Made by a program: the position numbers and the translations under genes. A stretch of 64,000 bases of DNA from Bolinopsis microptera. Lineage: Eukaryota; Ctenophora; Tentaculata; Lobata; Bolinopsidae. Location: contig NC_087076.1 of NCBI RefSeq assembly GCF_026151205.1, forward strand, positions 18,277,419 through 18,341,418, given 5' to 3'. The notes under the pieces are model-generated. The model searched no databases, had not been told where the DNA came from, and saw only the letters and a list, made by a program, of their open reading frames with translations. Below are positions 1 through 64,000 of this stretch, piece by piece (positions within the stretch are counted from its first letter, which is position 1; the number at the start of each line of letters is the position of its first letter).

Positions 1-62
1 ACACACAATCTAACTACAGCATGTAGATAAGGACCAGTAGATGGGACGTGTTCTATACTTAC

Positions 63-1845
63 AGGAGGATATTCTGTAGAGCAGACAACTCGAACAGAGC
101 TCCTTGCATCATACTAAGATAGAGAACTCTGCAAATGTAGACGATATGACCCAACAATACAGATCTACTAAGTTAGGACGTCTACTAATGGTTTCCTTAA
201 GAGATTGTCCCCTGAACATTGAACAATGATGCAATCTATCAGTTTCTAGCAGCATTATCTAACTGTTATGCAAGTTCTATCATCAGACTTCCCACTTCCC
301 GCCAGGGCTGGGTAAGGCTGCTTACTCCACAACTTAATGCAGCTACATTATTATTTACTCCACTATTATATGTATACTCCACTATTATTTACAAAGTAAA
401 TATTCGAACCCGCTAATATTCAAATGTTTCCTCCCTCAATGAGGTAACATTACTCTGCTCCAGGGCTAATGTGTGATCCAGTGCTTGGAGAGAGAGACAC
501 TGTTTGTACACACTAATGGGTCTACACTCTACAGTGTGTCATGAGGCACGCTCTCTACAAGCTCTCTACACACTTTCTACACGCTCTCTACACTCATGTA
601 ATGGTTATTTTACTAATGGTTAATGGTCATTTCTCATTGGTCCATTGTAATGGAAAACTTATGGATCATGGTTTCTATATATTAAATTTGCAATATATTA
701 ACTATTAGTTTATAGTAAATACGAAAACAAGCTTAGGACTTGCAGGTTATATTCATTATTAATGAAAGTTACTCTATGATGGGTAATTAGACAATCGGGG
801 AAACCTCCCATGTCCGTTCTGTTTGGAAACATGCGCAATTCGGTAATCTGTCGATGTGCACATAACGTACGGGTAATGCACGGTTAATGCATAACGTTAA
901 GTAACGATTGTGGGCTAACCGTGTGTTAACCGTAGCTACCTGTGTGTTAACCTTGTTTTATGTGTGCCTTAACCGTGCATTATGTGTTCACTGTTCATCG
1001 ACAGATTACCGAGTTCCCCACATTTCACATAATATGTGTTGGAAACTCAATAACAAACAGATAACTGATACTATTAATAACAATGTTAATTTAACTAGGT
1101 TGGACATTGGAGAAATTTATTCCTATGAAAAAAATAAGATTACAAGCAAGTCACCTGGCACTAGGAAGGCTCATCTTGGCAGTACTGAACTCGTTGATGA
1201 AGAGAATCTTGTCCCCTGGTTGCAGGTATGGCTCTATCTCAGAGACTCGCACATACACTCCCGAGTGTACACCTGCCACACCAACTGTGTCTCCATGTCT
1301 GATAAATTATAAAATTTAAAAAAGTAAGTATTGTCAATTCTAACATAGAAAGAAGGCGGATAATTACATGAACGTTTCATCTCATAGGATCGTTTTTTTC
1401 TCCAAAAGAGCAAATACCACAAAATCAAATATTAAGTGATCAATTAAATGAAGCCAAGTTCATAACCGATTGAAGCTGTTTAAACCTATCACATAAGATT
1501 AAATGGGTTTCCGATGACACTTTAACGGCACCCGAATTCGAGCTCTGATCATTTCTGCTGCACAGCGAATACCTGGACCCTCCTGCAAACAAGATGTTAG
1601 TCAAGCATATAAATGTATGATACAATAGTAATAAACAAATTTTTGAAATAATAATATGATGATTGTTTTGTTTTAGAATAGATCAAAGTTGTAGTGCAAA
1701 CCATTAAACAATTTGTAAACCTCCATAATTCAGTTTAAAGCTCACCATTGTTAGAATTCAATATCTGAGAATCACTAGTCCTAAGGTTGGTGTTTTTTCG
1801 AATGGATTTTGGCAGCGTAAAGTAAGATTTCCCCCCATCACTCAT
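63..1845 (-). CDS. PDZ-domain protein, partial (four exons, runs off left edge)
   Basis: Four exons on the minus strand join with matching phases: 1845-1746, 1582-1486, 1298-1155 and 128-63. Each internal border has GT and AG; the last donor (GTAAGTATAG) shows the gene continues beyond base 1. The third exon encodes a clear PDZ core (GDTVGVAGVHSGVYV, then LQPGDKILFIN), and exon 4 adds a helix-like end of the domain. PDZ domains bind C-terminal peptides and scaffold membrane or junction complexes. The N-terminal ~65 residues are Ser/Asn/Lys-rich with no recognised domain. I chose the ATG at 1845 because an in-frame TAA lies just upstream, but this exon could instead be internal, with an acceptor AG just before it. 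The PDZ style recalls MAGUK-type proteins such as DLG5 or CARMA; I cannot assign a family member. Confidence 0.62.
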
Positions 1846-3206
1846 ACTTTATATTTCACCCATAACAAGTCATCTCATATCCCACTACGTTAGTACATTT
1901 GGGCTGAAATAGTTATTAATTTAAGAGCCTAGAACAACTATACAATTGTGGATTGGTCACAATAATGATTAAGAAAATCTAAATCACTATAGGCTACAAT
2001 GAGCATTTTAGTACAGTAAATAGCATGGTAGAAATAGAAATGCAGGAAACAACAGGCAGTAACATTAATACATGTAAACCCCGATTTAGGAAAGTATGGG
2101 AAAGGAAACAGCAACTGCAAAACAGGGTTTTCTTTGTTTACATTATGCGCAATAAATTCTGGGGGTGGGGAGGGGGTGGGGGAGGGGGAGGCCGGGGTGG
2201 GGCCAACATGCAACGTTACACAACTGCCACAAACCCTGATTTACTGCAAACCCTGATTTACCACACACCCTAATTTACTGCAAATCCCAATTTATGGATT
2301 ACATCAAAAGACTAAGAAATGAAGCGCAAAATATGCCAGATAGATCTTGGCCATTTTAGAATTAAAGCATTAAGGACAATAGGAAAACATTATTCTTGGG
2401 ACAAGTCAAACGACCTAAATTTGCAGCAAAAAATTCAAAATAAAAGCAAAAATTTGAAAATCATACATATTGCTTAAAGCTCTCAATCAAGATGATTTGA
2501 TTGATTTTGACTTGAAATTTTCACAGATAGTATGTTCATTGTACATATACAATACAGCAATAATATAAAAGAACAAATCGGCATCATGAAGCATTACAAA
2601 AAGTTAAAAAGTGTCCTGAAAAGACCATAATATTTTTAAAATACCAAATAAATGGTTAATTAAAGTGTTCCAAGTTCTGGAGATATACCTATTACAGGTA
2701 AAATCATCAACAACAAAAAATTAGGAATTTCTTTTTCAGCTGTCAGGTCCACCATCAAAGAAAAACAAAACAAAATAAGGGCTGACACACTCTAGACACA
2801 GGACGTGACAGAGTTAGGGGTTTCAACTCTCTCGCTCTGACTATGAGGACACACTGATAGCAATAATTCTTGGCAATTCTTCCTCCAGTGACCACTTTTC
2901 AGGTCTTCTCAGCTAGACAGCTAATGCACAAGGGCTAATCTTGAGGCCACCACATTTAACCTAGGATTAGGGGACCGGGTTAGCTTTGCCACACTTTTCA
3001 TCGAAATATGACTGGACTCTCTACAAACATCTAGTAGCTGTGCAGCGTTTGACTGACACCCTTACTGGTTCTTAGTAAGGGTAACCAGTGGTTCTAATCA
3101 GTTTCTAAGATATTCGGAAGATATCAACGCTCAACAACAGTTCATCTTGGACATCCTGCAGAAAAGCTTTAACACAGCCTGTTTCATTACGCGGGAAAAC
3201 CCTTAG
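1846..3206. other. no gene recognised; G-rich tract
   Basis: I see no convincing gene. A purine/G-rich tract at 2160-2200 gives a low-complexity Gly/Pro open frame on both strands that I do not believe codes. Upstream exons of the PDZ gene could lie here, but I could not anchor any. Confidence 0.5.
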
Positions 3207-3214
3207 ATCTACAG

Positions 3215-3301
3215 TTAACGGGTGATACTCGTAAAATATTTGTTTCAAGACCGTCGACGAGTCCAACTCGGCGCGCGTCTTGGTAGGTTATAAACCTACA
3301 A
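3215..3301 (+). mobile_element. micro-element family A, copy 1 (87 bp)
   Basis: It begins TTAACGGGTGATACTCG and ends GGTTATAAACCTACAA, flanked by the exact 8-bp direct repeat ATCTACAG (3207-3214 and 3302-3309). The body holds a GTCGACGAGTCC...ACTCGGCGCGCG block whose CGAGT/ACTCG can pair as a small hairpin, and the 3' end carries a GTAGGTT/AACCTAC palindrome. Other copies are at 9670, 26924 and 62169, plus degraded ones at 3484, 4455 and 29802. Confidence 0.85.
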
Positions 3302-3483
3302 ATCTACAGTACCTTGGTGGACAGTAGAGCTCACTAAAACATAGCAGACCTCTATAGTTCTGAGATGCAAAGCTAACCGGGACAGGAATAAACAACGATG
3401 CAATGGGAACTCTTCAGGGATGCAAATAGGACATACATTAAACTTTATTAAGCAAAATTTGGAAACACCTGCCTTGTAAATTA

Positions 3484-3567
3484 ATATGTAGTAACTTTTC
3501 AAAACGCACGCTGAGTTGAGCTCGTCGACAGTTAAAAAAACAAATATTTTACGAGTATCACTTGTTA
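3484..3567 (-). mobile_element. micro-element family A, degraded copy
   Basis: The reverse complement keeps the family core (CTCGTCGAC, AAATATTTTACGAGTATCAC, TTGTTAA end) but has lost the palindromic end and any clear target duplication. It lies inverted relative to the copy at 3215. Confidence 0.6.
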
Positions 3568-3782
3568 ATATATTGTATCGTGATGAAGACCGGTGTCCAT
3601 ACAAAATTTTTACTAGGTTGCCGTTTAGTGTGAGCAATAGCAAACAGCACGCACACTCCTTTGCCCCGTCAACCTATATCTAATCCATTAAAGAGTGACA
3701 ACCATACTACACATTGAATTAATTTTTTTTAAAAAGGGGGGACCCCCCACCCATGTAGCTGAGACACCTCACAGCAAGTAGA

Positions 3783-4035
3783 CAGTGGCGTAACGTTGCC
3801 TGTTGGCGCCCCCTCCCCTTTTGGTGCCCCTCCCTAAAATTGAACACATTAGGTGATTTTAGAGGATACGCCGTAAAATCTCTAAAAAAGTGTGTTTTTA
3901 GAGCAAAACACGCAGTTTTGCTAGTACTTTAGTTAAGTTTTCGAAATTGTCCCACATTCAAACGACGATTTGGCACCCCCCCTAAGACGGCGCCCCCCGC
4001 ACAGCAGGGTCAGCGGGGCCTTCGTTACGCCATTG
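3783..4035. mobile_element. hAT-type MITE (253 bp)
   Basis: The ends are CAGTGGCGTAACG and CGTTACGCCATTG, an inverted pair with one mismatch. The exact 8-bp direct repeat CAAGTAGA flanks it (3775-3782, 4036-4043). An 8-bp duplication with a CAGTGGCG-type end is the usual hAT signature. It has no coding capacity. The interior holds GC-rich GGCGCCCCC stretches near both ends. Confidence 0.88.
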
Positions 4036-4454
4036 CAAGTAGACCGAAGTGGCTCTTGCTTGTGAACAGTGCATCAACTACCCGCCGAAGCGGTGGGTTG
4101 GGAGTCCCCCCTGGGATCATTTGGTCCGTAAAATTGTATACAATATAAATAGTACAGTAAAAATACTATACATTGAATTAGGATTCCTTTAAATATCAAA
4201 TTGATTTATTGTAAACTAACTTGTTTATTCAGTAATAAATGGAATAAAATTGAAATTTTTGTTTAACTGAAATTTTTGTTTAACTGTCAAACATATAACG
4301 GCTCACAAACTTGCTTAACGAACATCAAAATCCCGTTGACAGGCCCAGCCATTTTTGCAAAAGGTCATCAAATGTGTAATTTTAACCTGAAAATTTAATT
4401 ATTTTCCACTTTTTTTGCTTTTTTCACTGGATTGAATTTAACTTAACTATTTGA

Positions 4455-4530
4455 CTAACGGGTGATACTCCTAAAATACTTGTTCCAAACAAAAACCGTC
4501 GACGAGTCCAACGCAGCGTCTTGTTAGGCC
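4455..4530 (+). mobile_element. micro-element family A, degraded copy
   Basis: CTAACGGGTGATACTC, then ACCGTCGACGAGTCCAAC, match the 5' two thirds of the family. The 3' palindrome is altered and I see no target duplication. Confidence 0.6.
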
Positions 4531-4776
4531 AAGGAAACATAAATTTGTTTATTGTTAATGGACTGACCCGCCGCGCGTTATTTCGAATTTGCTTTAGCTT
4601 CGCACAGCTCGGGTCATAATATTTCGAAACAAGAAATATAAGCGGTGGCACGCTATATACTTATACTTCGAAGAAATTTAGAAAATGGAAAAGAATCATT
4701 TTTAAATTGTAAACCTAGAACATACAAAAACTTAAGCATAATCAATAATACAATTGCCTCATTCGCGTCGCTTGGA

Positions 4777-4860
4777 TTACCTAGTGACCCCAGGCTATCG
4801 TGTTTATAAACAAATAAAATAGAAATTTGGCGGAATAACAGGCTCAGCGCCGCTCAGTAA
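4777..4860 (+). mobile_element. micro-element family B, copy 1 (84 bp)
   Basis: It runs from TTACCTAGTGACCCCAGGC to CAGCGCCGCTCAGTAA and is flanked by the exact 8-bp repeat CGCTTGGA (4769-4776, 4861-4868). Ends are short inverted repeats (TTACCTRGG against TTACTGAGC). Two more copies with their own 8-bp duplications are at 28351 and 29945. Confidence 0.85.
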
Positions 4861-5229
4861 CGCTTGGATGACTTCGACGCTTCCACACGCCGCGCAACCT
4901 ATCATTTTTACTTCACAACGAAATCGTTGCACTGTTAATTTGCAAAATAATGATCTGGAAGGGTTGACATCGTCAATCAATGGCGTCGCACGTTGTTGGC
5001 CCGCTGCGCGGCCATAGTGTGGCTTTTGTCATCATTGAACATGGTTTTTGGTTTTGTTTTTGAATAAATTAAAATAAAACTTAGCTTGGGAATATATTAA
5101 GTAATATTTGTAAGCTGATCCGATCAGTGCATATCATTAATTTGTAGCGATATGCACTACTGAGCCGCGCAGTGTTGAATAATAAATAATGTTTCTTGTT
5201 AGATTTTTTGCATTGTTATTCACCTAACC

Positions 5230-6543
5230 ATGTGCGGGTGCGCGCTATTGAAAGCGCAAGGGCTCTGGATAGAAAAACATATCATTGTAATACATTCCAC
5301 ACCCGTTCAAAACTCATTCAAACCACATCACATATGTCTTGCTTTTATGTACTATTATTTCGTCCTTGTTATGTTACTCTGTTTCACCACCTGTATTTTG
5401 GAAAACCCACCTACAAATCCTGCTAAATTGATACAGCTTATTAAATCTCCACTCCTACTAAATATTAACAGTCTTGGTAATTTACTTTGCAATTTCTACC
5501 TTGTTATCTTTGGTATTGCAATTAGACGTACAATGAGTAGCTTATCTATTAGAGGTAAAACACTAGATACGTTGTTTGTTAAATACAATCCCAAACGAGG
5601 CTTAATCCCATATCTACAAAATATAACTGCATCACTTTACCTTTGGATACTACTCATAAACTTTCTCCTTATCTTTATTTGTAACCCTAGCATGAAAAAT
5701 CCAGGACCCCCGGGAAACTGCTCAGTTTTTTATTGTAACGTTCAGGGCTTGATCCCTTTTGGTGAACTTGGAGATGCAAATCCCACTCTCCACTCTACAA
5801 AAATTCACGAACTAAACCATTTTATTTATATCAATAAACCAGATATTGTAGTTTATAATGAAACATGGTTAAAGGACAATATCCATGATAGTGAAATCAT
5901 CTCGACAGCTGATTACAAAGTATTTAGACTTGACCGTTCTAGCTTTACTCATCCCCCAGACCCCCAGAATAGTCGGAAATTCAGAGTAAATGGGGGTGGT
6001 GTCCTTATTGCCATAAAACATTGTCTTGACATAGAATCTAAAATCATTCCTGTCAAATGTAGAGCCGAGATTTTGAGTATTGAGCTTTCTGACAAGTTAG
6101 GAAGAAAATCCATATTTAGCTCGTTCTACAGAGTTGGCACACTTGGCAATGATAACCATGATAGAGTCAAGCAATACCTACATAACATCCGTAGGCGTAG
6201 AAGTGTACAGAGCATTACCTTGGTTGGTGATTTGAATATGCCCCAGGTCAGATGGGATGAGGGCTCCTCCTCTGTTCCTATTGAACAAGCATTCATTGAT
6301 ACGTTTAATGATTTATCTTTACAGCAGCTGGTAACAGACCCTACACATTACAGGGGAAATGTTCTAGATGTAGTTTTGACGGATAAGCCAGAAATTATAT
6401 CAGAATTAATTGTTGACAGTAAACATGGTATTTGTGGGTCGGATCACTATGCGATAAGATTTGACATAAGACTTAACGCTAGAAAGAAAAAGTCTACCAA
6501 ACGAAAAATCTATAGCTATGGCCAATTGGACCAATTTAAATAA
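5230..6543 (+). CDS. LINE endonuclease ORF (EEP domain)
   Basis: This 437-residue frame carries an exonuclease-endonuclease-phosphatase domain from about residue 163. NVQGL, NETWL, GGGVLIA, VGDLNMP, LDVVLTD and GSDHYAI follow one another as the usual metal and catalytic blocks. The enzyme nicks target DNA to prime reverse transcription. The first ~155 residues are hydrophobic and lack a known domain, so the true start is uncertain. An NPGP tetrapeptide at residues 157-160 sits directly before the endonuclease, where some LINEs carry a 2A-like ribosome-skipping peptide, but the usual D-x-E residues before it are absent. The frame ends at 6543, just as the RT frame begins one base out of register, so the two were probably once a single protein. 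Confidence 0.85.
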   Translation: MCGCALLKAQGLWIEKHIIVIHSTPVQNSFKPHHICLAFMYYYFVLVMLLCFTTCILENPPTNPAKLIQLIKSPLLLNINSLGNLLCNFYLVIFGIAIRRTMSSLSIRGKTLDTLFVKYNPKRGLIPYLQNITASLYLWILLINFLLIFICNPSMKNPGPPGNCSVFYCNVQGLIPFGELGDANPTLHSTKIHELNHFIYINKPDIVVYNETWLKDNIHDSEIISTADYKVFRLDRSSFTHPPDPQNSRKFRVNGGGVLIAIKHCLDIESKIIPVKCRAEILSIELSDKLGRKSIFSSFYRVGTLGNDNHDRVKQYLHNIRRRRSVQSITLVGDLNMPQVRWDEGSSSVPIEQAFIDTFNDLSLQQLVTDPTHYRGNVLDVVLTDKPEIISELIVDSKHGICGSDHYAIRFDIRLNARKKKSTKRKIYSYGQLDQFK

Positions 6544-8680
6544 TGCACTGAATTCTGAAAACTGGGAACATCTACTTAGTGGTAAACCAGTCGAAGAGGC
6601 CTGGTCAGTTTTCAATACTATTTTCACTTCTCATTGTAATTCACATATTCCTAAGATATCTGTCTCCGATGAATTTCAACCCCCATGGTTTGACTCAGAT
6701 GTCTTTGATTTATGTAGAAAAAAGGAGCGACTACATGACGAATGGAAACAGTCTTCTAATCCAAAAAAATATTTAAAATTTTCCAAAGCTAGGAGGGATT
6801 TTAAAAATCTCGTTGATGCAAAATTGGACGCAAACTTTGAAGATGATGATAACAGAAATCTCATTAACAAAAAGTTCTGGTCTTTTGTGAAATCTAAATC
6901 AAACTCTAATCGCATTCCTGAAACAGTCAGCTACAATGGTTGCCTACGGTCCGATCCGCAAGGACAGTGTGAGTTATTCAATAAATATTTTAACGAACAG
7001 TTTACAGAGGGTAGTGATTATGATATAGATATCGACTTTTCCAGTGACTGTGATTTTCAGGTCAATTTCGACACTTGTAAAATCAAAGGTTTACTTGAAA
7101 ATATTGATCCAAGTAAAGCGCAAGGGGCCGACAATATCCATGGAAGAATTTTAAAGTACTGTTCAGTGAGCCTGTCTAAGCCTCTTGCTATCCTTTTTGA
7201 AGCCTCATATAAAACTGGATGTATTCCAGCAGATTGGAAAATGGCAAACGTTGTTCCAGTTCATAAAAAAGGCTCTAAAATTGAAGTTAACAACTATAGG
7301 CCAATTTCTCTGACAAGCATTATTATGAAAGTTTACGAAAAAGTAATCCGGGATGAATTGCTCAATCGATGTGAACATCTTATTGATCAACGTCAACATG
7401 GTTTTATGAGTAGGAAATCATGTACAACTCAGCTAGTAAATTTCTGTGACAGCTTAGCCCTATCTCTCAATGACAATGTTCGCACTGACATAATATACTT
7501 TGATTTCCAAAAAGCTTTTGATTCTGTCAACCACGACATAATTCTGTTGAAGCTCAAAGAACAATATAACATTGATGCATCTCTACTGAGATTCTTCAAG
7601 TGCTACCTTGAAAACAGATACCAAAGGGTTGTCATTGGAAATAAAATGTCTGCTCCCTGTCAGGTTAGATCAGGTGTCCCCCAGGGCTCAATTTTAGGGC
7701 CTACTTTATTTATACTTTTTCTTAATGACATTACAGAGGATTTGTCACCGGAAACAAATATAACCATGTATGCTGACGATACAAAAATATGGCGTAGAAT
7801 CACGTCCCAGGATGACCATTGGCTGCTCCAGCGGGATATTAACAGTCTTCAAAATTGGGCTCATCATAATAAGATGGTGTTTCACCCTTCAAAAAGTCAC
7901 GTTCTTTCTATTACCCGAGCATATTCTATGAATCGTAGTGTTAATTTTGTGTACTCAATGAATGAAACGGCTATCGAATACACAGACATTGAAAAAGATC
8001 TTGGAGTACATATCAATAGTAAGTTAGATTGGTCACATCACTGTGATATGATATACTCTAAGGCTAGTCAGAGGTTAGGCCTTCTAAAAAGAACATGTTA
8101 CTTCACCAAGAACACTAAAAAACGTCGGGCCTTCTATCTATCTCAGGTTAGAAGTCATTTCGAACACTGCACAATTATCTGGCGGCCTCATTCAGAAACC
8201 TCGGTGGAGAAACTTGAATCGATACAAAAAAGAGGTATCAAGTGGATCCTTAATGATATTTACTTGAGCCTTAGGGACAAAAAAAGGTATTTCATAGCGT
8301 GTAAGGAACTAAATATCCTTCCACTCTCGGTAAGGTTTGATTACAAGGATATATTATATTTTCATAATATTTTTTATGACATGTCAGTTGTGACATTTCC
8401 ACCTTACTTACGACGTTTCATGGGAAGTAGGTTAAGGCGATCACATCTAGACGATCTTAGTATGATTAGTGACATTTCTCCTCAAGTTCCACAAAACCTT
8501 ACGTCAAGCCAGACCAGATGTTCAGGCATATCTAAGTCTTACTTTTACAGAGCACACATTCTTTGGAATAAACTCCCTTATGAATTAAGGGAAATCTCAA
8601 GGCCATCCGTGTTTAAAATCCATTTAATTAAGTACCTCTGGACAGTTCTAAACGACCATATAACATCCTCTGACAGTTAA
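6518..8680 (+). CDS. LINE reverse transcriptase ORF
   Basis: The 720-residue frame shows the RT fingers and palm in order: NYRPISLTS, FDFQKAFDSVNHD (about 328-340), SGVPQGSILGP and the catalytic YADD at 418-421, then a thumb and a C-terminal region ending in the LWNKLPYELRE-type block common to CR1/jockey RTs. No RNase H or C-terminal zinc knuckle is evident. It copies element RNA at the nicked target. All catalytic residues visible to me are intact. It begins inside the end of the endonuclease frame; one extra base in TTTAAATAATG near 6536-6544 would account for the split. Confidence 0.88.
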   Translation: MANWTNLNNALNSENWEHLLSGKPVEEAWSVFNTIFTSHCNSHIPKISVSDEFQPPWFDSDVFDLCRKKERLHDEWKQSSNPKKYLKFSKARRDFKNLVDAKLDANFEDDDNRNLINKKFWSFVKSKSNSNRIPETVSYNGCLRSDPQGQCELFNKYFNEQFTEGSDYDIDIDFSSDCDFQVNFDTCKIKGLLENIDPSKAQGADNIHGRILKYCSVSLSKPLAILFEASYKTGCIPADWKMANVVPVHKKGSKIEVNNYRPISLTSIIMKVYEKVIRDELLNRCEHLIDQRQHGFMSRKSCTTQLVNFCDSLALSLNDNVRTDIIYFDFQKAFDSVNHDIILLKLKEQYNIDASLLRFFKCYLENRYQRVVIGNKMSAPCQVRSGVPQGSILGPTLFILFLNDITEDLSPETNITMYADDTKIWRRITSQDDHWLLQRDINSLQNWAHHNKMVFHPSKSHVLSITRAYSMNRSVNFVYSMNETAIEYTDIEKDLGVHINSKLDWSHHCDMIYSKASQRLGLLKRTCYFTKNTKKRRAFYLSQVRSHFEHCTIIWRPHSETSVEKLESIQKRGIKWILNDIYLSLRDKKRYFIACKELNILPLSVRFDYKDILYFHNIFYDMSVVTFPPYLRRFMGSRLRRSHLDDLSMISDISPQVPQNLTSSQTRCSGISKSYFYRAHILWNKLPYELREISRPSVFKIHLIKYLWTVLNDHITSSDS

Positions 8681-8760
8681 ACAATTTACCTTAATGTAAC
8701 TATATTGTCTAAATATAAATTGATAAAAAGTATAATTAATAAAATATGTTAAATAAAGTG

Positions 8761-9354
8761 TGTTTATAATTATGATTTATGGTACATTGTTATTTATTAT
8801 ATTTATATTTTAGGCTGTAACCTTATTAGTTCAATGGAATAAACCTAGCATGCCTTGGTTGCAGCATCGCTTCACTTATAGGTGCATTTAGGGCCCGATG
8901 TAATTGCTATGATCAGTTTACTGGTCAACTGGTGTTTCAGTGTCCCTTATTTTGTTTACACTCGGTCACTTGTCAAGGCATGTAAGGTCATTCGGCGATA
9001 TTTTCTTTGAAATAAAATGATGTATTTGTGTAACAATTTGAAAGTTTATTGATAAAAAAAAATACCGGTGCGATGCTAAATGCTAAATGAACCACTGGGC
9101 CACGCCGAGCTGCGAAGGATTGACATCGCATCGTCAGTCAAATTAGTGATCAGATAAAAAATAAAATTGGTGATCTAATCATTGGTCGGATCCGGAAAAG
9201 GAAAAAAGTAAAACATAAAAAGTGCATGGTAAAAATAGATTTGCTCGGATTTTCTAAATTTGTATACCATTGTTTTTATTAGTGTGACTGTGTGAGCCTC
9301 TTCTGTTTTCCCAATACCAAATTTATTTTACCTTTTTGGCGAATGATCAGGGAG
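8761..9354. other. intergenic, no gene recognised
   Basis: AT-rich DNA after the LINE. A GC-containing patch near 9085-9140 (GGCCACGCCGAG, GACATCGCATCGTCAG) loosely resembles one at about 4955-5010 before the LINE, suggesting repeat-derived sequence. No gene seen. Confidence 0.4.
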
Positions 9355-9905
9355 TTTCACCTTGTCATACGCTGTATGACCCGCCGCGCACGAGTGCGCG
9401 GCTCCCCCTGTGTCGTTGAAGGATGATGATAATCACTCTACACTCGACTGTCATGTGACTTTTTCAACCCGTTCTCTAGTATGTCATGAACGACTATTCA
9501 AAACTCAAACCCTCTAATCTGATCCCAACCTTAACTCTAACCCAATCCTTAACAAAAGCATATGCCATATGCTGAAACCCTAACCCTAAAGATTAATTAG
9601 ACTAACTTCCTTATACGGTCATATCACGTGATCGAGACAGTTTTTCGCCAACATCTCGTCAGACGTCAGTTAACGGATACTCGTAAAATATTGGTTCCAT
9701 ATATTACCGTCGACGAGTCCAACTCGGCGCGCGTCCTGGTATGTGGTAGGTTGTAAACCTACAAGACGTCAGGGGAACATTTTAACCCCATATATGTCAT
9801 GGGGGTGATTCGCAATCAGTGTCCGAAAATACATTGATCAAAGCTGGTTTCAACTGGCAGGGGCCCTTTTAGAACAATTTCGAAAATCGACTGTAGAGTG
9901 ATTTA
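9355..9905. repeat. arm of fold-back repeat with CCCTAA-like units
   Basis: This segment matches 27420-27820 through shared blocks: ACTCGACTGTCAYGTGACTTTTT, the (A)CCCTAACCC units, CTTCCTTATA..CGGTCATAT and GTGATTCGSAATCAG. It starts with CTTGTCATACGCTGTATGACCC and a GCGCGCACGAGTGCGCG stretch, which occurs in reverse complement at the far end of the 27.4-28.3 kb copy. It is interrupted by a family A micro-element at 9670. Confidence 0.65.
9670..9764 (+). mobile_element. micro-element family A (95 bp), nested
   Basis: It begins TTAACGGATACTCG and ends GGTTGTAAACCTACAA, flanked by the exact 8-bp repeat GACGTCAG (9662-9669, 9765-9772). The host repeat arm at 27.6 kb lacks this insert at the corresponding point, which serves as a related empty site. 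Confidence 0.88.
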
Positions 9906-10826
9906 GCACGCCCGATCGTTGAAACTCTACATACAACATAATAACAGTGGGGGTCACGACGTGATACAAGTTTCACTTAGGTGCCATATTTAATGATGCA
10001 CGGCTTTTGGAGCTTTAGTAAGTGTAAAAGTCGCGTAATTTGAAATTAAATTCGTTGATTTTTGTCGTATTATTCCGTCATATATTCGGTTCCTGGAATG
10101 AAATCATTTTGGAAATTTTTAAGGACCTTCTAATTGAACTTTTTTGGTGTAAAAGGTGTAAAAGACGTTGCTCTGAGCTGTAACATAATGTTGATGATCG
10201 GATATGCCCCAACTTTTTGGAAAGTTTCTTTGTAAGTCTATCTATATATCAGTATATAGGGGCGAGAAAGAACTTTGTCTATATAGACAGTTTAGATTTG
10301 AACTTAGAGCCGCAAGGCCAAGGATGATCTTCAAAATATTGAATTTTTTAAGGGTTATTTTTATATAGGGTCATTGACATTATGTGTATCATGTATACTG
10401 TTTGATTATTACATTTTATTATTTTAAAAAATATCTTTATTTCAGTAGCTAACCAATTTTTGTTAAAATTGGATTGAGGGAAGGTTATCCGATATGCATT
10501 TTTTTCAAGAATTTTGTGCTTATTGGCTCCGTCAGAGTTTTGTCGAAATTATACCAAAAAACCAGTCCCATGACTCTTACTGTTTTCTTCATTGAACCGT
10601 TAGGAAATTACACATGTACACACGTACACACCCTACCCACAGATTTATTGGGATTATTAGTATAAATGACTGGGACTGCTTGCTTTTAGAATATTAAAAA
10701 TTATGTGTCTGAAAACAGAAAGCTCTACAATAACTGGATTATTTTATTACCTAGACCTAGCTGTTAAGATTTTGTAAACTCTTTGACTTAGCAAGCCAGT
10801 ACTGAATACATGTTGCCGCCCACAAC
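9906..10826. other. intergenic, no gene recognised
   Basis: AT-rich sequence with no exon or repeat I could tie to other parts of the window. Confidence 0.4.
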
Positions 10827-11024
10827 ATGGTAGTTAATGTTGGTTATTTCATGACAGTTATTATGATTTGGAATTTTAAGACAGACGAAAATCTGTCTGA
10901 GCTTAGAGATGACCGATTTGTGACACCACACTCATCTCACAATTTTGCATATAAAGGGGCAAATCTATGGAATACGTTCCTTGAGCAGTCAAATGCATGT
11001 GGTAAAATAGGCTCACTAGGCTAA
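10827..11024 (+). pseudogene. LINE RT C-terminal fragment
   Basis: A short frame encodes RFVTPHSSHNFAYKGANLWN, the block near the C terminus of CR1/jockey-type RTs. The same kind of block appears at 8,560 (LWNKLP) and on minus at 55.0 kb (GAKCWNNVP). No other RT motif is present, so this is a truncated relic. Confidence 0.6.
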
Positions 11025-11173
11025 ATTAAATCCTGTTTAAAGCACTCTATAATGGAGGCACAACACCAACATGATGTTATTAACTGGCAGGACTCAAACT
11101 GATGAAATACCTGCCATTTATAGAATTACACATTTTACACCTGTCAATCATAACATATATACACCATGTGAAC

Positions 11174-11322
11174 CAGGGACAAAAGGATTTCGCGGCATGT
11201 ACGAAATCGCGAAATTTCCCATTCTCCGCGACAAATTTTATGTGTAGTTTAATGTATAGCCTGTTAAATTTCGCGGTACCGCGAAATTTGGCCAAAATAA
11301 TCGCGAAATCCTTTTGTCCCTG
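11174..11322. mobile_element. hAT-type MITE (149 bp)
   Basis: The ends are perfect inverted repeats (CAGGGACAAAAGGATTTCGCG and its complement), flanked by the exact 8-bp repeat ATGTGAAC (11166-11173, 11323-11330). The interior repeats CGCGAAATTT. A CAGGGA end and an 8-bp duplication are classic hAT. No coding capacity. Confidence 0.93.
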
Positions 11323-11468
11323 ATGTGAACGGAACAGTTTCAGCCAATCACTCTACACTCGCTCCACCACATTAGCACACAAACCATTTTAAGCAGGTTA
11401 CACACAGGTGTATCGTTCACATCAACTAAACGAAAAATTAAACTTTTACGGAAAAAATAAAAATTGTC

Positions 11469-11754
11469 ATAGGCGTAGCCAGGATTTTTGGCCTTGGGGG
11501 TCACTATCTGGAGCAAAGCAAAAGATAATGCGATTTGTTACGCAAGTGAGGTGGCATAATTCAGGGTATAAAAATGAACAGCAGGCTGATTTCGAGGTTC
11601 AATCATAAAATCGAATCACTATCACCAGTAGGTCATAACTTCAAGAGGCTAGTAGTAAGCTAGGCAGTAAGCTGCAGCCAAACGTCCAAAATTTAACCAG
11701 ACCAATATGCCCGAGCCCTTTGCATGGGACTTTCCCTTTTCTGACTACGCCCTA
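11469..11754. mobile_element. probable MITE with GGCGTAG ends
   Basis: The left end (TAGGCGTAGCCAGGA) and the right end (CTGACTACGCCCTA) are imperfect inverted repeats of a type common in hAT MITEs. I could not find a matching target duplication, so the limits are approximate. Confidence 0.5.
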
Positions 11755-11864
11755 GATAATGTTAGGGAAAAGCACTCCCCACATAGTAGAGTCTGTGGAG
11801 TGTGGGGCCCATTAGTTAGGAGACTAAATTTACTAAGATTTTAATACAGTCTAGAAAAGTGCGA

Positions 11865-13766
11865 ATGGCTACGAGAACTTATAACCCGGCTGTGCGGGTT
11901 GGAAACTGGATTGAGGATGTCCAACTTGAAGAGGTAATGAGTTTGATAATTACTTAAGCTTTGTCTATTATTGTTGTAGTTTTTGATTGTTGTTGTAGTG
12001 GTTATAGTTTTTAATGGTTATGGTTAATGTTTATTCTGATAAATTTATCTTAATATTCATATACTTCACTGATTCTCTTTGTAGGACATTATCAAAGATT
12101 TTCAAGAGAAGAAAGACGCTGGTGAACTCTTGATACAAAAGACGCACAATGTTATGAATAACCTGCTAAGACAAGTATGTAGTTACAAAGCAATATTTTT
12201 AAAAATCACCTTAAAATTGCTGACACGTTTACATTCAAAGGTGATTGAAATTTTATGATCTTGGACTATATGATACATCATCCTAACAGGAAAAGCTGTC
12301 TGCACAAACAGAAAACAAACACTTGATGTTTGGCTCAAGGATCAATTTGTGCCACATTGCTTCGGGTACAGTACTGTCCTCAAAAGTCTCTGAACTGAAA
12401 TCCCGCACAAGCTCACAACTCAAAAGTCCGTGTGACATGTCTGCTTCTTTAATGACTAATCCTTGTCCAAGAAACGTCTTTCAGATATGCAGGTTACTTT
12501 CGATTATTACTAAATTGGTTTAATTTTGAGGATGGGTGTGCAGTATACCTGTTGGTAGTTGTATTAACTCAGATTTATAAGTTTTTATGTCGTTTTGGTC
12601 ATTTCATTTAGTGCTTACTACACACTCTGATTATGTTAATGAATTCAATTTCAAACACGAATAAAATATCTAAAGTTGCTTTTCTTTGTATTCGGCACAG
12701 CTTAAGCCATTGACGAAGAACTACTGATTTAAAAGGTAGAATGCCTGTTATCATTTTCGAATAGTAAATACACCCGCCCTAACTCGATTTAGATCATCTA
12801 AAATTCAGTGCTGACGGAGAAATTCTTAAGAAACCACTCTGTTATGGCCAAAAGTTTGTGCTGAAGACATTGCCTGGACCTGGAGGGGAGGTATGTGCTG
12901 TCACATTTTAATCTGATTAATTCGTCTACTGTTTTTGAGTTTCATTCGATGATGCTTCAATAAAATTTACAGCGTTTGGCCACTTCAAATGTTGTGATGA
13001 AATCACAAATATTTCCTGTTAAAACTGTTATATGGTGAAAGAATACAGTTGTCATAACCAATAACCATGACAATATCCTTCAGTTGAGTTTGTGGTCGGA
13101 TAGAGCCACCTTCACAAAGTGTGCTGCTAAATCCAGGTTGCCAGTGGTTCAGTTACACGACGATTCCAGTTATAACGTTGTCTGGCAATTTCATTGCAGG
13201 AACCCTCTAATTCGCATGGAGGTATATACTGTATATCTTTTTCGTTAGTTTTCACTGTTACACTAGTGCTAAAATGTTACACTAGTAATCAACTGTTACA
13301 CTAGTGATCAACTGTTACATCATGTTATGGCATAGTTAGGTTATCTATTACGTTATCTTTAAACACAAATGGATGTTTCTGATACGTTACTATTTTTAGA
13401 TGGAAGGAAATCCGGTTGTCGTTGGAGATACTATCATCCTGAACCACTGTAAAACTAACCAAAACTTGGCCTGTATGTCTCAATATCAGCGCAGGTAAGT
13501 TAGATTAAAATTACCGAACGGAGGGGTGGGGTGCTAATTCGCCAAATATTTTTTGTTCGGAAGATTGGAAAATAAAGTGCCTTCCCTCCCTTGGCCTTCC
13601 AATGTATGAGATGGTAGATAAGTAGATATTTCGTTACGAAGCTTATAATTTTCACAGGACTCCATACGGACAAGAGATGGAAGTATGCTGCAAAACATTC
13701 CTCGACTCTCATAAAGCTGAAACGGAAGAAAACCTCTGGACCATTGTAGTCAACAAACCTGAATAG
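11865..13766 (+). CDS. CFAP161: cilia- and flagella-associated protein 161
   Basis: Seven exons join with GT..AG borders and consistent phases: 11865-11933, 12085-12174, 12290-12492, 12809-12890, 13084-13221, 13400-13494 and 13658-13766, giving 261 residues. The N terminus (YNPAVRVGNWIEDVQLEE, then KDFQEKKDAGELLIQK) and the C terminus (YGQEMEVCCKTFLDSHKAE) match the CFAP161 family closely in order and content; the human protein is about 300 residues. CFAP161 is a microtubule inner protein of motile cilia, so the organism has motile cilia or flagellated sperm. The ATG at 11865 starts the conserved N terminus directly. AATAAA at 13997-14002 could serve as the polyadenylation signal. The gene converges on the TPR gene. 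Confidence 0.88.
13251..13315 (+). repeat. short tandem repeat in CFAP161 intron 5
   Basis: Four imperfect copies of a TGTTACACTAGTGATCAAC-like unit of about 19 bp. Confidence 0.7.
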
Positions 13767-14580
13767 TTAATAATGTGTAAAAAGAAAGTGTAATTTAAAC
13801 GACTTTACTTATATGTTGCAGCTGGACTTCAATATCATAGTGGATGCCATGAGAGTATAGTAGATTGAATCGATATTTAACTGATACAAACCCCGACCAA
13901 ATTTATAATCTTTCTGAATGGCGTGTATTATAGGGTTTTGATACAAATGACCTAATTCAATTTCATTACCAGCATGATACTTTGCATTTAATTGACAATA
14001 AAATATTACTTTTTAAATATCTGTTCCTTTTATCAAAATTCTGACGACATAAACTGTAAATAATCAAATTGATCATAATTTTGAACAACGATTTTATTGT
14101 AATGATTATTAATTAACCTGTCTTTCCCCATTTGAATCATGCGTATGTTTTGGAATTTTACCTCGCCCTCGCCCGCCTTTTCTGATTTGAAATAAAAGAC
14201 ACCGGTCACTGAATAACATTAACATCAAATATTGAACACATTTTCTAAAATGACACGAAGAAATGATTTATTTTACATATTTTATAAATCTCGTTTAAAA
14301 TATCTGATATTTTCTAATCAGGCTCGGGTGAGTACGCTTTAATGTGACTCCTATTATCCAGTAATATCTTGTCCTTACTCGAGTCAGAAGAACAGAAAAC
14401 ATGAGAAATGTTAAACACAAGATCATTAATTAATTATATATTATATATATTATATATATTTATATAATAACAGTTCACGGCACTATGGCAGCATCAGATC
14501 ACACTTTAAAAATGAAAATGCATAAAGAAATATCACAATTCTTAGGGATCAAAATTATAATCGTTACTTTGGAAAACTTG

Positions 14581-15970
14581 TCAGTTAGTCAAAAGAAACA
14601 CTTCATAGCCTGCCTGCTGTTTCTCTATCTCAACCATCCACTCATTAAAATGCTTACAGACCTTTCTAAACTGCTTGCACTCCTCCACGACATCAACCTC
14701 CCCTGGTACCTTGCTCTCGTTCACGGAGATAACCTGAGCGATACTCCTACGCATGTACTCGCCTTGAGCCAGGCTAAATTTAGATTCCTTGGTTTCTTGA
14801 TATAACACTTTGAGGTGATGTGCAGCTTTAGCTGTCAGTCTGTGCTCGATGGAGTAGAGGTACATTATGTAACGGATTGGCAGTGATATCGGTCTACCGG
14901 TCATTATTAGTTCTATTGAGTCAAATAGAGCCTGGATATCTGGGAAGTGTTCGTTAACCACTGTTGCAGACTTAACAAGCTGCATGAATGCAGGCAGGTG
15001 GTTTGCTTGGATCATGTATTTGATCCCTTTTGATTGTTCGTCATGTTGTAAGAGAAAGTTCCCATACTTGTGAAGAGTCATGTTGCACCAAGGGTCGAGT
15101 CTTAGGGCCATTTCGAAGAGTTCTTTTGCCTTTGTTTCGTTTTTCAGCTTCAAGTAGATGCAAGCCAATCTGCAGTGATTCTGTGAATGATAGGCATCTC
15201 TTGAATCCCAAGCTTTTTCCAAAATCTCTCCAAATTCTCGCTTCAATTTGAAAAATAGGACACTATTCGTACCTGCATTTTCAAAGGAACTCAGTATAAC
15301 GGGAAGGGCTAGAATCCTGTCTGATGCAGTGAGAAGCAGTTTCATCTCAAGCTCTGTCACATTCCGATCATTCCTCGTTCTCCTCTCTCTGGCTAAAGTT
15401 TTACCGTGGTAGAAAGCAAAGAAGGGTTTGTACTCAGGCTGGTCTGCAATAGAGTTGAAGAGTTGCAGAGCTGGGTTGTAGTTGTAGAGGACCATGTTGA
15501 ACCAGCCCTGAATAGCAGTGGTTCGTGGTACAAGTGTTAGGATTTACTGGAACGGAGTCTTGTGGTTCTCCTCGCAACCAGCTTATAACATAAGCCGTGC
15601 AGTTCACCATGAAGTGAAGCTCTGTTCTAACTTTGTTCAGATCCGCTGGAGACATGTTCTTCTCTGTTATTTTATCAATTCTGGTATGACATTCCTGGAA
15701 TTCCGCCTCTAAACCTTCTAGTTCTTTCTCGAGTAAGGTCTTCAAAAAATATTGGATCAACATGTCCAGAAGAAACACCGCTACCTTTTCCAAGTCAAAT
15801 GTGTTGATTTCGTTTGTCTTTTTTTCTATTGTTTTTTGTAAATCTCTTGTTGTCATCTCATCTCTGAAATGTGGTGGAAGTTTCCAAACAAAAGGGGTCT
15901 CAAGTCCTAACTTAAGTTCACGAAGTTCATTCAACTTTTCTTTCAAACCGACTAGGTTGGAGATAGACAT
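14581..15970 (-). CDS. TPR-repeat protein, IFIT-like
   Basis: Two exons, 15970-15548 and 15507-14581, separated by a 40-nt segment that starts GTAAAT, holds CTAAC and ends TTCAG. Removing it joins the frames exactly and gives 449 residues. Helical repeats are visible in the second part: CRLACIYLKLKNETKAKELF, then LDPWCNMTLHKYGNFLLQ, typical TPR pairs. The length, the N-terminal helical domain and the GWFN..YNYNPAL-type region recall interferon-induced IFIT proteins, which bind foreign RNA 5' ends, but this likeness rests on architecture and I cannot confirm it. TPR proteins in general mediate protein or RNA contacts. If the 40-nt gap is not an intron, the gene carries a frameshift. It is convergent with CFAP161 and follows a receptor gene on the same strand. 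Confidence 0.6.
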
Positions 15971-16242
15971 TCTTTAAAGCCAATTTGTTTAAATCACTCA
16001 AGCTGATAGAAAATACATACATACTACTCGAGAAGTGAAAAATATTCGTTTGACTGTCACAACTGCCGCGTGTATCAGGCCCAGGTGGGAACAATTCATT
16101 CGTCCAGAATATTCTCGTGACATAATATGCTTTGTCAGCAATACACTGTCAATGGCTATTTTTATATTATGCGGAGCTATGCTATTATTATAACTTCTAA
16201 GCTAAATTTTGCTCTAAAAATAATCGTTAATCCAATCAATCA

Positions 16243-17438
16243 TCATTCATCATCCTCTACTATTTTAGATTGTCCGTCCACAGTCGATAAGGTTCTCATG
16301 TGAATATGCAACCTACTAGTTAATCTGTCCATTCTGGCTGTACTTGGATTAACCCTATTCTCGTTTCTCCTTACAATCAGGTAGATCTTACTCCAAACAC
16401 AATCGCGAAACCCGTCAATTCTGAAGTAAAGTGCGAGGGGATTCAGGGCACTGTTCAGACAAACGAATAGCATGTTGGTGATAGCGATAACATACTGATT
16501 AGCAAACCGCGAACTTTGCCCAAAGGGTTCGCTGAAGAAATATCTGATCATATCTCCAGTCTTCAGATCGTCTGTATTTGGAGGGTTAAGCAAGAGCTTG
16601 GACACCAAAGTCGACATAACCACCATGATTGGGGTATTAAAAGTTAGGTAAAGTAGTGTGACTAATATGACTGTCTTGGCTGCCTTAACGTGGCGTTTTG
16701 CTGAACTGTTGATGACGGTGGAGGCTTTGGCTGACCGGTGGAGTAGGTAAAGTGAGGCAATGAAGGATGCACAGGTCAAAAAGAAACACATTGAGGTGAT
16801 GAAATTAAATGCACTTAGAGTTCCAATGATGGTTGTTAGCATTTTGGTCGTTACCGGCTGAGTTAGATTGTCTTTAAAGGCTATAAAAGAGCAAACTAGA
16901 TATTCTGGAACGTAGGTTGTAAACATGAACTGCATAGAGAATGACACTGTGAACATGCACACTTTGGACAACACGAAGATGGCTGGAACCAAGAAGGCAA
17001 CGCTTGGACGGAGCTCAATAGTTTTGTTCTCAGGATGGCAAGCCTGGACACGCTTAGTGTTGCCACTAGAAGTACTGACTTTTGACACAATATCCACCAG
17101 TACACCATCCACACGCTGCAAAATCCCGGGTTCGTCAGCAAATAGCCCTTCCTACTCTCCGAAAAGAGCGCCTCAATTGATGGAAATGCAGAGAAGCAAA
17201 TCAAGATGTCGGTAAAGTTGATAACCATGTAGAGTCGTCTGAAGAACTCTCCATTTTTGTTCTTTCGAACGAGACTTCTAAAGTAGCAGAGGGCAGCAGT
17301 GTTGAAAATGGCCCCAAGCAGAGATGTTAGTAGAAGAATTGTACCCAACAAGAAGTCGATATTTACATCTGTTTCGGTTCGTGTCAAGTTCAACATTCGC
17401 TGCGAGAATGATTTTAACTGATTGATAAAACCTTGCAA
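16243..17438 (-). CDS. rhodopsin-like 7TM receptor with one frameshift
   Basis: The two parts (17438 to about 17025, then to 16243) lie in different frames and together give seven membrane segments. The N terminus has an NLT glycosylation site. TM1 (FLLGTILLLTSLLG) and TM2 follow, then TM3 ending VATLSVSRLAIL, which has SR in place of the DRY pair. TM4-TM6 come next, then TM7 with LNSALNPLALYF, an NPxxxY variant. The C tail is basic, then acidic. The break falls at an AAAA run (plus 17022-17025); one extra A would restore a continuous intracellular loop 2. The rest is intact, so a sequencing slip or a recent mutation is likelier than an old pseudogene. Ligand unknown. Confidence 0.75.
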
Positions 17439-18134
17439 TAGGCCAAAAGCGATTAATTAAATGTTTGCTAGTCATAATTATTATCAAAAAGCTGAATCAA
17501 ACATTGGATCCATTACAAATTTTGTGGGTCAAGAAATATCCCTGAAAACCATCATAAACCATCAAACCTCTTTTTGGGACCCCTAAAATGCAGAAATTGG
17601 CCAAAAATTTGACAAACTAAAACTAACTTGCTTTAACCGATGTTTTATTGGTCCAGAATAACTACTTAACATTATGATTATAGCAATCAAAATTCGCCGA
17701 AATCTTGCGTAATTATGCAATTTAAATGTCAAATGATTATATCTTCACGCATGAATTTTGACAACGTTCTTGTTAGGCACTAATAATGTCCTTATTGCAC
17801 TGCATAACCTAATAACATTGCGCCGAGTTGTCAGACCCAATTTCATTAAATTTAGAAATATTCTCACTGACTTTGAATTTAAAACTTCAACTAAAATTCT
17901 ACTTTAAGTTGGTCTGTGGGGAACCTCCCAGCTCAATTCCTTGTTTTACCAGCTGAACAGCAAGGATAGCCACTACGTTCTACACGTTCTACACGTTCTA
18001 CTTGTTCTACAAGTTGCATTGAGGACCGAGGTGTCAGAGTTCACTACTATATTCCCATTACATTTAAAAATCAAGTCACGAACAGAAGCTTTGTTTGAAA
18101 AATCAATTTGTAGAGATAAAGTATAAATTCATTT
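17439..18134. other. intergenic, no gene recognised
   Basis: Upstream of the receptor. A minor tandem run of TACACGTTC units lies at 17979-18010. Nothing else seen. Confidence 0.4.
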
Positions 18135-18357
18135 TGAATTGTAGTTGACGAAGTGAGAGTCTCCACTCAGTGTGTTAAAACATAATTCTTTGTCGACGTT
18201 AAACTAATTACAACACTACAAATCTATTACATTTATTGAGCTATGTAAGTTATCAATACGTCCTGTCTATGACAAAGGCATGTAGCCGAAACGTCGACAA
18301 AGAATTATGTTTTAACACTCTGAGTGGAGACTCTCACTTCGTCAACTACAATTCAAA
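18135..18357. mobile_element. small fold-back element with hammerhead-like core
   Basis: The arms at 18135-18200 and 18290-18357 are near-perfect reverse complements (GTTGACGAAGTGAGAGTCTC..., ACACTGAGTGGAGAC...). The spacer and right arm carry GGCATGTAGCCGAAACGTC, the stem II plus GAAAC part of a minimal hammerhead ribozyme as found at Penelope-like element ends. The same sequence recurs at 61258-61350. I infer a Penelope-derived terminal fragment. Confidence 0.55.
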
Positions 18358-19867
18358 ATAAATGATTGACCCACTCATAAGAGCGAAAAAAGATTACCAG
18401 CAAAGTATAAATTCATTGGAAACGATACTGAAAAATTTGAGCTGCTGAATTAATGATCAAAATTCTGGAAGGAATCTTAAATATCTAGAATCAGACAAAC
18501 CATGAAACTACATAATAGAGTTAAGGCGAAATGGTCTTAAATAGTTCAGACGTACTCACGTAAGTGCATAGTTTGTTAGTTTGTTAGATAATTTGATTAG
18601 TTTCGAACCGGCTCAAACTCGAGTAGTTTCGTTCAAGATTAGAAGTAAGCTCGCTAGCACTGCAATGCTCTAGTTAACCAATATAATACAGTTTAACAGT
18701 TTAAAGTAATACTAATAAGCGAACTAGTGATTTAAAGAGTTGCTGGATGTATATACAGTAAAGAGGCGAGTTTTTATGGTTCTACAACTTAAGATGTAGC
18801 ATTGGTGGTTTATATTAACATTACGGGCCCAACTTTCACCTTCCCACAATAAATTTTCCTATAAATAATTTAGTGTATTAAAATCATAGAAATATCTAAC
18901 CTACGTTGAACAGTGTATAAAATAAATTCTAAAATCAAGTAATATCAGACGAGTATAAAATCGTTATTAATATCTGTCAGAAAATGCACTTATTACGGGA
19001 GGTTAAGTTTTCAGATAAATTTATGGCTAAGTTCTAAATTTCGTACTGATACCAACTGAATTTTCAATTATTGCTAGACCATTCCTAATTCTGTGGTTTA
19101 AAGGGTTAAATAGATAATACGTCAAGTGGTTGCTGGAAATGCTCTGGATTATCGGACCGAATTTTTCAATAAATCTACGGCTAAATGGTCACCGAACTTG
19201 AAGTCGAACACTGATAATGATCTGAATTGTAGGATAAAAGGTGGTTTGTTGTGGATAGTGATGTACATTGTACATTACTATCAACAATACATTGTACATC
19301 TAATAAGGTCATATAAACTGAGTCAAACTAAAAGAAAAATGTAAGAGATTGATGTGGGCCACTATTGCGTTAAATACCTTTGTAATGTTGTAGCCGTGGG
19401 TAAAATGTAAAACAAACGATTGTGAACATCTCAAATTAGGAATTAACTATCGAATACGAAATCAGATTCTCAACGCTGTGGCCAGCTTACTAAATTGTCT
19501 AGTCTAAACAAATAGCAAACCAAACTTTTAGTTGTCCTTATTACGGACGCATGGTTTTGACTTATAAATACAGAGAGATCTGATGCCCTGGTGGGAAGTT
19601 CTATATAAATCATGATCGAGTGTAATAAAACTCGATTCAACCTATAACAGTAAGATAACAAATTAAAATACATCAATGAACTAGTTAACGACCCTCGCTA
19701 TTTAAGAAATCTCTTTCCCCTATTTATAGCCTGACAGACTCATTACTTTATAAATGAACATTTTAAGAGACGAGCTCGACATTTAAGTTCAATCTTTATT
19801 TGCTCGGTACAAAGGGTAGTGACAAAGAAAGCTCACTCAACAACTAGTCCATCACTTTAAAATTAGG
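18358..19867. other. intergenic, no gene recognised
   Basis: AT-rich. A GTACATTGTACATT/ATACATTGTACAT palindrome lies at 19262-19300. No gene seen. Confidence 0.4.
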
Positions 19868-20012
19868 GGTCGTTCACATATTACGTAATCAATTTTTGGA
19901 AGATTTTAACCCAGTAATCAGTTTTACACATAGCTATTGTGTCCAAATTACACTAGCGTAATCATTTGGAAACCCCCGGCCCCCTCCCCCCTCGGCTGAT
20001 TACGTTATATAT
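19868..20012. mobile_element. MITE, GGGGTCGTTCAC family, copy 1
   Basis: The left end is GGGGTCGTTCACATATTACG; a TAGCGTAATCATTTGGAAAC block lies inside; the right end GGCTGATTACGTTATATATA is decayed. It matches the better-kept copy at 63312-63485. Confidence 0.65.
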
Positions 20013-20499
20013 ATATGTTCGCAAGGTGCGAACCCTAAACGTACGTTACGTGCTTTAACAGTTAACACTGATAAGTCGCATGGTACTCTCAACAGTCCCT
20101 GTGCGTCAGGCAACAGGTGGCAGGGTGTTTATACCCCTTGTTTATAATAAGTGATCAATGGTGGACACATTACAGCTAAGATTGAAGCGTGGATTTCAAC
20201 ATCCCTAACAAATATGTCTAATGATCTGAAATGTCAACGCTTACAAAGACCATAAAATATAGCTCAGAACAGTTGGCTGTTGGTGCAGCTCAGAACTCAG
20301 TACTATCTGGATTAATGAGCAGAGTAAGAACTAACGTCATATATAACCATCTATCTGGAATACATGTTGAATTTAACTCTATCTTTGACACTGTTCATCA
20401 TCTAATCACTTTAAACCACTTGGTAGGGAAATCTTGGATATCGTAGACCGCGTTAATATTTAGGACCAGACCGTTTAAATGAAACCTGCGAGAAGCGGT

Positions 20500-20946
20500 A
20501 CGCCCCTTTTAACAGGATGATCACAGGTCATGAGTGTGACATAGTCAACCTACGGCCACAGCAGTCTAGGAGACTTGCGCAACTCAGAACAAGATCGCAT
20601 CAATACAACATTGAAACACGGCATGCATCCCCATAAACTTTCGAATAGGGCATGCAAACACTGTTCTACTACAGATGTGGAGTCACTCGACCTTTTTCTA
20701 GAGCTTCCTTTCCCTGATCCAATCATCAAAGATGAGCTTCATGTATTGCGCACTTGCCCTCTCTATGAAGATTTTCGTCTCTGTTTGTCCCCACAAAGTA
20801 AAACATTACTCTTCTCTGATATTGGACAGATCTTCGCACACCCTACAACCATCGGAGACCTAGGAAGGTTCCTTACCAAAGCTCATGAACGAAGATTCCC
20901 TAAAGCATCCTCTAAACAAATTCCTAACAATAACAATATTGCCTAA
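20500..20946 (+). pseudogene. LINE C-terminal fragment (zinc-knuckle region)
   Basis: The frame from 20575 carries CKHC, then DELHVLRTCPLYEDFR, the Cys/His knuckle block found at the C terminus of many LINE RTs. An upstream RLAQLRTRSHQYN-like stretch is in another frame, so the copy is broken. No palm motif is present. Confidence 0.65.
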
Positions 20947-23945
20947 TGTAAGATTCGGAACGCTTTTATAAGAGTTCATTTAAAGTAATTTAGAAAAATA
21001 AATCTCATTCTGAAGATTTGCGTGGATTATTTCTTTGTTTATTATAATAGTGGTTGCAATTTTATTCTCATCCTCTTGTATATATACTTTTTGACTATTG
21101 GGTAAATTTACTTTTTATATTGGGTCAGACATTACCATGTGATTTGACTTTTGAATCGTTTAATCCGTTTAGTCATACAATCGTCATACAGTTAGTTATC
21201 CTCATTTATTTTGCGTCAGAATTCAATTATAAATTTGACATCAATGTAAATTAAAATAACATTTACAAAAGACCAAAAATCCTTATAATGAGGCAAAACC
21301 ATGATTTATCAAGGATAGAGGAATACAAATGAATGCAGCACTATCAAACTGCTGCTGGAGTGAGAAATATGTATGATATCGATAAACATTTGTAAAATCT
21401 ATTTTGGCTAGACCAAAACACAGTGATTAAATTGGTGCTGAGTTGATCAACCGGATGTTTGGCTCAAGATATTAGAGACGGTGAACAAATACAAAAATGT
21501 AAAATGTAACATCAGCAAACTGAGTCACTGACTCTGGTTTTATCAAAGTTAACAACGTTAAAGTATAGTGAGACTATAATGGATACTAACGGCCGGAAAT
21601 GCAGACTGCAGCAGAGTGACGAGCATGTTAGCTTCAAAGACTTATAGTCTGTATAGACATAGATGAAATTAGTTGAATGTTCATGAACTATGATTAGTTT
21701 TCCTCAAAACATTGTTTCTGGGAAAACCAATGACTCGTCAACAGCGTACAGAGCGTTATACGTAATACATGTTTTAACAAACTGGAAGTGACTTCCTCAA
21801 TATGTAGAACTACAAAGTGTAATATTGATAACCGTCTCAACAGGGGTCGAATTCATGTATAAGGAAAGTAAACCATCGATTTAAAGCTACCGCCGCTCCT
21901 GTTACTTGATTGGGCGGATTGGTTTGATCGGTTGTAAACGGTTTTGTGTTTATAACAACAAGTTTGGATACTCTTGCTAAACAAGTCGAGCAGAATATGA
22001 ACATTGCACGGTCATGTGATGGTCGTTATGACATTGGTAGGAAATGAGAGAACTAAAGTTGAGTAGAATGTTCAGATAAATTCAGTCAACCAGTGCTGCT
22101 CAGCCGGTGATGAAACTCCCCCGATTCATCATTACAATGATTGGAAGATGATTGCTTTTATCACGTTCACTCATTGACTCATGAAATGTAATACTATTGA
22201 TGAGACTGGTATTAGCACTCACGGTGATCCTTGCTTCATCTCTACTTTATTGTCCTGATTTCAATGAACAACTTTGTACTTAGTTCGTATAATTACTACT
22301 GGGCTAATCGTATAATTTATTATAGGGACCGAATCTTCATCGACCTTGAAAAGATTCGGAGCTTTGCTCAAACTGATTCTGCCAATGGTATTACAAGGTG
22401 AACTCAACTTACTAAGAACAATACCGACGTGGCAGACTAATTCAGTGCCTTTGGTTCCTAAATCCAAGCTAAATGATGCATATTTCAAACCATATGAGGA
22501 TCTTTACGGTAACGCCGCTCAATAAGCACTTTTTATACAGTATGTAATTTCTGTAAACAAAAACGTAATTTTCGTTGAACGACAAACGTCTTTAAATTAG
22601 GTGAAAGTCAAAGTTCAAAAATGTCATTCGTCGAATATCTGAAAATACAACTTATTTCCAACTGACATTTAAATTGGCTGAAAATATCAACCAATTTAAT
22701 TCGAGCATTTTTTCACCCATCTGCCATAAACTCAATAAGTTATGCAGTGTTGCTGTCTACAGCAGACGAAGAGAAATTATGACATTATGTATTACTCTGT
22801 TTTGAGTATATTATATCACTTTTACTCAATTTCATAATGACAACGAGCAAGTCATTGTCCCACTCATCAGCTGATATGCCCTACTCTTCCGGCCTCATTC
22901 ACACCTCATCTACTGTTCATAGTTCATTATTAGTGATATGAGCACCAGTCAGACTTCAGACACTTTTATTAGTGTAAGACCATCTGGTTTACTCGATTAT
23001 CTTTGGTTCACTTCTGTTTTTTATTGCTAGTGTATCCACGTGAGTATTTGGTTTATCGCCTTAGGGTTAACGCTTGCCATATGTATATTTATAATTTCTG
23101 GGTCACTAGTTTTGCATGCAAGGATGTATTGTAAAAATAACCTTTGGAGGGCGTCTAGAAACTGTTAATAAACAATTCCGAAACAGGAGAATATTTCGAC
23201 AGTAATAATTTAAGCTATAATTCATCCTATTTTCTCTGATATTCACGCCAGCCAAAATCGTTTTCGGTATTTTATGAAAAAAACTTAGAAATTCTTCTTG
23301 ATGCGGAGGTTTTCAGTTGTAATTAAAGATATAAATTATACATTTGCTCTATTTTTCATCTTTGGTGACAATAAGATAAATAATCCTCGTCTGAATCTGT
23401 AACTTATCACGTGATATTTAATGTAATTCGGAGAGTCCTAATCCGCTTTGCGACCATGGGTGGCATATCTCTTGTCTCTAATATAGAGTAGTGAGACGAC
23501 TTTCTAGTTTATGTACCAATTTAGATTCAATATAATCGACATGCTCCGGTCTTCTAAGTGATGATCTGTGATTTTCATTATCCTTAGCTGAGCCGTAGTT
23601 TCACGTGGGAACCTACTAAAGGTCCATCCAGGAGCCAGGTGTGGTGGTTTATGTCCCGTTTATAATACGAACGCCCTGCCTCTGACGTAATCTGCTGTTT
23701 AATTCCGTAATCAGATGATCATTTGTCTGGGAGTGAAGTACTTTAAATTTGTTTCACTAAGAGAATCTTTCCATCAGTTTACCTGTTTTTGGGTCCTTTC
23801 CTTTATTTTATCATAAGCAGTGGTCAGTCGTAAGCTTTTTAACCCCTTCTTGATTGGTCGATCGATCGGATCCAGGAAAAGAGTATTCTATATAACCTCC
23901 TTCTATCTAGTGCTACCTTTATTTAAAAGCTATTAAACAGGTCGA
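20947..23945. other. 3-kb intergenic stretch, no gene recognised
   Basis: Only short open frames. One on minus at 22488-22261 (75 residues) has reasonable composition but no recognisable domain or splice context. Promoter elements for the receptor at 23946 would be expected in the last few hundred bases, but I see none I can name. Confidence 0.4.
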
Positions 23946-25067
23946 ATGGAGAGTGAAAATAAAACTTCAGGGCCATGTGCCTTGCCCTTCATCGTAAAGA
24001 AGTTCTTTAGCAGCCCCTGGGAACTTAACTTCTACACCAGTCTTTGTGTAATTTTCGGACTACAAACCATCATTCTCAACTGCCCCATCTTGAGATTCTA
24101 TTCAAAGTCAACCGGTAAAAGCAGGGTCATTCCTTACTTGTACAGAATCATCCCAACGTTTGATCTCTTATGTGGGATCGCTGGATTCCTCAACGCTGGC
24201 CACTTTGCTGTCCTCAACTCAGACGACCTAGAAGACGTGATCTGCCTGACACTACCACAAAGCGGCCATGTTCTCGACAAAAAGCTGGTCATGCTCCTCA
24301 GCTACCTGCTGACAGCATACCTTTCTGTCACCAGCGCCTTCCTGCACACCTTACTTACGGTGGTAAGATGTATCAACATTAGTCTACCATTCCACCATAT
24401 AGCTCTAGGTCACATCAAGCGAGCTCTCTACAGCTACCTGGCTGTCATGATCTTGATGATCCTGGCAGAGATATCCTACATACTCTACACCAGCTACACA
24501 GGTCTCGCTCAAGTCACCGAGAGTTACTTTTACTACATTATCTTTGTGAGACTGGTCAGTCTGGTGAAACTACAGATGATAGAAGGAGGACAGAGTGAGC
24601 TGAGTTTTGATCTGCACGTAGCACTGGATCTGGTGGTGCCCTTTGTGCTGCCCTGTCTGATCTGCACGGTGTGTCTTGTGGTCCTGGTGTACACACTAAT
24701 ATGGAGACGGAGGGGTGGGGTGAACACCAACAAAAGGGAGAGTGTCCGGAGTCAGTACCACATCACCGGCACCATTACCCTTCTCACTGCTCACTTTGTC
24801 TTCTGCAATTCTATCCTGGTCGTTGTTATCATCCTACAGAGACACTTCAACTCTGTTGGGGCATCTCAGAGCTGGCATGGCAAGGCAGCTGCTGTAGCAT
24901 TCTGTTTAGTCCCTCTGTTCAATGCTGCAATCAATCCACTGATCTTTATCTCCCGGAGCAAGGCATTGAAAGCATACATCAAGGGTTGCTTCTTATCAAA
25001 GAAAAGGCTCTTGTCTTCTGTGAGCAGAAGCTTCATCAGCGCCAAAATACGAATAAGTACAGTTTGA
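23946..25067 (+). CDS. rhodopsin-like 7TM receptor, intact and intronless
   Basis: The 373-residue frame has seven hydrophobic segments. A short N terminus carries an NKT glycosylation site. TM1 is about residues 30-50. TM3 ends LLTVVRCINISLPF, where the usual DRY is VRC. TM4 and TM5 follow (LDLVVPFVLPCLICTVCLVV), then a basic loop 3 (WRRRGG...NKRESVRS), TM6 (TLLTAHFVFCNSILVVVII) and TM7 with AAINPLIFISRS, which keeps NP but has F where Y is usual. The C tail is Ser/Lys/Arg-rich. It probably couples to G proteins at the plasma membrane; ligand unknown. The atypical DRY and NPxxY mark a lineage-specific group. The ATG at 23946 is the first in frame. It is not closely similar to the receptor at 16.2-17.4 kb. 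Confidence 0.85.
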   Translation: MESENKTSGPCALPFIVKKFFSSPWELNFYTSLCVIFGLQTIILNCPILRFYSKSTGKSRVIPYLYRIIPTFDLLCGIAGFLNAGHFAVLNSDDLEDVICLTLPQSGHVLDKKLVMLLSYLLTAYLSVTSAFLHTLLTVVRCINISLPFHHIALGHIKRALYSYLAVMILMILAEISYILYTSYTGLAQVTESYFYYIIFVRLVSLVKLQMIEGGQSELSFDLHVALDLVVPFVLPCLICTVCLVVLVYTLIWRRRGGVNTNKRESVRSQYHITGTITLLTAHFVFCNSILVVVIILQRHFNSVGASQSWHGKAAAVAFCLVPLFNAAINPLIFISRSKALKAYIKGCFLSKKRLLSSVSRSFISAKIRISTV

Positions 25068-26129
25068 TTCGAACAAAGAAGTCTACAAAGATTGTTAATT
25101 GATTTTTTTTACGACCTCAACTGATAAATTTATTCGATTTTCCTGCTTCATTAATACTGAAAGAACTTAACTCCATCTTTGACGTAAATACATTTTCCGG
25201 TTCATTGAAGACCGCAGTCCGCACTAAGTTATAAGCTGTCGACATAGGAGACGATATATTACGTGGTGAGATCAATATTGTAGTTGAAACCCGACAAATC
25301 ATAAAACATTTCCTTTATTTAATCAATGTGGAAAAGTTCTGAATTTATGAACGGCTTAAATTTTCTTGATTCGACACCAATCTTTCAGCGACTGTATTCT
25401 TTTATGTTGAAATGCAGTACGATACAATGCTTGCCAAGAATTCTCAGAATGAAATGTTTAAGTAATCTGTTATAATGTCATGCTTGATTGTTTGATTCGA
25501 AAATAATTGTTGCTTGTTATTTAACGCTTGAGTCTGTCAAATTGTTCTCATGCAGCTAGTGGCACAAATTTCTGTGCTTATGTATCGAATCTGACAGCTG
25601 CTGGAGCTTCAGTTTGAATTCTGTACCTCCTGTCCCGATTTCTGCTCCACAGTCCATCGTTGATATAGTGGTCCAATTTGCAGTTAAAGTGAACAATTAA
25701 TAAATGTATGTCATGTCTCAGTGAATTTGATTACAGCTTTAAACGTTCATAGGAATATTTCCGAAAAATCCAATACCTACAATACAGCTTATATATTTAT
25801 TTTACAGAAGATTGATTTATCCAGAGGGTCTACTTGTCGCCATAGCTACCATTCTAAGCTGTATCCAAAGTTACAGCGCGCGCACATTGTCAACCCTGCG
25901 CGCGCTATAACTCTACGCGCGCTAGCTACGTACGTTACGTAAAGCTATTATATAATTTTTTTTTTTTTTTTTAAAAAAAAGGAAGCAACTCACGGTATCA
26001 CTCTCAGAAGAGACATGTTTGATCATTTACCGGAATTGCAACCAAATATACACAATAAGGTTTGTACTTTATCCGTACATCCCCTTTAATAGCTTCAATA
26101 AATTGTCTATAAAATTTACATAAACAAAC
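25068..26129. other. intergenic, no gene recognised
   Basis: A GCGCGC-rich patch lies at 25876-25922 and a T-run followed by an A-run at 25957-25980. No gene seen. Confidence 0.4.
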
Positions 26130-26873
26130 TTAAGAGACCTCAAAGCTCGTCTTCTGAGGAATGAGATTGAAGGATACATCATCCAGTCCAAGGTGCTGGG
26201 CTTTTTGTCTTCCTCTGATTCCCCTGAGTGCTATGAGTGTACTTCGTAGCAGATCAAACCTGAATCGTGTTCTGATGTGATTTTTGACCTGGCTCTTAGC
26301 TTCTTTATTGTGGTCAGCTATCCTTTCAGAAATACGATCTACAAACACAGTGCAGAGTGGGCCCATACCTCCGGATGTTGTAAAAACTAGTGGGACAAAG
26401 GACCCTTTCTCTGACTGAAGTACTCTCTCCTCATATAGATCTTTCTTCTCTTTCTCATGCGCACTGTAGATTTTATCGAGTGGCTTAAATGTATTGGAGT
26501 CGCAATTAGGATGAGTGACCCTGATGTCAAAGAATGTTCTTTCGAATGGTGCATACAGTCCAACAGCTGCTACGTCCAGACGGGCTTCATCCTGGGTGTT
26601 GGTCTTCCTGGAGAATGAAGTTGGTTGGGCAGGTAGGAGTGCAGGTTCTATCCTTACATCCTTACACTTAGCTTCTTGAAGGAAGAAAGCTGCAGTGTCT
26701 CTAATGGCATTGTGGCGCATGCAAACGTATCCACCTAATTTACAATCAAGGGAGTGGTAGACACTGTTTGCATGTCCGCAAGCACATTTAGAGGGCACTC
26801 CTTGGATCTTCCATCCATAGCGTAGGCGTATGCTGTCTTGGAACTCTTGCTTATTATATAATAGCACGTGCAT
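26130..26873 (-). pseudogene. retrotransposon C-terminal domain (Cys/His finger plus nuclease-like fold), 5'-truncated
   Basis: A 247-residue open frame with CACGHANSVYHSLDC, GGYVCMRHNAIRD, then EARLDVAA and FFDIRVTHPNCDSN. This set (Cys/His knuckle, RHN, then conserved acidic residues) is the C-terminal module of a retrotransposon protein family common in marine invertebrates, resembling the restriction-like endonucleases of target-specific LINEs. The RT part is missing, so it is a 5'-truncated copy. The frame itself is intact over its full length. Assignment to a clade is inference. Confidence 0.6.
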
Positions 26874-26923
26874 GAACTATCATGAAGTGCCATAATCATA
26901 ATATTGAGAAATTTAAACTCCAG

Positions 26924-27016
26924 TTGTAGGTTTACAACCTACCAGGACGCGCGCAGAGTTGGACTCGTCGACGGTCCAATATATGGAACAGATATTTTAC
27001 GAGTATCACCCGTTAA
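26924..27016 (-). mobile_element. micro-element family A (93 bp)
   Basis: On minus it runs from TTAACGGGTGATACTCG to GGTTGTAAACCTACAA. It is flanked by the exact 8-bp repeat AACTCCAG (26916-26923, 27017-27024). Confidence 0.88.
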
Positions 27017-27369
27017 AACTCCAGTTGAGAGGAATTAGGACAACTCTAGAAACTTAATAAAAATTGTACAATTTGCATATATACCTTGTGTAACATCGTG
27101 TATTTCGCATTTTTGCGCGCATGTGATATCGTATGTCCCGTGATATTGCATATTGTGTCTGGGAAATTTCGCTAGTAAAATTATAGACCTTTGCCTTTTA
27201 TTATTTGGCGTATTTTATTATTTGGCGTACCCATAAAAAATATTGTGGCGCGGCGATGTGACACAACTACAATTGAGGAAAAGGAGAGTGTTTACAACAT
27301 CTAAATAAGCATGGTAACCTAATAATTGATAATAGGATGATGATTAATCACTCGCATGATGATTGATAC

Positions 27370-28320
27370 ATGTTACGTATCCCAAATATCAGCGCGAAAA
27401 GTGGCATGCAACGTATGTCAACATGATGATAACACTCGACTGTCACGTGACTTTTTCGACCCATTCTCTAGCTGGTCCTGTCTCCCAGTCTCCTGATCGA
27501 ATATTCGAATGCTCTAATCTGATCCCAATCGTAACCCTAACCCGATCCTTAACAAAAGCATATGCTGAAACCCTAACCCTAACGAGAAATTAGACTAACT
27601 TCCTTATACTGTATACGGTCATATTACGTGATCGAGACCGTTTTTTGTCAACAATAATAACTCGTCAGGCGAGGATTTTAACCCTATGTCGTGAGGGTGA
27701 TTCGGAATCAGCGTTCGAAAATACATCGATTGAAGTTGGTTTCAACTTAACTGTCATGTCGGGGCCCTAATTTTACAACAATCTCGAAGATCGACTGTAA
27801 AGTGATTTAGCATGCTCCTACTAAATCGCTCGCCCAAATTTTAAGAAAATTCTTGTGAAAAGGTCCTTTGGGCATGAAAGTGATCTAGATCGGTGTATTT
27901 TTGGACGATGATTCCGAATCACCTCCCCCTGACGTATAGTAGTAGTATGGTTAAAATGCTTTCCTGAAGAGTTATAGGCAAAAAACCGTTTTGGTCACGT
28001 GATTGGACGACCAACGACACAAAATGCAAAATTTCATTAAAAAACTCTACAGGAACCCTTGTAGAGTTTTTACGATACAGCTAAGGGAGCCGCGCACTCG
28101 TGCACGGTGGGTCATACAACGTATGACAAGCGACAGGCTAGTAAAATACGAATTCGATTGTTTAGGGCCCGGGTTAGGGTTAGGGTTGCGGTGAGGGTTT
28201 TGGTTAGCTTCGGGGTTATGGTTAGGGTTGCGATTAGGGTTTATGTAAAACCGTTTTGTACAGCAGCAAACCCATAAAAACCAAAGTCACGTGAAATTTT
28301 TGGCGAGCAAATTAGTAAAA
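27370..28320. mobile_element. fold-back element with telomere-like arms
   Basis: Long imperfect inverted repeats. Left-arm blocks (CCCTAACCC units at 27531-27580, CGGTCATATTACGTGATCGA at 27617, GTGATTCGGAATCAGCG at 27690) return as complements on the right (ATGATTCCGAATCACC at 27909, GGTCACGTGATTGGACG at 27994, GGGTTAGGGTTAGGG at 28170-28185). The right arm also has CCGCGCACTCGTGC..GTATGACAAG, the complement of the start of the arm at 9355. No coding capacity; exact limits are uncertain. Confidence 0.65.
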
Positions 28321-28350
28321 GCCGATTTATTATTATTAGCACGCTTGAAC

Positions 28351-28436
28351 TTACCTGGGGACCCCAGGCTATAATGTTTACAAACATATAAAGAATAAAG
28401 ATTCGGTGGAATGACAGGCTGAGCGCCGCCCAGTAA
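28351..28436 (+). mobile_element. micro-element family B (86 bp)
   Basis: It runs from TTACCTGGGGACCCCAGGC to GAGCGCCGCCCAGTAA, with the exact 8-bp repeat GCTTGAAC on both sides (28343-28350, 28437-28444). TGGGGACCCCA is a perfect palindrome inside the left end. Confidence 0.9.
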
Positions 28437-29801
28437 GCTTGAACCTAATATCATACATTTGCTTTGGGACTGTCAATCAGAGGCGGCTATTGAGAGGGAG
28501 TCCAGGCGTCCGTGGACGCCCTAAAATTATCATTTGATGGCTGGTGCTTAAAATAGAAATAGTGCTTGGTAATAGTGTTCGGAAATATCTAAGGCGCAGT
28601 TTATATCTCCGCCAAAAGCACACTCCCCAAATTGCGCGCATTGCTGTAACTTCTTTCAAACTTCATGAATCGACATAAATTATTTTGCAATGTATTCAGA
28701 GTTAATATATGCACTTATACAAATCACTTGGAATACTTTTGAAAGAGAATAACAAACTCAAAAACGCTATTGACGTATTCCCCATAAAAAGCACAATAGC
28801 GTGAGATCAAGCTTTTGTCGAGGTGCCTCGAAACGATTCCTCGTTCAATTTTGGTCGGAGAACGCCAACTTAGTGCATAATCAAGGAATTTATAGACATA
28901 TTTAATTTCATACGTATCAAATTGGATGTGCTTTTGGCAGAGATATAACGTGAGCCAATATGCAATATCCAATCGTAATATAAAGCTCTTTATTCACTCA
29001 AACGTTCGAATGCAAAAGCGCACGCATGATTTTTATTTGGTTGACGACGTCAACCCATTGAGATCGTTGCTCTGCGAAGAATGCTAGTTCGCGCGGCGCG
29101 TCGAAGCGGCGAAGTCCTCCAAGATTTTTATGAAATTTTGCATTTTGTGTCATTTGTCATTGTGCATTGGTCGTCCAATTCTACGTTTGGACGACTAAGC
29201 CGCGCAGTTTTAACACCTTGCAATTTGAACTATTGGCTGCTATCATACTGCGCGCGGCTGAGATCGTACACGTGTGGTGTCTTTTTTCAACCATATTATA
29301 AGTTTTTGTTTTTGTTTGCTGTCGTCTGTTATCAAGTGTGACACATTACATACGTCATGAGGCCCTGTGTGTAATGTAATCGGTAGTTTGGTGGGAGCTT
29401 GGCCCGGCCCCAAGTCCCCCTACCGGCACCCCCTCCCCTCCCCTCCCCAGTCCGTCGATTGGACACCCAACAAAACTGCCAGCCACCTCCCACGAGCCGC
29501 CTCTGACAAGGTTGTCGTTGACCATTGTTAATGATCTGGCCCGGCGCGCGCCGTCGGACATTTCGAGAAGAAAGCGGCGCGCGCTACTTCGAAGAAATTT
29601 AGACGAGTAACATCCGTCAAGGTTGTCGGTGACCAACACAAAGAATTTTGAAGAACTTAAAAAATGGTTTAACAAAAAGGAGCAATCGAACCATCAAGAC
29701 TGAAGATTTTGTTTAATAACAACAAATCAGTGTACTCGCGAACATCTATATCACAATTGGGTATCACTGCATGGGGTGTTTATCCAGCTTACCTGTCTAC
29801 G
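28437..29801. other. intergenic with GC-rich, repeat-derived patches
   Basis: GCGCGC-bearing stretches at 29085-29115 and 29540-29585 resemble GC patches near 4570 and 4890 and are probably repeat-derived. No gene recognised. Confidence 0.4.
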
Positions 29802-29853
29802 TTAACGGGTGATACTCGTAAAATGTTTGTTTTAAATACAGGACCGTCGACGA
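29802..29853 (+). mobile_element. micro-element family A, left half only
   Basis: TTAACGGGTGATACTCGTAA through CCGTCGACGA matches the family, then stops abruptly at the left end of the inverted-repeat element at 29854. The missing half is not found after that element. Confidence 0.7.
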
Positions 29854-30163
29854 CTGTTACCAAAATGTAACTAGATCGAACGGAGAAATTAAGTCTCACT
29901 AGTGCTAGGTCTCTACACGCAGGAAATAGGAATTTAGTCTGATCTTACCTGAGGACCCCAGGCTATTATGTTCATTAACACGAATAAAGATTTGGCGGAA
30001 TGACAGGCTGAGCGCGGCCCAGTAAGTCTGATCACGCAGGCGCGTGATATTTATATTTGATTTTGTATATAATTATAAATATTTTAAAACCGCGCCTGCT
30101 TGAGACCTAATTCCTGCGTGAGACCTAATTTTTCTGTTCGACCTAGTTACATTTTGGTGACAG
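29854..30163. mobile_element. 310-bp inverted-repeat element hosting a family B insert
   Basis: The ends are imperfect inverted repeats of about 44 bp (CTGTTACCAAAATGTAACTA at left, TAGTTACATTTTGGTGACAG at right, continuing through CGAACRGARAAATTARGTCTC). A family B micro-element sits inside at 29945-30025. No target duplication seen. Confidence 0.75.
29945..30025 (+). mobile_element. micro-element family B (81 bp), nested
   Basis: It runs from TTACCTGAGGACCCCAGGC to GAGCGCGGCCCAGTAA, flanked by the exact 8-bp repeat GTCTGATC (29937-29944, 30026-30033), inside the inverted-repeat element at 29854-30163. Confidence 0.9.
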
Positions 30164-30505
30164 ATACTCTAGCAGCTGAGGTCTTTAACTAAACAGTGCT
30201 GATTAGCCAGACAGTATTTCATGTAGCAATAATTTCGAAGGGAGAGAATCATGAATCAGGCCGATTTAGAATTAGATTAAAATCTGGTCCTAGCTCTAAC
30301 CAGAGCCCTCTCGCTTGCAGTAGCGCGCGAAACAAGCGCGTCACGCAGTACGCGTATACACATGGCTATGTCCAATTAAACCGAATTCTTGTAAACTAAA
30401 CACTGTTATCGTACAGACAAGATTGATTTGATTGCCTCGAAAGTTGAAGCATTTACAATGTGGTGACTGACATGGAGTTGGTTCCAGTTCCACCATCCAC
30501 AGGAT

Positions 30506-31487
30506 TGGGGGGTGGGGGGAGGCTGACCATATTAAAGTATATTAAAATGTTGGGTTTTTCCCGATTTAGGGGCGGGGATATACTTTAATATACTTTAATA
30601 TATCCCTATCTTTTTGGAGACCTAAATCTTTTTGGAGGCTTTAAATGCAATTCTTAATCGATTCCGAAAATTTCATGCAAAAATATTGAAAACTGATGGA
30701 GTTGTTTCAATTTTAATGAAGTCAGTTTGGCTAGTATCCCGAACCGAGATATTATGTGCAATTTTGTTCATGATGGGGGTCTTTTAACTTATAGTATCCA
30801 CTATTCAACAAATATTGAGCTATATCTTTCACATAAATTCTCATTCAAAAATATTGAAATTTGATCGAATTTTGGGCAAAAGCTTTCTAATTTGGTGCGT
30901 ATGCCCAAATATGGGCATCTTACTATATATAAAGCGAGACGATATATATATATGGATCCGTGCCATTTTACTGACACCACGGCATCAACTTTAACGCGAC
31001 TTTCCGCAAAAACCGTAAAAGATATACAACTGAAACTTTTTTGACTGGGTCAAATGCTTTTATGCTTTAGCTTTTCAAATCAGCATGAAAAAATAAAAAA
31101 TTGGCCAAGGAATAGGAGTTTTAGAGCCCAAAATTTGGACCCCCAAGTGGTGTCAAAAACGCGAATTAAATAGGTAATAATTATTTTAGTCTCTTAAGTC
31201 TTGACACCATTTTAGGGTTATACGGGTTCCTGCTAGTATGGTTTAAAGCTCATAACTCAGCCATTTTTTGACCAAACTGAATGTAATTGTAAATTCGTGT
31301 ACTACTAGTACTACTAGTCCAAAAACAGGCTTATCTTGCAAATCTAAACGAAGAATATAGCTCGACTAATTTTGGCTGTTTTATTTTGGGTACATTAACA
31401 TTGTTAAAGTATATTAAAGTGTAGGTTTTTTCCCGATTTGAGGGCGGGATATACTTTAATATACTGTAATATGGTCAGCCCCCCCCC
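30506..31487. mobile_element. 982-bp inverted-repeat element with hairpin ends
   Basis: The exact 8-bp repeat CACAGGAT flanks it (30498-30505, 31488-31495). Both ends read inward as a G-run, then GGCTGACCATATTA, and each end contains a second hairpin: AAAGTATATTAAA..., TTTTTCCCGATTT, ...TATACTTTAATATACT. The interior is AT-rich with no coding capacity. The G-runs may differ in length from the true sequence. Confidence 0.82.
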
Positions 31488-31495
31488 CACAGGAT

Positions 31496-33285
31496 TTTTC
31501 TGTAGACGGAGCTCGAGAATGAAAGTGAGCGTGCGTAGATATAAAACAGTTCTACGCACGAAGTTCATACAGACAAAACTGATTTGATTGCCTTCAAGTT
31601 CAAGCATGAGGGAGAAATCACAATTTCTCGTCTAAGTACCAGCATGTACAGTTTCGCGCAATTTTTTGCAAAGAAGCAGCTTTCGTATTTTAGAGAGATC
31701 AACAACATTTATCGACATAGACCACTTGCCCGGAAATTTTGTGCTCCAAGTCTGGACTGGGAGACCTCAATTATGTTTGTGACTTTAATATAGATCACTT
31801 TTGGGGTTCCTGCCACTTCACGTGGGAGGGGGGGGGGGGGGGGGCGAAGTGACCCGTGTTGTCAGGCAAGGAATGTTCAATTTCCACACATCTGGTTACT
31901 GGTATTCTGTGGTCCGTGTCGGTCGCCCTACAGTTAGGAGTATTGAGAATGAACAATTAAGAGTTGCTAATTTGCTGGAGAATAAATAAAAATTAGCTTT
32001 TGGAGGAACACGATAAACTGAATCAAATAGTAAAAACCTGACAACTCGGGTAACATCTATTGAAAAAGTTCTTTATCTCTATAACATTTGTATAGTGTAT
32101 AAGTTAATAAGTGTGCTCTGTAAATGAATCATATCGGTTTATAAAGATTAAATATAATATTCTTCATCACTCAAATCCATCTTTAATATATCATTATCAA
32201 GAAACTGAAAGAATGAGGAATTATTCATGAACGCCACTCTATGTAATGAGTATGTAACCATGAATTTGGTTTAGCCGATGAAATATCACTAAGGGAGATA
32301 CATCCATCGATATATTCTCTCACTATAGACATAGTCAATAACATGGTGTCCTATCTCCAGTAGCAAGATCGTAGTGGTGATACAATGCAAGGTACAATTA
32401 AAAAATATGCAATCTTCAAATTTCACACTTCTTCTTATGCGAGATCAAAGCTAGATTGGTCATAAATTGTGGCCCATAATACGAGAGAATAAGCTTTCAA
32501 CTGTTCATGTACGTGACGAAATATTTGAAATCTCATTAATTAAAAAGTTAACCACACGGCTTAAAAAACAGCTGCTCAGCACAGGGTTGAAGTTCATAAG
32601 ATAATCCGACCATGATTGATGGTCTGCGAGCTAATTTAATTAGTTAGCGAGCTAAATTAATTATTCGGCGTACTGATCCAGTGATCCTTGCACTCACAGG
32701 TATTTCCTAATAATAAGAGAACGAATGTCTATTTTCTACCATTTTGTCTGTATTGGCTTACTCTTGGTAAGTTGGAGTTGGACATGGTTTTAAGCTCATG
32801 TTTTGAGATTGTGAAAACCCTACAGCTGATTTATCTATTTAAAAGCAACCAAAATATTAACTATAAACAATCTCACGATGACCCCGAGTGACGGCCACTG
32901 ACAGTACTTAGAATCTCCCGTATTGCGAACGGGGAACTGGCATTGTGTAATATGATTTATCGAATCATTTAACAATTTGGGCATTTTACCGGTTAGAGGT
33001 ACTAAAGCGACCAGGGTAGGCAACAATTAAACAATTACATTTGGCTCAGCTGTGACGGTAATCTATAAATATAATTAACAGGTAGTAACACTACCATAAC
33101 AAAACAATTATACTGTCCGAATCTGTATTGCATAATATTCTAAATTTGTCTGATGTCTCAAAATTGTTCAAATAAGAGGGAGCTGCACTAATAATACTGT
33201 AAAAGATCAAATTCTGGACCATCTCAATCGTGAGACAATTCGGCAATTATGATTCAGCGATTTTCCAGGTGCAGTTGTTGGTGGT
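31496..33285. other. intergenic, no gene recognised
   Basis: A G-run lies at about 31828-31843. A GCGAGCTAAATTAATTA palindrome lies near 32625-32662. No gene seen. Confidence 0.4.
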
Positions 33286-33571
33286 TTTATTAAAGGGCAA
33301 ATGACTGTGGAGTTGCTGAACCAAAATGATATTTGAGGTACTAAATAGCAGGGCAGGTGTGTAACAAATATTAGAACAAGGTGAAAGTCGCTAGAATGAG
33401 AAAAGCAGAAAGGTCATTTGTCACGAAATTAGGAAATTAAACTCTAATTTTAAGCTAGAGGAAGCTATAGTACATAATAATAATTATGTATTATAGCCTA
33501 TTTGCATAAACAATGGCTGGCTGGTAGCTAATGGCTGGCTGGTAGCTAATGGCTGGCTGGTAGCTAATGGC
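33286..33571 (+). repeat. repeat unit with 18-bp tandem array (three copies)
   Basis: It starts TTATTAAAGGGCAAATGACT and ends with three copies of ATGGCTGGCTGGTAGCTA. A near-identical unit at 33816-34153 ends with six copies. It contains a perfect-looking hairpin around AGGCTATAGTACATAAT (33468-33508). Confidence 0.85.
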
Positions 33572-33718
33572 TGACCACCGTAGTTCTAATATTATAATGT
33601 TAACTTTAAATTGTTTCATTACTAAATATCTTTGTAATGTCACAATTTATCACAACAACTTTCTCAAATCTGGAAGGTCTAACAAAAAACAGTATGTTCT
33701 AATGAATTTTAACTAAAA

Positions 33719-34244
33719 GGGCTGATTCCAACCTTAAATTCTACAATTTACCAGTCAAGTTTGTCTCGGTATGTATTGTTATCTGTGTACCAGAGCTCCG
33801 GTAGCGCCATTTTTTTTTATTAAAGGGCAAATGACTGTGGAGTTGCTGAACCAAAATGATATTTGAGGTACTAAAATAGCAGGGCAGGTGTGTAACAAAT
33901 ATTAGAACAAGGTGAAAGTCGCTAGAATGAGAAAAGCAGAAAGGTCATTTGTCACGAAATTAGGAAATTAAACTCTAATTTTAAGCTAGAGGAGGCTATA
34001 GTACATAATAATAATTATGTATTATAGCCTATTTGCATAAACAATGGCTGGCTGGTAGCTAATGGCTGGCTGGTAGCTAATGGCTGGCTGGTAGCTAATG
34101 GCTGGCTGGTAGCTAATGGCTGGCTGGTAGCTAATGGCTGGCTGGTAGCTAATGGCGTTACCGGAGCTCTGGTACACAGATAACAATACATACCGAGACA
34201 AACTTGACTGGTAAACTGTTGAATTTAAAGGTTGGAATCAGCCC
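33719..34244. mobile_element. 526-bp inverted-repeat element carrying the second repeat unit
   Basis: The arms 33719-33809 and 34154-34244 are inverted repeats of about 90 bp (GGGCTGATTCCAACCTTAAA... and its complement). Between them is a second copy of the 33286 unit with six 18-bp repeats. The flank before it (33575-33718) occurs again at 35578 and 38093. I found no clear target duplication. Confidence 0.78.
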
Positions 34245-35160
34245 TTAGGTGATGGTTAGACGCTCACAGAAGCCCGGTAAAGATTGGAATAGTTTAACTG
34301 AACGGACCGTACCAAGCTCGCTGGTTAAACCGGATTTATAATTATCTAGCGTTGATCAACACAGCCGTGTTCCAACGAAGTCAGAACTTTACTTTTTGGG
34401 TTTTAAAATGTATAAAACTCATAAAATAACGTAAAATTAAAAGATACGTAACACGACCTAATATTTGACATCAAAATTTAAAACGTTGGGGACCGTTGTC
34501 ACGGGGACCAAATAATGTGACCTCCTCTACGAACCGCTGTCAAGACTATCGATAATATTTGAAGCAAGAGCTGATCTGTTGATAGCGTGCATTATACAAG
34601 GATCAGGGATCTAAGGCCTAAAATCAGAAATGACAGTTAACTTAATAAACTCCTTTTCCTACCACCTAGCCTGGCGAACCTAGCGCTCCTTCAACTCCAT
34701 TTGGGAGCTTAATTCAGGGACAAAATCAGGTCATTTTTTTGTAAATTTTTCCAGTTTAAAACAGTTGCTGACCTGATTTTGTCGAGTAACAAATACATAA
34801 CAGATAAGAATAGTTTGTTATCTTAATATCATGTAAACTAAAAATCAGCATATAAAGCCTATAAAGTCATAGTGCAGAACGGGTGCACAACAATAGCCCT
34901 AATTTAGGACACACAAATACTTTCTGCACAAAAATAATCTTAGGGTAGAAATAAATTCAACGAACCATATCTGACGCAATAAAGTTAAAAAGCTGTGAAA
35001 AGGTGTTCGTCTAAATTTAATTAAAATTACTAAAATCGTCGCCTGGGTTAATAGTCTGTGAATACTCCAAAAGATCTGATCATCCCAAATAAGAGAGGTT
35101 TATAAACAGTAATAAATATTCAACGTTTAATCGCACGATATTTTTAAAGGACTGAGGAAA

Positions 35161-38100
35161 TCAATTCAAAACAGTAAACGGTACAACGTTGGGACCGTCC
35201 AAGACAAAGGCAACGTTGGGGCTGCTTTTCAGTCGAATGTGTGCTGGGTCTGATATATATCTTCCTAATGAGATATCATCTAGATACTGCTGGTCCCGCA
35301 GTGACCACAGAACGATGCTGTCGGATTGCAGAATTATAATGTGACTTTCGTGGAGGAGGGAGATATCTTGCGCTATCACCTGTAGATGGTTACAAGTCAA
35401 ATTCAAGATATATTTTCGCCAGCCTCGCCTACTAAGGTCTAACCAACTTACGGGGACGAAGCTGAACAGTTTCTGAATTTCTCATTTAATATGAGTTACG
35501 AGTAATTAGATGTCTCGATCGGCCCGGTAAGCGGTTCGAATTCCTAACGCTCTCCCAGCTAACTATAAAACGATCTGACCACCGTAGTTCTTATATTTTA
35601 ATGTTAACTCTAAATTGTTTCATTACTAAATCGACACGTTCATTGAAGTTTGAGGATATTGGTAAATTTCTAAAATAGCGTTTTCGACGATAGTGGCTTA
35701 ATTTTAGCATCTATTATTCTAGCGTGTTCATAAGTTCTGAACATTAGCCACGTGACCCATACTCCCATATGCACTGCTCAGAAATAAAATGTATTGCTTT
35801 TAGGCACTATAATGTAAAAAATGTCACATTTTTGTGACATTGTTTACCATAGCTGCCCAATTATCATTCCTTGGTCTGAAATATAGTAGATTAGGTCAAT
35901 CTAACAATTATGATACAACATTGGTTAAAGGGCACGGATCGAACGGCTTTAAGGCAATATTTCGTAAACTTTGTCACACTCAGAATACGAGACCTCTTTT
36001 CTACTGTGAGGTGTCCTCAAAACCCTTTCAACTCATTATTTGATGGTTCTTCTGCCAATCATAGCCCTAAAATATGTTGTTTTGAAAAGTTAGCTAATAC
36101 ATGCACTTGGTTATTGGGAAATGATGTAAATTCTGTCACATTATATGGAATTTGAAATTCTGGCTGAATTTTCGAAATCATTTATATCTGATTTTGGTTT
36201 GGAAGGCGGGAAAACTCTATATAAGGACGATACACGGATACAGTTGATTCAAGTATAGGGCAGTTGATGTAAACATCGTCACAAAATGATACGACATCGT
36301 GAATAGGTTACATTTTGCGGGAAAACTCTATATAAGGACGATACACGGATACAGTTGATTCAAGTATAGGGCAGTTGATGTAAACATCGTCACAAAATGA
36401 TAAGACATCATAAATAGGTTAAATTTGGAAACAATGATTATAGAATGAAATAGTCTGTGATTAACATATTACATACATTATAAAATGGGCAGGGGTTTTT
36501 ATATTTCCTGTATCTCTGTATTAATCATTTCGGACTGTAATTAGGACTGTTCACGTGAAAGAAATTGTATCTAAATTTTACAATGACGTACTCGTATGTG
36601 ACGAAATTTACATTTCTTGACCCTATTTTGAAGAACCATACCTCGGTTAGAATTCAATGTTCTTCTAGGAATTATTGGTTGGTTATGGTTTAGCAAAATA
36701 GAACTTAAGTTTAACAATGCTGAGTTTAATTTTACTAAGTTACTGAAATGTGACGAAATTTACTTTTCCTGCCCCAACAGTATAATTTCAATGTGATGAA
36801 AAATGGGCATGGGTTTCTACATTTCTTGTATAAATCCATTCCGACTATAATAAGGACTATTGGTAGGAAATAAAATCTATCTAAATTTTAAAATTACGTA
36901 TGTGACGAAATTTACATTTCTTGCCCCTATTTTAAAGAACCATACCTCAGTTAAAATTCAATTTTCTTCCAGGAATTATTGGTTGGTTATTTTTCAGCAA
37001 ATCAGAACCCAAGTTTAACAATGCTGAGTTTGATATCACTAATTAGCTAATTTACCGAAATGTGACGAAATTTACTTTTCCTGCCCCAACAATATAATTT
37101 CAATGTGATGAAAAATGGGCATGGGTTTCTATATTTCCTGTATAAATCCATTCTAGCTATAATAAGGGCAGTTGATATGAAAGAAAATCTATCTAACTAA
37201 TGCTATGGCTAATGTGACGAAATTTACATTTCTTGCCCCTATTTTGAAGAATCATACCTCAATTAGTATATAATGTTACTTTATCACCATCACAATGTCG
37301 ATAAATTAGTTATTTTGCCAACACGGAGCAAATAAAGTTATAATATTTTTTTTGTGACGAAATTTACAAATTTTTACCCTGTTCAGGTGTTGAAATTTTG
37401 CCAATGTTAACATATCACTGCCATATAATAATTTATATGACCGGCGTATGGTTGAAATATTGTTAATTGATCCATAGTACGTAATATAGGGTGTTTAAGT
37501 TGGTATACTAATATTTACTCAATTTCACACATGTTGAGATATCATACAAATTTATGTGACTAAATTTACCTATTTCTGCCTTCTGTATTTGTATTTGCCT
37601 ATAACAATGAAATATGTGAACAATTCCAAACACATTCAGCTCACAAAATAATGCTAGACTATTCGGCATTTCTTGTCAGGATGTCATAAACATCCCTCAT
37701 ATAAATTTCTTAAATGTGTGACGGAGTTTACATGGTGCAACCATTTAACGAAAAAAGTCGCTAAATATGTAGATAATAGTCATATGCAACTATCCTATAG
37801 AATGGAAATTCGAAAATTTGGTCAAACACGGCAACAAGGGGTCCATATAAACTCTGTCACGTTTTTATAGTGTGACAAAGTTTACAACTCACTGCCGGCC
37901 GCATTTAAGCGATATCTTATCGTCTGATAAAGATATCGTTATGCGACAAAGTTTATCTAGAGGATGAAACGATTATCCTAACCATTGAGGGTTTATATAG
38001 TTTTATAGTGTGACACATTTTACATCATCGTGCCATTTAGTAGGGTCACTAATATTTACCAATATCCTCAAACTTCAATGAACGTGTCCAAATATCTTTG

Positions 38101-41100
38101 TAATGTCACAATTTATCACAACAACTTTCTCAAATCTGGAAGGTCTAACAAAAAACAGTATGTTCTAATGAATTTTAACTAAATGATGAAAACTAAAGTT
38201 TTCACCATTTCATTGCAACTTGTGACTAAAACAGGGAACTCAAACTGATACTAACATCAAGTTGATGGGGATAAGAGGAGGATGAGTTCTCCCATATTAA
38301 AACTGGACCATCAGTTAAGTGTCCAATTATCCAGTCATCGGTTGAAAGAATCTTGCTAATCCCTCCAACCTTGCTCTCGTACTCCTCCTGGAATTTAAAC
38401 GATTTAACATTGAAAAACTGGATCTTTATTGCTTGAAATTGAACAGAAATCATGCACGCTGAATTAGTTCAACTGACCATAATTGCTTGATGATAAATTT
38501 GTAGAATTTATCCAGGCACACCATTAGTCATCTAAAGTTCAATTGTAACCGAAGGGGTCCCTTCAGCAAACTTCCTAATTATCCTATATTTAACTCACAA
38601 TAAGATCAGAATTCCTGAGATCACACGAGTAGACAGCAGAGAAGTTATCACAAGTCAAGAGCATATCACGTGACAAGTGCAACTGTTGAACTGACTGGGG
38701 GAACTGTAAGACTTTCCGCAATGTCAACGAGTTAGCGTCGTATACCTGGGATTTATGAAGTGAGTAAAAACGTTAATACATGGAGTATTTCAAATTGTGC
38801 CACAATTTTAAGATAATAAATTGATAAAGCAACCAGAGCAAAAAATATCAAGCTAAGGAGTAAGGGGTGATTTACTTTAACAATGTTGCTGCCACCGCAT
38901 ACCGCTAACTGGCAGGACTGATCACAATACTTAATCAGCGAACTGGGGTATATCCTGGCTTCTGCTTTCACTTCCACCACCTGACCCTGGAAGCTGTTCT
39001 GGCCAACAGGTGGATTGATAACTCGGGGAGACAGAGCGATTACTATCACTCTTCCGTTCTCATGACAAAGCAGAACTGACCTGGAAGAAGTGGCGACGGA
39101 TTACGGAATTGGCAAAAAAGGTTAAATATCCTAAGGGGGGGGGGGGGGGGGGGGGGGGGATTTGGCTGTCATATTTGAATTTTCGACTTACATTTGGTCG
39201 ATGAAGCAGAGTAACAAGATGCCAGATGACTGCTGCTGAACAGTGATAATATCATTGCTCCCCCAGTTGACAACGTTTACAGATCCGTCTCCGTGTCCAA
39301 GTAGCAAGATCTTATCTGATAGAGCTGTACACCACGGTATCGTCTCACTAGGATTTGGTGGTTGAAAGGTGAGACGTATGAATTTATAAAGCAGTTTAAG
39401 TACTGCAAATTGAACCTATTGAAACCTAAAGTATTAATATAATAACATAAGTTTGGTTGCAATATTTCTTGGATATGAAAAGTATTGTTTGATCTCGAAA
39501 CCTTGTTATTTTGAGAAGTACTTTGCCCGATAAAAGATCCCACAGTACAGAGAGTCCATCAAATGATGTTGTCAGCAGTTTGTTACTATGAACTGCTAGA
39601 TGTTCAATATCCTAGTAAAACGTTTCGATTAATTTCTAAACTCGAATTAACTGAAAATGAAAACGTTTGAGCAGATTATGAAGACGAAGTGTTTTCAATC
39701 TAAAATAGGATTCGAAAATTGAAGATAAGAATTACCTCCTCATGCTCAGACAGGATAAAAGGAACCTCCAAAAGGGGATGATCTTGTTTTTGCTTGACGC
39801 TGAGAATTTGAAGAAATCTTTTTTTTACATATTCCATTCGATGACAAAAATATTCAGAATCACATTACATACTTCATATCAGCATCTAAATTAGTAGCTT
39901 TTACTATGTTTAGAATATTCAAAAAAATTCGTAAATTTCTAACTGTACCTCTGAGGTTTTGACCGAGGTTTCAGCAACTTGTACAACCCAAGAAACGACA
40001 AGTAGAGAAGAATAGCGATAGGTAAAAATGATATCAACCCTAAGACTGTCGATATCAGGTGAAGAGTAACTGGCATTTGTAACCATTGCCTTACCTGGAA
40101 TTGTTATGAAGGTAAAATTCGAACCATTTACCGTAATCCAGCAAAATTTTAAACAAATTCACTCACTGAGCATTTTTTATGTAATCAGCATGCTTGCAAA
40201 AACTTCAAATAGAAGACATGAAAATAGAGTTATGAGTATCGTGGTAATCCATATGACATACATGGGACTGAAATGTAATAGGATCTGGTTGTCGAAGTCC
40301 TCCTTTGTCTTCAATGTGTATGGGCTTGTGTATATCAAAGTACCTGTATGAAGAGATTCGATTAAAGATTTTATTTCAATTATTAGCGATAATTTTCCAA
40401 TTCTAATGGCTCGAATATCGATGGACACCCTCAGGGAAAATGAAAATTATAACACTGCACGGTTCGTTATTCGATTCGTGCGCGCGCGTAACGAAATGCG
40501 CGCGTGCATGAACTTAATTGGAAATTTGGCGGGGTGATTCAATCATTTTGTCGAGCGCGTGTTCCATTTTAGTAAGAATGAAATTATCTTATTTTACTAT
40601 CACCTTAGATTAAATTACAACCAATTTCACGACGTTAAATATATTTTCCATCATATCAACGACTGAGGTTCGCGAATCGATTAACCTCGACTTCTCAGAA
40701 ATTGTTGAAATTTAAGGTCAGTCATGATATCGAACCCCCAATCTTTCACTTCCGGTTGAATAACAATATTTCCGGAACCCGGAGAATCATTCAAAAGGTT
40801 AACCAAATTTTAATCAATTTTATACAGACTTATGAATGAAGAACATCTGGCAAAAAATTTCTTCGGAAATGTCTCAGACATTAGGCTGATGTCAGACCCG
40901 AAAGTCGTTACAGGGGTGGAAGCCCCTAGCCAATCCTCACGGACGAAAACAATGGATTTTAGTGATACTTATACAATATAAATCTACCAACATAGCACAC
41001 TGGTAAGATTTAAGAAACCGATTACCTGGCAGTTACAATGATGTTGTACTGTTTAAACAAGATAGGCCAGTGGTCCCTAGCAGCTCTCCTCCATGACTGG

Positions 41101-44100
41101 TCCAACATGTCCACTGTGCTCCCCGTGGCTAGGAAGGTGTGGGGGAACATCTTCTCATAAGACGACCTGTCGCCCTGTAAAATAATATATTCTTCAAAAT
41201 GATCCTCAGGCAACCTTAAATATAAGTAAACCTTATGTCAGAACTCTGAACTGTAAAAACGGAGGGATGACAGGAATTATCGTTGGTAACTTGTAGTAAA
41301 TACTATTTATACTGCCAGATCCCGGTGGAACTAATTTGATCCACGATATCACGACAGGGCTTTAATTCAAATAGCCAGGAAGTAACAATTATCAATATGG
41401 ACAGTGGACACGATATGTTCCCCGTCTCTAAAGCCTAATATCATGAATAAAAAGGTATAATTGTTTAAGTTCTTCAGAGCAGTTTCTCTTTGTTTAGAGA
41501 CCGAATATAAATTCAAATCGATTAAATGGCACCATGGCCATGGGATATAAATTATAATAAGCATGAAGATGATAAACCAGGTCGCAAAGCTCCATTTTAA
41601 ATTGCCCCGTTACTTAAAACAACTTGGAGATATCGGATACTTCGCAGTTATTTTATACCCAAACGTTTTGTTCGAAAATTAATGTCAGGATGATGATTGT
41701 GGGTGTGAATTAAATTTTGGGCGGACGTGATATTATAGAACGGTTGCCAAGTCATGTTAGACACAAATGAAAGACATACTGCAAAAACATATGTTAATAT
41801 GTGTTTTATCAGTGCTACGTAGATGTGATTCTTTAACTTAGTACGCGTCATGTTCAGAAATAGGATCCAAGTAGCAAGTGTGTATGAACTACATATTGCA
41901 TTGCAATGAAATACACCAGAAACAGGTTACTGAATATTGGATAATATGAGATAGTGACAACCCAATGCTACCATGGCCATGTCAAGGGTTGAAAGATTCT
42001 CTAAAATCTATAAATCATAATATAATATACTTATGCAATATGCAGTGATGTCCTGAAATGTGAGATAAGGATATCTTGGAACTCTAATTACCAATCAGTT
42101 TGATAACAGAATAATATCTAGTAGCTTACCCTAGCTCACCGCTCACTGCTTACCTGACTTTTAGGCTGTAAATAATCCATTGAAAGGATCCAATTGATAA
42201 TTCGAGTAGATCCCACAGCAATCATGCCCGGTAACGTCAACTTTTTATCATTTTTCTCGCTGTTAGAGAACCATACTGAGTGATAAATGACATATAAAAC
42301 ATAGAGAAAAACTGACAAAGTCAGGATCTTGTGGGCTGCGTGGTGACGGAATATTTTAGTTTTGCGGGGTCTGTCAGTCCAATCAGGCAGTTTCCCATTA
42401 ATGGGAATTGAGGGGGCAGGGTAAGGTCCTGATTTGAGATCAGCTAGTTCCAATCTACGAATATCTAACGATAGAACTGGTACGAAGAAGAACAGCTGAA
42501 GGAAGAAGTCACATATGACACACACGAGACCCACAACACAGAACTCGTGAAAGGCTGCGGGCACCGGCGAGCAAATCCCAACCAAGAACATCAGAGCGAG
42601 TCCGCACACATTCTTAGTGATCTTCGTTCCCTCCGTCTGCAATCCCTGCGCTATCCTGATGTGTACCTCTTGGTCACCCGCTGTTATTGTTACGGACCGT
42701 GTAATAGTCAGCACGTTCTCTAGGCCCACTATCGTGAAAATGTAGGGGAAAATATCACTTCCCGTCAGGGTAGGTAGCAGGTCAAAGAAGACACAGAAAC
42801 CCAAGGACATGACAAAAGAGAAGACGATGGTCATTACAGCTACACAGGCTAGTCCCACCTTCGACTTTACGAGCGTTATCTTCCTGACACTTATCACAAT
42901 GTAGATAAAAACCAGAACGTAGAGCATGGCCAGGGGAAGGAGCTGCAATAGGTTCACTTTATCACTGTAAAACAAATGTATCCGCTCATCTTCAACTCCG
43001 AACAAGTTTTCTCTCTCGCTTTTCTTCATGAAAATGTAATCTGATTTAAACTCCTTCTCAGTGAAGATGGATACGGAGTAAGACTGGGAGAGCTCGTTGA
43101 TGATAGCTTCCCGGAACTTAGACACGACAGATGAGGAAAGAGAGGGGTTGAGGAACAGAGTTAGGGTTATAGGGTGAGGGGGTGTAGTCCAACTCGTACC
43201 AAACATCAACGCTGCAAGAAATTATTGTTACTTACTGAAGAAGAATATAAATTAAAAAGTTTTCTTGTACTAAACCTTGCTATGGAGACAGATTATCGTG
43301 ATAGAAACACTACGAAAATGGTTGCATATATGAGAAAACCTCGGATAGTAGGATTGCTGCTGTCTCCTAGGATAGTCTCAGGAATATCTGGGTCACTGAG
43401 GAAGACCACCATGTTGTTGCCCCACAGTTGTGTTGGACTCAGTAACATGCACGTTGAGTTTGTGGGCAGTCCACTCATCAGATCCTTCTGGCCCTGAAAC
43501 ATGAATAATTATTATATACAGAGTGGCCCAGAAGTTACTACCCACACGCAACCCTTTAATAACTCACGTAATTCGTATCATAATTGCTCAGAAATTTCAG
43601 ATAATATAGATCAAACTTAGATTTCCTGAAATTTCGTAAAATTTCATCAATTACAGAGGGTGTGGCACGCCACTCCTTCTTTTTCAGTATTGTCACTATA
43701 AAGTGAGAAATTTTTGAGCTAGGAGCTCCAAAGTTTCCAGACACATTTGGTTTCATAATTGAAGTGCTTTCCCAAAATTTCAAGTTGTTTGTTTACAATT
43801 TAATCGAGTTATGACTTATGAGTTATGACCCCTTTCAAGATCTTGCGGATACGTGATCTCGGCACTTAATCAGTGATTTCGTGATCTCATCGGTGATCTC
43901 ATCGGGAGTTATTCGCTATCGTGCAACAATGAGCCTCATTAGGCGGTACCGAGCATGTTGGGGGATGCCGATCTGATCACTTTAAGTGAATACTCATAAT
44001 GACTTTCTTTAGAGATTACTGATTAAGTGCCGGAATCATGCATCCGTCAGAACTTAAAATGGTCATAACTCGGCTTAGTTGTAAACAACGAACTTGAAAT

Positions 44101-45269
44101 TTTGGGAAAGCACTTCAATTATCAAACAAAATATGTCTAGAAACTTTGAAGTTCCTAGCTTAAAGCGTTCTTAAGTTATTGTATGATCCAATAGATTCAG
44201 AATATCATAGGCATCATTTAATTGAGGTACGTAAAATATCAAAGTAAAATTGCTTGGTTTCATGATTTGTGAAGAATGTGATAAGAAAATCTGTTATTTC
44301 ACAAATTAAACATACATGTGTTCTAATGAAGTTGTACTGTAAATAAATATGTAGAACTTCCATTAATTAACACGTGTCAGCCCAGTTAAGCAAGGGTCTT
44401 TAAACCGAGGCGTGATAAATAGAGGTTCTGATTTCATTTCCTAAATGTAACACTGAATTAATTTAATGCAGCTTTGTAGTGTGGAATATGTTAAAAGTTT
44501 GCGATTCAGACGATTTTTATTAGAAAACATATAAAACAAAAGTCTAATATTATTCAAAGTACAATGAGTATCAACCTCTGCCTGAAAGCAAACATCAGAT
44601 AATATTAACGACCCTTCTTCTGTTATTATCTTTGTGCTTACTATCCTCTCTTGAATACTGAACATTGTTTGAATTGCCTGAAGGAATCTGATTTAGCTGA
44701 TTAGGATAATTAGGATAATTAGGATTATAAGTTGTATTTATGAATTATCGGACAATTGCTTGCTTCTGTCATATTATAAGTAAAGTATAAAGTGTCCATA
44801 ATAATAACTTATGAAAGGAACATACCTCAAATGGAGAATTGTGCTTCAGTTGGATCATGAAATGCTGGACTGAGGCAAGAGGTGGCGAATGTAACCACTG
44901 AGGACTATGATTTTCAGAAGTTTTTCTATCGCTGGAGCTGGAGCGCCACTCAATTATGCCATTTCCATGTACGAGAGGTGAGTAGAATATACCAATACTG
45001 TGGGGATTTTATGAAATGAAATTTTATACAGAAATGCAACTTTTTATATAGAGAAATGAATTGTGGGATGAACGTCTGTATTTTGATGCATAGTTTAAAA
45101 GTTTAAAGCAAGTTAAAACCTAAATTAATCTAACTTACCTCATGATCCCAATAATGAAACAGGTAAACGATATGATGCGATAAGCATTAGACGAGCAGTA
45201 TAACCCATGTTGATAGTAGCATCGTTCGATGGATTGCACCAGATTTTGGTAGGCAACTATGAGCATCAT
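35161..45269 (-). CDS. SCAP: SREBP cleavage-activating protein (sterol-sensing escort)
   Basis: Fourteen exons fit with consistent phases: 45269-45139, 44997-44826, 43493-43340, 43211-42154, 41174-41026, 40343-40262, 40094-39949, 39799-39736, 39611-39502, 39347-39192, 39080-38876, 38745-38599, 38387-38256 and 35379-35161, about 974 residues. The N terminus (YYQHGLYCSS) and luminal loop match SCAP. The large exon holds the sterol-sensing domain (about 248-398: YIVISVRKITLVKSK, IFPYIFTIVGLENVL) and then SLDIRRLELADL. LELADL (about 406-411) stands where other SCAPs have the COPII-binding MELADL, and the Asp four residues before it matches one needed for Insig release. RDHWPILFKQYNI and a further membrane helix follow. 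WD40-like repeats (SVLWDL, PVLIWEN, IVLWSL) fill the C terminus. SCAP carries SREBP from ER to Golgi when sterols are low. The ATG follows an in-frame TGA. The exon 3 donor (GAG|GTTTTC) is weak but gives the only matching phase. The protein is about 300 residues shorter than human SCAP. Confidence 0.88.
35632..38089. mobile_element. 2,458-bp inverted-repeat element with motif array, in SCAP intron 13
   Basis: The ends are about 36-bp inverted repeats (GACACGTTCATTGAAG... at left, CTTCAATGAACGTGTC at right), flanked by the 4-bp repeat AAAT. The sequence at 33575-33717 reads straight through the same junction (ACTAAAT|ATCTTTG), a paralogous empty site. The interior has 15 copies of a ~24-bp motif, GTGACGAAATTTAC...TTGCC. 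Four are reversed (35953, 36114, 36259, 36370) and eleven forward (36598, 36750, 36902, 37062, 37214, 37354, 37556, 37718, 37872, 37943, 38010). A ~110-bp tandem duplication lies at 36208-36421. There is no transposase; small open frames near 35834-36155 have no recognisable domain. Confidence 0.82.
39135..39159. repeat. G homopolymer of about 25 in SCAP intron 10
   Basis: An uninterrupted G run on plus (C on the SCAP strand). Its length may be inexact. Confidence 0.9.
43716..44167. repeat. fold-back repeat in SCAP intron 2
   Basis: The arms at 43716-43830 and 44054-44167 are about 85-90% complementary (GAAGTGCTTTCCCAAAATTT at left, its complement at right), and the pairing extends inward through TCTCGGCACTTAATCAGTGA and ACTGATTAAGTGCCGG. 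No coding capacity. It lies within the intron 43494-44825. Confidence 0.75.
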
Positions 45270-45615
45270 GGACACTATTTCGGCGGAATGGTGAATTGCG
45301 TAATATCATACAATCGCTGTAATCTAAGGAATATAATGTTACTGATAACTGAATCCATTGTCAGGATTATCAGTTGGTAAGCAAGATTTTTAAATAATGG
45401 AAATCATTACTAAATCAAATCCCATTATTTTTTGCCATATGATACATTTAAATATGCAAGCAGCAAGACTGGAGTTACCAGCATCTCTTTAAAAGACTGG
45501 CTCAAGATAATTTTTTATAAATGGGCCATTATTAGCCCCAAGCATTTTTAGGATTATAGAGAAACTGTCCCTCCCGATCACTAAAATCAAGTACAAATCG
45601 TTGTGTTTTTTTCTT

Positions 45616-45694
45616 AAGGGCGAATGTTATAAAAACATTTGAGATACGGCCATTAAAGTTTATCAAATTACTTTTATGTGTGACATTCGCCCTT
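45616..45694. mobile_element. 79-bp inverted-repeat element
   Basis: AAGGGCGAATGT and its exact complement ACATTCGCCCTT bound a 79-bp segment just upstream of SCAP exon 1. No clear target duplication. Confidence 0.6.
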
Positions 45695-45742
45695 CCAAAA
45701 TGGCGAATAGATTTAATGGATCCTTAGCTACTCCATAAACTA

Positions 45743-45809
45743 GGTGACACTGTGATTCGAACCCTGAACCTTCTGCGCAGAGGGTGGGTGCGCTAACCAC
45801 TAGGCCACC
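45743..45809 (-). pseudogene. tRNA-like sequence (tRNA pseudogene or SINE head)
   Basis: On minus, GGTGGCCTAGTGGTTAGCGC resembles a Pol III A box with D arm, and GGGTTCGAATC is a B box. The acceptor ends pair at six of seven positions (GGTGGCC with TGTCACC). The T stem is poor and the anticodon arm is a CTGCGCAG palindrome with no proper loop, so a working tRNA is unlikely. Confidence 0.55.
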
Positions 45810-46043
45810 TATAATTCTGAAAAAGGATGCCTAAATCTCGCGGAAAATCTCACGATATCGTGAGCTTAGCGATGAGATTTAAACGAAACTCGCAAAAATC
45901 TGGCACTTATCTCGCGCGCGTTACGTCGAAGTTTTCACGCTATAAACAAGTGATAAAATACACGTTAAGTGTATAGAATACACGTTAAATTCCTAATTAT
46001 TGTGTCCCTCAACTTTTAAGATACACTTTTTCTGTTTTCTCAT

Positions 46044-48250
46044 TTATTTACAAATTTTGTGCGATGAGCCTAGCTCGCAATTTCGCATGAATCTTGACCT
46101 GGGGTCTAGAGTTTTATCAGATAGCAAACCGGCTAGGTCAGTGATATTTTTGGGATGGAAGTTAAATTTTTCTCTAACTGAGGAGTAGAGTAAACAGTCA
46201 GTTAAAACATGAATTTCGTCCTCAATAGGCTTAAGCCCCTTGCTGAAAAAGTAGTAAGTGCACCATCGATGTTCTCTTGGTACTAGGGGGGTTTCGTAAC
46301 GGCCCCTCTCAATGTAAAGGTTGTGGCAGCGAATACGAAACCTTGTTAAGCTTTTCCGAGCATCAGGGATCTTAACCACTCCTAAGTATGTTTCTGGTTC
46401 AAAGTCATGTTTAATTTGATTATAGAATTCTAATTTAGGCAAGGATGCCTTGGCAGATTTCCAGGTATCCACAAATTCTTCCCTCATGTTGTGACTGATT
46501 TGTGTAGAGAGCTTAGATTTTGAGGAGGATGAGTGGGGGAAGTTATATTTGGTGAGAAGATTGGAGATGTTGGTACACCAAGGAAGGCCGAGCATAATCT
46601 GCTCGTGAAATGCAGCAGAGAGAAGTTCATTTTCAGTGCCTCCAAGGCGATTATAGAAATCTATTGCAAGTTTGCAGGCTTTAATGAAAAGGGGGTGTCG
46701 CCCACTTTCGCCCCAGCAGCCTATATTTGATAATTTTGAATGGACAGCCGACAGACAAAGACCACTTGATATTTACTTAAGCCTTAAGGTGGAATCTTTC
46801 ATAGTGGTCTTGTGAGATGTACTTGAGAGTATGCTATGGGTTGGCTTTACTATTTGTTTTGGAGAGGTATCTCATGGTTTTTGAGTGGGGACATAAGATT
46901 TGGCAGCCATAGAGCAGGATCGGTTTTATTAGAGAGTCAAATAGAATGTTTAGGGAACGTTGAGAGAGGGCATCTTTAACGATATTGCCTTTAAGGCCAT
47001 AGAGAGCACGGAGAGCCTTGGCCCTCAGCTCAGTATTAGCTGCTGTAAAAGATCCATTTCTGTGGAATATTATACCAAGATAGCAGTATGTTTCGGTGTG
47101 TTGGATGGGCTGGCATGCGTCTCCCAAAGTGAATGTTTCATAGGATTGTTTTCTTTTAGGAGAGCAGAATATGAGAATCTTGGTTTTTTTAATATTTACT
47201 TCAAGGCCCATAGAGTTACAGAAGCCGAATAGGATATTAATATTGTCTTGCAAGGCCTTGGGCAAGTAGGACAAGATCGTCAGCCCAGAGCAGATGTGAT
47301 TTTAGGAGGTCAGCTAGAATAGGATAATCACCAACAGATTTCAGGAGAGCTAGAGATAAAAAGTCATTAATATAGATTTTGAAAAGGTCCGGTGATAGGG
47401 GGTGTCCCTGTTCCTTTGCCAATGTCAATATTAGAGGACAAGAGTTTGGAGATTTTTATATGAGCAATTGAGTTTCTATACATATCACTTAGGCAATTGA
47501 AGAAGTTTCCAGTTATTCCCAGACATGTAATTTTGTCCCTATAACATACGTTGTCAAAGGCCTTTCTTAGATCAACAAAGCATGCATAGAGGCGAGCTGT
47601 TTTCACCTTGGCTCGGTATATTTGTCAATGACTGTCTTAAGGGTGAAGACGTGGTCGTTTGTTTGAGCACCCTTCGAGAACCCTAGTTGTTCTTTTGGGT
47701 CAGGGCAGTAGAGCTTTTTGAAGTGCAGGAGACGCTCAAGTAAGATGCTAGAGAACAGTTTACCCATACAGCTACCAACAGCTATTGCTCTGTGGTTGTC
47801 CGGACTGAAAGGGTTGCCAGACTTGTAAATGGGAGTAATGTTACTTGTGTGCCATGGATATTGGATAGTAGCCGGAGACCAGTGAGTGGTTCAAGTTTTT
47901 GAGGGTGGCTTTGAGACAAAGCGGAGTTAGGCTCTGAAGCATCTCGTTGAATATCAAGTCGTTTGAGCAACTTTTACCTTTTTTGAGATTTTTGATGGCA
48001 GAGGTCACTTCAGATTCTGAGATGAGCTTGTTTAGGAATTAGGATATCCTGATCTGGTGGTTCAGGGTAATGTTTGTGATTGTGGTGAGTGAGATCTGGC
48101 TCCTGGTCTGGTTTTTTTATAAAGGGATGCAAAGAAGTCGTGCAAGCTAGCTAAATCAAATTTGTCAAGGAAGGGGCTAGTGTCATGTTCTTGCTTAAGC
48201 CGTTTAAATTTTTTCCAGTCGAGTATCATGTAGTATGTTTTTCGCTAAAA
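46044..48250 (-). pseudogene. decayed LINE: RT palm to C-terminal zinc knuckle
   Basis: On minus the pieces run in order but in several frames. LDWKKFKRLKQEHD lies near 48.2 kb. FVDLRKAFDNVCYRDK follows at 47.57 kb, then GHPLSPDLFKIYINDF and HLLWADDLVLLA at 47.3-47.4 kb, with W in place of Y in YADD. The thumb region comes next (YLGIIFHRNGSF), then RFRIRCHNL...CTYYFFSKGLKPIEDEIHVL at 46.2-46.4 kb. Frameshifts and stops make it non-functional. The C terminus matches the fragment at 63.7 kb almost residue for residue, so both belong to one family. The endonuclease region is missing. Confidence 0.82.
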
Positions 48251-48376
48251 TCAAATGTAGAATATTCTAGAAATCCAATACACTGATCAACCAACTTGCT
48301 GACATGGCTTAATCAAGAAAATGGTTAGAGTTATGGGACTTGATTTTTGTACCACAAATGTGACATAAAATGGATA

Positions 48377-49632
48377 CCTTAGTGCAAGAAATATAGGCGG
48401 CAAGAATATAAGGCGCTAGAAATTAAGGCGGCAAGAAATTAAGGCGATATTTTTTTCGGAAAAAATACGATTTTTGATCGCAAATTTGGTTATAGTTTTG
48501 GTCGAAATAGTGTCAATTTTATTCTTTTATCAGTCTATAAAGCATAGAAATCTGTTTAAAAATACGATATATTGGACATTGGTCACATAAAAACTAAATG
48601 GTGCATGCACATTATATTTATAGTGATTGCTGTTCTGTCGTCTAAGTTTATAATTTTAAATTAGGTAGACATCCACTACATCAGCAAACTGCAAGTCAAT
48701 TGGTATATTCATTGCATTTGACAAAATGATAGTGCACATTCTGTACGCGGCAAGGAATTTTTATGTATGCTCTCTTCTACACACACACTCCCACCTCGCT
48801 GTTGTATAAAGGTATAACAATGTGTACTACTACAGTGACAATTGACATACCAGAGACATCATTTGTCATGGGGGTGAGAGGGTATCACTTTTATCAAAAG
48901 GATTGGACAAAACCATCTAAAGACGATACTTTATCATTCGAGAAGGAAGATAATAATCCCTACGATTCTTTTGCAGTCGCAGTGAAAGCGAAATTTCCGC
49001 ACAAGCTAGTACCGATAACTGTAGGACATGTGCCAATTGAAATATCACGAATTGTCTACTTTTCGATTGGTCATGGCTGCTCCTACAAAGTAAAAGTCCT
49101 GGAGGAGAAACCTGCACGTTCTCCTCTTACACAGGGCGGCTTAGAAGTGAAGTGCTCTGTAACTGCTTCATGGACCAATGAGAAGGGAATAACGCTCCTC
49201 AAGAAGTTAGTCGACGAAAAGTACAGCTTCGACAAACGTTTGGAGGATGAATCAGCTGATATTATCAAGAAGCTATTTCCAGACACGACGGAGCAAGATG
49301 ACGACGACTATCTTGGTTATGGATTGCAGCTGCTGGAGATATATGACTCTGATGAAGAAGGAGAAGACGAGAATATTAATTGATATATTAATGTATTTAG
49401 ACTCAAGTTAATTTATTTTAAATATGTATTTCATTGAATTCTAGCAAATAACGAAATCGACATGTAAATTTAAAATAATAAAATCACACGAAAATTTCTT
49501 ATGAAAAAATCGCAAGAAAAAAAATTAAGGCGGTTAGAAATTACGGTGGTCAGATATTAAGGCGGCAAGAAATTAAGGCGATTTTGTCAGAATCGCCTTA
49601 ATTTCTTGCCGCCTATATTTCTTGCACTAAGG
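48377..49632 (+). mobile_element. 1,256-bp inverted-repeat element carrying a HIRAN gene
   Basis: The ends are inverted repeats of about 30 bp (CCTTAGTGCAAGAAATATAG at left and its exact complement at right), each bordered by TA (48375-48376, 49633-49634), which suggests a TA target duplication. Next to both ends lie direct repeats of an AAGAAATTAAGGCGG-type unit (three at left, about four at right). A perfect 23-bp-arm hairpin with a 7-nt loop sits at 49561-49613. The only gene is the HIRAN protein; there is no transposase, so it is presumably moved in trans. The TA site suggests a Tc1/mariner-type or related enzyme, but the ends do not look typical. Confidence 0.85.
48820..49383 (+). CDS. 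HIRAN-domain protein inside a transposon-like element
   Basis: The frame from the ATG at 48820 gives 187 residues; an upstream in-frame ATG at 48763 would add 19 low-complexity residues. I prefer 48820 because the domain begins soon after it. The HIRAN features are clear: VMGVRGYHFYQ, then LSFEKEDNNPYDSFAVAV and VGHVPIEISRIVYF. HIRAN folds bind DNA 3' ends, as in the fork remodeler HLTF, and stand-alone copies are known in phages and some animals. The C-terminal third is acidic (EQDDDDYLGYG, DSDEEGEDE). No other domain. The frame is intact, implying recent activity or selection. It lies centrally in the inverted-repeat element, so its role may be in the element's own replication or transposition; that is inference. 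Confidence 0.78.
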   Translation: MCTTTVTIDIPETSFVMGVRGYHFYQKDWTKPSKDDTLSFEKEDNNPYDSFAVAVKAKFPHKLVPITVGHVPIEISRIVYFSIGHGCSYKVKVLEEKPARSPLTQGGLEVKCSVTASWTNEKGITLLKKLVDEKYSFDKRLEDESADIIKKLFPDTTEQDDDDYLGYGLQLLEIYDSDEEGEDENIN

Positions 49633-49634
49633 TA

Positions 49635-51197
49635 ACTTTTTCTCCCTCTTCGCTTTCTCTTCCATTACTACATATTATGTAGTGTTCGTACATGAATCAT
49701 AATTAGGTTAGCTTGAAGTAATAATATAAGCTTATTAGAGGGGGATCCACTCATTGCGGTCTGTTTTTTTCATACGATAATGTAATGCATGTTTTCAAAT
49801 ATAATAGGCGAGTGTGGTGCGGAGTTAATAAGGGTTAATTTCTAAAACGATTTAAATAAAAATGGAAAGCTGTTCAAGACGGGAGTAATGAGGTGTAATA
49901 GTCGTGGTACAGGGTGCACGGACCATATGATCATGGAATGTGGTGCCTAATTAGACAATAGAGAAACTGACCTTGTCTCACTAAATTCAACCACTTTCCA
50001 TAATAAAAATACTAACAACCAAATAAAGTTTTGAAAATAATTATGTACTATCATGATCACTACAGAAAATTTCCTCAGGTTTACTCCTAGTATTGATTGA
50101 ATAAATTTTCGTGCACATACAGAATGAATGGTTAATAATTTAATATATATGTAGACCAAGGTCTGTGCACGGGATGCTTCCTGGAAGAATCCAGTTCTTT
50201 TAGCGGGGCACCCTACCTAAAGCCAAATTGAGATATAATAATCATATTCCTAAGAAATAATCAGAAATCGAATACCAATCAAATAATATGATATATAGGA
50301 GTAGTAACCATATTTACTATGCAAAATGCCCCAACCACATAGTGTAAATTTATATAGAATTCAAATTCCATATCATCATTAAACCTCAATAGTCAATATA
50401 ATAGCCCAAGCAAAATTAAATAACTTCTTATATACCTTACTGTCATACTACAAATTGATTAAACATTTGAAATCTGTTAACCAGAGAATAAATTTCTAAA
50501 CCTAATGCAAGTGAAATAATTTAGATGCAATAATGAATGCCTAATGTGAGTATCATCTGTCAATGTCCTTGTAAAGCAGTCTGTACAAGAGATATGAGTA
50601 ACTAATATAGAAGAAAAAACAGGAAGTTGTCGTCTGTTGAAAAATAAATAAAATATCTAGAATATAAATTAGAATATAAAATAACTTTCAGTTAATGTGT
50701 CGTCAATAAACTGTACAATTATCAAATGTTAAAACTGGGTGATACAGTCACCAAAAATAAATACTAAGTATGATAAGTTAATAAATTAAATGTGGTCTAT
50801 AAAACTACCAATAGTAATATAATACCACTAGGTATAATAGGTCAATAAATTAAAAGTGGTTTATAAAACTACCACTGTGCGAATCCCTTCTCCAGTTTAA
50901 ACATTTCAGTCATGTGCAAAATCAATCAAAATGGTAAGGTGGTCAAAAAGGGAATATCCTTTCGACATAAATTATATATGCCTCAGATTTAAAAGAATTA
51001 GAAGATACTTAGTTATCGTCGACTATGATTGCAGTGTAAAATTTGTCATATGAATTGTGGACGGTGTAATTAGGGTCTGTTGTTATAGATGAGAGTACAT
51101 TGATAAAGCTTTCGCTGACGTTAAGGAAAGTAGAGATTGTCCAGCAAGGGTGTTAATTAGCCGCAATCCTCCCAAGATAAAATACGTTAGGATCTTA
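49635..51197. other. intergenic, AT-rich, no gene recognised
   Basis: A two-copy tandem of about 65 bp (AATAAATTAAA.GTGGT.TATAAAACTACCA) lies at 50777-50880. No gene seen. Confidence 0.45.
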
Positions 51198-51245
51198 AGA
51201 TTTTTTAGATATCATTGAGCATAAGCAGTGATACAACGTATCTCG

Positions 51246-51311
51246 GGATGATCCGCAGAGTCTCGACTAGTTTCGGCTTACCGCCATCAACAGGATCGAT
51301 GAATCATCTAG
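51246..51311 (-). ncRNA. hammerhead-like motif, left palindrome arm
   Basis: Exact reverse-complement partner of the motif at 54856-54921; see that entry. Confidence 0.4.
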
Positions 51312-51600
51312 CGGGAAATTTGAAATCAATTATCAATAAACAACATTCCGAAAGTATAAAAGTAAAATTCAAAAGAAAAAGTCAGTAGGGAAATGTACGA
51401 AGTAGGTAATGTAAATAAGGTAACTACTGTGAAAGCATGGAGTGGGCCAAAACAACTACAAAACGTGCAGATTAAGACTGAACTGAGATAGGAAGTTAAA
51501 AGGAGGAAACACGTTCGCAAGCAAAAAGTACACTTTACTGCTAATAATCTAAGAGAGAGTGTGTGTAAGTGTAAAGGGTAAAAATAGCCAAACATCGGAC

Positions 51601-52526
51601 CTAATTCCCGGTAACTTTGCTCCTATTTAACCCAATAATCCTCGCTTTAAATTTCTCGATATAAATATCTTCAAACATGTTAAGTTCCTCTCTACTACAT
51701 TGTTTAATAATACCCAAATTAAAATTGCTTAATTTCTCAGAAAGTTTGTCTTGGTGCATTTCAGATATGTGCATGGAAAGGGCCGATTTAGTGTAACAAC
51801 CTGGTTTAAAAGCTGCCCTGTGGCTGTTCATTCGTGTGCTTAAAGTCAACCAGGTTTGGCCGAAATAAAAGCCACTATCGCACAGTTTACATTGGGCTAC
51901 ATAAATCACGTTTTCATTACTACAGTTAAGCCGCATGTCAATTCTGATAATCTGTTTGTTAACTGTCAAAGTACCATTTGCTGTTCCACAAGTTAGCTTG
52001 CATGTAAGACAGCGAGGTCTATTGCAAGCTTGTGATGTTATGTCCGCCGTATTGATGGAGTTGGGTGCTGAGTCAGCAGGTGTTGTCGCAAATCTCCGCC
52101 TCTTGAACATTTCATCTGCGATGTTGTTGTCCCTTCTGTGAGCTATTGTTATGGATACCTGCTTACCAATGATATGCTCAATAGTTTGTTTCTTATCTTC
52201 AAGGAAGCTCCTGATTTCGTTGAGTTCCTTGCAGTACTGTGTTGAGAGGATCAAGTTGCAGTGTTCACTATTTGGCATAGACTCATTGGTATTCTCCCTC
52301 GGTGTAAGGCGTTGATCCCGGTTAACCAGACTAGCTTTGGTTAATGCTGCCTTAAGTTCTGCATCCCTGTATCCGCTTTTCTTGAAGTCTCCCATAATCT
52401 CTTGTGCTGCTTCCATAAAAGTGTCCTCATCTGAGCATATGGTTTTTGTTCTTAGAAGTTGTGAGTAAGGAACGCTTTTGAAGACATGAGGAGGATGGTG
52501 ACTGTTCCTCTGTAGAAAAGATCTGT
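51601..52526 (-). pseudogene. Penelope-like GIY-YIG part, 5'-truncated inverted copy
   Basis: It encodes the same C-terminal ~300 residues as the plus copy, from RSFLQRNSHHPPH to the stop, without the RT palm. The nine residues before it (MSGWGWVCY) come from the junction. It contains the GIY-YIG nuclease region and Cys-rich knuckle but cannot make a full protein. Confidence 0.85.
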
Positions 52527-52586
52527 AGCAGACCCACCCCCAACCTGACAAAAGCGGAAACTAGAGGCCAAAACTGGTGTAAGAGC

Positions 52587-54566
52587 ATGATGCGACTTGG
52601 TAAATTGGTTTTCACAAGAGCTGATAAAGGAGGAAGTGTCCTTGTGATGAACCCCCAGGATGTGGATAAAGCTATAAGAGCTGAACTTAGCAAATCAGAT
52701 GGTTACAGCAGTCTACCAGAAGACCCTAATGATGGAATTCTTAAAAACCAGAAGTTGCTTATTGAAAATCTAATCAATAACGGCTCTTTCAACAACAAGA
52801 TTTTAGAAACCATTACGGGGTACACAGAAAGAGGAGGGAAAATGAGAAAAACCTGTTTTAAGACAAGGACAGGAATACCATACCCACTATTCAAGATCCA
52901 CAAACTAGACCCCCAACAAATCCTAGACAGGACCATTCCCCCATCGAGATTAGTACACGCTCTTACCCAATCTCCAACAACCAGGCTTGAACAATTCCTT
53001 GCTCACCACTTCGGCCAAGTTTCACGTAACTATGCTAGTGATGAATACATCAAGGATACAAACGATTTCCTACACCAAATAAAAGAAGTCGGAATAGAAG
53101 AAGGCGAATTACTCTATACTCTAGACGTGAAAGCCCTTTACCCGAGCATGGACCAGACCATCGTTCTACAGTCAGTCAAAGCAGCACTGGAAGAGGATAG
53201 AACCCTAACCCCTGAAATCAGAAGCGGCATACTCCCATGCATCGAATTCTGTCTTCAAAACTCTACTCTAGAGTACAGAGGCATGTATTTCAAAGCCATC
53301 AAAGGAGTACCAACAGGCGGCTCCATATCTAGACCTTTGGCTGACACATTCCTCAAATTTCTCAAACTACATCTCAAATCTAAAATACCAGAGTGGGATG
53401 TACTCATCAGATTATGGAAAAGGTATATCGACGACATTTTCGGTATATGGAGAGGTACGAAAGAGGAATTTGAGGATTTCGTCTCTAAACTCAACAGTGA
53501 GTCATCAACTTACGGGATAGAGTTCACAGGGGATGGAGGTAGAGAGCTAAGCTTCTTGGATGTTAAGGTCAGGATAACAGATCCAGAACACGACACACCA
53601 GTAACTCTGGCTACCTCTCTGTTCAAGAAACCTACTGATAACAGATCTTTTCTACAGAGGAACAGTCACCATCCTCCTCATGTCTTCAAAAGCGTTCCTT
53701 ACTCACAACTTCTAAGAACAAAAACCATATGCTCAGATGAGGACACTTTTATGGAAGCAGCACAAGAGATTATGGGAGACTTCAAGAAAAGCGGATACAG
53801 GGATGCAGAACTTAAGGCAGCATTAACCAAAGCTAGTCTGGTTAACCGGGATCAACGCCTTACACCGAGGGAGAATACCAATGAGTCTATGCCAAATAGT
53901 GAACACTGCAACTTGATCCTCTCAACACAGTACTGCAAGGAACTCAACGAAATCAGGAGCTTCCTTGAAGATAAGAAACAAACTATTGAGCATATCATTG
54001 GTAAGCAGGTATCCATAACAATAGCTCACAGAAGGGACAACAACATCGCAGATGAAATGTTCAAGAGGCGGAGATTTGCGACAACACCTGCTGACTCAGC
54101 ACCCAACTCCATCAATACGGCGGACATAACATCACAAGCTTGCAATAGACCTCGCTGTCTTACATGCAAGCTAACTTGTGGAACAGCAAATGGTACTTTG
54201 ACAGTTAACAAACAGATTATCAGAATTGACATGCGGCTTAACTGTAGTAATGAAAACGTGATTTATGTAGCCCAATGTAAACTGTGCGATAGTGGCTTTT
54301 ATTTCGGCCAAACCTGGTTGACTTTAAGCACACGAATGAACAGCCACAGGGCAGCTTTTAAACCAGGTTGTTACACTAAATCGGCCCTTTCCATGCACAT
54401 ATCTGAAATGCACCAAGACAAACTTTCTGAGAAATTAAGCAATTTTAATTTGGGTATTATTAAACAATGTAGTAGAGAGGAACTTAACATGTTTGAAGAT
54501 ATTTATATCGAGAAATTTAAAGCGAGGATTATTGGGTTAAATAGGAGCAAAGTTACCGGGAATTAG
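52587..54566 (+). CDS. Penelope-like element: RT plus GIY-YIG endonuclease
   Basis: The 659-residue frame starts within the RT (VFTRADKGGSVLVMN). TLDVKALYPSM, GVPTGGSISRPLAD (from about residue 240), the catalytic YIDD at 280-283 and LSFLDV follow. KKPTDNRSFLQRNSHHPPH marks the end of the RT. A linker with CNRPRCLTCKLTC, a Cys knuckle, precedes a GIY-YIG-type nuclease (from about 556: NVIYVAQCKLC, FYFGQTWLTLSTRMNSHR). This domain pair defines GIY-YIG Penelope-like elements, which copy their RNA at DNA ends or nicks. The usual N-terminal part of about 100-200 residues is absent, so the copy is 5'-truncated near 52527, at the palindrome junction. The frame is otherwise intact. Confidence 0.92.
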   Translation: MMRLGKLVFTRADKGGSVLVMNPQDVDKAIRAELSKSDGYSSLPEDPNDGILKNQKLLIENLINNGSFNNKILETITGYTERGGKMRKTCFKTRTGIPYPLFKIHKLDPQQILDRTIPPSRLVHALTQSPTTRLEQFLAHHFGQVSRNYASDEYIKDTNDFLHQIKEVGIEEGELLYTLDVKALYPSMDQTIVLQSVKAALEEDRTLTPEIRSGILPCIEFCLQNSTLEYRGMYFKAIKGVPTGGSISRPLADTFLKFLKLHLKSKIPEWDVLIRLWKRYIDDIFGIWRGTKEEFEDFVSKLNSESSTYGIEFTGDGGRELSFLDVKVRITDPEHDTPVTLATSLFKKPTDNRSFLQRNSHHPPHVFKSVPYSQLLRTKTICSDEDTFMEAAQEIMGDFKKSGYRDAELKAALTKASLVNRDQRLTPRENTNESMPNSEHCNLILSTQYCKELNEIRSFLEDKKQTIEHIIGKQVSITIAHRRDNNIADEMFKRRRFATTPADSAPNSINTADITSQACNRPRCLTCKLTCGTANGTLTVNKQIIRIDMRLNCSNENVIYVAQCKLCDSGFYFGQTWLTLSTRMNSHRAAFKPGCYTKSALSMHISEMHQDKLSEKLSNFNLGIIKQCSREELNMFEDIYIEKFKARIIGLNRSKVTGN

Positions 54567-54855
54567 GTCCGATGTTTGGCTATTTTTACCCTTTACACTT
54601 ACACACACTCTCTCTTAGATTATTAGCAGTAAAGTGTACTTTTTGCTTGCGAACGTGTTTCCTCCTTTTAACTTCCTATCTCAGTTCAGTCTTAATCTGC
54701 ACGTTTTGTAGTTGTTTTGGCCCACTCCATGCTTTCACAGTAGTTACCTTATTTACATTACCTACTTCGTACATTTCCCTACTGACTTTTTCTTTTGAAT
54801 TTTACTTTTATACTTTCGGAATGTTGTTTATTGATAATTGATTTCAAATTTCCCG

Positions 54856-54921
54856 CTAGATGATTCATCGATCCTGTTGATGGCGGTAAGCCGAAACTAG
54901 TCGAGACTCTGCGGATCATCC
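54856..54921 (+). ncRNA. hammerhead-like motif downstream of Penelope-like ORF
   Basis: CTGTTGA, then GGC-GGTAA-GCC (stem II), then GAAAC, TA, GTC reproduce the order of a type I hammerhead with a minimal stem III. Stem I can form between GATGATTC (about 54858) and GGATCATC (about 54912), with an internal loop. The core is CUGUUGA instead of CUGANGA, so the conserved A is U; self-cleavage is doubtful. Hammerheads are known near the ends of Penelope-like elements. Confidence 0.45.
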
Positions 54922-54935
54922 CGAGATACGTTGTA

Positions 54936-55590
54936 TCACTGCTTATGCTCAATGATATCTAAAAAATCTATAGATGAGAGTAGCTGTTTCTTATACGAAT
55001 CACTTAAGCTTTTAACATCGGGCAGATTTCGTAGATCTGTTGGAACATTATTCCAACATTTTGCCCCCAAGTATTGAAAGTTTTTATGTGATGTTGATCT
55101 ATTAACATATAGGTTGCAGCTTTCGCCGCTCCTACTACCTCCTGATATGTAACTAAATTTGTTCATAAAGTTTGTAGGACAATTGTCATGGATGATTCTA
55201 AACATATAATTTGAAAGATGGAGTTGTCGTCTAAGATGGAGTGGTAACCATTTCATGTCTCTATAAACATTAAGGCTGCTCTCTGTTTGTGGAACGTTGA
55301 GAGCTATTTTGGCTACCATTTTGTACAGAGTGTCAAGTTCAGCAAGTTTTGTCTTGCCAGCTCTACAATAGATCGTGTCTAAATAATCGAATTGTGGCAA
55401 CATGAGTGCATTGGCAAACATTTTCCTATATTTAATGGGTAGCAGTGCTTTGATTCTATACATGGCACCAATTCTCTTCATGACCTTCCTAATAATATAA
55501 TTTACATGGCTTTTGAAGTTTAATTTATTATCTAGAATGAGGCCAAGATATTTTGTTTCTTTGCACTCCTTGATTGTGAAAGTTACCTCA
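54936..55590 (-). pseudogene. LINE RT C-terminal fragment (CR1/jockey-like)
   Basis: An open frame on minus (55481-54936) gives 181 residues: KYRKMFANALMLPQFDYLD, the W-L-P-L and RRQLHLSNYMFRIIH blocks, and LGAKCWNNVPTDLR, ending IIEHKQ. LNFKSHVNYIIRK precedes it to about 55510. This is the thumb and C-terminal part of a CR1-type RT; the palm is missing. It abuts the palindrome at 54969. Confidence 0.78.
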
Positions 55591-55643
55591 CTACATTCAA
55601 TGGTTAATTAATTCAATGGTTAATAGATGTGGATACTAGTGGG

Positions 55644-55770
55644 GAGGTGAAACACATTTGTTTACTTTAATAGTGAGCACATGTTCGGCGGGTTGAGGAG
55701 GTGAAACACATTTGTTTACATTTTTAGGGTAAGCACATGTTCTGCGGGTTGAAGAGGTGATACACATTTT
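55644..55770 (+). repeat. tandem repeat, about 58-bp unit
   Basis: GAGGTGAAACACATTTGTTT ... AGCACATGTTC.GCGGGTTGA occurs twice, with a partial third copy. Confidence 0.75.
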
Positions 55771-57230
55771 GTATTATAGAAGGCTTGTAACACTTGTAAC
55801 GCTTTCTTGTTACCCCCCTTTGAAGGCCCCGAATTATTTTCTGAACGAAACCTCAAAATTAACCGAGAAATCGACCTTCTTATTAACTCATTTTGATGAC
55901 TGTTTCTGACCTAAAATTGCACGAAAAATCGATTTAGCTAGGTTTCAGAACCTATAAACACTTCCTTATCCCTCAAAATTGATGTTTTATAGTTGATACG
56001 AGCAACAAGCAACATATGTTTTGATCCTTCGGTTCTACAGCTCTTGACCTAGGCAGTTAAGCTGAACCCGACAGATCGAGGCAATCCTAACCTTAACTGA
56101 TCGAACTGGTACTAACACAATTTTCAGATATAAATGTTCTTTGCGATACGTTTATTGCAGCTTTGCAACTTGAGTGAAGACCAGAGTACGAAAACACACA
56201 GCAGGTAAGTAACTCACTTTTGGTGACTGTTCCTCACGAACATTCTGATCCTGCAACATATGAACAGCTAGGGAGATCGTCTCCTTAACAAATCGGACAG
56301 GTACTATCACAATTTCCAGAGCACAGCATGATAACAAAGTCAAAAGAAACACAACGAAGGTAGGTTACCAACACCACAATATAACAATTATACTAACAAC
56401 TGAATTAAATTTATTCTGACGACGGGCAGCCCTGATGTGCTCCGTCATCCTCAACGAGCGACCACTTGTAATAGAGGTGTTATGTCATGTGACACCGATC
56501 CGTCCAATCACAAACAGGACGAGTCAGCAGATCGATATCGTGTGTTTACTTTCCTTATCTTTATTTGACCCTCTGTTCGCATTGTTATCTCTACCACATC
56601 TCGGCTCGGCAAGGTCCGCGTGCAATATCTGCACCGCGGTAAACCGCGGGGGGGGGGGGGGGGGTTTAAGATAAACAACCGATCTTGATAGTGTGTTGGT
56701 CGCTCCTCCAACTGACTGTGATGCTAACTGTTCAATCAGGAACGGAACATTAACATTGTTTAGTTATAGCATGTTTCGGTTTAGTTGTCCAATTGCGTAT
56801 TATTAAAAACATTTACTCTAATATGAGGTCGCGATTGTGAACTGAGTGAGATCCAAATGATGAACTGTGCTTTAAGTTTACACCAACTGGAAGCAAAGGA
56901 ATAATGCATATGGTCAAGTTCGGAGACAACCTGTACATTTTTTACTTTTTTAGAAGTGTGTGGTGGAGCCAGCTCAACACAGAATGAAACTCCCTGATTA
57001 TATGGCTGACAAGACATTTTTCAGGACTTTCTCTGAGTAAAAAAAAATAAATAAAAGGTTGAACGGTTGAGCAGATACAGGTGGTATTAAACAAACCCTT
57101 AAAAGGTGGAGATTTAAGGTGGAGACTGGCTCTGGTTGAAGAAACTTTTGATTAAGGTGGAAAAGGTTATTGGTAACACAAACTACATCAAATTTGCAAT
57201 CTGATGGTTTTATCAATATTTTATTTAAGT

Positions 57231-58262
57231 GCTCAACCGAGGTGGAGAAATTAAATGCACTTTTCAAAGCTGCTCAACCGGGGGTGGAGATAGGTTTAGA
57301 GAGTTCTAGGTTAGCTAGAGAGTTGTGTCTCGGCCTTTTCTACTTCCCGTTAAATTTTGTTTTTTCCATTGACGCTCAACAGGGTGGAGATCTTTCATTA
57401 AGAAACAGTAAAAAGCCTGTCAAACATGCCTAAATTCATTGGTTTTATCACTAATTCTTATCTGCTCTGTTAACTGCTACTGTAGGGGATCATAAAACTG
57501 TTACCTCTTCTGTCTTAAAGCAAAGTGTTCTAGCAAATGAAAAAACTATCAAAGTTGTGAAAAGGTGCTCAACAAGGTGGAGAAATTGTTGATTAAACAT
57601 TAAAACATTAAAAAATGTATTAAAACTGGCCCCACCGGGTTGAGTTAAGCTATGGCAGTTGATATCTGGAAGAAATAACATTGGGTGACCCTTTAGCATG
57701 TATACAAGCCATCAACCACTCAACCGCGGTGGAGAACCTTGAATTCTGAGGTCAAATTTACGCCCAAATTTGCCAAATTTGAGTCTCCACCTATGTTGAG
57801 TGTACTTTTCAGCAAGGATGCCTTGTAATATGAGTTGGTAGATGATTTAGAATCATTGGTATTGCAAATGGACTGCCACAGTCACTCTACAGCTCCTAAA
57901 CTACAGAGTAACAGATTTTGAACTGCATGTTATGCTGTCTCCACCTCGGTTGAGCCGATTCTGAGGATCCTATTCTATGAAATATGATCAAGGTATAACC
58001 CATAATATTAAATATTAGGACTTTGGAGCAATTAAAAAGCATGAGAGGGTTAGTTCTAGTCACATATATTAGCTCATGTAGTCAGTGAGCTGCTCCACCT
58101 GTGTTGAGCAGACAAACCTGCTCAACCGGCACTTTTTGAGTACCCACCTGTCTTACGTAACTTTAAATTGTGAAATTTGGAGTAAATATTTTTTTCATAA
58201 GTGATTTACAGCTCCTTTATTTTTGTAATTTTCAGGTGGCCACTGTCTCCACCAAGGTTGAG
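57231..58262. repeat. array of CTCAACC..GGTGGAGA motifs inside the fold-back element
   Basis: The motif CTCAACCGAGGTGGAGA or close variants occurs forward at 57231, 57272, 57374, 57567 and 57718, and reversed at 57628, 57784, 57937, 58091 and 58245; half-sites lie at 57056, 57116 and 58119. Spacing is irregular (40-190 bp). The left group is mostly forward and the right group reversed, in keeping with the surrounding inverted arms. Confidence 0.82.
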
Positions 58263-59697
58263 TTATTTAAATTTTGAACCCAGATATCATTATAGAAAGG
58301 TTAGGAGTATAATATCTGAAGAGCCTGTACCCCTTGGACTGTCAGAGGAATTATAATTAATTTTACCGTTTATGGCAGTGAAATGAGTGTAATTAGTGAC
58401 TGATTTTATGTACAGGTTGTCTCCGAACTTGACCATATATCCATGAGTGCTGCTTTGCTTAACTTTGACAGTAAGTGTTTAAAAACAGAATCTAGGACAC
58501 GACTTCACTGACAAGAACTGTATGTTCCAGGAGGAGGCAGTATACAGGAGGACAAGCATGGTTATACCTGACAGAGTTGAAGTACTAGTTCACCATGGTG
58601 CAGTTCATTTTTACCAGGTTAGACACTCAAAATTTCAATTTGTGCTGTGTAATTAGTCATTGCCGTTTTGAATATGTAAACTTGGAATCCTTTTCACAAT
58701 TGTAATAAGAGTTTGTGTAATTTTAAATGCAGCACTTGCCCTCAAAGTCAATGGAATTCATTTTGTGTGCGGGGTGTTTATTTTAGATGAGATAACACGG
58801 AAGTTCAAGTATTGATAAAATAGATAACGGGTAATAGGTGCGCTGTTGAAATGGTTCAGTGGTTTCGGATCATGGGTTAGAGCTTTGCTGTACGCTATTA
58901 AAATTTCTATTCGAAATATACTTGTACTGAATGTAACTGGCAGATATTTTAGCTGGTACCGTACATATTCGTATCGTATTTTTGGCAACATTGACGGTCC
59001 TTTACATTTAGACCCGCAAACTGAAAACGTACTCCATCGTTAACTTGTGCTACTGCAAATAACACTGTTTGTCTGTTTGAATCCATGCTACCATATATGA
59101 TTTACTGTGTCCGTGCTTAAAAATTAACTGTGCACGTAACGTGCGTGATCCGCGTCCGGTTCGTTCAGTGGACCCCTCTTTAGTTCGTTTACCAGCTGCA
59201 TTTTATTTCGGATCATGGGTTAGAGCTTTGCTGTACGCTATTAAAATTTCTATTTAAAATCCTGCATGCAGATACTTTGTTACTATATATTGCAAACATT
59301 ATCACCTGTAGAGCTTGGTACAACTACAAATCTAACTATTGGTGTTATGATGCTAGTGTTACTAACATTCTGCATATGCTTTCGTCTTTACTGCTTGTGT
59401 AGCCAAAGCCATGTCTTAGACGCTAGTTTAAATTTACCTTCGTTCCCTTTTTTGCAGATGTAGTGCTGCTTCGTGTTCAATATATATTTTCAACCGTTAA
59501 TAGTGGTAAATTTTATTTACTTGTTTAACTTCCCCTTCCCTAAAATTAAATGGAATGAAAATTCTACTTGTACTGAATGTAACTGGCAAATATTTTAGAC
59601 AACGATTTTTTTTAAATGACCAGGGCTACTTGAATAAATAAAAAATTATGTTATTATTCTGTTCCTGACTGGATGATAAGCACCACAGTCAGTTGGA

Positions 59698-59811
59698 GGT
59701 ATATTTTATTTAAACCTGCTAATTGCAGGTATATTTTATTTAAACCTGCTAATTGCAGGTATATTTTATTTAAACCTGCTAATTGCAGGTATATTTTATT
59801 TAAACCTGCTA
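59698..59811 (+). repeat. tandem repeat, 30-bp unit, four copies
   Basis: AGGTATATTTTATTTAAACC TGCTAATTGC is repeated nearly exactly four times, the last copy incomplete. A 45-bp segment at 58866-58910 is also duplicated at 59209-59253. Confidence 0.9.
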
Positions 59812-60223
59812 ACATTTCTTGTCAGAGAATTCGTGTCCTAGTTTTTATTGTCAAACACTTACCGTCCAAGTTAAGTCAGGGAGCACTCATGGGTATATTC
59901 CTTTGGTTCCAGTTGGTGTAAACTTAAAGCACAGTTCATCATTTGGAATTCCACTGAGTTGATAATCGCGACCACATATTACAGCAAACTGTACATATTA
60001 CAGCAACATACTATAACTAAAAAATTATGTTATTATTCTGTTCCTGACTGGACGATAAGCACCACAGTCAGTTGGAGGAGAGACCTTGACACACTATCAA
60101 GATTGTTTGACTATATCGTAAACTGTCGGGTTCAGCTTAACTGCCTAGGTCAAGAGCTGTAGAACCGAAGGATCAAAACATATGTTGCTTGTTGCTCGTA
60201 TCAACTATAAAACATCAATTTTT

Positions 60224-60776
60224 AGCCTGGGGATTCGCGTCAAAATGTCACATTGAGACATTATTCTGTAAACAAAAGCAAGGAATGCGGATGGTTATGC
60301 CAGGATATGTAAATTACTTTTACAAAGACGGCAAATTGCCAGCTCACACCAGAGAAGCATTCTGCAAATTTGAGATTTTGACAATACACGGCATCATCGT
60401 AAAGAATGCGCTTACATTAATGCACCGCATGAAGCACTTTCCTAACACAGTACCTGTATCAATTAGAAATTTGTTTCCAGATAACATACCCACGCATGGT
60501 TCAAATCATGAGAACAGTAGCGAATGGCTAGATACGTACAATAACCGATGTTTCAAAGCATCCATCTTTTTTAAAGGACCTTTACTAGCTCTAACAGACA
60601 CCAACAAGAACATCACGTCCCTACCTAGCTTATTTTCAATAAATATTTACAAATCGAACGCAAAACGCGTGCTTCTTGAGCAACAGTCAACACTAGCTAA
60701 CTCAGAGGACAGCTGGCCAGCATTTCTGCTACACAACGTACCTGGTTTGAGGAAGTCCAATCGGATGATTGAGTAA
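60224..60776 (+). pseudogene. LINE RT C-terminal fragment with AACAT tail
   Basis: The open frame reads AWGFASKCHIETLFCKQKQG, then FCKFEILTIHGIIVKNALT and NNRCFKASIFFKGPLLALT, the thumb and C-terminal blocks of CR1-type RTs. It stops at 60776 and is followed at 60815-60830 by ATAACATAACATAACAT, a simple-repeat tail typical of such LINE 3' ends. The upstream RT is cut off by the fold-back element. Confidence 0.72.
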
Positions 60777-61020
60777 TACAGCGACCAATAATCGCTAAAT
60801 CATGACATCATATCATAACATAACATAACATAGGACGACAGCAAACACACAATAAACGAGCAGTAATAAACAACGTTCGCTTAATGGACTGACATATTTC
60901 AGCATATTTTTCACTGCCAAAGCGCTGATAACAGCAAGCCTTACCCCACTCCGCGCGGCTTTTTAATGCACAAAATCTTAAAGATAATTCTCGCGATAAA
61001 ATTTTCATCGTCACGCTTGA

Positions 61021-62168
61021 AAATTTCTAGAAATTAGAATAGCCGTATATTATAACAAACTATAGCAAGCAGAATTAAAAGATAAAAGGTTCTGGGACTT
61101 AAGTGGTACAAATAAAATGAAAGGCATGCTGATGCTAATCATGCTTACGTACTGTAATGTGTCGAGAGTTTTTTTTTTTAATTTTTACTATTTTACAAAA
61201 TAATTGATCTTTTTAGTGTGAGTGTGATTTCAACTTTGAGTTTGAAAATATTTTGAAGCAGCTATGTAAGTTTTCAGTACGTCCTGTTTATGACAAAGGC
61301 ATGTAGCCGAAACGTCGACAAAGAATTATGTTTTAACACACTGAGTGCCCATCTCCAGAAAGTTGAGAACTTGCTAGGAACCTACAATATTTTGCTGAAA
61401 AACTATGTTTATGCTGAAAACCGAAGTTCGTTTTAAATGTTGCCATAATTTGGCATAGATTGTTTTAAAGAACTTAACATAACATAACATAACATTATAA
61501 ATAATGGTATCTCAAAAAGAAATTCGTAGAAAATGAACACTTTACGTTTGAAACCATATAATTACAAACTTTTTAAAAATTCAACTAAATACCTTTGATA
61601 TTAACCTTCTTCCTCTTAGCTAAAAATTGTGTGCAAATTTCTTCGAAGTAATAATTGCTTCAGGGTAATACTTAAGCTTCGCAGTCATATTAATATTATC
61701 TTCAATCGGTGTGTTTATAAACGCAAAGCATTGGATCCCCAAGTAAAATTCAGAAAAGTTAGAGGTAAATATGAAAATTCACGAAAAGATAATACAAGGG
61801 ATTCAACATAACTAGTTGTTTATGTAGCGCTCGATTTTACAGTGCGGTATAAATCAGTTAAAATACTATATAAGCGCGCGGCGCATCAATTAAAATATGC
61901 GCGGCGCACCAATTTTTTATTTCGATTTTTGATTTTACATTTTATGCATATTATTGATCGTTTTCATAACTTCGCTTTACAATTCGTACCATAATAAAAC
62001 TAGCACTGCCATGGGGTTCAAAAAGGGTCATTGTAAGCCTCCAGTGTAATGGTCCTAAGTCTTTGCCCCATGCGGTGCCTGTCAGCATCAGCTAACAAAA
62101 TAGCCCTAGCATAACGATTAGGTCACAAATTAAGTCCCTATAATGCAATGATGTAATAATAATATTGT
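61021..62168. other. intergenic; relic of a Penelope-like end
   Basis: 61258-61350 matches 18241-18340, including GGCATGTAGCCGAAACGTCG, the hammerhead-like core seen at 18.3 kb. An AACATAACATAACATAACAT run lies near 61471-61492. No gene recognised. Confidence 0.5.
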
Positions 62169-62255
62169 TTGTAGGTTTATAACCTACCAGGACGCGCGCC
62201 GAGTTGGACAACTATTTTATGGAACAAATATTTTATAACGAACATCACCCGTTAA
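62169..62255 (-). mobile_element. micro-element family A (87 bp)
   Basis: On minus it runs from TTAACGGGTGATG to GGTTATAAACCTACAA, with the exact 8-bp repeat AATATTGT on both sides (62161-62168, 62256-62263). The middle differs from other copies, with part of the GTCGACGAG block replaced. Confidence 0.87.
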
Positions 62256-62296
62256 AATATTGTTGAATAAAGAAATTTGAATATGAATATAATATT

Positions 62297-62345
62297 TGTT
62301 TTATTCTGAATATTCGTTTTATTCTGAATATTCGTTTTATTCTGA
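62297..62345 (+). repeat. tandem repeat, 18-bp unit
   Basis: GTTTTATTCTGAATATTC occurs almost three times in a row. Confidence 0.85.
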
Positions 62346-63311
62346 TTTAAACCGAAAACAGTCATTACGCATTACATGACAGAGTTTGTTACTGTTTTTT
62401 GCCCATAGAAGCATCTTTCATCACTTTATGTTGTACATTAAAACTTCAAAAATTTTTAAAAGCGGGGTTAACTGCACACTGCATGGGCGGCGTTCAGCAT
62501 GCCAATCCTTTCAATAATTTTAAATCGTGTTTATATTAAGCTAAGTATGAACAGTGAACACAAAAGCCTAGCTGAGATCCCCGGCTCATCTGCAGTAGGA
62601 CCCGGAACTCAGCACTGCCGCAAGCTGATGTCGAGTTGAAACTAAATAAAATCGTTTTTTAAATATTTAACTTATAATCTGACACCGATTTAATTTTCAA
62701 ATCACCTTATTATATATATTATGACCATGTGCAGCTCTAATAAGGTCATACTACTCTAGGTACAAGTTATTATAATCAGCCACGTGACATATCATGATAT
62801 CACTACCGTGCCAGTTAATCGCAAATTTAACTGCATTTAGCATTTAGGCTGACTTTTTATGTTTAGAGAATTTAAACGTAAATTAGGCCGTTACGTTTAG
62901 GTACAACTTGCATTAACTGTTTGTATTTTATTTGTAGTTTAAAATTTAGAATAAATTACATTTATATGTTAATTTAATCATCTTTAGATAACTTATAATC
63001 GAATTTACAGCTTTCATTAAACAACACTGTTTACGTCAGACTTAACTAAGATTATTGGAGATTGTATTAATTGCATTATTCTGTTATATTCACTGGTAGT
63101 TTTTATCTAATCAGTCAGTGGTGTTATTAACAGTACTACTGTATCATTTATAGTTATTAATGCTGTACATTATTAAACATCCTTTTATCAACTGACATAA
63201 TTAGAGATCTACCTTGACTTTTGACTGACTTTTGTAAATACTTTTAATGTTACAGAATAAACGATATTATTTGTAAACTATTATAATATGGTCTATAAGG
63301 GGTGTAAGGCC
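62346..63311. other. intergenic, AT-rich, no gene recognised
   Basis: Nothing I can support. Confidence 0.4.
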
Positions 63312-63485
63312 AAGGGGTCGTTCACGTATTACGTAATCACGTTTTGGACAATTTTCGACCCCTCGCCCCCCCCTCCCCTCCGTAATTTACACATTGTGTA
63401 AATTACGCAATGTGTCAAAATACACTAGCGTAATCATTTGGAAACCATCCCCCCTTGGCTGATTACGTAATATGTAATCGACCCT
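63312..63485. mobile_element. MITE, GGGGTCGTTCAC family, copy 2
   Basis: The left end (GGGGTCGTTCACGTATTACG) pairs with the right end (TACGTAATATGTAATCGACC). The interior has TTACACATTGTGTAA, a perfect palindrome. The related copy is at 19868. No certain target duplication. Confidence 0.75.
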
Positions 63486-63639
63486 ATAACTGGTAGTAAA
63501 AAACAACATCTATTTTCGAAAAACTATGATCAGCGGAAATTGAAACATTCGTGACAGTTGTTGATTCTTGACAATAACACAATAACAATAACACATTTTA
63601 TTAGCTATTAATTAGTTAGCTACAACTTACAACATATTA

Positions 63640-63963
63640 TATAGTCTGGAAAGTTCCGTTATGGACCGACGTCCGACATGGTGCACCTACTGCTTTTTCA
63701 GCAAAGGGCTCAAGCCTATTGAGGACGAAAGTCACGTATTGATTGACTGTTTGCTGTACTCCTCAGTTAGGGAAAAATTCAATTTCCATCCCCAAAACAT
63801 TACTGACCTAGTCGGTTTGCTCTCCAACAAAACTCTAGATCCTACCACACTCACTGCCACAGCAAGAGCAATCCATTCAATTCTCTCTGTGAACGAAAAT
63901 TATACAGCCTATTATAAGAGCCCAGATTTCCACTCAAATACTGGCAAGTGCATAATGCTATAG
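63640..63963 (+). pseudogene. LINE C-terminal fragment, same family as 46-48 kb
   Basis: The frame gives CTYCFFSKGLKPIEDESHVL, then LLYSSVREKFNFHPQNIT, nearly identical to the minus-strand LINE at 46.2 kb, followed by about 40 further residues. Only the C-terminal zinc-knuckle part is present; the RT is absent. Confidence 0.75.
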
Positions 63964-64000
63964 GACCTTAAAATAAGATTGAACCATACAAACTCGATTT

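Follow-up and report, generated by a model that had tools for sequence, protein, structure and literature searches.

The DNA analysed here (hereafter the window) is a stretch of 64,000 nucleotides from contig NC_087076.1 of the ctenophore Bolinopsis microptera. It contains a small element with inverted ends whose only gene encodes a HIRAN protein, and the question raised by this locus is why a mobile element should carry such a gene and nothing else. The original prediction for this DNA had suggested either a DNA-end-binding accessory factor or a single-gene system of replication or transposition, and had left to be checked whether copies with the same ends exist elsewhere, whether HIRAN always lies between them, whether empty sites can be found and whether a longer relative codes for a transposase.

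Structure and insertion of the element

The element is 1,256 bp long (48377-49632), with TA on both sides. Its features are listed with the basis of each assignment in parentheses.

48375-48376, no strand: TA, left copy of the target-site duplication (flank reading and empty sites)
48377-48415, plus strand: left terminal inverted repeat, perfect over 30 bp and matching at 37 of 39 positions (repeat scan, end comparison)
48377-48769, plus strand: left arm derived from the parent, parent positions 1-393 (alignment to L011)
48384-48446, plus strand: four direct 16-bp subterminal repeats of the GCAAGAAATTAAGGCG type (repeat unit search)
48769-48770, no strand: deletion junction, parent position 393 joined to 3292 with a 1-bp overlap (alignment to L011)
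48820-49383, plus strand: intact HIRAN gene, 187 aa plus stop (open reading frame, Pfam; protein identical in the full-length copies L011, L012 and L014)
48865-49161, plus strand: HIRAN domain, PF08797 (Pfam profile)
49282-49380, plus strand: acidic C-terminal tail, DTTEQDDDDY...DSDEEGEDENIN (sequence)
49517-49580, plus strand: four 16-bp subterminal repeats of the right end, in the orientation of the left array (repeat unit search)
49560-49614, no strand: hairpin with 25-bp arms, where the inner repeat array meets the inverted terminal units (folding)
49594-49632, minus strand: right terminal inverted repeat (repeat scan, end comparison)
49633-49634, no strand: TA, right copy of the target-site duplication (flank reading and empty sites)

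The inverted ends, predicted to be about 30 bp long, were confirmed. Their first 30 bp are identical, 37 of the first 39 positions match, and a repeat scan returned a terminal inverted pair of 48 nt that is 90% complementary. The subterminal repeats that had been noted were found as arrays at both ends; the 16-bp GCAAGAAATTAAGGCG unit occurs four times at the left end, and the right end has four units of that direction and two inverted ones, with a spacing of about 16 bp within each array. The left array is probably a protein-binding array. The two inverted units form the very end of the right side, after the four direct ones, and it is because direct repeats precede inverted terminal units that the right end can fold into a hairpin. 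The predicted hairpin is thus real but its arms measure 25 bp, not 23 bp; with a 5-nt loop it has a folding energy of -30.9 kcal/mol, as compared with -7.7 +/- 2.15 kcal/mol for shuffled sequences (z -10.8).

The TA dinucleotides reported on both sides were present, and empty sites were recovered as well. When the joined flanks were searched in the genome, a dispersed repeat was matched at dozens of places, the majority continuous across the junction. The insert was absent at that point from seven aligned paralogous places, and L078 retains the same TA. We therefore conclude from the paralogous empty sites that the window element is a true insertion. Chance repeats or a local artefact were ruled out by these sites, by the TA duplications and by the 24 copies described below. 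The dispersed repeat that surrounds the element (flanks within 48340-49834) has dozens of paralogs of 75-90% identity.

The intact 187-residue HIRAN protein with an acidic tail was also as predicted, and passes the Pfam cut-off (25.9 bits versus 24.7). The start given in the list of open reading frames, 48763, is a chimeric ATG upstream of the deletion junction. HIRAN is the only domain that Pfam finds in the 187-aa protein, which is without SNF2 helicase and RING domains. The HIRAN fold is a six-stranded beta-barrel; an AlphaFold2 model made from one sequence alone had a pLDDT of 34, and the best-ranked PDB match of the transposon HIRAN was the HIRAN domain of HLTF, a weak match (E 0.12).

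The window copy is a deletion derivative

The genome (264.7 Mb in 232 contigs) has Wnt genes at about four or five places, which marks it as that of an animal. It was searched with the window element, which yielded 26 loci, with both ends present at 24; all copy numbers are lower bounds. These 24 copies, referred to hereafter as family A, consist of four long copies (4.1-4.7 kb) and 20 internal-deletion derivatives. TA is present on both sides in 23 of them, including 19 of the 20 derivatives. The exception, L020, is without the left TA; its left flank ends in CCT and its right flank starts with TA, perhaps as the result of a flanking deletion.

The long copies answer the question of a transposase-coding relative. 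They measure 4,128-4,671 bp, are mutually at least 99% identical and differ slightly in total length, L014 having an extra insertion near its right end. Close to the left end of each lies a gene for a 499-aa DDE_1 transposase, on the minus strand; the HIRAN frame is on the plus strand, close to the right end. Both frames are open in L011, L013 and L014; there is a stop in the L012 transposase. Between the two genes of L011 (about 2485-2608) lie repeat units of the TTTAGCGG type, with a C tract of about 30 bp downstream. The near identity of the 4.1-kb copies suggests recent activity.

As compared with L011, the window copy lacks parent positions 394-3291 and is 100% identical over the remainder. 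The missing 2.9 kb contain the transposase gene and end about 50 bp short of the HIRAN ATG. HIRAN is therefore the sole cargo because this copy has lost its other gene; the sole-cargo reading holds for the window copy but not for its parent, which carries a transposase too. The window copy itself is an ordinary deletion derivative.

The 20 derivatives have 20 distinct junctions, with overlaps of 0-6 bp or short filler, and none retains the whole transposase gene. HIRAN is open in three (the window copy, L015 and L016), reduced to its 3' piece in 13 and gone altogether in four. About 250 bp separate the HIRAN stop codon from the right end. Since deletions that spare the ends sometimes spare HIRAN, its retention in three copies needs no selection, and its presence in the window copy can be explained by the geometry of random deletion alone. 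That the junctions differ from site to site fits an origin of the derivatives by internal deletion of copies already in place, possibly during interrupted gap repair after excision, as in P elements. Derivatives such as the window copy would be mobile only with transposase supplied from elsewhere.

Whether HIRAN always lies between these ends receives a divided answer. Numerous copies, and five families, have it there, and it is a genuine gene of the element; in most derivatives, however, it is broken or absent, yet the ends are the same. HIRAN as a cargo required in cis was ruled out, 17 of the 20 derivatives being without an intact gene.

The parent is pogo-like

The 499-aa transposase matches DDE_1 (PF03184) at 3.4e-08, with 33.7 bits in family A and 38.7 in family C (cut-off 22). 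Its catalytic motifs are LDQTP, WDDF and SPLD, and D242, D359 and D395 are invariant across families in the transposase alignment. The resulting DD35D falls within the DD29-56D range of catalytic spacing in pogo (PMC7386202). Because of the DDE_1 match, DD35D and the TA duplication, we call the parent a pogo-like cut-and-paste transposon. The single pogo-type transposase of classic form that was compared, L071 of this genome, is about 17-22% identical to that of the parent. L071 is without a HIRAN gene. Judging by its domain, its catalytic motifs and the target duplication, the transposase would cut the ends and insert the element at TA.

The parent resembles the pogo superfamily of IS630-Tc1-mariner (pogo, Tigger, Passer, Fot, Lemi) in its DDE_1 domain and D..D..D motifs, in its TA duplication and short inverted ends, and in the internal-deletion derivatives common to both. 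Unlike that superfamily it has a second, divergent gene, HIRAN, its ends start with CCTTA, and Pfam recognises no CENP-B or Tc5-type DNA-binding domain in its transposase (no match to CENP-B_N or HTH_Tnp_Tc5 at E<=1). Region 50-200 of the transposase is conserved across families and could be a diverged helix-turn-helix.

Two-gene transposons are known, namely PIF/Harbinger with a Myb-like protein and CACTA with TnpA. The parent is like them in being an autonomous element of two genes that has arrays of subterminal repeats and shortened copies unable to move by themselves. It differs in that the accessory is HIRAN, neither Myb-like nor TnpA-like, and the transposase belongs to another family.

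HIRAN and transposase are inherited together

The same genome was searched for further families with the Pfam HIRAN model and then with protein queries. The Pfam model matched 14 genomic places, every one of them in a transposon family. HIRAN and a transposase lie together between ends of TA followed by CCTTA in at least five diverged families, A to E. The ends of family A read CCTTAGTGCAAG after the TA; the other four families, each with HIRAN and transposase, are as follows.

Family B (L036, L037, and L052 with L070): ends CCTTAGTAC after TA
Family C (L054-L056, with the fragment L057): ends CCTTAGGTG after TA
Family D (L053): ends CCTTAGTTCCC/CCTTAATTCCC after TA
Family E (L058, found by protein queries): ends CCTTACAAGAC after TA

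The two genes are divergent in families A, B, C and E and in tandem in D. The family B transposase is split by a LINE-like insertion and that of family E consists of two open pieces; the pieces were read separately, and joined end to end only for protein comparison. The stand-alone HIRAN proteins of the families are 172-227 aa long, and those of B, C, D and E have acidic tails too. Against PF08797, families B and D score 27.0 and 26.4 bits and family C 23.1, slightly under the cut-off.

Protein identity between families is 26-51% for HIRAN and 26-49% for the transposase. Neighbour-joining trees of the two proteins agree, grouping (A,B) and (C,D) with 98-100% bootstrap. Synonymous differences between families are at or near saturation, with dN of 0.41-0.92, and for this reason no dN/dS figure is given. 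The agreeing trees, together with the saturation of synonymous sites, indicate that the pair has long been inherited together under constraint. HIRAN and transposase are fixed partners in this genome, co-inherited under constraint.

Families E and F have also given rise to high-copy elements, 1.06-1.09 kb long, that contain no transposase and a HIRAN gene lacking the N-terminal part. In family F (L060-L062 and further places; ends CCTTACTCGGG after TA) the truncated frame is open in many copies, and L066 has a longer HIRAN frame. Family F was seen only without transposase, no autonomous partner being found in this genome. It was not counted as a sixth two-gene family, since in L059 the HIRAN fragment has its own 1,082-bp element and the transposase piece lies outside the ends of that element. 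L063, L064 and L065 are copies of an amplified 1.09-kb family E derivative with one common junction; the family A derivatives are all single. Three transposase matches without HIRAN (C9:10823035, C6:6189049 and C6:19356706) were rejected as HIRAN-free families, all being family D deletion derivatives. Relatives of the transposase or of HIRAN were not found in viral contigs, nor were relatives of the transposase in prokaryotic genomes.

Possible roles of HIRAN

Taking structure and role together, we consider it likely that the window element is a deleted copy of a two-gene pogo-like transposon, in which HIRAN may act as a trans accessory at 3' ends. The DNA-end-binding accessory role originally proposed is plausible. 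In HLTF, the HIRAN domain takes single-stranded DNA but no duplex as its ligand, the NN90,91AA mutant has lost all binding, and a HIRAN fragment on its own can act in trans (PMC4666394); the domain has been described as a 3'-OH binder (PMC11237066). In an alignment made by eye, all of families A-E have the equivalents of HLTF Arg71 and Asp94, and families A-D that of Asn91 (the second Asn of NN90,91); Tyr72 is replaced by Gly in every family, and at the position of Tyr93 the families have Y, Y, D, E and H. The ligand pocket of HLTF is conserved in part, and since the stacking tyrosines are not, details of the ligand may differ from those of HLTF HIRAN. In contrast to HLTF and Rad5, the transposon HIRAN is a stand-alone protein with an acidic tail, and has no SNF2 motor and no RING. 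Many derivatives of families E and F have spread without an intact HIRAN gene. The spread of HIRAN-broken derivatives indicates that the protein is not needed in cis.

More specifically, we propose tentatively that HIRAN is an accessory acting in trans, and that its ligands are single-stranded 3'-OH ends made at excision or present at replication forks. It would shield 3' ends or hand them on, and would keep host HLTF-type machinery away. A bolder version is doubtful: transposition would depend on HIRAN as its second component, which would cap excised or nascent ends, in an undescribed pogo-like lineage comprising the first DNA transposons known to encode a 3'-end binder of the HIRAN type, perhaps linked to the fork by a PCNA-docking transposase.

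Other explanations place HIRAN outside the transposition machine or deny it a part. It is hardly credible that the window copy is a stand-alone element moved by HIRAN alone. The intact gene and perfect ends of this copy would suit the single-gene system of the original prediction, but the copy is one of 20 internal deletions with a junction found nowhere else in the genome, the remaining derivatives have junctions of their own and mostly a broken HIRAN, full-length parents with a transposase exist in the same genome, and HIRAN is without known catalytic activity. Nor is it at all likely that HIRAN is a passenger, a host gene captured by an ancestor and of no function to the element. The truncated frames of the high-copy E and F derivatives do appear to drift, with pN close to pS among those of family E, although the changes in these amplified derivatives are too few for a selection test. 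The five families, at 26-51% identity, nevertheless keep HIRAN open with its core motif, at synonymous saturation and with the branching of the transposase; because HIRAN is under this constraint, and a neutral passenger would be long dead, we regard the passenger explanation as unlikely.

Two further possibilities give the protein a function of another kind. HIRAN could be an anti-host or anti-repair factor, a competitive inhibitor of HLTF/Rad5-type proteins where ends are broken or forks have stalled, and would thereby bias donor-site repair towards recopying the element. Such a role fits a stand-alone HIRAN that has an acidic tail and no motor domain, and the isolated HIRAN domain is a dominant-negative inhibitor that blocks both HLTF-driven removal of Cas9 and resection at Cas9 ends (PMC11237066). 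The Pfam search, which would miss a domain split between exons, found no host HLTF HIRAN in this genome, and we judge this role rather unlikely. Coupling to replication is unlikely: here a short motif at the N-terminus of the transposase would dock it on PCNA, while HIRAN would mark nascent 3' ends at the fork, so that the element moves just after its site has been copied. The transposases of families B-E begin MSLHRFFQ, (MSSMPRT)DIRHFFG, MDIRSFFQ and MSLHRYFQ, that is, with a hydrophobic-x-x-aromatic-aromatic motif which we take to resemble a PCNA-interacting peptide of the RFC1 kind. HLTF HIRAN does act at forks (PMC4666394). Against docking, the canonical PIP-box glutamine is absent, the family A motif is degenerate (MSVRNLLGYY), and a short motif is weak evidence; the literature search returned no paper joining pogo transposase and PCNA. 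The trans accessory at 3' ends is the reading that we prefer.

A HIRAN domain in a eukaryotic DNA transposon was not found in the titles and abstracts searched, a coverage that left Repbase and most subscription journals outside, and the word HIRAN is absent from two published surveys of pogo elements. As far as could be found, no transposon that encodes a HIRAN protein has previously been described. If HIRAN protects or presents 3' ends, these elements would offer a minimal stand-alone HIRAN together with a tractable two-component transposition system. An end-recognition module best known from host fork-remodelling proteins would then belong to the kit of a mobile element, and there would be a route for host HIRAN genes and transposons to exchange parts.

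Other retroelement-like sequences lie near the element in the window. Upstream of it, on the minus strand (46044-47606), are broken LINE-like reverse-transcriptase frames, of which a close relative with a longer frame is found in L056 (732-1985). A 659-aa open frame on the plus strand (52587-54566) has the appearance of a Penelope-like retroelement with a GIY-YIG-type end. Beside it, on the minus strand (51601-52551), lies an inverted partial copy whose 316-aa frame repeats the C-terminal part of the 659-aa frame, the pair spanning 51601-54566.
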